Below, piece after piece: positions 1 to 38,385 of a DNA stretch of 38,385 bases. This stretch comes from a virus. The notes under the pieces are model-generated. The model made no database searches, had not been told where the DNA came from, and was given only the letters and a program-made list of their open reading frames with translations. The stretch is from positions 1 to 38,385 of the IMG/VR virus record IMGVR_UViG_3300025711_000005. One strand, given 5' to 3'. The position numbers and the translations under genes are program-made. The number at the start of each line of letters is the position of its first letter. The stretch's first letter is position 1.

Positions 1-127
1 GCGAGCCGTTCTCTAGACAGCTTGCGGGGTTGCATACTGTTCAGCTGATCGAGCAAGCGATTCGCGAGCGGCGAGCGGAATACTTAGACGCTGAGCGTCT
101 CGAGCGGCTCGGATTGGTTCGCGCCAC
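1..127. repeat. Left copy of the 127-bp terminal direct repeat
   Basis: These 127 bases are identical to the last 127 of the window. The repeat lies inside a coding sequence that reads on in frame from the right end into the left end, so it marks closure of a circular assembly rather than an intergenic element. The length of 127 is a common maximum k-mer in short-read assemblers, so an assembly overlap is the likeliest reason for it. A packaged direct terminal repeat is possible but less likely. Confidence 0.95.
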
Positions 128-131
128 GTGA
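1..131 (+). CDS. 3' end of junction-spanning hypothetical gene (partial)
   Basis: This is the C-terminal part of the 155-residue protein that begins near the right end. The reading frame starts at base 3 and ends in TGA just after the terminal repeat. The visible part is helical and rich in Arg, Glu and Leu (for example LIEQAIRERRAEYL). Its stop codon overlaps the GTG of the next gene as GTGA, implying coupled translation. The function is not recognised; it lies in the small-gene group ahead of the terminase. Confidence 0.7.
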   Translation, partial: EPFSRQLAGLHTVQLIEQAIRERRAEYLDAERLERLGLVRAT

Positions 132-352
132 CCATAACCGCTTCCGCCTTGAGAGCTGCATCGTACCCGGACAGGGAAAACAAGTACCTGTTTGAAGGGA
201 GGGTCGCTACCTCCCAGCGCCGTCTTGTTAGCGCATTCCCGGGAAGTAACTGTGGTGGAAAGTTTGCGGAAAGTGCCTGTGATGAGCAGGAGTCCTACCG
301 CGTCAAGCCGGAACCCATGGTTTACGATGTAGCTCTGAGGGTGGAAGCTTGA
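128..352 (+). CDS. Small hypothetical protein upstream of the large terminase
   Basis: A 74-residue protein starting with GTG, overlapping the stop of the junction-spanning gene. It ends in a TTGA overlap with the terminase gene, so the three genes look translationally coupled. No clear Shine-Dalgarno site precedes the GTG. The centre (YLFEGRVATSQRRLVSAFPG) reads like a folded globular segment and the protein has two Cys. I do not recognise the family. By position it could be a terminase accessory or small-subunit-like factor, but it is shorter than typical TerS proteins and this is only inference. Confidence 0.6.
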   Translation: MTITASALRAASYPDRENKYLFEGRVATSQRRLVSAFPGSNCGGKFAESACDEQESYRVKPEPMVYDVALRVEA

Positions 353-1878
353 ACCTCGAGCAGCTCATTGCGTCGCCGGCCGGTTTCGGCATGACTGGCA
401 TCAGCCGAGTCCAGCGAGCCATCTGCCGCGTGATGACTGGCGAGCCACTGGAGGAGTTAGCTCATGACCCCGACGTTGTTACCATGCTTGGCGGGTCTTC
501 CGCAGTTGCTGCTCTTCCATCGGAAGCTCCAGACATGCTCGTACTCGGAGCTGCTGTTCGGTGTGGAAAATCCACAATTGTGGCGGCTAAGGCTCTCAGG
601 AACGCTTACCTCGGCGATTGCTCTGGGCTTGCTCCGGGCGAGGTGCCGCGCGTTGCCATTCTTTCCGTCGACCTCGACAAAGCCCGAGAGACCTTCAGCA
701 AGCTAGAGGGCGCCCTGCTCTCGTCGCCGATGCTGGCGCAGCTCATCGTGAAGCCGCCGCAAAACGGTAGCGTGACCATTCGCAATTACTCGGGCTGGCC
801 GGTTGAGATCAAGGTGGTAGCTGGCGCTCGAGCTGGAAAGACACTCGTCTCGCGCTGGCTGCTCGGATTTATCGCGGACGAAGCGCCGCGCATGGTTGGC
901 GAAGATGAAGGCGTAGTGAACCTAGACGACGCCCTGTCGGCCATCCGAGCTCGCATGCGCAAAGGGGCACAGATTGATTTGGTCGGCAGCTTGTGGGCGC
1001 CTCGAGGCCCAGTGTTCAACTACGTCACCGAGCGCCACGGTAAGCCTGGCGCCGACCTTGTGGTTATGCTGGCAACCGGGCCGATGCTCCGCCCCGAGCT
1101 CTATACGCCGGAGTACTGCGAGCGCATCCGCAAGGCCGACGACCGCGCTTACGAGGCGGATGTCATGTCGCGGTTCGCCGACCCCATCTCCGCACTTTTA
1201 GCCTCTGTGAACGTGACGGCTTGCACTCGCAGCGACGAACGCATCGGACGAACGGCGGGGCAGGGGTACGTGGCCGTAATCGACCCCGCGACGCGCGGCA
1301 ACGGCTGGACGCTGGTAATCATCGGCACGCGCCCGCTCGGGGGCTTCGAGGTGTGCGTAGCTCGTGAGTGGATCGGCTCGCGCTCGTCCCCGCTCAAGGC
1401 TTCCGCTGTACTGCCAGAGATCGATGAGGAACTACGCCAGTTCGACTTGGCCGAATGTGTGACTGACCAGGCAGGTTACGACCACCTCTCGGACATCGCC
1501 GAGCTGACCAATTGCGGCTTCTCTCTGAAGCTCGCCACAAGGAACGATGACGTTGCAATCCAAAGCCTGCGGCATCTGTTCGCCGAGAAGCTCATGACGA
1601 TCCCGAACGTGAGCCAACTGAAGACCGATTTGATTGCGATTCGGACTCGGCCGAGGGCGGCGGGAGGTAGCCAAGTCGTGCTCATCAAGACGAGCGACGG
1701 GAGACACTGTGACTACGGTGCTGCCATGTTGCTGGGCGCCCAGTTGCTACCTGCGCAGCCAGCGCCTGAGGTTGTGGACGACCGCGATGACGAACAGCGA
1801 TGGATCGCGTACCTGCAATCGCAGCAACAGACGTGGGACTCAGGGGCGGCTAACAGACTGACGGGGTACCAGGTATGA
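349..1878 (+). CDS. terL: Terminase large subunit (packaging ATPase/nuclease)
   Basis: A 509-residue TerL that translocates DNA into the prohead and cuts the concatemer. The N-terminal ATPase has a P-loop around residues 67-76 (AAVRCGKST, Lys74) and a Walker B stretch ending in Asp-Glu (GFIADEAP, residues 173-180), preceded by a GARAGKT segment. The C-terminal RuvC-like nuclease shows the expected acidic residues in VIDPATRG (Asp312), VTDQAG (Asp373) and a late CDYGAAMLLGA block. The TTG start overlaps the preceding stop as TTGA with a GAGGGTGGA stretch upstream. It ends in an ATGA overlap with the next gene. Length and order ahead of the portal are normal for a podovirus. Confidence 0.93.
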   Translation: MNLEQLIASPAGFGMTGISRVQRAICRVMTGEPLEELAHDPDVVTMLGGSSAVAALPSEAPDMLVLGAAVRCGKSTIVAAKALRNAYLGDCSGLAPGEVPRVAILSVDLDKARETFSKLEGALLSSPMLAQLIVKPPQNGSVTIRNYSGWPVEIKVVAGARAGKTLVSRWLLGFIADEAPRMVGEDEGVVNLDDALSAIRARMRKGAQIDLVGSLWAPRGPVFNYVTERHGKPGADLVVMLATGPMLRPELYTPEYCERIRKADDRAYEADVMSRFADPISALLASVNVTACTRSDERIGRTAGQGYVAVIDPATRGNGWTLVIIGTRPLGGFEVCVAREWIGSRSSPLKASAVLPEIDEELRQFDLAECVTDQAGYDHLSDIAELTNCGFSLKLATRNDDVAIQSLRHLFAEKLMTIPNVSQLKTDLIAIRTRPRAAGGSQVVLIKTSDGRHCDYGAAMLLGAQLLPAQPAPEVVDDRDDEQRWIAYLQSQQQTWDSGAANRLTGYQV

Positions 1879-2177
1879 GCGCATCGAAAGCGTGGCGCGA
1901 CGAGGCGGTTAGCCCGATTAGCTCTGAGCGCGTAGGCTGGATGCGGGCGCATGGCGTGCGGCGGGCTGTGTTTACGGAATCTGGAGAAGCTGCCGAGCTT
2001 GAATTGCTCGACACCATCCCGGCGCCCCCATCCTTCGACGAGCCAGAAGCTCCTAACGAAGAGAAGCCGCCCGGCGTATGCGCCTACGGGTCCTGCGGCG
2101 ACCCGGCGAATAGCCCCATCGTGCCCGGCTACTGCAGGTCACATGCTCTAAAGCTAGCAGGGGTTGGCAATGGATGA
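1875..2177 (+). CDS. Hypothetical protein with C-terminal Cys/His cluster
   Basis: A 100-residue protein between terminase and portal, coupled to the terminase by an ATGA overlap. The N-terminal half is acidic with a proline-rich linker (PAPPSFDEPEAP). The C-terminal segment CAYGSCGDPANSPIVPGYC followed by Arg-Ser-His looks like a small zinc knuckle (C-x4-C...C-x2-H). The family is not recognised. It overlaps the start of the following small gene. Confidence 0.75.
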   Translation: MSASKAWRDEAVSPISSERVGWMRAHGVRRAVFTESGEAAELELLDTIPAPPSFDEPEAPNEEKPPGVCAYGSCGDPANSPIVPGYCRSHALKLAGVGNG

Positions 2178-2418
2178 GAGAATCGCTGATATCACGCGCC
2201 GTGCCATCGTCATGTCCAGTGGAAACGTCACTATAGGCGTGAACAAGTCTCCCGTCATTGACGGTTACGAGCTTCGGCATCGCTCGTCAACGCACGATTA
2301 TTATGCGGTTACAGAGCTTCCCGTCTGGGACGACGACGCACTTAGGCGTGCGTGTCGAATGAATGAGGATGTCATCGCTGCAGCCATCCGCTCTGGAAAG
2401 GCCAAACCGCGTGCCTGA
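2170..2418 (+). CDS. Small hypothetical protein
   Basis: An 82-residue protein starting at the ATG of MDERIADITRRA, 8 bases before the previous stop; an in-frame TTG two codons upstream is a weaker choice. It has an alternating beta-like central part (GNVTIGVNKSPVIDGYEL) and a helical C-terminus. No family recognised. It sits directly before the portal gene and overlaps the GTG I prefer for the portal by 8 bases. Confidence 0.65.
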   Translation: MDERIADITRRAIVMSSGNVTIGVNKSPVIDGYELRHRSSTHDYYAVTELPVWDDDALRRACRMNEDVIAAAIRSGKAKPRA

Positions 2419-4387
2419 GCCAACCATAACGCTCTGGTATAACCAGCCCCAGCCTGCCGCCGAAGTGGTGCGCCTAGGTCGCGAGCTGTACAGCAAACAG
2501 GGTGAGGAGCGCATCTCACTCGCGGAGGATTCACTTGCTCTTTACCTCGGTTCTACTCGCCATAACCTTCGTGGCAGCAACTCGAATCCGCTCGGCCTCG
2601 TGGATGTACTTACAGAGGCGGGCGTCGAGAACGGCATCCAAGCGATCACGGATACGAAGGTCAACACCATACTGAAGAACCGGGTCCGTCCGATGTTCGT
2701 CACGGATGGCGCGGACACCGACACGAAGCAACGCGCAGAGGCCATGCAGCGCGCTTGCGACGGGGTGATGTACCAACAGAAGCTGCAAGGGCGAAAGCTC
2801 CGCGGCGTGGCGATGGCTGGGTACATTTTCGAGGGTGGCGGCGTCGAATGGTTCGCTGACTGCGCGAACTCTCGCATCGTGGCTACCCCGGTGTGGTGCT
2901 GGAACTTCTTCGTGAGCAAGCGCGAGGCCCAGCACGGCGAGCCACGGCAGAAATTCGCGAGGCTTCTGATTGACAGAGGTGTGCTCCTTTCGTTTTTAGC
3001 CTCTGCTTCTTCCATGGTGCGCGATGCCGTCAAGAACGCGCAGGCCGCCAACTGGAAGGACACCAACGATGACATGCGCGACGCTTCCAAGCTGAGTGAC
3101 CAGGTCGTCATATACAAGGCCTGGCACTTGCCGAGCGGGCGTGTCGACTTGGACGACAATAAGGTTTGGGGAAAGAATGAAGACGGCACTCGAACAGTAC
3201 GTGCAAAACACGACGGCCGCCATGTCGTGGCTCTCGACGGCGGAGATGACGGTGAGGCGATTGAGCTTGTCGACGTGCCGTGGCCTCATGACCATTTCCC
3301 GGTTGCCTGGTTCAAACCCAACTTCGTTCCGGGTTCTTATTGGGGGCGTGGAGAGCCCGAGATTCTGGCCACCGCCCAGATCGAAGTAAACCGATGGAAC
3401 ACGCGCATCAATCAGATCATCCGCAAGCACGCGGTGCCGCGTACGTTTGTTTCGAAAGACTCGGGGCTTAACCCGGCCTCGATGAACAACAACCCGGACA
3501 ACATCTACCAGGTCAAGGGCTCGGCCGCTACTGCTGTTCAGGTGGAGAACGTGCCTGCGGTTCCGACCGACCTGCTGCAGCGCACCCAGATGCTCATGCA
3601 GTGGATGCGTGACCAGCGCGGCGTAAGCGAGATGTCGATGAAGGCTCAGAAGCCGCAGGGCATCAATCACGAGCCGGGCATGGCGTTCCTCGCGGACACC
3701 GAGAGCATGCGTCACACGGACGAGTTCCAGGCATGGGAGGAGTTTCACCTCGACTGCTACAAGAACATTGTGCGGTGCTTCGACGAACTTGCAGAGAACG
3801 ACACGGAATTCGAGGTCGTTTTCGAGAAAGACCAGAAGCTCATTCGCCAACGGTGGAAGGACATTCGCCTCAGCAACTTCTTCATGTTGAAGCTATGGCC
3901 GACGAACCTGTTCAAGCAGGATCCGGCTCAGCGCGCAGACCAGATTGCTGATATGGTCGAGAAGGGGCTGTTCCCGCCGGAGAAGTACTTCGACGCCATC
4001 GATGCGCCGGACATCAAGGCACTCATGGGCAATCGAGCGGCCATGGAGCAGAACGTCCAGCGTTGCTTGCAGAGCATCATCGAGAGCGGCGAGGTTACCG
4101 AGCTAGAGCAGCCGACGCCGTACATGGATTTACAGCTGGCCAAACAGCTCGGCATCCAGCGACTGAACGAGCTTCAGGTCGACGAGCCCGACAACTGGAA
4201 GAGCGTGAACGCGCTGACCCAGTGGCTTGAGCTGGTCGACGCCACGATTACGCAAGGCACTGCCGCCGCCAACCAGGCTCCGGCTGGCGCCAATGTGCAG
4301 GCGCTGAATGCGGCCGCTGCCGTGCCGCCGCCTGACGCGGGCGGGGTGCCTCCACTGAACATGCCGCCACCCCAAGGAACGCAATGA
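2411..4387 (+). CDS. Portal protein (head-tail connector dodecamer)
   Basis: About 658 residues. It is expected to form the ring at the capsid vertex through which DNA is packaged and ejected. The call rests on its place right after TerL and before the scaffold and capsid, its size, and portal-like features: a helix-rich N-terminal clamp region, a central stem region (GEPEILATAQIEVNRWNTRI), and a Gln/Ala/Pro-rich tail (PPPDAGGVPPLNMPPPQGTQ). I prefer the GTG start because AAAGG lies 9 bases upstream and the overlap with the previous gene is then only 8 bases. An ATG 48 bases upstream would add 16 residues but has no ribosome-binding site. It ends in an ATGA overlap. Confidence 0.85.
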   Translation: MPEPTITLWYNQPQPAAEVVRLGRELYSKQGEERISLAEDSLALYLGSTRHNLRGSNSNPLGLVDVLTEAGVENGIQAITDTKVNTILKNRVRPMFVTDGADTDTKQRAEAMQRACDGVMYQQKLQGRKLRGVAMAGYIFEGGGVEWFADCANSRIVATPVWCWNFFVSKREAQHGEPRQKFARLLIDRGVLLSFLASASSMVRDAVKNAQAANWKDTNDDMRDASKLSDQVVIYKAWHLPSGRVDLDDNKVWGKNEDGTRTVRAKHDGRHVVALDGGDDGEAIELVDVPWPHDHFPVAWFKPNFVPGSYWGRGEPEILATAQIEVNRWNTRINQIIRKHAVPRTFVSKDSGLNPASMNNNPDNIYQVKGSAATAVQVENVPAVPTDLLQRTQMLMQWMRDQRGVSEMSMKAQKPQGINHEPGMAFLADTESMRHTDEFQAWEEFHLDCYKNIVRCFDELAENDTEFEVVFEKDQKLIRQRWKDIRLSNFFMLKLWPTNLFKQDPAQRADQIADMVEKGLFPPEKYFDAIDAPDIKALMGNRAAMEQNVQRCLQSIIESGEVTELEQPTPYMDLQLAKQLGIQRLNELQVDEPDNWKSVNALTQWLELVDATITQGTAAANQAPAGANVQALNAAAAVPPPDAGGVPPLNMPPPQGTQ

Positions 4388-4650
4388 ACGACGACGAATT
4401 AAAGAAGAGCCAACAGGCCGCGCAATACGCTTCCTCTGTAATTGGGCAGCTCGGTAATTCCCAACATAACCAGCAGCTTCAACAGTGGTCTCAACAGGCG
4501 GCGCGGCCAGAAAGTCAAATCGTGACTCTAAAGCGCAGCCTGCAGGACCGTGCATCGCTTGTTGCTCAGAGAATAGCTGAGACTGATGCGCTGGAGAAAG
4601 AACTTCCAAAGTTGCTTGCCGCAATCAAGGCCCTGGAGTCTGACGAATGA
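4384..4650 (+). CDS. Small coiled-coil protein between portal and scaffold
   Basis: An 88-residue, Gln-rich, strongly helical protein. The C-terminal half (SLQDRASLVAQRIAETDALE) has heptad-like spacing typical of a coiled coil. It is coupled by ATGA overlaps to both the portal and the scaffold gene, so it is probably made with head-assembly proteins. No family recognised; a minor virion or assembly cofactor role is only inferred from place. Confidence 0.75.
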   Translation: MNDDELKKSQQAAQYASSVIGQLGNSQHNQQLQQWSQQAARPESQIVTLKRSLQDRASLVAQRIAETDALEKELPKLLAAIKALESDE

Positions 4651-5726
4651 CCGTAGCCGACGAGATCATCGAACAAGCCATTGAGCAAAACGCCGCCTCG
4701 GTTACGCCCAGCGTCGAAGCCGCTCCGGCCGAGACCCCGGCAGCCGCCACAAAGGCCCCGCCGGCGGGTTTCGTTGACCCCCTCGACGAGTCCCTATTTA
4801 GCGATGAGGCGCTTCGTGACCCGAAGGTGATCCAGGAGCGGGCTACGCTACTGCGAGCTCAAGTCAAAGAGGCCCTCAAGATCCGCCAAGCGGCTCACAA
4901 TGCGCGGGCAGAAGTCGAGCGGCGCGAGTCCAAGTTCAAGGGCACCAAAGCCCAGGTCCTGTCCGAGAAGGCGCAGCTCCAACAGCAACAGCAGCTAATC
5001 AATGCGCTGGTAGCCGATATCGGCTCGGGCGACCCGGGCAAGTTCACCGATGCAATCGCCAAGCTGACCGGATCGACCGACCCGCAAGAGTACTGGCGCA
5101 AGGTCGCGACCCACCTCGCTACCGGAAAGCCACCAACCAAGGAGGTGCCGGCCGAGGTCCTGGAGCTACGCCGCGAGGTCGAAGCACTGAAAGCTCAAAA
5201 GGAAGCCGAAGTCGCCCAGCAAACCGAAGCGCAGATCGACCAACAAATCTACCAGGCGCGAGTGGCCCAGCTGGAGCAGGCTAAGTCCTACACCGACCTA
5301 CCCTATGTGAGCTCTCTCGCTTCTGAGCAACCGGCGCTTGTTGACGCGAGAATCGTTGACATTCGCCAGCAGCATTACCAGCAAACTGGGCAGCCACTTG
5401 ACCTGCGGGCCGCTTGTGATATGGTCGAAACCGAGATCCGATCTCATTACGAGTTGCTCCAGCGTACCGGCGGCGCCAATGGCCAACCGAACGGAAACAG
5501 AGGAGCTGCTGCCCCAGTGGCAGGTCAGGCCGGGAACCCTGAGCGAATTGCGAAGCCCGTGACGGTGCCTAGCGCGCCATCTCAGCAATCGACTCCAAGG
5601 ACGCTACCGTCATCGCTCTCGAGCGAGCCAGCCGCGACTAATCGCAGTTTGAGCGAAACCGAGAGGCAGGCGGCAGCAATCGAGGCGTTCGAACGAATGG
5701 GCTTGTTCGCGAACTTTGGGATGTAG
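4647..5726 (+). CDS. Scaffolding protein (putative)
   Basis: A 359-residue acidic protein placed between portal and major capsid, the usual spot for the scaffold that templates prohead assembly and leaves before DNA packaging. The N-terminus is low-complexity Ala/Pro/Glu. The middle is a long charged helical region with a run of five glutamines, and the C-terminal 80 residues are a Ser/Pro/Ala linker followed by a short helix (ERQAAAIEAFERMGLF) that may contact the capsid. Composition and length fit podoviral scaffolds, which diverge too fast for motif-based proof. Confidence 0.75.
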   Translation: MTVADEIIEQAIEQNAASVTPSVEAAPAETPAAATKAPPAGFVDPLDESLFSDEALRDPKVIQERATLLRAQVKEALKIRQAAHNARAEVERRESKFKGTKAQVLSEKAQLQQQQQLINALVADIGSGDPGKFTDAIAKLTGSTDPQEYWRKVATHLATGKPPTKEVPAEVLELRREVEALKAQKEAEVAQQTEAQIDQQIYQARVAQLEQAKSYTDLPYVSSLASEQPALVDARIVDIRQQHYQQTGQPLDLRAACDMVETEIRSHYELLQRTGGANGQPNGNRGAAAPVAGQAGNPERIAKPVTVPSAPSQQSTPRTLPSSLSSEPAATNRSLSETERQAAAIEAFERMGLFANFGM

Positions 5727-5762
5727 CGAGGCCAATCGTCGGGCGCTGAAAAAGGCTCCCGA

Positions 5763-7019
5763 ATGGCAATCGCAGAATCCATTGCAAGTGCACCAAACAT
5801 CTTCAAGGTCCTTTACCCGGACGGCATCTCGAAGCCCCTTTATGGAGAATCGTATCTCCTAGGCTCGATGAAGAAAGACACGACGTTTTACGGCCAAGGT
5901 GCCAAGTACGTTGTTGTCAGCATCGCTCCCGGCTCCGGCGGATCGAGCTCAATCGCTACCGCAATCGCGAACCAGGGTAGCACCCAAGAGGTCCGTTTTC
6001 AGCTTCCCCGCAAGAAGCTGTATGAGGTTGGCAGCATCGACGGTGAGACCATCTTTGCCGGTCGCGACAAGAAAGGCGCCATCGTCGATATCGTTCGACA
6101 CACGATGGATCGCGCTCTCGAGGCTTTCGGCGTAACCCTGAGCCGCGCGGCCTGGGGTAACGGTGGCGGTGCTCGCGGGCAAATCGCGACGACCTCTAAT
6201 CTCGCGACCTCGACGGTTACGCTCACCTCGCGCGTCGATGCAAATGCGTTCTTCAAGAACATGTTTGTGCAAGCCGCGGTGGACGACGGCTACTCGGGTT
6301 CCGCTGGCGTGCTCGGCGCAGGCATTCAGGTTCAGCTCGGTCAGGTCCAGCGACTGAACGCGGCTACCGGCACCACGTCGCTGACCTTGGCTTCAGGCAA
6401 CTGGAACCAAATCCCGGGCCTTACTACTTCCAGCTATCTCTTCCGCTCGGGCGATTATGCGGGCTACCCCAGCGGCATCCCGGCATGGGCTCCGCAGGTC
6501 GACCCGACCGTCTCGGACTCGTTCCTTGGCGTCAACCGCTTCACCGCGGGCGACCTCAACTTCCTGTCCGGTTGGCGCGTGCTCGGCACTGGACAACCGA
6601 AGCAGCAAACGCTAATCGATATGGGCGCGGAGGCCAAGCAGAACGGGCTCACCGGTATCAAAACGGTGTTCATGAACCCCTTGGACATGCGTGATGCGTT
6701 CAAGGAGCAGAGTACCTTCAAGTCGATCGACGTGGACGTTAGCGGCGTGAAGATCGGCTACAACGCGCTGACTCTGCAGTCGGCGGTCGGAAACATGAAT
6801 GTGTTTTCTGAGACCTGGATCCCGCGTGGCTTCGCTTGGGCTCTCGACCCGAGCACGTGGACGATGCGCAGTGCTGGCGATGTGCCGATGCTGCTCGATG
6901 TTGACGGGATCAAGATGTTCCTTCGCAACCCCGGTAGCGACGATTACCAATTCCGGTACGGCTGCTACATGAACTTCGAAAACGCAGAACCGGCGCGAGC
7001 CATCGTGGGGACGCTGTAA
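5763..7019 (+). CDS. Major capsid protein (HK97 fold)
   Basis: A 418-residue protein with the signs of an HK97-type coat subunit: an N-terminal arm; a P-domain-like stretch with a long helix (GAIVDIVRHTMDRALEAFGV); a Gly/Ser-rich beta region (LTSRVDANAFFKNMFVQAAV); and a C-terminal half with the A-domain segment TGIKTVFMNPLDMRDAFKEQ and the DDYQFRYGCYMNFE end. It follows the scaffold after a 36-base gap that carries an AAAAAGG ribosome site. A strong site and a separate start suit a gene made in high amount. Confidence 0.87.
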   Translation: MAIAESIASAPNIFKVLYPDGISKPLYGESYLLGSMKKDTTFYGQGAKYVVVSIAPGSGGSSSIATAIANQGSTQEVRFQLPRKKLYEVGSIDGETIFAGRDKKGAIVDIVRHTMDRALEAFGVTLSRAAWGNGGGARGQIATTSNLATSTVTLTSRVDANAFFKNMFVQAAVDDGYSGSAGVLGAGIQVQLGQVQRLNAATGTTSLTLASGNWNQIPGLTTSSYLFRSGDYAGYPSGIPAWAPQVDPTVSDSFLGVNRFTAGDLNFLSGWRVLGTGQPKQQTLIDMGAEAKQNGLTGIKTVFMNPLDMRDAFKEQSTFKSIDVDVSGVKIGYNALTLQSAVGNMNVFSETWIPRGFAWALDPSTWTMRSAGDVPMLLDVDGIKMFLRNPGSDDYQFRYGCYMNFENAEPARAIVGTL

Positions 7020-7020
7020 C

Positions 7021-7545
7021 ATGTCAAATATTGGCGATTTCATGAAGGGCGTGGACGGGTCGCTCGGTGTAGGCCGCGGCGGCGGTCCGCTCCCTGGCAC
7101 CTCGGTGCTCGAGCCCGTTGTCAACCAGGCGTTCGACGTGTTCGCTCCGCCATTCACGAAAGCGGCAGACGGCGCGGCGGGCACGGCGACGGCCGATACG
7201 ATCATCTTCAACAACCCATACGACTTCACGCTCTATGTGCAGTCCGCGAAGATTGTCGCTACGGCCGGCACTCTGACGGCTGACAACACCAACTTCGCTA
7301 CCATCACGATCAAGACCGACAACGCGGCGGCTGGCGCTACCGGCATTGCGTTGACGCTCACGACCACGATCGCCGACTCAGGCAACTGGGCGGCTCTCAT
7401 CGCGAAGAACTTCACGGTGGTCACAGGCGCAAACATTGCGCTGCTGCCCGGCGCGAACCTGTTCATCAACATCGCGAAAGCGGGCGCCGGCGTCATTGTC
7501 CCAGCCTCGATTACCACGGTTCGCCTGCGTCGAGGTGAGTACTAA
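7021..7545 (+). CDS. Putative head decoration or fibre protein
   Basis: A 174-residue, Ala/Thr/Gly-rich beta protein (DNTNFATITIKTDNAAAGAT, ASITTVRLRRGEY) with almost no predicted helix after the N-terminus. Composition and placement right after the major capsid gene suggest a capsid-decorating jelly-roll or Ig-like protein. I do not recognise the exact family. It starts one base after the capsid stop codon and overlaps the next start by one base. Confidence 0.72.
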   Translation: MSNIGDFMKGVDGSLGVGRGGGPLPGTSVLEPVVNQAFDVFAPPFTKAADGAAGTATADTIIFNNPYDFTLYVQSAKIVATAGTLTADNTNFATITIKTDNAAAGATGIALTLTTTIADSGNWAALIAKNFTVVTGANIALLPGANLFINIAKAGAGVIVPASITTVRLRRGEY

Positions 7546-7949
7546 TGGACAAGGGGCTTTACCCCGGATTCACGAACATCGCCCAACAGAAGGACATCAA
7601 CTTCAAGGCGTTCGTGGATGCTGGCAACGCTCCGACTCTGGCTCCGAACCCGCTGAATACGTGGGTTACCGGCGTATCCCGCACGGGAACTGGTACCTAT
7701 GTGTTCACGGTCGCGGATACGGCGCTGTTGGTAGCCGGATTCTACGCGGAGCTGACCCTCAACGCCGCGTCCACTTGCTACGCTCAGGCTGGTCCAACGA
7801 CTGGCTTCGGCGCGGCATACAACCCGGCGTCTCCCCCGACGTTCACCGTGTTCACGCTGGTCAACGGCGTGCTTGCTGACCCGCCCGCTGCGAACGCGAA
7901 CATTTTCCTTTGCGGCGTGCTTACCCTCTGCGATATCGCGAATCGGTAA
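7545..7949 (+). CDS. Hypothetical structural protein
   Basis: A 134-residue beta-rich protein with many Ala, Thr, Pro and aromatic residues (TGTGTYVFTVADTALLVAGF). It starts at an ATG sharing the last A of the previous TAA. Its place between the capsid and the connector, and its composition like the preceding gene, suggest a virion surface or head-completion role. Family not recognised. Confidence 0.7.
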   Translation: MDKGLYPGFTNIAQQKDINFKAFVDAGNAPTLAPNPLNTWVTGVSRTGTGTYVFTVADTALLVAGFYAELTLNAASTCYAQAGPTTGFGAAYNPASPPTFTVFTLVNGVLADPPAANANIFLCGVLTLCDIANR

Positions 7950-8164
7950 TGGCCGGCAAAGACACCAAAGCCGCGCTTCTGTTGGCTCTAGCCCCGAAAG
8001 GCGGCGATGGGCCAGCGGAGGAGGGCGGCGAAAAGGAAAGCGATGCCGACGCCGAGGATCTGACGAACGCCATCAAGGACCGCGATGGCGCGGCATTGAA
8101 GGACATTATTCGTCGAATCGCCATGTCGTGCATGTCAGAAGAGGATTCCGAGGGAGAGTCCTGA
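7949..8164 (+). CDS. Small acidic protein before the connector gene
   Basis: A 71-residue protein with a low-complexity acidic middle (Glu/Asp/Gly/Lys) and a short helical end (NAIKDRDGAALKDIIRRIAM). I chose the ATG that overlaps the previous TAA (TAATG); a GTG upstream in frame would overlap that gene by 40 bases for no gain. Family unknown; perhaps a head-completion accessory. Confidence 0.65.
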   Translation: MAGKDTKAALLLALAPKGGDGPAEEGGEKESDADAEDLTNAIKDRDGAALKDIIRRIAMSCMSEEDSEGES

Positions 8165-8893
8165 TTGGCTAGCATTACCCTGGTGCAGCTGCGCACGCTC
8201 GCCAGGGTGTACAGCAACCAAAACCCAGGCGGAACCAATGCGTTCGTGTCTGACACGGACCTGAATAGCCTCATCAACCTGCGAATCGCGAGCCTTTACG
8301 ATCTACTCGTAGCGGCTCGCGGCCACGAATACTACGCCAGCGACTACACCTTCAACACCGCGAACGGTACGCCGACCTACTCGTTTGCTGCTCTAACGCC
8401 TCCTTTCTATCAGCTGCTCGACGTGCGGCTGAACTGGGACGCGCAGAACATCGAGGCGGTCCAAGATACCTCAGTCTACGAGCGCAGCAATTATCAGAAT
8501 TGGTTGCAAACGTGGTCGCGTTGGTCTCCGAAGGCATACCGGCTTCGAGGTGTTCAAACGGCGAGCGCGAGCACCCTGGAGTTCTTCCCGACGCCGACAG
8601 TAGTCGTCTCGTGCACGGCTCGGTATATCCCTGCATTTGTAGCTCTCCCTGATGACAACGCGACATTCGACGGTGTGAACGGCTGGGAGGTACTGGTTGC
8701 GCTTGGCGCGGCGCTCGATCTGCGGATGGCAGCAGACAAGTCGCCTGGGTTTCTTACGCAGCGCTACGCGGAGGAGCATGAGCGCATCAAGGGGCTCGCT
8801 GACCAGCGTTCGGCAAACATGCCACCGCGTATTGTCGACGTGAATCCGGACAGCTTCATCGGGGAATGGGTCGGCGATCGGCGGTGGATCTGA
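8165..8893 (+). CDS. Head-tail adaptor/connector protein (putative)
   Basis: A 242-residue protein in the position held by the T7 gp11-type adaptor, between the head genes and the long nozzle protein. It starts with a helical segment (TLVQLRTLARVYSN), has a central beta region around TPTYSFAALTPPFYQLLDVR, and a helical tail (LTQRYAEEHERIKGLADQRS) like adaptor proteins that dock on the portal. The TTG start directly follows the upstream TGA and has GGGAGAG about 7 bases ahead. Assignment is by position and general shape. Confidence 0.62.
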   Translation: MASITLVQLRTLARVYSNQNPGGTNAFVSDTDLNSLINLRIASLYDLLVAARGHEYYASDYTFNTANGTPTYSFAALTPPFYQLLDVRLNWDAQNIEAVQDTSVYERSNYQNWLQTWSRWSPKAYRLRGVQTASASTLEFFPTPTVVVSCTARYIPAFVALPDDNATFDGVNGWEVLVALGAALDLRMAADKSPGFLTQRYAEEHERIKGLADQRSANMPPRIVDVNPDSFIGEWVGDRRWI

Positions 8894-9310
8894 ATGCTCA
8901 AGCAGATCCACCAGTTCATCACCGAGAGCGCCAGCCGCCTATCGTCTCAACTCAGCACGTTCGAGGGTAACGTAAAAGCCGAGACTGACGACATTCGCGC
9001 GACGTATCAGCCGGCGCTAGCACCGCGCAAGTTCACCAGCGTCGCTGACACGATTGCGTCTGTACTTCCTGGCCAGATTGCTATTTGCGATTCGAATCTG
9101 GGAAACGTGACGGTTACACTCTCCGCCCCAGACAAGACGCCGGGATGGTCGGCTGTGGTCAAGCGTTTCGCGGCCAATAACGTGAACGTATTCTCTAGTG
9201 GGTTCTCGGCTGCCGGCGTTGCTCGTCGAATCAATGCGACCACGAGCAAAACTTACGCAGCGGTCGGCGTGTACTGGATTTATTACGACGGCTCGGATTG
9301 GTGGGCGTGA
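8894..9310 (+). CDS. Small tail-associated beta protein
   Basis: A 138-residue protein. The first 40 residues are helical (IHQFITESASRLSSQLSTFE). The rest is a beta-rich domain ending in VYWIYYDGSDWWA, a pattern seen at the distal ends of phage appendage proteins. It follows the adaptor gene without a gap and its stop overlaps the start of the nozzle gene. It could be an attachment or tail-accessory protein; family not recognised. Confidence 0.65.
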   Translation: MLKQIHQFITESASRLSSQLSTFEGNVKAETDDIRATYQPALAPRKFTSVADTIASVLPGQIAICDSNLGNVTVTLSAPDKTPGWSAVVKRFAANNVNVFSSGFSAAGVARRINATTSKTYAAVGVYWIYYDGSDWWA

Positions 9311-12300
9311 TGGCAGGCACGGATATCAACGACAACCTGCTAACGGCTGGCCAAAACCAGGGCATCGAGCGCGCGGTACTGCCGATGCCGCAGTTGGATA
9401 TCGCGTTCAACGTGCGCCTGCGAAAGGGGTCGCGGTGGGGTAAGCGCTACGGGCATACGGCGCTTAGCGTCGCGACGTTGGGAACGGCGCAACTCGGCGG
9501 TAGCCCTCGCGCGATAGGCTCAGCCGGCAACAGCGCGTTTGCCTTGGTTGATGACCAATGCAGCAATTTTGACAGCGTAACCAACTCATTCTTCGACCGT
9601 TCGCTATCGATCCTCGGTCTTCCGATCGGTTCCATTGGTGCGGATCCTACGGTGCGCGTGGCCGGCGCGGCTAGCGGATGGCTACCAAACAACAGTTTTT
9701 TCCCTGTGCCAGCCAAGTCTCTGCAGGGGCAGAATACCACCCCCTGCTCTAGCTGTTACGCGCTCGGGTACCTGTGGACGGCTGTTCAATTTGTGCAGCA
9801 GACCGGGCTCGGCGACCAGATGATTCGTGTCGTCGCGACAGACCCAGCCGACCAGACGCTGGTGTTCATGCAGGACTTCGCGCCCGCATTGAATGGCTTC
9901 GGCGGAATTACCTACCCCAAGCTGATTGTGGCCGGCAATCAGGTGGTCCTAACATACCTGTACACGTCCGGAGCTGCGACTACGGCGATCATGGGGCGCC
10001 TTCTCACATCGCTCGCTGGCCGTTTTGGCGCTGAGACCGCAATCGTCCCCGCGGCATCGATCACGTCCTACGACGCGAGCTCGTATAGCTCAACGCAGTT
10101 CCTGGTGACGTACACGCGAACAGCAGCGAATCTAATCGTGGACCTAGTGACAGTCGCCACTTGGGCTATTGCTGCGACGCGGACAATTGGCGAAATCGCG
10201 ACCGAATGCACTGTGCTCGGCAATACGAACGGCATCTATGTCGGGTACGGTGCCCCCGCTACCACGTCAACCAAGGTAGCAGTATTCCCGGCTGGACTCG
10301 GCGCGGCCATTGGGACCGGTGTGCTCACCGCGACAGTCTCGTCTAAGCCGCTGCTGTCATACCGATCTACAGTTTTGGGCATCGGAGGTGGCGGAGTGCG
10401 CGCTGTGTTCGGCGCCTCGTACACCGGGAACCCTAAGTTCGGTTCATTCTTTGTGCGGGATGTTGACGCTACCGGCACTGCACAAATCATAACGGTGACC
10501 TCATTCGGGGCGTACCCAATCTCGCTCCCGTTTCAGGCGGGGACCGAGGTCTACATTTGGACCGAGACAGCTACGAGCGGCCCTGCATATGCGACGCTAC
10601 TTCGGCTCCCGCTACCAAACTCGTTCTCCTCTAACAGCAACATCTCTCTGCCAATCGAGATGTCAGTGCAGGATTATGTGGTGAGCGATGGCTTGCTCAC
10701 GACCGGAGCCGATTTGCGCGGTGCGCCGACCGTGGCCCAACTCGGTACTTCAGCGGTGTTCGCGTGTACGGTGCCTACCTACTTCGCCATCCCAGGATCA
10801 GTAACTATCGGGCACGAATTCAGGACGCTGCAGGCGACGCATTACTCTGACGCTGCGCAGTCCCGCTCGCTTGTGCCAATCTACGCGGATTCGTCATCGT
10901 TTATCCCGATGGGTGCGCTTACTAGGGTGGACGACCGCGGATGCGTTGAGCAAGGATACATCGCCGCACCTCAGTTCGGCACCGGAACTCCAGCGGGCGG
11001 CGGAGCGATGACCGCCTCCTCTGACTACTATTACACCGCCGTCTACGTGTCTCGCACCAGCCTTGGTCGTGTGGAGATATCAGCCCCAGCGACGCCGCGA
11101 AAGGTCACGATGGGGCCCGGGCAGACACAGGTCACCATTGCTGTCAGCGGCTTGCCGCTATCGGCGCGCACAAGCTGCCAGCTCGAGATTTACCGCACGC
11201 TTTCGAATGACCAGACCTACTACTTGGCGTCAGTCATCGACGGCGGTCAGGGGATTTACACCATCGTTGACCAGGCATCGGACGTAAGCATCCGGGGCAA
11301 CAAGGAGCTGTACGTCCAGGTGGGGCAAACGCTTGCCAATTCGTTCCCTCCTCCAGCGCGCTTCGGCTGCGTGGGCGGGCAACGCCTGTTCCTTGGCGGC
11401 CTAATGCGCCCGGACGTGATTCAAGCCAGCAAGCTCATCTTTGGCGACCAGTCCCCGAGCTTCGCTGACAATGACGCATTTCGTATTGTGCTTCCGGCCC
11501 CTTGCACAGGGATCGCCTGGCTCGACGTGCTGGTGATGTTCACCGCGGAAGGCATCTACATCGCGAGCGGGGACGGTCCAACTGACGACGGGCTGGGCGA
11601 CTTCGGCAACCTGACTCGAATGCCATACGAACTCGGCTGCATCGAGCCGCGCAGCGTCAAGGTAATCGATGACGGCTGCTTCTTTCAGACCTCACGCGGC
11701 CTTTATTTGCTGCCTCGTGGCTTTGGCTCCCCGGTGCCCGCTGGCGATAACGTGATGACCTCGCTGCAGGCTTTCCCGATTATCACCGGCGTGACGACCA
11801 TCACAAAGCAGCAAGAGCAGAGCGTTCTTTGGACGTGTTCCAACACGAGCGGGACCCAGGGGATCCGAATCGTGTACGACATGGCGCACAAGTCGTGGGG
11901 CGTAGACAATTACGTAGATTCAGCCGGAAATGGGACCGCGCCGTGCGGGATTGGGCAATGGATCGGCGGAGAAATCGCGCAATTTGGGGCGACGACCGGC
12001 GCGAACGGGCTTCAGGCGTCCAATGGTGTCTATTCGGACGCCAACAACACCCCGATCCAAATGGAGCTTCGAACCGGTGACATGCGACCGTTCGGCGTGC
12101 TCTCGCAGGGCGTCATCAGCAAGGTTGACCTGCTGGCTGAGGTGCGATCGGGGTGCCTGTTGAGCATTACCAAAACCACAGAATTCGGATCGTACACGTC
12201 GCAGCGTTTCTTTACTCTCGCAGCCGGCGACGCGCAGATCGGTGACCTGACGGTCGTCGAGACATCGCTCGGAAATGCGGAGCTTCGGGATGCTTTGAGC

Positions 12301-12420
12301 GTGCGGGTGCAGTATGATGAGACGAGCACTTCCGAAGGGCTCGCGCTGATCGCGATGACCCTCGAACATGAGCAAGGCGAAGGTCTGAAGCGGGTCTCTC
12401 CACTGAGTAGGAATACCTGA
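9310..12420 (+). CDS. Large tail (nozzle-type) protein
   Basis: A 1036-residue, beta-rich protein with short repeating strands throughout, consistent with the beta-propeller nozzle proteins that close the podoviral tail tube (T7 gp12 position). The C-terminal third has the pattern I associate with that family: a segment on a recorded value and its source (RFGCVGGQRLFLGGLMRPDV), then LVMFTAEGIYIASGDGP, then SVKVIDDGCFFQTSRGLYLL. I use the ATG that shares one base with the previous TGA; a GTG and a TTG lie just upstream in frame. It is longer than T7 gp12 (about 800 residues), so there may be an inserted domain. Confidence 0.7.
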   Translation: MAGTDINDNLLTAGQNQGIERAVLPMPQLDIAFNVRLRKGSRWGKRYGHTALSVATLGTAQLGGSPRAIGSAGNSAFALVDDQCSNFDSVTNSFFDRSLSILGLPIGSIGADPTVRVAGAASGWLPNNSFFPVPAKSLQGQNTTPCSSCYALGYLWTAVQFVQQTGLGDQMIRVVATDPADQTLVFMQDFAPALNGFGGITYPKLIVAGNQVVLTYLYTSGAATTAIMGRLLTSLAGRFGAETAIVPAASITSYDASSYSSTQFLVTYTRTAANLIVDLVTVATWAIAATRTIGEIATECTVLGNTNGIYVGYGAPATTSTKVAVFPAGLGAAIGTGVLTATVSSKPLLSYRSTVLGIGGGGVRAVFGASYTGNPKFGSFFVRDVDATGTAQIITVTSFGAYPISLPFQAGTEVYIWTETATSGPAYATLLRLPLPNSFSSNSNISLPIEMSVQDYVVSDGLLTTGADLRGAPTVAQLGTSAVFACTVPTYFAIPGSVTIGHEFRTLQATHYSDAAQSRSLVPIYADSSSFIPMGALTRVDDRGCVEQGYIAAPQFGTGTPAGGGAMTASSDYYYTAVYVSRTSLGRVEISAPATPRKVTMGPGQTQVTIAVSGLPLSARTSCQLEIYRTLSNDQTYYLASVIDGGQGIYTIVDQASDVSIRGNKELYVQVGQTLANSFPPPARFGCVGGQRLFLGGLMRPDVIQASKLIFGDQSPSFADNDAFRIVLPAPCTGIAWLDVLVMFTAEGIYIASGDGPTDDGLGDFGNLTRMPYELGCIEPRSVKVIDDGCFFQTSRGLYLLPRGFGSPVPAGDNVMTSLQAFPIITGVTTITKQQEQSVLWTCSNTSGTQGIRIVYDMAHKSWGVDNYVDSAGNGTAPCGIGQWIGGEIAQFGATTGANGLQASNGVYSDANNTPIQMELRTGDMRPFGVLSQGVISKVDLLAEVRSGCLLSITKTTEFGSYTSQRFFTLAAGDAQIGDLTVVETSLGNAELRDALSVRVQYDETSTSEGLALIAMTLEHEQGEGLKRVSPLSRNT

Positions 12421-14441
12421 TGGCATTTTTAGGCGGCAAATGGAATCTAGGTCGGATTGCTGCGGCCGCAGGGACGTTCGGCGGTTCAGAGGCTTACAGA
12501 TACGCGTCAGAGGATGGGAATATCCTGGGAAAGCCGCAGGTTACGCCGACCGCCGCGCCTGACCCGCAGAATTTCCAATACGGCAACGGACCCAACTCAG
12601 CCGACGCGAACGCCATTGCCGCGAACGCCTACAGCACCGGACTGCAGCACCAGAGCGACCAGGCGGCTCGCGAGTCTGCCTTCTACAACCAGGCGAACAG
12701 CAATTTCGATATCGCGAACGCCGCTCAGATGCGTGGTGGCCCGCAGATCACGACCTCGCTCGCCGACAAGCGAGCTCAGCTAGCAGCTCTCGGCGGGACC
12801 AATGCCGCGATGGGCAACGTCAACCAAGTCGGCAACCAGTTGCAGGCGCTGGGCACGCGACCCATGGGTGACAGCTACGCCGCCGCGCAACTCCAGCAGG
12901 GACTGGCCGGCGGCATGGCTCAGCAGCTCAGCATGGCGCGCTCGGGGCGCTCGCTAGGCAGCGGGCAGGCGGCAATGAACCAGGCGGCGTTCAACAACTC
13001 CGCGCTGAGCCAGCAAACCAACCAGGCTGCTGCGATTGCCCGGATCCAAGAGCAAAACGCCTACAACCAGTTCCAAGCGGGTGCGCTTGGGCAGGCCGGC
13101 AATGCTTATGGGCAGGGCGGTTCGCTCGCGGGGCAGGCCGGCAACCAGGCGACCACGATTCGGACCGGAAACGAAGGTGTTCAGGCTCAAAACGCGGCGC
13201 TTGGCCAGAACCAGCAGCAAATCAACAACGCGACGACTGGGATTTACAACAATCTTGGCGTTAGTCAGCAAAATCTCGGGATGCAGGCCAACCAAATGGG
13301 TGAGGCCGCGTTCAATGCGGGCGCGCAGCGAAACGACAACATCATGGGCGCCCAGCTCAACGCGAACATGGCGCTTGGCGGCGCAAAGACCGCTGTTTCG
13401 ATGGCTAATAACCAGGCAGACGATGCAGCGGCTGCCGCGAAGCAAAACCGCCAACTACAGTTGGTTGAGGACGCGGCAAAGGTGGGCGCGAGCGGCGTCG
13501 CTTCCGACGAGCGTCAGAAGACCGACATCGTACCGCTTGAACTGCCGCAGATCGAGCAGGGGTATGCTGGCGGGTTCGTGCCCGCTGGCAGCCCGCAGGC
13601 GATAGTGACGGAACCCGGGATGGTGATATCTCGAGGGGAGGTGTCTCCCGCCGCCGGGCAGGATCCTGGAGCATTTCAACAGGCAACCACAATCCATCGC
13701 CCTCCACCGACGCCTTCTGCGGCGCAAAGTTATCTCAACCAAATCAACGGCGCGAACTACTACCACTCGCTCGACCAGCAGCTCGGAGCGGATACGTTGA
13801 ACCGACGTAATAACGCGGGGTTTGGGCCGAGCGCTTCACAGTCGTCGCTACTTTCGTTTCTAGCAGGACAGCGCGCCGCCCCGGCGCCTGCGGTTAACCC
13901 GGGGCGTCCTTACCAATCGTCAGTGGCGCCCGCGATGGCCGCCCAACAACGAACGGCGCCGATCTCCACCACCCCATTCGTGGCCAGTGATGCGCACAGT
14001 AAGACCAGGATTCGCGAGCTCGAGTCCCAATTAGCTGCTCTTCAGGGGCCGCCGACAGCTTCGTTCGCGCCTCAGAAGCCCGACACCGCTTCACTAGATC
14101 AGGCCTATGTGAGCCAAGGCGGGGCTCCGCGGCCGGCTGTAGATCTGACGGCAGCCAAGGGGTACGCCTACAACTACAAGGACCCGAGCGCCCCCGGCGC
14201 TGTCCCTGGCCGACAGGTGGGTCCGATGGCTCAGGACCTGCTCAAGACGGCCGCGGCTCCAGCGGTGCACGACACCAGACATGGGCTCCAAGTCGATACG
14301 CCGCGCCTCACGATGACCAATACCGCGGCCATCAGCGAGCTGCAGCGCAAGATTCAGCAACTCGAGGCAATGGGCGGCGGACAGGCCCAGCCGGCGCCAT
14401 ACCAGGCGGGACTCTATCCGCAAACCCAGGCGGGCTACTGA
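12420..14441 (+). CDS. Virion protein with C-terminal S74-type intramolecular chaperone domain
   Basis: A 673-residue protein. Residues 1-340 are Ala/Gln/Asn-rich and helical, unlike a beta-helical tailspike. The C-terminal end matches the Peptidase_S74 self-cleaving chaperone: SDAHSKTRIRELESQLAAL (Ser523), then GYAYNYKD, then GRQVGPMAQDL, VDTPRLTMTNTAAISEL and a final helix. An additional SDERQKTDI motif, also typical of S74 start sites, occurs at Ser362, about 160 residues earlier, with a Gly/Pro-rich stretch between. It lies after the nozzle gene and before the ejection-type proteins, in the place of T7 gp14. It may be a trimeric tail appendage or an internal protein that matures by self-cleavage. 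Confidence 0.7.
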   Translation: MAFLGGKWNLGRIAAAAGTFGGSEAYRYASEDGNILGKPQVTPTAAPDPQNFQYGNGPNSADANAIAANAYSTGLQHQSDQAARESAFYNQANSNFDIANAAQMRGGPQITTSLADKRAQLAALGGTNAAMGNVNQVGNQLQALGTRPMGDSYAAAQLQQGLAGGMAQQLSMARSGRSLGSGQAAMNQAAFNNSALSQQTNQAAAIARIQEQNAYNQFQAGALGQAGNAYGQGGSLAGQAGNQATTIRTGNEGVQAQNAALGQNQQQINNATTGIYNNLGVSQQNLGMQANQMGEAAFNAGAQRNDNIMGAQLNANMALGGAKTAVSMANNQADDAAAAAKQNRQLQLVEDAAKVGASGVASDERQKTDIVPLELPQIEQGYAGGFVPAGSPQAIVTEPGMVISRGEVSPAAGQDPGAFQQATTIHRPPPTPSAAQSYLNQINGANYYHSLDQQLGADTLNRRNNAGFGPSASQSSLLSFLAGQRAAPAPAVNPGRPYQSSVAPAMAAQQRTAPISTTPFVASDAHSKTRIRELESQLAALQGPPTASFAPQKPDTASLDQAYVSQGGAPRPAVDLTAAKGYAYNYKDPSAPGAVPGRQVGPMAQDLLKTAAAPAVHDTRHGLQVDTPRLTMTNTAAISELQRKIQQLEAMGGGQAQPAPYQAGLYPQTQAGY

Positions 14442-16286
14442 GTGGCTACATTTCGCACACTGCAACCGGGCCTGCTTAGCGTCACGAGAGACGATGGCGC
14501 TAGCATGGTCGTGCCGATGTCCGAGCAGGATGCGCTCGCGCAAGGTCTGCAGCCGGATGCCTCGCAGGCGCCAGCTCTTGCGCCCCCCGAGATGAGCAAC
14601 CCCTACAGCATGTCGAAATCGCCTGACGCTGTGGCTGGCATTGGGGGTGGCCCAGTGGACACCATGACGGGCGCTGGCGTCTACGCCGAGAAGCCGCCTC
14701 CTCCGGATCCGCGCGTTGTCGCTCAGCAGTTGCTCGCTCCGCCGAAGTCTGTTTCACATGAAACGGCGCCGGCTAGTAAGTTCGATGTGCGCCTACCAGG
14801 GGAAGCCGGAGGCCCGCCGAAGCCTCCCGATTTGGTGCAGGTCGGCGCCGGCAAGAAACGACAAGCGGAAACGCCAGAGGCCGGCGGTATGGATCCCTTG
14901 TTCGCCGACTACATCAAGAATGGTGGAGGCGGCGGCGGTGGTGGCCGCCCGAAGCTCGCGGTGACTGGCGAAACTCGCGAATACAACGAGCCTGGTCGCG
15001 TAGACCCCGCGCTGGCTGAGGACATCAAGAGGCGCCAAGACGAGCTCGACCAGTCGACAAGCAACTCCCTCGAGGACCAGGCGCTACACAAGGGTGACTA
15101 TCTCGAACAGCAAGCGGAACTCGAGCGACAACAAGCCCTCAATGTTCAGGACCAAATCAAGCGCCGCCAGGCCATCGACGCCGAGATCCAGCGACTCAAC
15201 ACGAAGTCTCAAACGGCGCAAGATGAGCTAGCAAACGCGAAGCCAAAACAGGTCGACCAGTTCTGGAAGGACAAGGGCGTCGGCGTTCGTCTCGCCGCTG
15301 GCGTGGCCATGATTTTCGGTGGACAGCTTGCGCTCCGAACGGGTGGCGAAAATCAGGGCGATAGGATGGTCAACCAGATGATTGATCGCTGGACGAACGA
15401 CCAGATCCAGTCTTACAACGCAGCGAAGGACAAGGCTTCGCTAGCGAACAACGCCTACAAAGATGCGCTGGCAACGTACGGCAGCCCCGAGCTTGCTCGG
15501 ACTAATTTGCAGCTCCAGGCGCTTGCCGCGAAGGATGCGCTGGTCAAAAACACCGCCGAGCAAATCGGCACACAAGACGCTCTCGGTCAGGCCCAGTTAG
15601 CGCTACAGGATAGCCAGCTCAAGCGCGAACAATTGCAAGCTCAAGCCCAGCAATTGGCCGGCGCTCATGTGACCGCGAAGCTCTCGATGACCGGTGGCGG
15701 TGGCGGGAATGACCCGTTCGCTCGAATCAAGAAAGCTGCTGAGGCAAAGAAGGGTCTCGATTACCTCGAGGGCAACACGGACGTTAACGGAAAGCCGCTC
15801 AAGTCTGCAGACGCCTCCCCTCTCGCGGTTCGATTCCCCGATGGCTCTGTGCGTCTCGCCGGCAACTCAAGAGAGAAGACGCAATCACAGAAGATTGTTC
15901 GCAGCGCTCACGGTGCAATTGAGGATATCGCTCGCCTGCAACAGCTAACGAAAGACGCAAGCTCGCGCACGTGGGGCAGTGAGGACGAGGAGCGCGCGAA
16001 GACTCTTGCTGGCGGCCTGACGTTCAAGGCTCACGACGCGATCGGCGTGGCTACCTTCCAGCAGGCTACCAAAGATATGATGCACGAAATGATCGGCAAT
16101 CCGACCGCGTTCTTTCGAAACCCGTCTGCTGCCGCGAAGCTCGATGAGCTGAAGCGCCAAATGGAGGATGAGATCCGAAATCAGAAGAAGTTCCTAGCCC
16201 CGGCGGGCAAGGGTAGCGGCGGCAGCGATGCCCCGGACGAGACCGAGAACGACCTGCCTGACTCTGCGCAGGAGATTACCGAATAA
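14442..16286 (+). CDS. Coiled-coil internal virion protein (putative)
   Basis: A 614-residue protein with a Pro/Gly-rich N-terminal third that contains a run of eight glycines. A long charged coiled coil follows (about residues 190-265). Next comes a short hydrophobic segment, VGVRLAAGVAMIFGGQLAL, and more Gln/Ala helices. The C-terminus holds a helical domain (TFQQATKDMMHEMIGNPTAF). Order and composition match the second of three ejection proteins in T7-like phages (gp15 position). The GTG start directly follows the previous stop. Its stop overlaps the next ATG as TAATG. Confidence 0.62.
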   Translation: MATFRTLQPGLLSVTRDDGASMVVPMSEQDALAQGLQPDASQAPALAPPEMSNPYSMSKSPDAVAGIGGGPVDTMTGAGVYAEKPPPPDPRVVAQQLLAPPKSVSHETAPASKFDVRLPGEAGGPPKPPDLVQVGAGKKRQAETPEAGGMDPLFADYIKNGGGGGGGGRPKLAVTGETREYNEPGRVDPALAEDIKRRQDELDQSTSNSLEDQALHKGDYLEQQAELERQQALNVQDQIKRRQAIDAEIQRLNTKSQTAQDELANAKPKQVDQFWKDKGVGVRLAAGVAMIFGGQLALRTGGENQGDRMVNQMIDRWTNDQIQSYNAAKDKASLANNAYKDALATYGSPELARTNLQLQALAAKDALVKNTAEQIGTQDALGQAQLALQDSQLKREQLQAQAQQLAGAHVTAKLSMTGGGGGNDPFARIKKAAEAKKGLDYLEGNTDVNGKPLKSADASPLAVRFPDGSVRLAGNSREKTQSQKIVRSAHGAIEDIARLQQLTKDASSRTWGSEDEERAKTLAGGLTFKAHDAIGVATFQQATKDMMHEMIGNPTAFFRNPSAAAKLDELKRQMEDEIRNQKKFLAPAGKGSGGSDAPDETENDLPDSAQEITE

Positions 16287-19216
16287 TGGCTGACGCGCCC
16301 CTCGTTCAGCCGCAGGCCTACACGGCAGACGGCAAGGCGATTGCGCCGCAAGATGTGCCGGCGGCAGTCGCTAGCGGAAATGCGTTCTTCCAGCAGGGAG
16401 CCAAGATACTTGCGCGCTCGAGCGAGGGTCGGCTTATCACGGTCGCTCCCGAGGATGCCGCTCATCCGGGCGTCAAGGTGCTGGCGCCCGAAGAGGTGGC
16501 GGCCATCAATGAAAAGCGCGTCTACGGCAGGGGCTTCGGCAATGAGGCAAAGGCTTTCGGGGCCGGCGCTGCACGAGCGGCGTCATTAGGTCTGTCAGAT
16601 GTTGCGGCTCGAGCCATCGGTGGCGAGGAGGCGGCTTCTTCACTTGAAGCTCTTAAGCGACAGAACCCCATCAGCTCGGGCGCTGGCGAGGCGGCTGGGA
16701 TTGTTGCCCCTGCGTTGCTAACTGGTGGTGGAGCAGCGCTAGCTGAGGGCGCTGAGGCTGGCAGTGCGGCTGCTGGTATCGGATCAGGACTGGCTACCGC
16801 TGGCAAGGTGCTGGGGGCGCCAATGCGCGCAGTCGGCGCGGTCGGTGAGGCTGTCGGTGGGCTGGCATCTGGAGGATTAGAGGCGGCTGGTGTCGGTAGC
16901 TCGCTAGCTGGACGGGTTGCGTCCAAGGCCATCAGCCTCGGGGCTTCTGGGGCGACTGAGGGCGCTATCTTCGGCGCGGGACAGACGCTATCGGATTCTG
17001 CACTCAAGGGTGACCCGCTCACAACCGAAGCTCTAGCAGCCGGCATGGGGCAAGGAGCGCTGTTCGGCGGTGTCCTGGGCGCTGGGATCGGGGCTGCTGG
17101 AGAACTCGGCGGTGCCGTTCTTGGGAAGCTTCCGACCAGCGAAAAGCTGGATGAGATGGCAACTGGATTTGCCCGCAAACAGCTGGGTCGCGACTTCGAG
17201 AATGTCGGAAAGGGTCAGTCTCGCGAGGTCGCTGAGGGCTGGAAAGATGCCAGCGCGGGGATGCTTCTCGAGCGCAAGATCGCTGAGGGCCCGAATGCCG
17301 GGAAGACCGTGTTTGAGGCATCGACAAAGCCTCAAGACATCGCTGACAACATCGGGCAATTGCGGCGCGATATCGGCGCGGAGATTGGCGCCACTCGCGA
17401 GAAAGCGGCCGCGATTATGGAGGCGAATCCGACCGTAGCGCCTGACGTTGAGAAACTGCTCGCCGATGGCGACGCGCTTGTAAAGTCACTGCGAAAGCAG
17501 GGCGTGTCTGGAGCCATGAGCCAGGCTCGAGCGGCAGAGCGCGAGCTGAAGCTTTTGCGGCAGAAAATTGCCGAGGTTGGCGGCGAAGAAGTATCCGCGG
17601 AGTCTGCGTCGCTGAAAAGGGTGAACGAGCTCGGCGTAGAGAATGCCGATTTCAACCGCGACCCAGGGAGCATGCGCGACATGCGCGTGTTACGCGAAGG
17701 ATATGCCGGAGCGACTCCGGAAGAGGCTCAGGCGATAGCGCTGGGCAAGCGTCCAACGATGAACGATAGCCAGCCATTTAAGCCGGTATCTGTGCACATT
17801 GAGGCGGATGGGCAGATCCATCTGAACGACGGGCGGCACCGGCTGCTGGCGGCTCAGGAAGCCGGCGCTGATAAGATTCTGGCCAAGATCCGCACGTATG
17901 ATGCGGAGGGCAATATCATTTCGGAAGAGGTAGGGCCAGTTAGCATTAAGCCAGCGGTTGCTGCGGCGCCTCCGGCTGCGGATACGTATCGGGCCATCAC
18001 CGAGTGGCAGCAGAACCTAGAGGCGCAGCTCAACCCGAAGGGAGTTGCCAAGTCGATGCAGGCCATCGCTGTCAAGAATCAGGCAGCGCTTAAGCGCGTG
18101 TCCGATTTGACGAACAACTTCCTGAAAGACACCACCGCACAAGCGCTGACTGCAGCAGGCGAGGACGGGTCCGTCGTAGCTCAGTTGCACCGCGATTACG
18201 CTGGGGCGCTTTCGATGCAACAGGCCGCTGAGAAGGAGGCTGGCCGAGTCGCCAAGAACAGGCACGTAAGCCTGACCGATCACATGCTCGGCATCGGCGC
18301 AGCGCTGACCCACATGGCTAGCGGCAACGCCGGCGCTCTGGCGACGATGGCGCTCGGCGGGGCGGCCGCGATCGGCAACAAGATCGTACGCGAGCAGGGC
18401 AATGCCATCGCCGCACAGATTGCTCGACGCGCCGCACGCATGACATCGCTTGTCGACGGCGCAGCTCGCTCACTGTCAGGTGTCGGCGAAAAGGTGCTGC
18501 CGTCCGCGACTCGAGCCGTGATCGAAGCGGAGCGCCCGGCACCCTACCGCCCGTCGACGCAAACCGAGCTGAAAGCCAACTTTGCCGAAGTCCGCGGGCG
18601 CCTTCAGGAGCTGCAGAACCCCCAGCATCAGCAAGCCCAGCTGGTGCACGCGACCGGCAAGATTCAGACGGCATACCCCGAGGTAGCTAGCGCCCTAAGC
18701 CAGCAGCTGCTTCGCGCGCAAGCGTACCTTGCTAGCCAGCTCCCACAACCACGCGGCGGTTCGCAGCTATCGCCCCTGGCTCGCGAGGCTTCGGTAGCAC
18801 CGAGGGAAATGCAGAAGTTTCTCAGCAAGGTCAACGCGGTAATGGAGCCTGAAGCCGTGATTGCCGATATCGCTCGCGGGAAGCTAGATAGCGATGCCGT
18901 CGAGGCGCTCGAGCAGGTCTATCCCGAGACATTCAAGGCGATGCAGACTACCACGCTGCAGTATCTCTCGGCGAACAAGGACGAAATCCCGTACTCGCGC
19001 CGGGTGCATGTATCGGTCGTGATGAAAATCCCGGGCGATAGCTCGCTCGGTCTGCGATTCGCCGGCCTGCAAAGTGCGATCGGCGAAATGGATAAGCCGC
19101 TGCAGCAAGGACAGAAGCCGCAAGGTGGTCCCGCGATGCCGCGACTCAAGGGCCCGACGATGCGGCCTGGCGAATCGATGACACTCCCAAGCGCACACGC
19201 GCCAGGCCAAAGGTAA
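16286..19216 (+). CDS. Large ejection-type internal virion protein with ParB/Srx-like segment
   Basis: A 976-residue protein, third and largest of the consecutive virion proteins. Residues about 85-290 are a glycine-zipper, Ala/Gly-rich stretch that looks membrane-active, as expected of a protein that enters the cell envelope with the DNA. Around residues 495-535 there is a ParB/sulfiredoxin-like fold signature: a strand (FKPVSVHIEADGQIHL) followed by NDGRHRLLAAQEAGADKI, whose GRHR (516-519) corresponds to the GxRR phosphate-binding box. The C-terminal half is helical with Pro/Gln-rich linkers. No lytic transglycosylase motif was seen, unlike T7 gp16. Confidence 0.65.
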   Translation: MADAPLVQPQAYTADGKAIAPQDVPAAVASGNAFFQQGAKILARSSEGRLITVAPEDAAHPGVKVLAPEEVAAINEKRVYGRGFGNEAKAFGAGAARAASLGLSDVAARAIGGEEAASSLEALKRQNPISSGAGEAAGIVAPALLTGGGAALAEGAEAGSAAAGIGSGLATAGKVLGAPMRAVGAVGEAVGGLASGGLEAAGVGSSLAGRVASKAISLGASGATEGAIFGAGQTLSDSALKGDPLTTEALAAGMGQGALFGGVLGAGIGAAGELGGAVLGKLPTSEKLDEMATGFARKQLGRDFENVGKGQSREVAEGWKDASAGMLLERKIAEGPNAGKTVFEASTKPQDIADNIGQLRRDIGAEIGATREKAAAIMEANPTVAPDVEKLLADGDALVKSLRKQGVSGAMSQARAAERELKLLRQKIAEVGGEEVSAESASLKRVNELGVENADFNRDPGSMRDMRVLREGYAGATPEEAQAIALGKRPTMNDSQPFKPVSVHIEADGQIHLNDGRHRLLAAQEAGADKILAKIRTYDAEGNIISEEVGPVSIKPAVAAAPPAADTYRAITEWQQNLEAQLNPKGVAKSMQAIAVKNQAALKRVSDLTNNFLKDTTAQALTAAGEDGSVVAQLHRDYAGALSMQQAAEKEAGRVAKNRHVSLTDHMLGIGAALTHMASGNAGALATMALGGAAAIGNKIVREQGNAIAAQIARRAARMTSLVDGAARSLSGVGEKVLPSATRAVIEAERPAPYRPSTQTELKANFAEVRGRLQELQNPQHQQAQLVHATGKIQTAYPEVASALSQQLLRAQAYLASQLPQPRGGSQLSPLAREASVAPREMQKFLSKVNAVMEPEAVIADIARGKLDSDAVEALEQVYPETFKAMQTTTLQYLSANKDEIPYSRRVHVSVVMKIPGDSSLGLRFAGLQSAIGEMDKPLQQGQKPQGGPAMPRLKGPTMRPGESMTLPSAHAPGQR

Positions 19217-19220
19217 GACA

Positions 19221-19631
19221 ATGGAACAGTTTTTTGATGTAAAGGGCGCTTTCGGAGATGGAACTGCAAACACGGATGTTGTCGCGTTCACTGCGGACGC
19301 CACGCCACGCAACGCGGCAATCCCGACCGCGTTTATCGGGCAATTTGTGCGCATCACGGTAACCGGCACAACGCTCCAGTACTATTTCAGCACTAGTCCG
19401 ACCGCAGCCATTGTTGCCGCCGTACCAGCCGCGGCCGGTCAGCAGGCGGCCACGCTGGGCGAGTTCGTCCCAGCGGACAGGACCATCACGGTGCGTGTGC
19501 CCGCGCTAGGACAGCCGAGCGGGTCAAACAAGCCGATCTATCTCGTGTGGGTCTGCGCGGGTGCAGGCGGCGGGGTGTTTCTCACGAAGTCGAGCGGCGT
19601 ACCCGGACTCACGCTCGGGGACGGCCGCTGA
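19221..19631 (+). CDS. Small beta-rich virion protein
   Basis: A 136-residue, Ala/Thr/Val-rich beta protein (FIGQFVRITVTGTTLQYYFS) with a Gly-rich end. Its composition resembles the beta protein downstream of the capsid gene. It sits between the ejection proteins and the receptor-binding proteins, so it may be a tail-fibre adaptor or base. The start ATG is 4 bases after the previous stop, with AAAGGTAAG overlapping that stop. Confidence 0.68.
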   Translation: MEQFFDVKGAFGDGTANTDVVAFTADATPRNAAIPTAFIGQFVRITVTGTTLQYYFSTSPTAAIVAAVPAAAGQQAATLGEFVPADRTITVRVPALGQPSGSNKPIYLVWVCAGAGGGVFLTKSSGVPGLTLGDGR

Positions 19632-19632
19632 A

Positions 19633-20697
19633 ATGGCGCTCACCGTTTCCCAATACCGTACGATGCGCGACCTGTTCCGAGGCGCGCTTTCGGTCGACTT
19701 TTCGAACCCGACAGACGGAGACGTGCTCGCGTTCTTCAAGCAGCTACTAACCGATGCTTCGGGAGCGGCAGCCCTCTCGAACGTCCGCCAGTTCCTGGCC
19801 GGCGAGATTGCTCGCCGTGTCCTATCGGGCAACTTCAGCAATCCGACCGATGCCAATGTGGTCGACTTCTGGACGGCGCTAGCGAGCGACTCTAACGCGG
19901 TCGCGGCCATGGGCACGACGACGCAGTATCGCACCATGCGTCAGGCGCTCGTCGGGGCGTTCAGCTGCGACTTTTTCAACCCGACGCTGACCGATATGCT
20001 GAGCTATTTCAGCACCTACGCGGTGAGCGGGCCGATCGCTATCCTGGGCTCCGCTCCTGCTTGGTGGGTCGACGCCAGCGCCGGCACGCTGGTCGACGCG
20101 GGCGGAGGTTTGGCGAGTAGCTGGACGGACTCAAGCGGCAACGGCGTGAACTTCACCTTCGGCGCCGGTCAGCGACCGACCATCGCCACGAGCTTCCTGA
20201 ACAGCAAGACGGTGGCTCGGTTCGACGCGACGACGTTCGGCAGCGCGGCCTACACTTCGCCAACGCCGGGCACGCAGGCCAGCTACTTATTTGCGGTCTT
20301 CCGGCTCGTGAGCAACATACCGTCGTCTCGCCTGCTCTCGCTTGGCAGCGCCAGCGGCGCGAGCGCCATCTACGTGAGCGCGGGGCCGAGCATCAACGAC
20401 TACAACGGCCTAGTTGGCGGTTTCACCAACAACCTGACCCTCGGCACCTGGTATAGGCTCGAGGTTTACCGCTCAAATTCGGCGTCTGACTACGTGCAGG
20501 CCAACGGGGCCGGGGCAAGCGTCAATCCGTGCGGCAACACCGCTCAGGTTGGCAACATCATCACGCTGAATGGCGACGCTGGCGGCGGCAACAACGGTAA
20601 CGCGGACATCGCGGAGTTTTTCGAGTGGATCGGGACTCCGACCGCCCCGCAGCGCGCGCAACTGGCGGCATACTCGCTCGCGAAGTGGGGCGTCTGA
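19633..20697 (+). CDS. Tail fibre/receptor-binding protein with LamG-like domain
   Basis: A 354-residue protein. The N-terminal 130 residues contain three related units of about 45 residues, each with a helix, DFSNPT-type loop and acidic-aromatic helix (VDFSNPT at 21-27, GNFSNPT at 66-72, CDFFNPT at 112-118). The rest reads as a concanavalin/LamG-like beta sandwich (PAWWVDASAGTLVDAGGG, TVARFDATTFG, LTLGTWYRLEVYRSNSA). I take the ATG just after the previous stop; an earlier in-frame start would overlap that gene by 70 bases. Likely role: attachment of the tail to a surface glycan. Its C-terminus abuts the SGNH protein gene. Confidence 0.7.
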   Translation: MALTVSQYRTMRDLFRGALSVDFSNPTDGDVLAFFKQLLTDASGAAALSNVRQFLAGEIARRVLSGNFSNPTDANVVDFWTALASDSNAVAAMGTTTQYRTMRQALVGAFSCDFFNPTLTDMLSYFSTYAVSGPIAILGSAPAWWVDASAGTLVDAGGGLASSWTDSSGNGVNFTFGAGQRPTIATSFLNSKTVARFDATTFGSAAYTSPTPGTQASYLFAVFRLVSNIPSSRLLSLGSASGASAIYVSAGPSINDYNGLVGGFTNNLTLGTWYRLEVYRSNSASDYVQANGAGASVNPCGNTAQVGNIITLNGDAGGGNNGNADIAEFFEWIGTPTAPQRAQLAAYSLAKWGV

Positions 20698-22290
20698 TTG
20701 GCGACGCTGCCCGCACAGAACTATTCTGTCTTGAGCACGCTAGCTGTGCAGCTGGGGCTCAGGAACGTCTGGTCTCCGTCGTCGGGTGCGGCAACGTCGG
20801 ACGTGGACGATTGGCTGGGCTACGTCTTGAGCGATTCGGTCCAGTCGGCGCAGCTCATCGCGCTTCGTGAGCAGGTGCGCGTGGCGCTCGGGGCGAACAT
20901 CACCCCGAGCGCGAAGGTCTTGTTTGACTACTACCGCGCGCTACTCGACGGCCGCGCCCCCTTCCCTGCTGTCACCCTGCCGTCGGTTTGGCTGGACGGC
21001 AGGCAACAGGCGTACAGCGACCTCGCCGGGACTATACCCGTCGACTCTGGTCTGATCCGGCGCATCGACGAGCCGGCGCCGCTTTCTGGGAGCTGGACCG
21101 CTCCGACGGACATTGAGCGACCGACCCGGGACAGCGGGTCGATTCGGCTCGACCTGTCCGACGCCGCCGGCGGCTGCCAGATGCAACGCGCGAATGTCGG
21201 CGGCATTCCGCAAAACGCCTGCACGGTCGTCGTCTCGGTGATGCTTCGGGACAACTCGTTCGCGGGGCCGCCGATGGGTATTTTTCGTGATGACAATGTG
21301 ACGATCGGGCTTTGGAGTTCGGGAGCCACGCTGTTCATCTTCTCGCAGCTCTTCACCTGGAGCCCGTCGACTCTCCAGCTGGTCTCTGGGGTCCAGAACA
21401 CGATCGCCATCGAGTATACCGCGCGAGGGATGACGTGCACACTCCGCGCGAACGGCGTCACTACGAGCGAGTCCTACACCCAGACAAACCCCAGCACTCC
21501 GGTACCGGGCATCTTCCGGGTCGGCGTCAATGGTGTCGGCTACCTTTACGGCTCGGTCTCGCAAGCTTTCGTGATCGCTCGAACGGTGACGACGAACGAG
21601 AAGCTCGCCCTCATGTCTTGGGCAGAAGCTCAGACGATGACGGCAGCCTACCCGCTAAACAGGGCGCTGGTCTCTGCGGCTGCCGACTCAATCACGCGCG
21701 GCACATCGGCCTCTTACGGCTCGGTCTATCTGCCGCTAGCCATCACCAATCTGCGCGCCTCGAATCCACTCATCGAGATGGCGAACTGCGCGATCGGCGG
21801 GACCGGGGTCACCAATATTCTGCGGCCGGGCTCGACGCTTACCCGAGCAATGGCGTTCTACAACCCGTCGCGCGTAAAAAACATCATGGTCGCGTTCCTA
21901 GGGACAAACGACTTGGCGAACAGCAATGGCGTGGCTTACACGCTCTATGGCACCGGAGCCCCCGATGGCGCCGGGCTGTATGCCGCATGCGATGCGGCTC
22001 GCGCGCAGGGCTGGAAGGTCATTATTTGCACCATGCTCCCTAGGAGCGATAACCCTGGCTTTCAAGCGACATTCAATGCGCAACGCGCCGCGTTCAATGC
22101 TGACATCCGCGCTAACTGGGCTAGCCACGCCGACGCACTCTGCGACTTTGCGGCAGTTGCCGGCATGGGCGCCGACGGGGACTCAAACAACCTCATAAAC
22201 TACAGCTCTGACAAGATCCACCCGGTCAACGCGGGGCACGCTTTGCTTGAGCCAACTTTTCGCGCTGCGCTGCTCCCGCTTCTCCCGTAA
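20698..22290 (+). CDS. Tailspike-like protein with C-terminal SGNH hydrolase
   Basis: A 530-residue protein in three parts. The N-terminal 90 residues share the helix-loop-helix character of the previous gene (ALREQVRVALGANITPSAKV). A beta-rich LamG-like middle follows. The C-terminal 200 residues match the SGNH/GDSL hydrolase fold: nucleophile block AAADSITRG (Ser331), GTND block (402-405) and a terminal DKIHP with Asp505 and His508. Such domains on tails act as esterases or deacetylases on surface polysaccharide. The first block has Ala in place of the usual Gly before Asp-Ser. TTG start directly after the upstream TGA. Confidence 0.75.
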   Translation: MATLPAQNYSVLSTLAVQLGLRNVWSPSSGAATSDVDDWLGYVLSDSVQSAQLIALREQVRVALGANITPSAKVLFDYYRALLDGRAPFPAVTLPSVWLDGRQQAYSDLAGTIPVDSGLIRRIDEPAPLSGSWTAPTDIERPTRDSGSIRLDLSDAAGGCQMQRANVGGIPQNACTVVVSVMLRDNSFAGPPMGIFRDDNVTIGLWSSGATLFIFSQLFTWSPSTLQLVSGVQNTIAIEYTARGMTCTLRANGVTTSESYTQTNPSTPVPGIFRVGVNGVGYLYGSVSQAFVIARTVTTNEKLALMSWAEAQTMTAAYPLNRALVSAAADSITRGTSASYGSVYLPLAITNLRASNPLIEMANCAIGGTGVTNILRPGSTLTRAMAFYNPSRVKNIMVAFLGTNDLANSNGVAYTLYGTGAPDGAGLYAACDAARAQGWKVIICTMLPRSDNPGFQATFNAQRAAFNADIRANWASHADALCDFAAVAGMGADGDSNNLINYSSDKIHPVNAGHALLEPTFRAALLPLLP

Positions 22291-22302
22291 CATACTGGAC
22301 AA

Positions 22303-22333
22303 AAGGCAGAACTTAAGGCAGATTTGAGGCAAA
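22303..22333 (+). repeat. Three AGGCA-type short direct repeats before the holin gene
   Basis: The 43-base gap before the lysis cassette holds AAGGCAGA twice and GAGGCAAA once, spaced 12 and 11 bases apart, the last ending at the holin ATG. Each unit resembles a weak Shine-Dalgarno site. They might tune ribosome access to the holin start, or bind a regulator; I cannot choose between these. Confidence 0.5.
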
Positions 22334-22546
22334 ATGGCGACCCTATCACCCAAAGTTAAACAGGCGTTTTCGGCTGCGGCGGTGGCAGCGCTCACTGGCG
22401 CATTGATTGCGCTCAACGACTACGCGCTCCACGCGGGCCCAATTCTTTCAGTGCTGGGCCCCGTCATCTACACCGCGATCGTGCACGCGTGGCCCGCTCT
22501 CGGAACGCAAGAAGCGGTAGCCAATAAGCTAGAGGCCGGGAAATGA
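22334..22546 (+). CDS. Putative holin
   Basis: A 70-residue protein with one clear hydrophobic helix (FSAAAVAALTGALIALNDYA, about residues 12-31) and a second weaker one (GPILSVLGPVIYTAIVHAW, 35-53). Short charged ends complete it. Size, two-helix pattern and place at the head of a cluster with a predicted endolysin fit a holin that sets the time of lysis by making holes in the inner membrane. It ends in an ATGA overlap with the next gene. Confidence 0.62.
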   Translation: MATLSPKVKQAFSAAAVAALTGALIALNDYALHAGPILSVLGPVIYTAIVHAWPALGTQEAVANKLEAGK

Positions 22547-22776
22547 ATGCCCGCTCCACAGAGGCGCTGGTCGTGGCCCTGGGAATTGGGGTTAGCCTTG
22601 TGGCTGCTAGCTGCCAGCCGAGCTGCCCGGCGAAAACGCTGAGCGCCATCGAGGCGCGCTACGCAGCGGCCGCGCTGAAGGCCTGCAAGGACTACCCGTC
22701 GCTCGCTGAGTGCCCGGATGCACCGGCCCTTCGCGAGCAGCGGCGGAAGGAAGAGGAGGCTGCCGAATGTCGCTGA
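22543..22776 (+). CDS. Small Cys-rich lipoprotein or secreted protein in the lysis cassette
   Basis: A 77-residue protein with an N-terminal signal-like helix (ALVVALGIGVSLVAASC). The Cys at residue 24 sits in a near-lipobox (A-A-S-C; Ala instead of the usual Leu at -3). The mature part has four more Cys and a charged helical end. It is coupled to the holin gene by ATGA. In this place an outer-membrane spanin-like lipoprotein is possible, but there is no proline-rich Rz1 pattern. Confidence 0.6.
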   Translation: MNARSTEALVVALGIGVSLVAASCQPSCPAKTLSAIEARYAAAALKACKDYPSLAECPDAPALREQRRKEEEAAECR

Positions 22777-22955
22777 GCGGAACCTTGAGCAAGATTGCGC
22801 TGGATGCGCTGCCAGCGGCCATCGAGCTGCTGGACCGAATCGCGGAGAGCGGGGACCAGAAGGCGGCTGCCGAGCGGGCGCTGCGAGCTGTAATCGCGGA
22901 CGCGGCAGATGCGGCGACTGATAGGGCCATTGACGAGGCGCTAGCAAAGCAATGA
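22767..22955 (+). CDS. Small helical hypothetical protein
   Basis: A 62-residue Ala-rich amphipathic helix protein (ALPAAIELLDRIAESGDQKA). The ATG is chosen because GAGGAGG lies 8-9 bases ahead; it overlaps the lipoprotein gene by 10 bases and the endolysin gene by ATGA. Family unknown. Its place between lipoprotein and endolysin suggests a lysis accessory. Confidence 0.65.
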   Translation: MSLSGTLSKIALDALPAAIELLDRIAESGDQKAAAERALRAVIADAADAATDRAIDEALAKQ

Positions 22956-23605
22956 CAGACATCGGCCCTTGGCGCGACTGTGCGGTGGCGCTCTGCGAAT
23001 ACGCTTGCGGTTATGAGCACGGACGCAGCAAAGACGAGGCGGTCTATCAGGAAGTCTGCGAGGGGCGCGATGTTGGCATGATGCGCGTCCACTACTCCAG
23101 CTGTGGAGACCTCGGTCATTGGCTCGCTGAGCGGCTCGGTGTGCGCGAGAAATGGGTCAACCGTCAATCGCTCGGTCACTACCACGTCGGCATGAACGTC
23201 GCAGAGCTGGGGCTAGGATGCCCGATCAGTCACGACGCGCCAACCGACCCGGAGTGGAGCGGCCCAGAGGCTGGTGATATCTGCGAGATTTGGAATGGTA
23301 GCCTTGGGCAAGACGCTCACGTATTCGTGGTGCTCGGTCCGGGTAGCGACGCGCAGCATCTGCGTACCGCCAACTACGGAGCGGGTGGGATGTCATCGTC
23401 CAACTTGCCCGGCGCGCTGATCGCTAACAGCAAGTTCGAGCATCGACCTGGCGGATGGTATGTCGGCAGCCGTCGACTACATCGAATCATCAAACTGTCG
23501 GACCTCGTTAGCCTCTCTACGGTCCCTCCAGACCTAACCGGAGCAAAGCTAACCGGAGAGGTTATCGATGCTGTTAAGGCGGCGAAATGGACCGACCAGC
23601 CGTAG
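22952..23605 (+). CDS. Putative endolysin, papain-like (NlpC/P60 or CHAP type)
   Basis: A 217-residue protein showing the order of catalytic elements of papain-like peptidoglycan peptidases: a Cys at the start of a helix (SSCGDLGHWLAERL, Cys51), then a Gly-Asp strand (EAGDICEIWN, 108-109), then a His strand (DAHVFVVLGPG, His123). The rest is not similar to standard phage lysozymes and no transglycosylase or amidase motif is visible. Gene order after a holin supports endolysin. The Cys-rich N-terminus (CAVALCEYACGY) is unusual. Confidence 0.55.
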   Translation: MTDIGPWRDCAVALCEYACGYEHGRSKDEAVYQEVCEGRDVGMMRVHYSSCGDLGHWLAERLGVREKWVNRQSLGHYHVGMNVAELGLGCPISHDAPTDPEWSGPEAGDICEIWNGSLGQDAHVFVVLGPGSDAQHLRTANYGAGGMSSSNLPGALIANSKFEHRPGGWYVGSRRLHRIIKLSDLVSLSTVPPDLTGAKLTGEVIDAVKAAKWTDQP

Positions 23606-23613
23606 GAGCCGCC

Positions 23614-23958
23614 ATGGGCACCGCAGTCAAACCATCAACCGAGACCGACATGCCAAACCGTGCCCACTCTCAGATTGACGAGCTGCGTCAACTCGCAACA
23701 GCAATCAAGGCGCTCGCCGAGTCGAACCAGGGCATCGGTGGCGTAGTCCGGGAGCAGGTAGCGTCGCAAAACGAGACGAACCGCGTATTGGGGTTAATAC
23801 ACGACCAGAACGCCGAGATTCTCAGGCATATGGAGAGCTTCAACTCTCGACATTCGCAGAGCGAGCGCAAAATCCGTCTGCTAGAGTCTCAGCTAGGAAA
23901 ACATGGCGAACGTCTTGAAAGGGCTGAAGCTGCGCTCGGTATCTCCGACGCCGAGTAG
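23614..23958 (+). CDS. Coiled-coil hypothetical protein in the lysis region
   Basis: A 114-residue protein, mostly helical, with a coiled-coil C-terminal half (LLESQLGKHGERLERAEAAL). The start chosen has AGGAG five bases upstream; an ATG 27 bases earlier is in frame but would overlap the endolysin gene by 19 bases and has a weaker site. No signal peptide or membrane helix. It overlaps the following gene by 56 bases in another frame. Function unknown. Confidence 0.65.
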   Translation: MGTAVKPSTETDMPNRAHSQIDELRQLATAIKALAESNQGIGGVVREQVASQNETNRVLGLIHDQNAEILRHMESFNSRHSQSERKIRLLESQLGKHGERLERAEAALGISDAE

Positions 23959-24265
23959 CAAGCATGACTTGGAGCAGGCGATCGAGTCTGCTGATGACGC
24001 TCGAGACATCGCCAAGGACCTGTTGAGGCGACTGCCTGACTACGACGGCAGCGAGGAAGAGCCCACAGCTAGGAATCAGCTTCCAGAGCATCACTTTCAC
24101 GTCACCGTGAACGCTGGCACACCAAGCCAGCCAGACCTGAAGCTGGAGGGGGAGGTCGAGATTGGCCCGGTAAAGGTACGCGGATTGCCAAAGTGGCTAA
24201 CCGCCACGGTCCTTGTCGTGGTAGCTGGAGTCACCGCGCTTTTGGCGGCTCGGTTTGCCAGGTAG
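23903..24265 (+). CDS. C-terminally anchored membrane protein
   Basis: A 120-residue protein, with a helical charged N-terminal half, a beta-rich middle (HHFHVTVNAGTPSQPDLKLE) and a hydrophobic C-terminal helix (WLTATVLVVVAGVTALLAA, 98-116) ending in RFAR, so it is probably tail-anchored. AGGAAAAC precedes the ATG. It is the last gene of the rightward late block. It could assist lysis or alter the envelope; its topology is opposite to a classical Rz spanin (N-terminal anchor). Confidence 0.7.
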   Translation: MANVLKGLKLRSVSPTPSSKHDLEQAIESADDARDIAKDLLRRLPDYDGSEEEPTARNQLPEHHFHVTVNAGTPSQPDLKLEGEVEIGPVKVRGLPKWLTATVLVVVAGVTALLAARFAR

Positions 24266-24367
24266 CCTCTCGGCTCAAATGCACGCACGTGCGCCACGAA
24301 CTGCGCTCACAGCCGCACGCTCGGAATTTCTTGCTCCGTTTGCGAAATGGCTTGGGTGACGGCTTAC
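24266..24367. other. Convergent gap between late rightward and leftward gene blocks
   Basis: The stops of two opposing transcription units lie 102 bases apart here. A bidirectional terminator would be expected, but I see only short weak dyads (AGCC-tctc-GGCT at the left edge, and a ten-base palindrome CGCACGTGCG) and no T-run, so no terminator is called. Confidence 0.5.
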
Positions 24368-24565
24368 TCATGGGTAAATCGGCCGCGCTGGTTTACTGCC
24401 GCGTAATTGAATGCGCGCCGCGATCATGTCGTTCCAGGCCTCGTTGTTTTCTCCTTCGGACCAGCATTCGGAGCAGATGAAAAACTCCCCGCTGCAGTCG
24501 GGCTCATCGACCATGAATGTAGTCTTCCGCTCAACCTTTCCAGCGCCGCACGCCGCGCAGGCCAT
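24368..24565 (-). CDS. Small zinc-ribbon-like protein
   Basis: A 65-residue protein with CAAC and CSEC pairs and a further Cys (MACAACGAGK..., FFICSECWSEGENNEAWN), as in four-cysteine zinc ribbons. The ATG overlaps the upstream stop (TGATG), and GGGAG precedes it. It is the last gene of the leftward block. Probably a small regulatory or host-interaction factor; family unknown. Confidence 0.68.
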   Translation of the reverse strand: MACAACGAGKVERKTTFMVDEPDCSGEFFICSECWSEGENNEAWNDMIAARIQLRGSKPARPIYP

Positions 24566-24810
24566 CACTCCCCATCCTTCCGCGACTGACGGGCGCGTTC
24601 GGTTTTGAGCCATGCCTTGCTGGTCGCTGTCATCGCCGCCGGAGCCCGCTTGCTCCAAGACTCCAGTATTTCAGCCAGCGCCACGCTACCCTGCTCCAGG
24701 TGCCCCCTGTCCGCGCGGATGCGGGTGAGGGCCGCGCGCGCCTCGAAAGGGCAATCATGGTCTACGAGCGTGCTGATTATGTAGTCGAAGTCCTCCTCAA
24801 TCGTCGCCAT
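24565..24810 (-). CDS. Small helical hypothetical protein
   Basis: An 81-residue protein. An acidic N-terminus (MATIEEDFDYIISTLV) leads into Arg/Lys-rich helices at the end. GGGAGGGG lies just ahead of the ATG, which shares one base with the upstream TGA. Family not recognised. Confidence 0.68.
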   Translation of the reverse strand: MATIEEDFDYIISTLVDHDCPFEARAALTRIRADRGHLEQGSVALAEILESWSKRAPAAMTATSKAWLKTERARQSRKDGE

Positions 24811-25673
24811 CACCCCTCCCTCGTAGCGCTCTCGCTGACTGGAGGGGCGGGGTCGCTGACGTGGGTGAAAGCCGACCGGAAGTAGCCGATATTCCGGCAC
24901 CCACTAACTCTCTCGGCACCGTAACAGACCTTCCCTCCGCCTACGCCCTCCACACGCACATCGCCCCATCGCTCGGGCCCAATATGCCGCCACGTCGACC
25001 CCACCACAATCTCCCTCTCCGTCACAGGCTCAACCCGCGCGTCGAGGGCTGATAGGGCGGCATCGAGGTCTTTGCTGATTGATTCCGGGTCCACTCTGCG
25101 CTGCTCGCGCGCCGCCTCAACAACCGCCTGCATGTCGGCCTTGCGGTTCAGGTCCCACGCTTTCTCCCAAGCCAGCTCCCCAGTCAGCTCCAGAACGCGG
25201 GCTTCTGAGGCGGCGAGGGCGGCTTTGCAATTAGCGTGTGAATCGACCGGTACGCTCCAGTCAGAAAAGTCGTCGCTAGATTCCGCATTCGCCGACGTGG
25301 CACTCGGCACTTCGCGGAGTTCAGCGAGCGCTGTCTTGTCGAACGCAACAAGCTCATCCAGCATCGCCAGCCGACCCCGAAGCTCGGCGGCGGCTGTGAT
25401 GGCGGAGTCGCGCTTATCGATCAGCGACTCCGCGGCGCGCGCTCGGTACCCGCCGAATGGGGAATCCACACGAGCCCAATCACCTAGCTTTCGCAGGAAT
25501 TCACTCGCCGTCTCAATCTTCTCAGCCATCACTTTCCTTTTGTGCACATGAGTCGACGCAATGAGTCTGCCGCTAGGCGGATGAATGGTATCGTGTAGAG
25601 CGCCGATGAGCGCATCTGGAGGCGGTGGCCCGCACCAGCACTCCTGGGGGTGGCAGCGGGGACATATGCTCAC
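24810..25673 (-). CDS. Hypothetical helical protein with N-terminal Cys cluster
   Basis: A 287-residue protein with CPRCHPQECWCGPPPP at the N-terminus, a likely zinc knuckle. Charged Ala-rich helices follow in the middle and the C-terminus is beta-rich (EREIVVGSTWRHIGPERWGD, YFRSAFTHVSD). The GTG start overlaps the upstream TGA. An internal ATG at position 25529 has a stronger ribosome site (AAGGAAAG), so a shorter 239-residue form lacking the Cys cluster may also, or instead, be made. Family not recognised; middle and end resemble modular accessory proteins of phages. Confidence 0.65.
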   Translation of the reverse strand: MSICPRCHPQECWCGPPPPDALIGALHDTIHPPSGRLIASTHVHKRKVMAEKIETASEFLRKLGDWARVDSPFGGYRARAAESLIDKRDSAITAAAELRGRLAMLDELVAFDKTALAELREVPSATSANAESSDDFSDWSVPVDSHANCKAALAASEARVLELTGELAWEKAWDLNRKADMQAVVEAAREQRRVDPESISKDLDAALSALDARVEPVTEREIVVGSTWRHIGPERWGDVRVEGVGGGKVCYGAERVSGCRNIGYFRSAFTHVSDPAPPVSESATREG

Positions 25674-26374
25674 CGCTGCCCCGCTTTCTTTAGTAGAGCG
25701 CTCAGCTCATCCTGTTCTTCCGTCGTGCGCGACCTCGCGAGATTTCCTAGGTGCGCTAGTTGTTTGAAATCGGCCTTCAGCCTCTCAACCTCAGCCTCTG
25801 TGCGCCGCAACGCCCTGCAGCATAGCTTGTACTGAGCCTCACTCGCCGCACTATCCGCATCGGCACCAAACAGCTGCATTCCACAGGAAACACACTGTCG
25901 GCCAGCCGCGACATAGGGCGCGCTGCTGCCGAATAGTTCGAGAACCCGGTTCACCTTTATTGGCAAGCACTCCGCACCGCAGTCTGGACACGCCTCAGCC
26001 GTCAGCTCCTCGACTCGGGAGGCGCCGCGCGCTTCGGCGTCGGCGATTGCTTGGGCTACACGGGGCAAAAAGATCTGTACGCTAGAGCCGCCCGAATCAG
26101 AGGACTCTCCCGTTAGCAACCACAGCTCCTCAGCGGGTGACTTATTAGTGCCGGGATAGACGACCAGCAGCGCAGCCTGCCGATGCTCCCTCGTCACCAC
26201 GCCAGGCACAGCCGGGGATCGTTCGGCGGCGGCGAGGTAGCCGGCTTGAAAGGCCTCGCGACCGTCGTCGTAAGACAGCGCGTAGGTGTGGCGCCCGTAA
26301 GGCTCGTTAGCCTCCTTGGCATATACAGGGTAATCGCGCTCCCAAGCCTTCTCCCAGTCAGCCTTCTCGGTCAC
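25670..26374 (-). CDS. Hypothetical protein with C4 zinc motif
   Basis: A 234-residue protein. The first part (DWEKAWERDYPVYAKEANEP, then DGREAFQAGYLAAAE) is like N-terminal modules common in phage accessory proteins. Near the middle it has CPDCGAEC and then CVSCGMQLFG about 25 residues on, a probable four-cysteine zinc site. It ends in a coiled-coil-like helix. The GTG start has AAGGAG 7 bases upstream and overlaps the preceding gene by 17 bases; an earlier in-frame ATG would overlap it far more. Confidence 0.68.
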   Translation of the reverse strand: MTEKADWEKAWERDYPVYAKEANEPYGRHTYALSYDDGREAFQAGYLAAAERSPAVPGVVTREHRQAALLVVYPGTNKSPAEELWLLTGESSDSGGSSVQIFLPRVAQAIADAEARGASRVEELTAEACPDCGAECLPIKVNRVLELFGSSAPYVAAGRQCVSCGMQLFGADADSAASEAQYKLCCRALRRTEAEVERLKADFKQLAHLGNLARSRTTEEQDELSALLKKAGQR

Positions 26375-26774
26375 GGCTCGCTCCTTGGTGGGGATGGCGT
26401 TGGCGGTGAGCGTCGCGCAGCACACGCTTGAGTAGCTTTTCCGCCGGCTCACCAGCTTCGGCCCCGTCACGCAGCGCATCCAGCAGCTCAGCCTCAGCAA
26501 AGAAGCAACCCGCGCACGAGCCGACATGGGTAGCACCAGCCCGGCTAGCGCGTACCTCGGCGATGAGGGCGAGCACGACGGTAGGGCTTAGCGCGGAGAT
26601 GAAGTCGCAATCCGCCTCGTTCCCATCGAGCATCCTGTTCAGTTCGCTTTCGGTCCACCAGCAATCGTATCCGCCTTTACCCCTGAGCGCATCCCACGTC
26701 TCATCGCTAGCGCGGGCCAGCGCCTCCAGCTCCTCGATGTCCACCTTTACGGTGGGGGTAGAGTCTGCAGTCAT
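26358..26774 (-). CDS. Ea22-like hypothetical protein
   Basis: A 138-residue protein whose centre (DFISALSPTVVLALIAEVRA) matches the pattern typical of Ead/Ea22-like early phage proteins, in which a Phe-Ile-Ala...Pro...Leu-Ala-Leu-Ile helix precedes a coiled coil. The C-terminal half has CAGC and a helical run. Its first 12 residues are nearly the same as those of the preceding gene in the operon (MTADSTPTVKVD against MTTDSTPTVKVD). ATGA overlap on the upstream side. Role not established for the family. Confidence 0.65.
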   Translation of the reverse strand: MTADSTPTVKVDIEELEALARASDETWDALRGKGGYDCWWTESELNRMLDGNEADCDFISALSPTVVLALIAEVRASRAGATHVGSCAGCFFAEAELLDALRDGAEAGEPAEKLLKRVLRDAHRQRHPHQGASRDREG

Positions 26775-26944
26775 GGCTTCTCTTGTGCGGAGCGAATGGC
26801 ATCGGTTACGCGCTCGACTGCCCGCGCGATACTGAACCCTGGCTCCTCGAGGGCCATGTCAGTCAGCGCGGGGTCGCACTTCTTAGCCGCCACATACAGC
26901 TCCAGCAGCGCCTTGAGCAGCGGGTCCACCTTTACGGTGGGGGT
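26739..26944 (-). repeat. 21-bp direct repeat at the starts of two adjacent genes
   Basis: The same 21 bases occur at 26739-26759 and 26924-26944, in the same frame, coding the shared TPTVKVD near the N-termini of two neighbouring genes, and the flanking codons are also alike. This looks like a partial tandem duplication or a recombination seam between gene modules. Confidence 0.85.
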
Positions 26945-26959
26945 TGAGTCGGTGGTCAT
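26771..26959 (-). CDS. Small hypothetical protein with duplicated N-terminus
   Basis: A 62-residue protein. The N-terminus MTTDSTPTVKVD copies that of the downstream gene; the rest is an unrelated helical domain (LLKALLELYVAAKKCDPALT). It is coupled by ATGA on both sides. The ATG chosen has GGTGG seven bases upstream. Unknown function. Confidence 0.65.
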   Translation of the reverse strand: MTTDSTPTVKVDPLLKALLELYVAAKKCDPALTDMALEEPGFSIARAVERVTDAIRSAQEKP

Positions 26960-27102
26960 GTCGTAGCCACCAAGGTCAAGGCGGCCATCAGTGTGAATGC
27001 TCCACAAGCAATACAGCCGGCCAGATGCCCTTGCCATAATGAGAAGCAGGCGGCGCTGGTGAAAGCAGCCGTATAGATAGTGTTTTTGAGGTTGTCGCTC
27101 AC
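26956..27102 (-). CDS. Small membrane protein
   Basis: A 48-residue protein starting at a GTG that overlaps the upstream TGA. Two hydrophobic stretches (YTAAFTSAACFSLW and LAGCIACGAFTLMAALTLVA) make it a likely two-helix inner-membrane peptide. AGAAGG precedes the start by six bases. Small early membrane proteins of this sort often act on host defence or superinfection, but the sequence does not show that. Confidence 0.6.
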   Translation of the reverse strand: MSDNLKNTIYTAAFTSAACFSLWQGHLAGCIACGAFTLMAALTLVATT

Positions 27103-27419
27103 TTCGAGCCTTCTTTCTTGATCCACTCGGCTGCGGCTTGGAGGGCTTCTAGGCGGGTGGAGCCCGCGCAATCGGTCTCTTTCGCGTTGTAATAGGCGTC
27201 GCTGGTTACCAGCGTGATCACGAACCGGCCCACGCCTAGAGTGAGCTGTGCGCGCTTCATGGGATGCAGTTGCCACTCCTCAATCACCAGCCAGCATGCA
27301 GCCTCAGCCGCCTGCGCCTCGAGGTGAGCCTTCACAAACAGGAAGGCGTCTAGCTCACGGTCGCCGTCTGGCTCCCATTCCGCCAGAGCCTCCAGCGCCT
27401 CTTTAACCGATGGGGTCAC
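27099..27419 (-). CDS. Hypothetical protein
   Basis: A 106-residue protein with GTG start overlapping the TGA of the annealing-protein gene and GAGG seven bases upstream. The sequence mixes helices (VKEALEALAEWEPDG) with a beta segment (LGVGRFVITLVTS) and ends in a helix (RLEALQAAAEWIKKEG). Many phages carry similar 100-residue early proteins with this pattern; function unknown. Confidence 0.68.
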   Translation of the reverse strand: MTPSVKEALEALAEWEPDGDRELDAFLFVKAHLEAQAAEAACWLVIEEWQLHPMKRAQLTLGVGRFVITLVTSDAYYNAKETDCAGSTRLEALQAAAEWIKKEGSK

Positions 27420-28318
27420 TGTGCACCTCGGTCCCAAGCTTCAGCCGGATCAACCTCAGGCTCCGGGTCAATGAACGACGCCGTTACGTCAGGCTTAAGG
27501 CTCACCTCGAGCTTTTCGACCTGGCGGTTGACCTTCTGCCAAATTCGGCTGAGTTCCTTGTGCTGCTCGGGGGTGATGAGCCGTGCCTCCTTTGCGGCCT
27601 GTATCGCCTTTGTTAGCTCCGATTGCTTGGCCTTGCTGCCGAGAATCGTACGCAGGGCTAGCGTCTTGTCGTAGCTGTCACATTGCTCGAGTAGCGCCTC
27701 GCAGCGGTGCAGTTGGTCAAGTAGCGGGTGGAAAGAGCTACCGTCAGCGTCCGGATATTCGCCACCGTCATCATGCGGATCGATGCGCGGAAGCTCCTGA
27801 GAAAACGGCACCACCTTCGCTCCCGGAATCGACTCGACCTCGCTCTCGTCCACGAACCCCAGCCCGCAGATGCTTAGCGTCACGCGGCGCTTCGCTTTCG
27901 TGTCGGCCTTCATCATGGCATTGGCCAGGTTCTCGCCTCGGAGGCCAGCAATGGAAACGGCGCCGATGCTCTCGTCGACGCGACCGTCAGGCGTCGTGGC
28001 TTGCGTCGTCACCACGAGCAGGTCGTTGACGTTCTCGCGGCTCACCACCCGGACGCTGACCTTGTGGATTTTGCGCAGCTGGTCGGTGCAGTCCCGGCGA
28101 GCGTAGACAACCCATTTCCCATTTAGCTGCAGAAGTTCGAAGGGGCGGGTGAGCGGATTGAGGCCGAGCGACTCGCACAGGGCATTCAGGTAGCTCACGC
28201 GCTGGGCGCTGGTGAGCTTGGATAGGTCCCCTCCTGTCAGCACCATCTCGACGACGGAGGCCTCGGGAGGAGAGACTAATTGGGATGAGGGTACTTTTGC
28301 TAGGTTCGCTGCGGTCAT
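27416..28318 (-). CDS. Putative ssDNA-annealing recombinase (RecT/Bet-like)
   Basis: A 300-residue protein. The core (residues 40-170) has the layout of the RecT/Red-beta superfamily: CESLGLNPLTRPFELLQLNG, then a YARRDCTDQLRKIHKV segment, then PDGRVDESIGAV and a final MKADTKAKRRVTLSICGLG helix in the place of the family's conserved basic helix. The C-terminal third is variable and helical. Such proteins anneal complementary DNA strands during phage replication and recombination, usually with a 5'-3' exonuclease. I see no exonuclease beside it; an ERCC4 nuclease lies in the opposite operon. ATGA overlap with the upstream gene. Confidence 0.58.
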   Translation of the reverse strand: MTAANLAKVPSSQLVSPPEASVVEMVLTGGDLSKLTSAQRVSYLNALCESLGLNPLTRPFELLQLNGKWVVYARRDCTDQLRKIHKVSVRVVSRENVNDLLVVTTQATTPDGRVDESIGAVSIAGLRGENLANAMMKADTKAKRRVTLSICGLGFVDESEVESIPGAKVVPFSQELPRIDPHDDGGEYPDADGSSFHPLLDQLHRCEALLEQCDSYDKTLALRTILGSKAKQSELTKAIQAAKEARLITPEQHKELSRIWQKVNRQVEKLEVSLKPDVTASFIDPEPEVDPAEAWDRGAQ

Positions 28319-28497
28319 CTCGTCACCAATGCATCAAGTTGCGAGCCTACAGACGCAAGCTCATACGATGTAGGCAGCTGCCACGCCACCAGAATAATCG
28401 GCTTCGGCAGCGGTTTCGCGATACCGGCGCGGCGTCGCTTATTGTTCTCGTGAATCCACGCCACTGATTCGGCCAAGTCGGCTTCGAGTGGTGTCAT
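28315..28497 (-). CDS. Small hypothetical protein
   Basis: A 60-residue protein between the annealing-protein gene and its upstream neighbour, coupled by ATGA at both ends. It starts with an acidic helix (MTPLEADLAESVAWIHENNK) followed by a basic, Pro-containing stretch. Family not recognised. Confidence 0.6.
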   Translation of the reverse strand: MTPLEADLAESVAWIHENNKRRRAGIAKPLPKPIILVAWQLPTSYELASVGSQLDALVTR

Positions 28498-28736
28498 GTC
28501 TTCCCGCTCCAGTCGATCACACGAAGCTCGTCGGCGAAACCGAGTTGCCCGGTGTCAGCAAACACACACTCCCAACCGAACGCGCCGTTTTCGTGCTGCA
28601 TCCGGCGACTGACGACTGTGGTGTCCACAATCGAGCCATCCTTAAGTTTGTATCGGATCAGATCGCCAGTGGCCAGCGCGACGCCAGCCGCATTCTGCAG
28701 GCGCGGAGTGAATCTAGAAAGCAATACATCAACCAT
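28494..28736 (-). CDS. Small beta-barrel-like hypothetical protein
   Basis: An 80-residue protein with a run of short strands typical of an SH3-like barrel (GDLIRYKLKDGSIVDTTVV, WECVFADTGQLGFADELRVI). Members of such groups often bind nucleic acid or protein, but no specific family is recognised. ATG shares one base with the upstream stop. Confidence 0.62.
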   Translation of the reverse strand: MVDVLLSRFTPRLQNAAGVALATGDLIRYKLKDGSIVDTTVVSRRMQHENGAFGWECVFADTGQLGFADELRVIDWSGKT

Positions 28737-29026
28737 CAGCCCATCTCCTTCAGCTCAGCCAGTACAGCATTCAGTCGCTCGAGCTTCGCCAGCACGCGGC
28801 CATCCTCCTCACAGTCGACGATGGCGTCACGTACAGCATCGGACCATTGGCGACAGGAAAGCAGCAGGTCGGCGCGCGTCGGTTTCGAGATGGCGATGGG
28901 GCCACCGGGGAATTGCATCGACTGAAACGACGCCTTCGCCTGAGCGAATGTAACCGGCTCGCCATCGGGCCCAACAAAGAAGCCGACAGTATCAGGCGGC
29001 GGGCATGGATCCGTATCGCGGCTCAC
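28736..29026 (-). CDS. Hypothetical protein
   Basis: A 96-residue protein with a GTG start overlapping the upstream TGA. The N-terminal part has a short proline stretch and a beta turn region (DTVGFFVGPDGEPVTFAQAK). The C-terminal half is an acidic helix pair ending in a coiled coil (VLAKLERLNAVLAELKEM). Family not recognised. Confidence 0.62.
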   Translation of the reverse strand: MSRDTDPCPPPDTVGFFVGPDGEPVTFAQAKASFQSMQFPGGPIAISKPTRADLLLSCRQWSDAVRDAIVDCEEDGRVLAKLERLNAVLAELKEMG

Positions 29027-29214
29027 GACGACGCCCTCGCTCCGCTGCCGAAGATCGATCCGAGAATGAACAGCGCCACCGAGCACACGTACCAGGGTAC
29101 AGCTACCCCGAAATACGACAATACCCACGACGCGCCGAATCCGAGACCCGCTGAAATAGCGGCAGCGAACGCCAGACACAGCAGCCCGACCACGATAATC
29201 GCCACGATCCTCAT
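29023..29214 (-). CDS. Small two-helix membrane protein
   Basis: A 63-residue protein that is mostly hydrophobic: MRIVAIIVVGLLCLAFAAAI, then a second helix around WYVCSVALFILGSIFG. The ATG overlaps the upstream stop (ATGA). It could be an early envelope-modifying peptide; nothing more can be said. Confidence 0.62.
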   Translation of the reverse strand: MRIVAIIVVGLLCLAFAAAISAGLGFGASWVLSYFGVAVPWYVCSVALFILGSIFGSGARASS

Positions 29215-29297
29215 TTGCAAACCCCTTGCAGCCTAGCCAACGCCTCAGCGGCCAGATACCGAGCCTCAGCCAGTTGCGCTTTCGTTTGTTTCGACAT
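29211..29297 (-). CDS. Very small helical protein (28 residues)
   Basis: This 28-codon reading frame (MSKQTKAQLAEARYLAAEAL, then eight more residues) starts at an ATG with AAAGGAT nine bases upstream. It ends in an ATGA overlap with the next gene, the same coupling used throughout this operon, which is why I accept so short a gene. It is a single Ala-rich amphipathic helix. The same GAAAGGAT ribosome site precedes the gene at 36237 on the other strand. Confidence 0.5.
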   Translation of the reverse strand: MSKQTKAQLAEARYLAAEALARLQGVCK

Positions 29298-29311
29298 TGG
29301 TCGTAATCCTT

Positions 29312-29554
29312 TCAGCTAATCTCGAACGAGCACGCATCCCTCACGCAATCGCGACAGAGGCGCTCCCCCTCTATACGGGTGTCATCGACCAGACTTAACT
29401 CCGGAACCTCGGCACCACAGGCATCGCAAATCCCGAGCCACCCCTCGAAGCAAGCCTGGCACAGCAGCATATCGCCGCGGGCTTGCAGCGCGCCGTCGCG
29501 GTCATCGTTGCAACATCGGTCACAGAGGGGCTTGTTTTCTACTGGGGTGAACAT
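29312..29554 (-). CDS. Zinc-binding protein with four Cys pairs
   Basis: An 80-residue protein with CDRC, CQAC, CDAC and CRDC pairs, enough for two four-cysteine zinc sites. Acidic linkers separate the pairs. Small multi-CxxC proteins are frequent in the early region of phages and are often transcription or host-interaction factors, but no family is certain. ATG start with only a weak ribosome site. Confidence 0.68.
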   Translation of the reverse strand: MFTPVENKPLCDRCCNDDRDGALQARGDMLLCQACFEGWLGICDACGAEVPELSLVDDTRIEGERLCRDCVRDACSFEIS

Positions 29555-29622
29555 GTTTCACTTTCGGCACTGGCGCCCGGCACTGCTCGCGACCGGTGAG
29601 GGTGACGAGCAGGACGCGGAGG

Positions 29623-29793
29623 TCAGTAGTCGTTGTCAATGCGCGTGTCCGGGTACACCAGCACCTGAGCCGGATGCACACCCATTTCACCGGCCCATTC
29701 GTGAGCCAAGTAGACCGCGCGTTGCGGCGTGAGCGCTTCAACGACTCGCACCTTACCGGCCACGTGCAAACTGTACTTAGTGACTTTCGCCAT
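29623..29793 (-). CDS. Small hypothetical protein
   Basis: A 56-residue protein (MAKVTKYSLHVAGKVRVVEA...) with an AGGAG site nine bases upstream of the chosen ATG. The frame is open upstream to a TTG that overlaps the RHH gene's stop as TTGA; starting there would add 25 residues, so either start is possible. The sequence looks like one strand pair followed by a helix (AVYLAHEWAGEMG). Family unknown. Confidence 0.6.
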   Translation of the reverse strand: MAKVTKYSLHVAGKVRVVEALTPQRAVYLAHEWAGEMGVHPAQVLVYPDTRIDNDY

Positions 29794-29864
29794 TCGCCCA
29801 ATCTCCTTCAACGCCGCCGCCAATCGCGTCGACCCAACCAATATGTACCCACGTGGATACACAG

Positions 29865-30059
29865 TCAAGCCCCCCGTGACTTTTTTTCGCGCTTCGGCCT
29901 TTTCTGGCTCGAAACTTCCGCGATTGCCAGCTCCCGCTCGAGCGCCCGGGTCGCGATCGTCTTCAGCGAGCGGGCCTCGGAGGCAGATAGGGCTAGCAGC
30001 CGGTCGCGCAGGGCCGGGGTGATTCGTACCTGTAGCTTCCACATTTCCTGTGTCTTCAT
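29865..30059 (-). CDS. Ribbon-helix-helix (CopG/Arc-type) regulator
   Basis: A 64-residue protein. The N-terminal strand KLQVRITPALRDRLLAL followed by two helices (SARSLKTIATRALERE-like) is the ribbon-helix-helix layout, here MWKLQVRITPALRDRLLALS then EARSLKTIATRALERELA. The tail is very basic (KRPKREKKSRGA). It is the first gene of the leftward block and faces the first gene of the rightward block across an 80-base gap, so it could control both. An internal ATG five codons later is possible but its AGGAA site lies too close. Confidence 0.72.
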   Translation of the reverse strand: MKTQEMWKLQVRITPALRDRLLALSASEARSLKTIATRALERELAIAEVSSQKRPKREKKSRGA

Positions 30060-30101
30060 CGGGATGCACCATGGCACGGCATACAAAAGCATGCAAGTGG
30101 A

Positions 30102-30130
30102 TTGACTTGCTCAGCGCGTGGCGCTACCTT
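30102..30130 (+). promoter_or_regulatory. Predicted sigma70-type promoter with near-leaderless start
   Basis: TTGACT, 17-base spacer, TACCTT. Transcription should begin around 30137-30140, at the ATG of the next gene, so the transcript would have almost no leader; consistent with this, no Shine-Dalgarno site precedes the ATG. The leftward RHH gene starts 42 bases upstream in the other direction, which makes this gap the likely early divergent control region. Confidence 0.5.
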
Positions 30131-30139
30131 GATTCGACC

Positions 30140-30406
30140 ATGGGCATGTCAGTCAAAGAATACGAGGCGCAGAAGGCTATCGGGCGATTCCGTATCCTGT
30201 ACCAGGATGATTTGTCCGCCGAGCTGGCCGAGATGTGGGGCGTTAGCAGTGACGATTTTGTGTATTACCTGGTCGAGTTTGTCGATGGCAAACAGGTGCG
30301 GGTAGTGGGCAGCGACGGCGGGTCTCCGGAAGACCAGACGCTGGTTCGTGACTGGGCCTGGGTTGCCCGAGAAATGAACGAGTTAGCAAAGGAGAGCGTG
30401 AAATGA
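30140..30406 (+). CDS. First gene of the rightward early block, hypothetical
   Basis: An 88-residue acidic protein (EYEAQKAIGRFRILYQDDLS, then DDFVYYLVEFVDGKQVRVVG). The chosen ATG matches the predicted transcription start; an upstream in-frame ATG would put the -35 and -10 elements inside the gene, and another ATG lies two codons downstream. Its stop overlaps the next gene as ATGA. Family not recognised. Confidence 0.65.
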   Translation: MGMSVKEYEAQKAIGRFRILYQDDLSAELAEMWGVSSDDFVYYLVEFVDGKQVRVVGSDGGSPEDQTLVRDWAWVAREMNELAKESVK

Positions 30407-30693
30407 CCCAGTTCAACCCGATGAGCGAACCCCGTTACGACGACGCCACCATGGATCCCGAAGCCGACCGCGACCCATCCGAAGTCCGCGAGCTTGATGC
30501 ATTGCTGGCAAAGGGCTGGCATGTGATGGGGGCTAGCTACAAAGTACGTGGCGACTGGAAGATGAATGCGCTTCCTGTCGTTCGCGAAACTCGAGTCGTC
30601 CTGCACAACAAGGCGCTAGGCCGAAGGGTGTACGGGTTCGGTGGAGACTTTGGCGAGGCGTTCAACGATGCGCTGGCGCAGGTGAAGCCGTGA
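30403..30693 (+). CDS. Hypothetical protein
   Basis: A 96-residue protein with a short acidic start and a central helix (EVRELDALLAKGWHVMGASY). A beta-like end follows (VVRETRVVLHNKALGRRVYG). It is coupled at both ends by overlaps (ATGA before, GTGA after). No family recognised. Confidence 0.68.
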   Translation: MTQFNPMSEPRYDDATMDPEADRDPSEVRELDALLAKGWHVMGASYKVRGDWKMNALPVVRETRVVLHNKALGRRVYGFGGDFGEAFNDALAQVKP

Positions 30694-30998
30694 AGATTGA
30701 TTCTCCGGTTCGGTTCGCCGTGCGCATCCGTCGCGAATGTGTCTATGGCCCCAGGTGGGAGGAGCAATACGAACCGAGCACTGCCATCCCGCTGATTGCT
30801 GCGCGCGACGAGGCTATCCGCGAGCAGCTGGCGATCGAGACTGCCGAACTGCGCGCCGAGGTGGCGAGGCTGAAGGAAGATCTAAGATGCTCGCTGCAGC
30901 GCAATGTGGAGCTTGACGATGAATGCGAACGGCTAGCGGAACGCCTCGATGAGGCTGAGCAGGAATCCAAAGCGCTCAAGTTGGACTGGCCCGAATGA
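30690..30998 (+). CDS. Coiled-coil hypothetical protein
   Basis: A 102-residue protein with GTG start. A short beta region leads into a long coiled coil (about residues 45-97, for example ETAELRAEVARLKEDL), so it is probably an oligomer. Coupled to the nuclease gene that follows by ATGA. Function unknown. Confidence 0.68.
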   Translation: MKIDSPVRFAVRIRRECVYGPRWEEQYEPSTAIPLIAARDEAIREQLAIETAELRAEVARLKEDLRCSLQRNVELDDECERLAERLDEAEQESKALKLDWPE

Positions 30999-31474
30999 GA
31001 GCCCCCGCCGAGCGACCCTGCATATTGGTAGATTCTCGTGAGCAACTACCATGGAAGTTCTCGCCCGCTGTTCTCGTCGAACTAGGGGTATCGCTGCCAA
31101 CGTCGGATTATAGCTTGAAAGGAGCGACAGACATCGCGGCAATTGAGCGCAAGTCGATCCCGGATCTCGTGATGTCATGCGCGTCGAAGGAGCGTGACCG
31201 CTTCTGGGAGTGCATGCGGCGCCTATCTCAGTACCAATACAAGGCGCTGATAGTCGAGGGTTCAGCCGATGACATCTGGGCTGGTGCCTATCGCTCGATG
31301 GCGCAACCCAAGAGCGTGATGGCAACGACTCTCGCGATGCAGATCGACTTTGGTATTGGCGTGGTGTGGGCTGGAACACGGACGCAGGCCGCGTGGTCTT
31401 GCGAGTGGATGCTAACTAGGCTGCACAGGCGGCTGCAAGCGAAGGCGAAAGAGGCTGGAAAGGTGGAGAGATGA
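30995..31474 (+). CDS. ERCC4-domain DNA nuclease
   Basis: A 159-residue protein that matches the ERCC4/XPF nuclease core: ILVDSREQLPW (Asp13, Glu16), Asp38 in SDYSL, then IERKSIPDL (Glu51-Arg-Lys53, Asp57) and a conserved helical end. ERCC4 proteins cut branched or flapped DNA. It lacks the helix-hairpin-helix tail of cellular XPF, as phage versions often do. It lies among replication genes and may resolve or degrade branched intermediates; pairing with the annealing protein encoded leftward is my inference. Confidence 0.78.
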   Translation: MRAPAERPCILVDSREQLPWKFSPAVLVELGVSLPTSDYSLKGATDIAAIERKSIPDLVMSCASKERDRFWECMRRLSQYQYKALIVEGSADDIWAGAYRSMAQPKSVMATTLAMQIDFGIGVVWAGTRTQAAWSCEWMLTRLHRRLQAKAKEAGKVER

Positions 31475-31719
31475 TTCAATCCAACGAACTACTGTTTCGC
31501 ATGTTCGAAGGCTGGTCGAGCGTAGAGACTTGGCGTGACCCGATACGGGATGAGCACGTGGTCCGTCTAACCATCAGCGATCTGGCTCTACGTGCGAAAA
31601 CCAACCCGTTCGACAGGGGAGCGATAGTTGACCAGTTATGGCCCAGGGAAGTGAAGCGACCCAGGTTTCATGGCGTGCGTCTCCATGGTCGCATTGTCGG
31701 TAAGTGGGGGCAGCGATGA
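31471..31719 (+). CDS. Small hypothetical protein
   Basis: An 82-residue protein after the ERCC4 nuclease, coupled by ATGA at both ends. It begins with NELLFRMFEGWSSVETWRDP and has a basic end (REVKRPRFHGVRLHGRIVGK). The beta-like end and charge suggest nucleic acid contact, but no family is recognised. Confidence 0.65.
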   Translation: MIQSNELLFRMFEGWSSVETWRDPIRDEHVVRLTISDLALRAKTNPFDRGAIVDQLWPREVKRPRFHGVRLHGRIVGKWGQR

Positions 31720-31964
31720 CCAGCCGCAAACCAAAGCTTCGCGATATCGACGCAGCCCGCTCAAGCCTGCCGCCAGGGCTATACCGGTGCTCGGATGGCA
31801 GCCACTGTCGCGTGCTCGGGTTCGACCCGGGTGTGGAGTATCCGGTTCGCGTTGTGTCAACTGCGGAGCCGTGGGCTGGCGAGGTGGTGGACATGACGGA
31901 GAGGGCTGCGCGGAGGATGGTGAAGGTCGATGATGAGCCTGAGTGGACGGAGGTAGGGCTGTGA
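31716..31964 (+). CDS. Small hypothetical protein
   Basis: An 82-residue protein beginning MTSRKPKLRDIDAARSSLPP at an ATG that overlaps the previous stop. The middle has a short CSDGSHCRVLGFD loop and strands (YPVRVVSTAEP), the end is acidic. No family recognised. Confidence 0.65.
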   Translation: MTSRKPKLRDIDAARSSLPPGLYRCSDGSHCRVLGFDPGVEYPVRVVSTAEPWAGEVVDMTERAARRMVKVDDEPEWTEVGL

Positions 31965-32296
31965 TGGAAGACTCAGCAAAGAAACGCGCCGCTGACCTGG
32001 TGATGCGTACCGGGAAAGCAGCAGCTCACGCTGTGGATCGCTGGGCAGCAACCGACCTCGCGACTCTTACCGATGCGCTCGGCTTACCTGACGATCCGCA
32101 ACGGAAGGCTCTCTTTTTGGAGGACCTCACCGAAACGTATCTACGCGCGCTGAGCCACGTTGCGACTTCTACCTACGCGCTGTGTTTGTTGCAAGCAGAC
32201 GTTACCGAAGCGGGGCGCGTTTACCGATCTGAAGGGGTTCAACAGGAGCTACGAACCATGGCCATGCGTATAACCGAAGGCGTTCTATCAAAATGA
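31964..32296 (+). CDS. Helical hypothetical protein
   Basis: A 110-residue all-helical protein (DLVMRTGKAAAHAVDRWAAT, FLEDLTETYLRALSHVATST). The ATG shares its A with the previous TGA. GGAGG lies 10 bases upstream, and a GTG one codon earlier is equally possible. No family recognised. Confidence 0.65.
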   Translation: MEDSAKKRAADLVMRTGKAAAHAVDRWAATDLATLTDALGLPDDPQRKALFLEDLTETYLRALSHVATSTYALCLLQADVTEAGRVYRSEGVQQELRTMAMRITEGVLSK

Positions 32297-32847
32297 GTTT
32301 TCTCCTATCGCCTCTTCCCCACCGTAAAGCCATAGATCGAACTGGCGAGCGTCACGGCCGACTCCTCGTGACAAGTCGCGCCACGTTCGCCGGAAACCAG
32401 TCGCGATGGCATTGCCACTGCGACTGTGGCGCGGACTGCATTGTGTCGTGGGACCGGCTTCGTAGCGATCGCGCTGGAGTCATCCCGTCGTGCGGCTGCG
32501 TCCAGGCAGAAGCCCGAGAAAAGCGACTGGAAACGGAGCGCGGCATCACGGAACGATGCTGCATCCAATGCAAGCGGACCAAGCCGATTGGTGAGTTTAG
32601 GTTGAAGCAGAAGGGACGCGGCAGAGTCGTTCGAAGCGCGAAGTGCCGGCTGTGCCTGAATGCTCGCGAGCGGAACAGGAGGGCGGAGCTAACTAAGGAG
32701 GCGCATTGCGAGGAGTGCTTCGGAATAACGGATAGGCGCCCGCGGGTTGGGAAGTGTGCGTGTGGGGAGAGCTATGAGGAGGAACCGGCGTTCAGGGTGG
32801 AGATGTTCATCTATCGCGATCGCCGGCATGAGCGAGTCTGTTTGTGA
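32293..32847 (+). CDS. Multi-zinc-knuckle DNA-binding-like protein
   Basis: A 184-residue protein with three cysteine modules. The first (DRTGERHGRLLVTSRATFAG, then WHCHCDCGADCIVSWDRLRS and SCGC) is the N-terminal module that precedes AP2 or HNH domains in phage proteins. The second (CCIQCKRTKPIGEFRLKQKG, then CRLCLNAR) is the zinc ribbon seen in front of HNH endonucleases. The third is CEEC...CACG. No HNH or AP2 core follows, so it is either a stripped homing-endonuclease relative or a DNA-binding regulator. Confidence 0.62.
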   Translation: MSFLLSPLPHRKAIDRTGERHGRLLVTSRATFAGNQSRWHCHCDCGADCIVSWDRLRSDRAGVIPSCGCVQAEAREKRLETERGITERCCIQCKRTKPIGEFRLKQKGRGRVVRSAKCRLCLNARERNRRAELTKEAHCEECFGITDRRPRVGKCACGESYEEEPAFRVEMFIYRDRRHERVCL

Positions 32848-33212
32848 GGGTCATCGTTTGCGGCTGCAGAGATTGGGCTGACCCGAATATCATCTCAGTC
32901 CGACTTAACCAGCTTGTAAGCGCAAAGGGGCCGCTGATGATTGTCCATGGCGCATGCCCGACTGGAGCCGACTACTACGCGAGTCGCTTCGCTAATAGCC
33001 CAATGGGGCACTGCATCGAGGAGCGCCACCCGGCTGACTGGTCTCGAGGCCCGAGTGCAGGACCGGCTAGAAACCTACGGATGGCGGAGCTAGGGGCTGA
33101 CCTTTGCTTAGCATTCTGGGACGGATGCAGCGCAGGCACGCTGGACATGATCAGGCGCGCAGTGGCTCACGGGATCTCGGTGCGCATCGTACCTAAGAAT
33201 CAGGCTCGCTAG
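32844..33212 (+). CDS. SLOG-domain protein (DUF2493/YspA-like)
   Basis: A 122-residue Rossmann-like protein with the DUF2493 pattern: VIVCGCRDWADP at the N-terminus, the loop IVHGACPTGADYYASRF, then ERHPADWSRGPSAGPARNLR and LGADLCLAFWDG. SLOG proteins bind nucleotide-derived ligands such as ADP-ribose or NAD-related molecules and are found both in phage genomes and in host defence systems. Its job here is not known; nucleotide or signal handling is a fair guess. GTG start overlapping the previous stop. Confidence 0.78.
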   Translation: MRVIVCGCRDWADPNIISVRLNQLVSAKGPLMIVHGACPTGADYYASRFANSPMGHCIEERHPADWSRGPSAGPARNLRMAELGADLCLAFWDGCSAGTLDMIRRAVAHGISVRIVPKNQAR

Positions 33213-33385
33213 CCGTGGCTATCCGCCCCTGTGGAGCGGGAAACAGTCCACAGTAACCGCCTAGCCAACGGCTCGACGAGCGGCCCACGTGTGCCTAGCT
33301 TGCGCAGTACGAGCGAGAATCTGGCCACCTGAGCGAGACCCCAGAAGCCGGCGATGACGAGAACGGGGGCGTAGCGTTTGTCCAT
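33209..33385 (-). CDS. Isolated small membrane protein on the opposite strand
   Basis: A 58-residue reading frame, tail-to-tail with the SLOG gene (four-base overlap) in a 291-base gap of the rightward block. It starts with MDKRYAPVLVIAGFWGLAQV and has one hydrophobic helix, then a basic segment. The codons have the G/C-rich third positions of nearby genes, which favours a real gene, but the ribosome site is weak. It might instead be chance. Confidence 0.4.
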   Translation of the reverse strand: MDKRYAPVLVIAGFWGLAQVARFSLVLRKLGTRGPLVEPLARRLLWTVSRSTGADSHG

Positions 33386-33464
33386 GCGCCTGGTGGTAGC
33401 AATGTGGATGCCGCGCGTGTGGGCTAACATGCGACTCACTGTGACGGATTTCTACGGGGCACTA

Positions 33465-33493
33465 TTGACCTGAGCGTCTAGCCAGTGTAGAGC
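33465..33493 (+). promoter_or_regulatory. Predicted promoter of the RHH/nuclease/helicase genes
   Basis: TTGACC, 17-base spacer, TAGAGC (three of six matches in the -10). The start codon of the next gene lies 39 bases after the first T of the -35 box, so the leader would be only a few bases, and there is no Shine-Dalgarno site. It overlaps the CTAGAC repeats that look like an operator. Confidence 0.45.
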
Positions 33494-33522
33494 TAGACTC
33501 CCGATGAAAGCGCCTAGACTCC
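33476..33522 (+). promoter_or_regulatory. Candidate operator: repeated CTAGAC sites around the -10 and start codon
   Basis: GTCTAGC at 33476-33482 and its inverse GCTAGAC at 33492-33498 form a perfect 7-base dyad with a nine-base loop across the predicted promoter. CTAGACTCC occurs at 33493-33501 and again at 33514-33522, 21 bases (two helical turns) apart, the second inside the first codons of the gene. RHH proteins usually bind such short repeated sites, so autoregulation by the downstream RHH protein is likely. Confidence 0.5.
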
Positions 33523-33683
33523 AGTTAAACATCCGACAGAAACAAGAAGACCTTGTTCAGCTCCAAGAGCTGGCCGCCCGTCTCAAGACTACGATCACCG
33601 GGGCAATCCGCCTCGCCGTAGCTGAGAAGCTGAATCGGGTGAAGGCTAAGCAGAAGGCGACCGAGCAGACAGAGGCCGCGTGA
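33504..33683 (+). CDS. Ribbon-helix-helix regulator ahead of the nuclease and helicase genes
   Basis: A 59-residue protein. RLQLNIRQKQEDLVQLQELA then RLKTTITGAIRLAVAEKLNR fits the strand-helix-helix layout of CopG/Arc proteins, followed by a Lys/Ala/Glu tail. It is the first gene after the predicted promoter and operator and is coupled to the PD-(D/E)XK gene by an overlapping stop and start (TGATG). It probably represses its own unit, and so sets the level of the nuclease and helicase. Confidence 0.7.
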   Translation: MKAPRLQLNIRQKQEDLVQLQELAARLKTTITGAIRLAVAEKLNRVKAKQKATEQTEAA

Positions 33684-34084
33684 TGCGTCCGAAAAACGAA
33701 TGGCTCACGCATGACCAATTGGTCTACGTGGTTCTAAAATCTCTACCGGCGGTGTTGGTCGAGATCGCTCCTCCTCTGCATCCAGATAATGAGATGCTGA
33801 CAGAGACGGAGATGCCACTAGGGCCTCTGTACGCTGATGTCGTGGCACGCATGCGCCACCATCAGGAAGGCGGGAAATGGGCTCTCATTGTCGAGGTGAA
33901 GAGCAATTTCGAGCAATGGAGCGCCGGGGCTGTAATCCGTCAGCTCAAGGGGTACCGAGAAAAGCTACGGCAAGACTACAGTAAAGTAAGCCTGGGGTTT
34001 TTCTGTGACCGCATTCTAACCGAGGAAGAAGTCTTCCTCTTTAATCACGAGAAGGTCGTACTGATCCAGGCGGCACCTCGGTGA
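33683..34084 (+). CDS. PD-(D/E)XK nuclease-like protein
   Basis: A 133-residue protein with the core nuclease pattern: LYADVVARM (Asp52), then a strand ALIVEVKS with Glu71-x-Lys73, then AVIRQLKGYRE with Gln87 and Tyr91. The N-terminal helix NEWLTHDQLVYVVLKS is like that in phage VRR-NUC-type and related small nucleases. It probably acts on phage DNA intermediates alongside the helicase; GTG at one codon upstream is an equal alternative start. It ends in a GTGA overlap with the helicase gene. Confidence 0.65.
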   Translation: MRPKNEWLTHDQLVYVVLKSLPAVLVEIAPPLHPDNEMLTETEMPLGPLYADVVARMRHHQEGGKWALIVEVKSNFEQWSAGAVIRQLKGYREKLRQDYSKVSLGFFCDRILTEEEVFLFNHEKVVLIQAAPR

Positions 34085-35511
34085 CCGATGACAACGTGAC
34101 TCCGATTGGGGCGGCAAAGCGCCGTAAGGTTGTCCCTGGCTCAGCCGAGGCGCTGATGGGGATGCTCTGCACGGATCTAGGGAACGCTGAGCGATTTGCT
34201 AGGCGCTGGAAAGGTGCCGTCCGCTACTGCCATGGGCGCAAGAAGTGGCTTATCTGGAGCAAAAGCCGCTGGGCCTGGGATGAAAACGGGCGGATCGAGC
34301 GGATGGCCAAGATGGTCGTTCGTGACCTATATGCCGAGGCGGCAAAGCACAAAGATACGGACGAGCGGTACCAGTTGAGCACGCATGCCCGTAACTCTGA
34401 GAAGGCCAGCGCGATCGCCAATATGCTCCGTCTGGCCCAGTCAGAAGACGGGATCCCGGTGGCGCTCGAGGAGCTGGATGCAAATCCACTATTGCTGAAC
34501 TGCGAAAACGGTACGGTCGATCTATCAACAGGGAAGCTAAAGCCTCACGACCAGGCAGACCTGATCACCAAGCTCTGTCCATGCTCATACGACAGGCTAT
34601 CCCGTAGTTCAGTGTGGGAGAAGTTCCTAGCCGATTCTACGGCCGGCGACCAGTCGCTGATGGACTACATCCAGCGCGCCGCTGGATACGCGATTCACGG
34701 CGAAGCTACAGAGCGAGCTCTATTCTTTACCTACGGTCCTCCTGGGTCGGCCAAGTCGACGCTGATAGATGCTCTCGGGGCCATGCTCGGGGATTATCAC
34801 ATGGCGACATCTCCAGACACCTGGCTCGTTCAGGCTCAGACAGGAGGCAACCGGGGAGATCTCGTCCGCCTTGCCGGCTCTCGTCTGGTGACGGCCGTAG
34901 AATTCAAGGAGGGGTCCAAGTTCGACGAGGCGCTAATCAAGTCGGTAACCGGTGGCGACGCTGTTACGGCGGCTGCCAAATATGAGGCAGAGGTCACGAT
35001 TCAGCCGACATTCACCTTATGGTTCGCGGCTAACGATTCGCCAGCAATTAGATCGGGGGACGAGGGCATGTGGGCTCGAATGCGCCGCATCCCGTTCAAC
35101 CACGTCATCCCGAAAGAGCAGCAGGACAAGAGCATCAAGCGCCAGCTCAAAAACGACCCAACATGCCGCGCAGCCGTGCTCGCATGGGCGGTCGCTGGGT
35201 TCACCAAGTGGCAAGCGGAGGGGCTCGGTTCTGCTCCGGCAATCGAGCAGAGCACCAAGGAGTACCAAGAGGAGATGGACCCCATCCGGGACTTCATCGA
35301 AGGCGAGCTTGTCTTCCATCCCGATGCAGATTCGACCCCAAAAGAAATCAGATTGGCTTACGACCAGTGGGCAAAGGAGGAAGGCGTCAAGAAAACACTG
35401 GGCCGGAAAGCGTTCCAGAAAGCGATTGAGGACAGAGGAGCTAAATACACGGCAACTAACGGGAAACGGAAGGTATTAGGGGTACGACGCAAGAGCGAGT
35501 TCGGAGAATGA
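34081..35511 (+). CDS. SF3 replicative helicase (D5/P4-type), without primase domain
   Basis: A 476-residue protein. The N-terminal 200 residues match the D5_N region (for example LEELDANPLLLNCENGTVDL, and VWEKFLADSTAGDQSLMDYI). The SF3 ATPase core follows: Walker A GPPGSAKST (219-227), a Walker B acidic stretch (TAVEFKEG, 271-278), and motif C LWFAANDSP with Asn318. P4-type proteins have a primase domain before this; here the N-terminus is too short for one, so priming must come from the host or another protein. The predicted origin lies 11 bases past the stop. Confidence 0.85.
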   Translation: MTDDNVTPIGAAKRRKVVPGSAEALMGMLCTDLGNAERFARRWKGAVRYCHGRKKWLIWSKSRWAWDENGRIERMAKMVVRDLYAEAAKHKDTDERYQLSTHARNSEKASAIANMLRLAQSEDGIPVALEELDANPLLLNCENGTVDLSTGKLKPHDQADLITKLCPCSYDRLSRSSVWEKFLADSTAGDQSLMDYIQRAAGYAIHGEATERALFFTYGPPGSAKSTLIDALGAMLGDYHMATSPDTWLVQAQTGGNRGDLVRLAGSRLVTAVEFKEGSKFDEALIKSVTGGDAVTAAAKYEAEVTIQPTFTLWFAANDSPAIRSGDEGMWARMRRIPFNHVIPKEQQDKSIKRQLKNDPTCRAAVLAWAVAGFTKWQAEGLGSAPAIEQSTKEYQEEMDPIRDFIEGELVFHPDADSTPKEIRLAYDQWAKEEGVKKTLGRKAFQKAIEDRGAKYTATNGKRKVLGVRRKSEFGE

Positions 35512-35521
35512 GAAGATGGCT

Positions 35522-35632
35522 CAGTGCAGGCAGTGCATAGCAGTGCAGTCAGTTTCAGGAAACTTTCTCATATATCTCTCGTGTGGAGGGTTTTACGGAA
35601 ACAGGGTGCACTGGGGTGCACTGAGTGCACTA
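35522..35632. other. Predicted replication origin: mirror-symmetric iterons
   Basis: CAGTGCA occurs at 35522, 35531 and 35541, and its reverse complement TGCACTG at 35607 and 35617, with TGCACTA (one mismatch) at 35626. Sums of paired repeat centres are all 71154, so the six sites are in exact mirror register about base 35577. Between them are a perfect dyad AGTTTC-AG-GAAACT, a GTTTC/GAAAC pair also in mirror register, and an AT-rich stretch (CTCATATATCTC). Six short repeats flanking an AT-rich centre next to an SF3 helicase gene fit an origin at which the helicase assembles as two rings. Confidence 0.62.
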
Positions 35633-35661
35633 AGGCAAATAGGTACAGTGGAAGGTGATAT

Positions 35662-35775
35662 ATGGTAATGTCAGGAAATGTGGGATTGGATGGCGTGCCA
35701 CGATCTTGCCGAATCGTGCTGCCCTCCCGCGCGCACGGGTCTCAGATGACCCAGGTCAGATTTGACCCAGTATGA
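35662..35775 (+). CDS. Very small hypothetical protein downstream of the origin
   Basis: A 37-residue frame (MVMSGNVGLDGVPRSCRIVL and 17 more) with GGAAGG six bases before its ATG and an ATGA overlap with the next frame, which is the genome's normal coupling style. It spans short repeats (TGACC boxes and a CACGAT/ATCGTG dyad), so the DNA may matter more than the peptide. Function unknown. Confidence 0.35.
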   Translation: MVMSGNVGLDGVPRSCRIVLPSRAHGSQMTQVRFDPV

Positions 35776-35909
35776 CCTCGCCCTACCTCAACCCCCGAGC
35801 GACCCCTAGCCAGCTCTCCCGCTGGGCAGACTGGATGCTGTCGAGCAGGTTCGTGGGGATCATGACAGCCGACGAGGTGGCGGGACTGCAACGGATGCTG
35901 GCCGGCTAG
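35772..35909 (+). CDS. Small hypothetical protein (45 residues)
   Basis: A 45-residue frame, MTSPYLNPRATPSQLSRWAD and 25 more, with a helical end rich in hydrophobic and acidic residues (MTADEVAGLQRMLA). It overlaps the previous frame by ATGA and reads like a genuine folded helix-turn-helix-sized peptide, but no family can be named. Confidence 0.5.
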   Translation: MTSPYLNPRATPSQLSRWADWMLSSRFVGIMTADEVAGLQRMLAG

Positions 35910-35948
35910 CCGAACTTATGGTCGATGTCGATTTCTGGTGGTGAGGGC

Positions 35949-35977
35949 TTGCGCTGGTATCCCAGCGGGCGTATACC
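35949..35977 (+). promoter_or_regulatory. Predicted promoter of the short early module, with an internal dyad
   Basis: TTGCGC, 17-base spacer, TATACC (four of six). The spacer is taken up by the perfect dyad CGCTGG-TATC-CCAGCG, an operator-sized repeat. The leader would be about 40 bases, ending in a strong GAGGAG ribosome site before the next gene. Unlike the other predicted promoters, this one is not leaderless. Confidence 0.45.
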
Positions 35978-36025
35978 TACTGAGTCAGCAGGCAATCACG
36001 CCGCGACGAAAGAGGAGCCCAGCAA

Positions 36026-36223
36026 ATGACCAACACCATCGCCACCAAGACCACCTACTACACCGTCACCTTCCTCTACCCGCAAGGCATCGAGCTCACG
36101 AGCAAGGAGTGCTTCGCCAGCCTGGACGACGCGAAGTCGTACGTCGGCCGTGAGATCGTGGCTGACGATGGCACGATGAACATCCGCCCTTTCCGCATCA
36201 ACACCCACACCGTCGGCGCCTGA
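36026..36223 (+). CDS. Small hypothetical protein of the early module
   Basis: A 65-residue protein with an alternating beta start (TTYYTVTFLYPQGIELTSKE) and helical centre (FASLDDAKSYVGREIV). GAGGAG is eight bases upstream of the ATG, the best ribosome site of this region, so it is likely made in high amount soon after infection. No family recognised. Confidence 0.7.
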   Translation: MTNTIATKTTYYTVTFLYPQGIELTSKECFASLDDAKSYVGREIVADDGTMNIRPFRINTHTVGA

Positions 36224-36236
36224 AAGGATCATGAAC

Positions 36237-36461
36237 ATGTTCACCAACATCCGAAGCCTGTTCGCCAAGCCTGTCACCGTTGAGTCTGTACGCGCCGAGC
36301 TCGGCCGAGTCGCCGCAAAGCGTGAGAAGGTCCGCGCCAAGTCAAGCCGCTCGCCTTTCGTTGGTGGCCTCATCTTCGACCCGATGACCAAGGTCCTGAA
36401 GATCCGCCGCCGTGAGGAGCAGATTCGCCTACAGTTGGCTGAACTCGAGCGGAAGTCGTGA
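36237..36461 (+). CDS. Small basic hypothetical protein
   Basis: A 74-residue basic, helical protein (VTVESVRAELGRVAAKREKV, and a C-terminal EEQIRLQLAELERKS). The ATG chosen has AAAGGAT eight bases upstream; an ATG two codons earlier is closer to it than usual. Could bind nucleic acid; family unknown. Confidence 0.65.
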   Translation: MFTNIRSLFAKPVTVESVRAELGRVAAKREKVRAKSSRSPFVGGLIFDPMTKVLKIRRREEQIRLQLAELERKS

Positions 36462-36679
36462 GCAAGCCCCGCAAGTCAGGCGCCAGCATCCCCGAGAGCC
36501 AGCGCCACACGGTCAAGGTTCAGCTTAGGCTGACCAAGGCCGCAACCTCAGCGCTCGACGAGCTCCGCAAACCGGCTGGCCGCTCTGCCTACATCGAGCA
36601 GACGCTACTGACACTGTACGCAGCAGTCGCAGTAGGTAGCCACCCCGCCCTCAAACATACGAAAGTACCCGCCGAATGA
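36458..36679 (+). CDS. Ribbon-helix-helix-like regulator
   Basis: A 73-residue protein. HTVKVQLRLTKAATSALDEL, then AGRSAYIEQTLLTLYAAVAV, matches the strand plus two-helix pattern of RHH proteins that act as dimers on short repeats. It would be the third RHH protein of this genome. GTG start overlapping the upstream TGA, ATGA overlap with the following gene. Its target may be the dyad in the promoter of its own module. Confidence 0.6.
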   Translation: MSKPRKSGASIPESQRHTVKVQLRLTKAATSALDELRKPAGRSAYIEQTLLTLYAAVAVGSHPALKHTKVPAE

Positions 36680-36966
36680 ACAAGCTCATCACCCTACTAG
36701 CTCTCGCTCTCACCCTGTCGGCTTGCGCTGGCCAGGTCTCGGGCCCGAACCCAGAGCCGAACTGCCACATCGCAGCCGAGCCCGCCGAGTACTGCGGCGC
36801 CTCGCTGACCTATCACCATGCCGCCTCGGTGACCTACCAATGCGCCGAAGGCACGGCGTCCGACCTGGATGGCCAAAACATCACCGGGCTCGCTAATGAG
36901 GCGTATGACTGCTTTAGCGGCGATCCGAACGATCGGACCTGGTGCTGCGCGAAGGTTGAGCGCTGA
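36676..36966 (+). CDS. Putative early lipoprotein
   Basis: A 96-residue protein with a signal peptide and good lipobox (KLITLLALALTLSAC, Cys17). The mature part is Cys-rich (six more Cys after the lipobox), suggesting disulfides in the periplasm. A lipoprotein made from an early module, away from the lysis cassette, is in the position expected of a superinfection-exclusion or receptor-blocking protein, but that role is inference. Coupled by ATGA to the preceding gene. Confidence 0.65.
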   Translation: MNKLITLLALALTLSACAGQVSGPNPEPNCHIAAEPAEYCGASLTYHHAASVTYQCAEGTASDLDGQNITGLANEAYDCFSGDPNDRTWCCAKVER

Positions 36967-36970
36967 CCGC

Positions 36971-36999
36971 TTGACCGGGCTGGGGATTTCTGCCATAGC
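36971..36999 (+). promoter_or_regulatory. Predicted late-block promoter, near leaderless
   Basis: TTGACC, 17-base spacer, CATAGC (three of six). The gene starting at 37008 begins 37 bases after the first T of the -35, and no Shine-Dalgarno site precedes it. It sits at the boundary between the early module and the pre-terminase genes. AGCTAG next to the -10 also occurs in the promoter of the second RHH gene. Confidence 0.4.
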
Positions 37000-37007
37000 T
37001 AGCCGTG

Positions 37008-37373
37008 ATGGCTAAGCGCCCTCGAGCACCTCTGTCGCCTAATCCCCCCTTAGCAGGGCAGAGCGAGCTTGTGCCTCAGCCATCACTATTCACCGGAGAC
37101 GAGCTCCGTGGCCCACTGTTTCGGTCTCTCCGCGAGATCGACAGGGTGGAGGACCCGGTGGAGCGTCTGGCAATGGCACTGGACCGGCTGGACCACCTGC
37201 ACTCGCTGGCTCTCTCAAGGGCTAGGGGCAAGTCTCCGGACCCGGACACCTACACGGCATTGAAGATCGACGAGACCGCTCACCGGCTTCTGTCGATTGA
37301 GCCGCGTCGGATAAAGGTTAAGGCTCCGGACCTGTCGGCATTCGACCGGCCGGCCTTGGTAAAGGCACAATAA
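37008..37373 (+). CDS. Hypothetical helical protein at the head of the late block
   Basis: A 121-residue protein. A Pro-rich start is followed by helices (GPLFRSLREIDRVEDPVERL, ALDRLDHLHSLALSRARGKS) and a short beta end. It is the nearest thing to a small-terminase candidate by position and all-helical make-up, but it lacks a visible helix-turn-helix. A GTG one codon upstream may be the start. Family not recognised. Confidence 0.65.
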   Translation: MAKRPRAPLSPNPPLAGQSELVPQPSLFTGDELRGPLFRSLREIDRVEDPVERLAMALDRLDHLHSLALSRARGKSPDPDTYTALKIDETAHRLLSIEPRRIKVKAPDLSAFDRPALVKAQ

Positions 37374-37651
37374 TGCAGTTTTCGAAAGTACGGCTGGCCG
37401 ATCCGAAAGGGCTCGAGCTCGAGTGGCGCAATGTCTCACAATCGGTCTTTCAACTCGACATCGAGCAAGGCTGGAGGCTCGAGTCGTCTGAGCTTGGCGT
37501 GATTGCTACGCATGACTCGCGTGCGCTGCCGCTGCTGCTGCCGTGGAGTCAGGTCAGCTCGTGCGATATCCTGACTGTGGCGGACAGCTTCACGGTTCCG
37601 CTGGGTGAGGCAATTCGTAGAGGCCCTGGGCGACCGCCGAGGGTTGCGTGA
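37373..37651 (+). CDS. Hypothetical protein with AT-hook-like tail
   Basis: A 92-residue beta-rich protein (SVFQLDIEQGWRLESSELGV) ending in RRGPGRPPRVA, which has the GRP core flanked by Arg and Pro seen in AT-hook motifs. It may contact the minor groove of AT-rich DNA. Its ATG shares one base with the previous TAA. No family recognised. Confidence 0.6.
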   Translation: MQFSKVRLADPKGLELEWRNVSQSVFQLDIEQGWRLESSELGVIATHDSRALPLLLPWSQVSSCDILTVADSFTVPLGEAIRRGPGRPPRVA

Positions 37652-37809
37652 TGCTCGGATGGTTTAAGCGACTGGCGTACGGCGCAGAGTACATCGTCGC
37701 CCAACAAAATTGGGGTGCTGGTGAACTGAAAGAACCCGAAGGACATGGTTGGGTATTGGTAACCGTTGCGGCGGTTAACGGCATTTTCTTCTCCGTCTGG
37801 AAGCGCTAA
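37651..37809 (+). CDS. Small membrane-associated protein
   Basis: A 52-residue protein. The start (MLGWFKRLAYGAEYIVAQQN) is an amphipathic helix and the end (GWVLVTVAAVNGIFFSVWKR) is a likely membrane helix with a basic tail. It overlaps the preceding stop by one base (TGATG). Too short for family assignment. Confidence 0.55.
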   Translation: MLGWFKRLAYGAEYIVAQQNWGAGELKEPEGHGWVLVTVAAVNGIFFSVWKR

Positions 37810-37842
37810 AATGGCGGACTTACCGATTCCGAAGGTAGCGTG

Positions 37843-37929
37843 ATGGGTAAGCTTTATTTCCTGGATGACTATCGAAAGGCATTAGCTTACATGGCTCCTG
37901 CTGGATCTTTCTGGTGGGTACATGCTTGA
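37843..37929 (+). CDS. Very small hypothetical protein (28 residues)
   Basis: A 28-codon frame (MGKLYFLDDYRKALAYMAPA and eight more) with AAGGT seven bases ahead of the ATG. It overlaps the start of the next gene by 8 bases, in line with the coupling seen elsewhere. Aromatic residues are frequent. Real but uncertain. Confidence 0.4.
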   Translation: MGKLYFLDDYRKALAYMAPAGSFWWVHA

Positions 37930-38385
37930 TGATTCTGGCATCGGCCCGACGCCCGGCATCGTCAAGAGCGAGGCTGACGCTGTTCTCGATACCCTCCATG
38001 CGCAAGTCGATTGGGCTGAAGGCGGACAGAAGCTAATCTTCCAGGGTCAAGAGCTCGCGTCTGACGAGATTGCTCGGCGCGAGCGGGAGCTTGCTGAGCT
38101 AGCGAAGGCTGTGAACGCGCGACTTGCCGGAATCGGGGTTAGGCTTATCGGCTGCTGGCCTGAGCTGATGGGGCTTGGAGCTCGCTTCAAGGGCATCGAT
38201 GCTGAGGGGCGGGACTATGACGTAGATTTCCACCTTGAGGATGAGGCCCGTGTTGCAGGCGAGCCGTTCTCTAGACAGCTTGCGGGGTTGCATACTGTTC
38301 AGCTGATCGAGCAAGCGATTCGCGAGCGGCGAGCGGAATACTTAGACGCTGAGCGTCTCGAGCGGCTCGGATTGGTTCGCGCCAC
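37922..38385 (+). CDS. Junction-spanning hypothetical gene (5' part)
   Basis: This is the main part of a 155-residue protein whose last codon and stop lie just past the window end, at the copy of the repeat on the left. It is helical and charged (DEIARRERELAELAKAVNAR), with a beta segment YDVDFHLEDEARVAGEP. GGTGGG is placed just ahead of the ATG. Because the window cuts it, automatic annotation of either end would give truncated genes. Function not recognised; it precedes the terminase by one small gene. Confidence 0.75.
   Translation, partial: MLDDSGIGPTPGIVKSEADAVLDTLHAQVDWAEGGQKLIFQGQELASDEIARRERELAELAKAVNARLAGIGVRLIGCWPELMGLGARFKGIDAEGRDYDVDFHLEDEARVAGEPFSRQLAGLHTVQLIEQAIRERRAEYLDAERLERLGLVRA
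38259..38385. repeat. Right copy of the 127-bp terminal direct repeat
   Basis: Identical to the first 127 bases of the window. Removing one copy closes the genome into a 38,258-bp circle with an unbroken reading frame through the join. Confidence 0.95.

Follow-up and report, generated by a model that had tools for sequence, protein, structure and literature searches.

The closest described systems are mobile elements and plasmids in which short repeats or a stem-loop lie directly behind the gene of a replication helicase. PICI origins consist of an AT-rich region flanked by two iteron sets, located directly 3' of the rep gene, and the Rep protein of SaPIs uses its C-terminal domain to bind these iterons, apparently in the form of two hexamers (PMC6092414, PMC7581432). 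Cch2, a D5_N-type helicase of SCCmec elements, binds with its C-terminal domain to short direct repeats located directly behind its own gene and unwinds them, and binding requires the direct repeats alone, the inverted repeats being dispensable (PMC7581432). For the Sulfolobus plasmid pRN1, a region of approximately 100 bases located 3' of the gene for the primase-SF3 helicase, which carries a C-terminal winged helix, is required for replication. In the original description, the region is a stem-loop lacking iterons, the replication protein could not be shown to bind it specifically, and a stem change that abolished replication was rescued by restoring the stem symmetry (PMC4234260).

In phage P4, the crr region located directly behind the alpha gene is annotated as required in cis for replication, and the type 1 repeats annotated within it point in both directions, some of them at a distance of 9 bases. 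The origin of Streptococcus thermophilus phage Sfi21 is also reportedly near its primase gene. Head-to-head loading of two SF3 rings is known for SV40 T antigen and papilloma E1, and a fused primase is usual, but not universal, in D5/P4-type SF3 initiators. Here, an array of opposed iterons in the viral record IMGVR_UViG_3300025711_000005 was analysed over the whole stretch of 38,385 nt, hereafter referred to as the window.

An opposed iteron array behind the helicase gene

The array is located in an intergenic stretch delimited from the ORF list (35512..36025, no strand), in which no likely gene was found between the helicase stop codon and the ORF starting at 36026, with a GTG-start ORF (35938-36153) overlapping its end. 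Starting 10 bases past the stop codon, three copies of CAGTGCA on the + strand (L1, 35522..35528; L2, 35531..35537; L3, 35541..35547) face three inverse copies on the - strand, which read TGCACTG on the + strand in R1 (35607..35613) and R2 (35617..35623) and, with one mismatch, TGCACTA in R3 (35626..35632). All six words were recovered where an earlier sequence-only reading had placed them, and the mirror symmetry of the iteron centres about base 35577 was reproduced, with all three pair sums equal to 71154. The paired GTTTC (35552-35556) and GAAAC (35598-35602) were likewise present, as was the reported 14-base dyad AGTTTC-AG-GAAACT, located at 35551..35564 (no strand), whose GTTTC mirrors the GAAAC of the opposite side. 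The same reading had also stressed the precisely symmetric spacing of 9 and 10 bases, which is exact in the window but not conserved, with the arms being unequal in 5 of 21 well-scored relatives; since spacings are confined to 8-11 bases, the exact mirroring adds little alone.

The array was evaluated with an opposed-pair score, in which a 7-base word present in two direct copies faces two inverse copies at a spacing of 8-13 and across a gap of 15-220 (maximum 42). The array reached the maximum possible score of 42/42, which was attained by none of 3000 dinucleotide shuffles (highest shuffle, 39), and it was the best place in the window, followed by a runner-up with a score of 36. The clustering of CAGTGCA, which had been proposed as a check, supported this result, as the word is not common and evenly spread: its seven exact copies in the window are no excess over the 6.45 expected, but five of the seven fall within 102 bases. 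The cumulative GC skew peaked near 36 kb, with swings of similar size elsewhere in the record.

The core between the iteron sets comprises approximately 60 bases with 55% AT. It includes the proposed melting site, a stretch with 75% AT at 35560..35579 (no strand), a value matched by only 0.02% of the 20-base windows of the record (mean, 39%). The AT-rich stretch noted beside the axis thus ranks among the most AT-rich 20-base stretches of the record (top 0.02%). By eye, the dyad was not seen as an element common to the relatives. Long alternating purine-pyrimidine runs (TATATA, CGCGCG, ACACGCG) were observed in the cores of loci L003, L020, L025, L047, and L075, GC-rich phages included, and the longest run across the cores of relatives averaged 8.8 versus 6.4 in shuffles. 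As an origin feature of the present array, such a run was dropped (window p 0.46).

The adjacent gene encodes a D5/P4-type SF3 helicase of a divergent phage

The gene preceding the array (34081..35511, + strand) encodes a protein of 476 aa, the proposed initiator, which was assigned to the D5/P4-type SF3 helicases by Pfam, PHROG, BLASTP, and AlphaFold. It matched D5_N (PF08706, 1.6e-33) and DUF5906 (PF19263, 5.7e-8) in Pfam and the DNA primase and phage primase/helicase families in PHROG, and its Walker A lysine, K225, was conserved. BLASTP detected similarity to P4 alpha (3e-9), and profile comparison matched pRN1 ORF904 (99.2%) and P4 alpha (98.8%), with both matches extending into the C-terminal region. 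Moreover, a profile of 51 homologues matched solved D5-type hexameric helicases, including PDB 7ola, which is labelled only 'DNA primase' in its record and which we take to be the SaPI5 initiator. The AlphaFold model (pLDDT 91.4) had its nearest solved folds among D5/PrimPol-type helicases, for which hexamers and dodecamers are known.

The model also contained, with high confidence, a C-terminal winged helix at residues about 386-471 (35236..35493, + strand) with the element order H-H-E-H-H-E-E, and a sequence search with the C-terminal domain alone against PDB returned no match. Judging from the model and by analogy with Cch2, this winged helix is most likely the iteron reader. Among the features of D5/P4-type SF3 initiators, the D5_N and helicase domains were thus found and the winged helix was modelled, whereas a fused primase domain was absent, as about 35 residues precede D5_N in the protein. 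The annotated primase/helicase relatives measure 519-871 aa, mostly >690 aa, and most annotated helicase relatives carry an N-terminal primase domain. Pfam searches with the scanned proteins of the record revealed no primase.

The presence of terminase large subunit and portal genes indicates that the record represents a phage rather than a satellite. PICI satellites lack a full structural gene set and depend on a helper, and the record has only the origin layout in common with them. The terminase large subunit (349-1878) had a single weak tblastn match across 50,697 phage records, implying that this phage is far from sequenced phages. Directly upstream of the helicase gene, a 134-residue protein (33680-34084) showed by eye a VEVKS...Q pattern resembling PD-(D/E)XK nucleases and matched no Pfam family; some relatives instead have, downstream of the origin, a gene for VRR-NUC or a Holliday-junction resolvase. 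In addition, the early genes at 30995-31474, 32293-32847, and 32844-33212 had matches to ERCC4 nuclease, HNH/endonuclease VII, and the YspA SLOG family.

Recurrence of the layout behind homologous helicases

Close relatives identifiable by protein motif were found in neither viral nor genome contigs, the exact array pattern had no match in viral contigs, and the DNA of the array region showed no similarity among phages. The layout was therefore compared at the level of helicase homologues, using 12 annotated phages and 80 viral contigs that were dereplicated by helicase similarity to 67 loci. Each locus was scored over the 450 bases that surround and follow the helicase stop codon, with nine further regions per locus as controls. 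Among the 67 loci, which were the best matches to the window helicase instead of being drawn at random from its family, the post-helicase region scored at least 39 in 28 and 42 in 15, versus zero to two loci at or above 39 in each control region. The iteron words vary between phages, the spacing is mostly 9 or 10 bases, and the core has a median length of 69 bases. Opposed arrays behind the helicase gene were found, for example, in Acidithiobacillus phage AcaML1 (word CTGACGGGT), Bacillus phage rho14 (TGTTACT), Lacticaseibacillus phage R24.1 (TGTGACGG), Methanoculleus virus Blf4 (GGCACGA), and Mycobacterium phage Strobilo (TGGACAG).

The absence of repeats behind related helicases had been named as evidence against an origin, and it was indeed the case for 30 of the 67 relatives by either of two tests, including BPP-1 and the Arthrobacter/Microbacterium phages L008 and L010, although the excess over the control regions was overwhelming. 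As such, the helicase family is not always array-bearing, and the relatives without an array may have their origin elsewhere or possess weaker repeats. A looser repeat-family test gained two loci over the opposed-pair test, and L080 and L012 appeared by eye as weak array cases. Similar helicase tails (e.g., YRIEDF) with no clear array behind the helicase were observed in L017, L018, L021, L030, L038, and L092, where the origin is probably located elsewhere.

For the 32 loci with strong arrays, word similarity was related to C-terminal identity after removal of ATPase identity (partial r 0.17, 7/1000 permutations), whereas the reverse test, in which C-terminal identity was removed, linked ATPase identity to no similarity of words (139/500 permutations). 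This sequence comparison suggests that the iteron words track the C-terminal domain and not the ATPase domain, with a modest effect.

The opposed-pair score was also applied to described elements, and it reached 34 for P4 crr and 38 for the pRN1 stem-loop (0/200 shuffles each), with pRN2 giving no score. In the pRN1 stem (locus L094, 5086-5181), ATGTCCATAGTGTCCA faces TGGACACTATGGACAT, so that a GTCCA-containing word present twice at a distance of 9 bases is opposed by two inverse copies at the same distance. From its sequence, the pRN1 stem-loop may represent opposed iterons and not an origin that acts by structure alone.

Proposed origin function and alternative explanations

The repeats, their position, the homology of the helicase, and the recurrence of the layout are direct observations. 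Considering that the array exceeds chance, is unique in the window, encloses an AT-rich stretch, and adjoins the helicase stop codon, that its layout recurs behind homologous helicases as well as in P4 crr and the pRN1 origin, and that SaPI/PICI and Cch2 provide precedents, it is very probably the replication origin of a phage that initiates with its own D5/P4-type SF3 helicase, which would bind the iterons and open the AT-rich core. The suggestion of a probable origin in the sequence-only reading was thus strengthened by opposed iterons behind homologous helicases far in excess of the controls and by the layout shared with P4 crr and the pRN1 origin.

In the proposed mechanism, the helicase would bind the 7-base iterons, most likely via its C-terminal winged helix, and, because the two iteron sets face each other, one helicase assembly would form on each side of the approximately 60-base core. 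After melting of the AT-rich stretch (35560-35579) by both assemblies, these would move off in opposite directions as two helicase rings, which would amount to double-hexamer loading with a bidirectional start and movement. The sequence-only reading had suggested such a head-to-head pair of rings, with three sites serving each ring. Primers would be supplied by a primase not identified in the record, perhaps that of the host.

A structure-driven origin would offer a different account, in which cruciform extrusion of the arms from supercoiled DNA would present a hairpin that the helicase reads instead of letters, as proposed for pRN1. The array strand folds strongly (-28.6 kcal/mol, z -6.2 against shuffles), in agreement with such an account, as is the rescue of pRN1 replication by restored stem symmetry (PMC4234260). 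However, complementarity about the axis is confined to the iterons (20/21 columns versus 1/9 in the spacers), as expected of binding sites rather than of a stem, the unequal arm spacing in the five relatives mentioned above indicates that a continuous stem is not the common feature, and the pRN1 stem is itself built of two repeats 9 bases apart; a cruciform is thus considered unlikely. The strong folding would also suit a terminator hairpin that ends the helicase transcript, and clustered repeats behind genes can be operators, through which a regulator would control transcription around the helicase gene. Such a transcriptional role is very unlikely, as no T-run follows the hairpin, the layout occurs behind the helicase in unrelated phages, and P4 and pRN1 share it in a region that is required there for replication (PMC4234260).

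It is extremely improbable that the array is due to chance or is a by-product, for example a site for recombination or phage attachment that has arm sites. Oriented arm repeats do occur at attachment sites, as in the annotated attP of P4, but none of the 3000 shuffles reached the score of the array, the scanned proteins (a subset of the ORFs) included no recognisable integrase, and the relatives show the same position behind the helicase.

Implications and comparison with known origins

Beyond this phage, we lean towards the view that D5/P4-type SF3 initiators have a general class of origin in common, in which opposed iterons approximately 9-10 bases apart enclose a core of approximately 45-105 bases directly behind the helicase gene. 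Such a class would extend over phages, satellites, an archaeal virus, and archaeal plasmids, and its words would have changed in step with the winged helix. If so, the stem-loop origin of pRN1 would belong to this class instead of forming a structural type of its own, and PICIs would not be alone in having the PICI layout. A layout described as peculiar to phage satellites is now found more widely, which suggests an initiation machinery common to satellites and phages. In practice, the array offers an origin that can be tested in a phage of which hardly any relatives have been sequenced, and opposed repeats approximately 9 bases apart directly behind a D5-type helicase could serve as an origin-finding rule for many phages. 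Moreover, the many natural helicase-iteron pairs represent a resource for learning the rule of DNA recognition by the winged helix, and head-to-head loading of SF3 rings becomes testable in simple phage systems.

Compared with the described systems, the Cch2 putative origin resembles the window in that a D5_N-type helicase has repeats directly behind its gene, but binding of Cch2 needs direct repeats alone. The pRN1 origin shares with the window a homologous helicase and repeats 9 bases apart that face inverse copies 3' of the helicase gene, whereas it was described without iterons and without demonstrable protein binding. P4 crr/ori1 likewise combines a homologous SF3 helicase with repeats directly behind its gene; unlike in the window, the cis elements of P4 are divided over ori1 and a duplicated crr, a primase is fused to alpha, and the repeat word differs. 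With SaPI/PICI origins such as those of SaPIbov1 and EcCICFT073, the array agrees in that it lies directly 3' of the initiator helicase gene, consistent with the published descriptions, and has opposed sets of short iterons (3 + 3 copies) with an AT-rich region between them. It differs from them in belonging to a phage with terminase and portal genes, in its repeat word, and in a helicase without a fused primase. The layout is that of the published SaPI/PICI origins, here occurring in a phage with a different repeat word.
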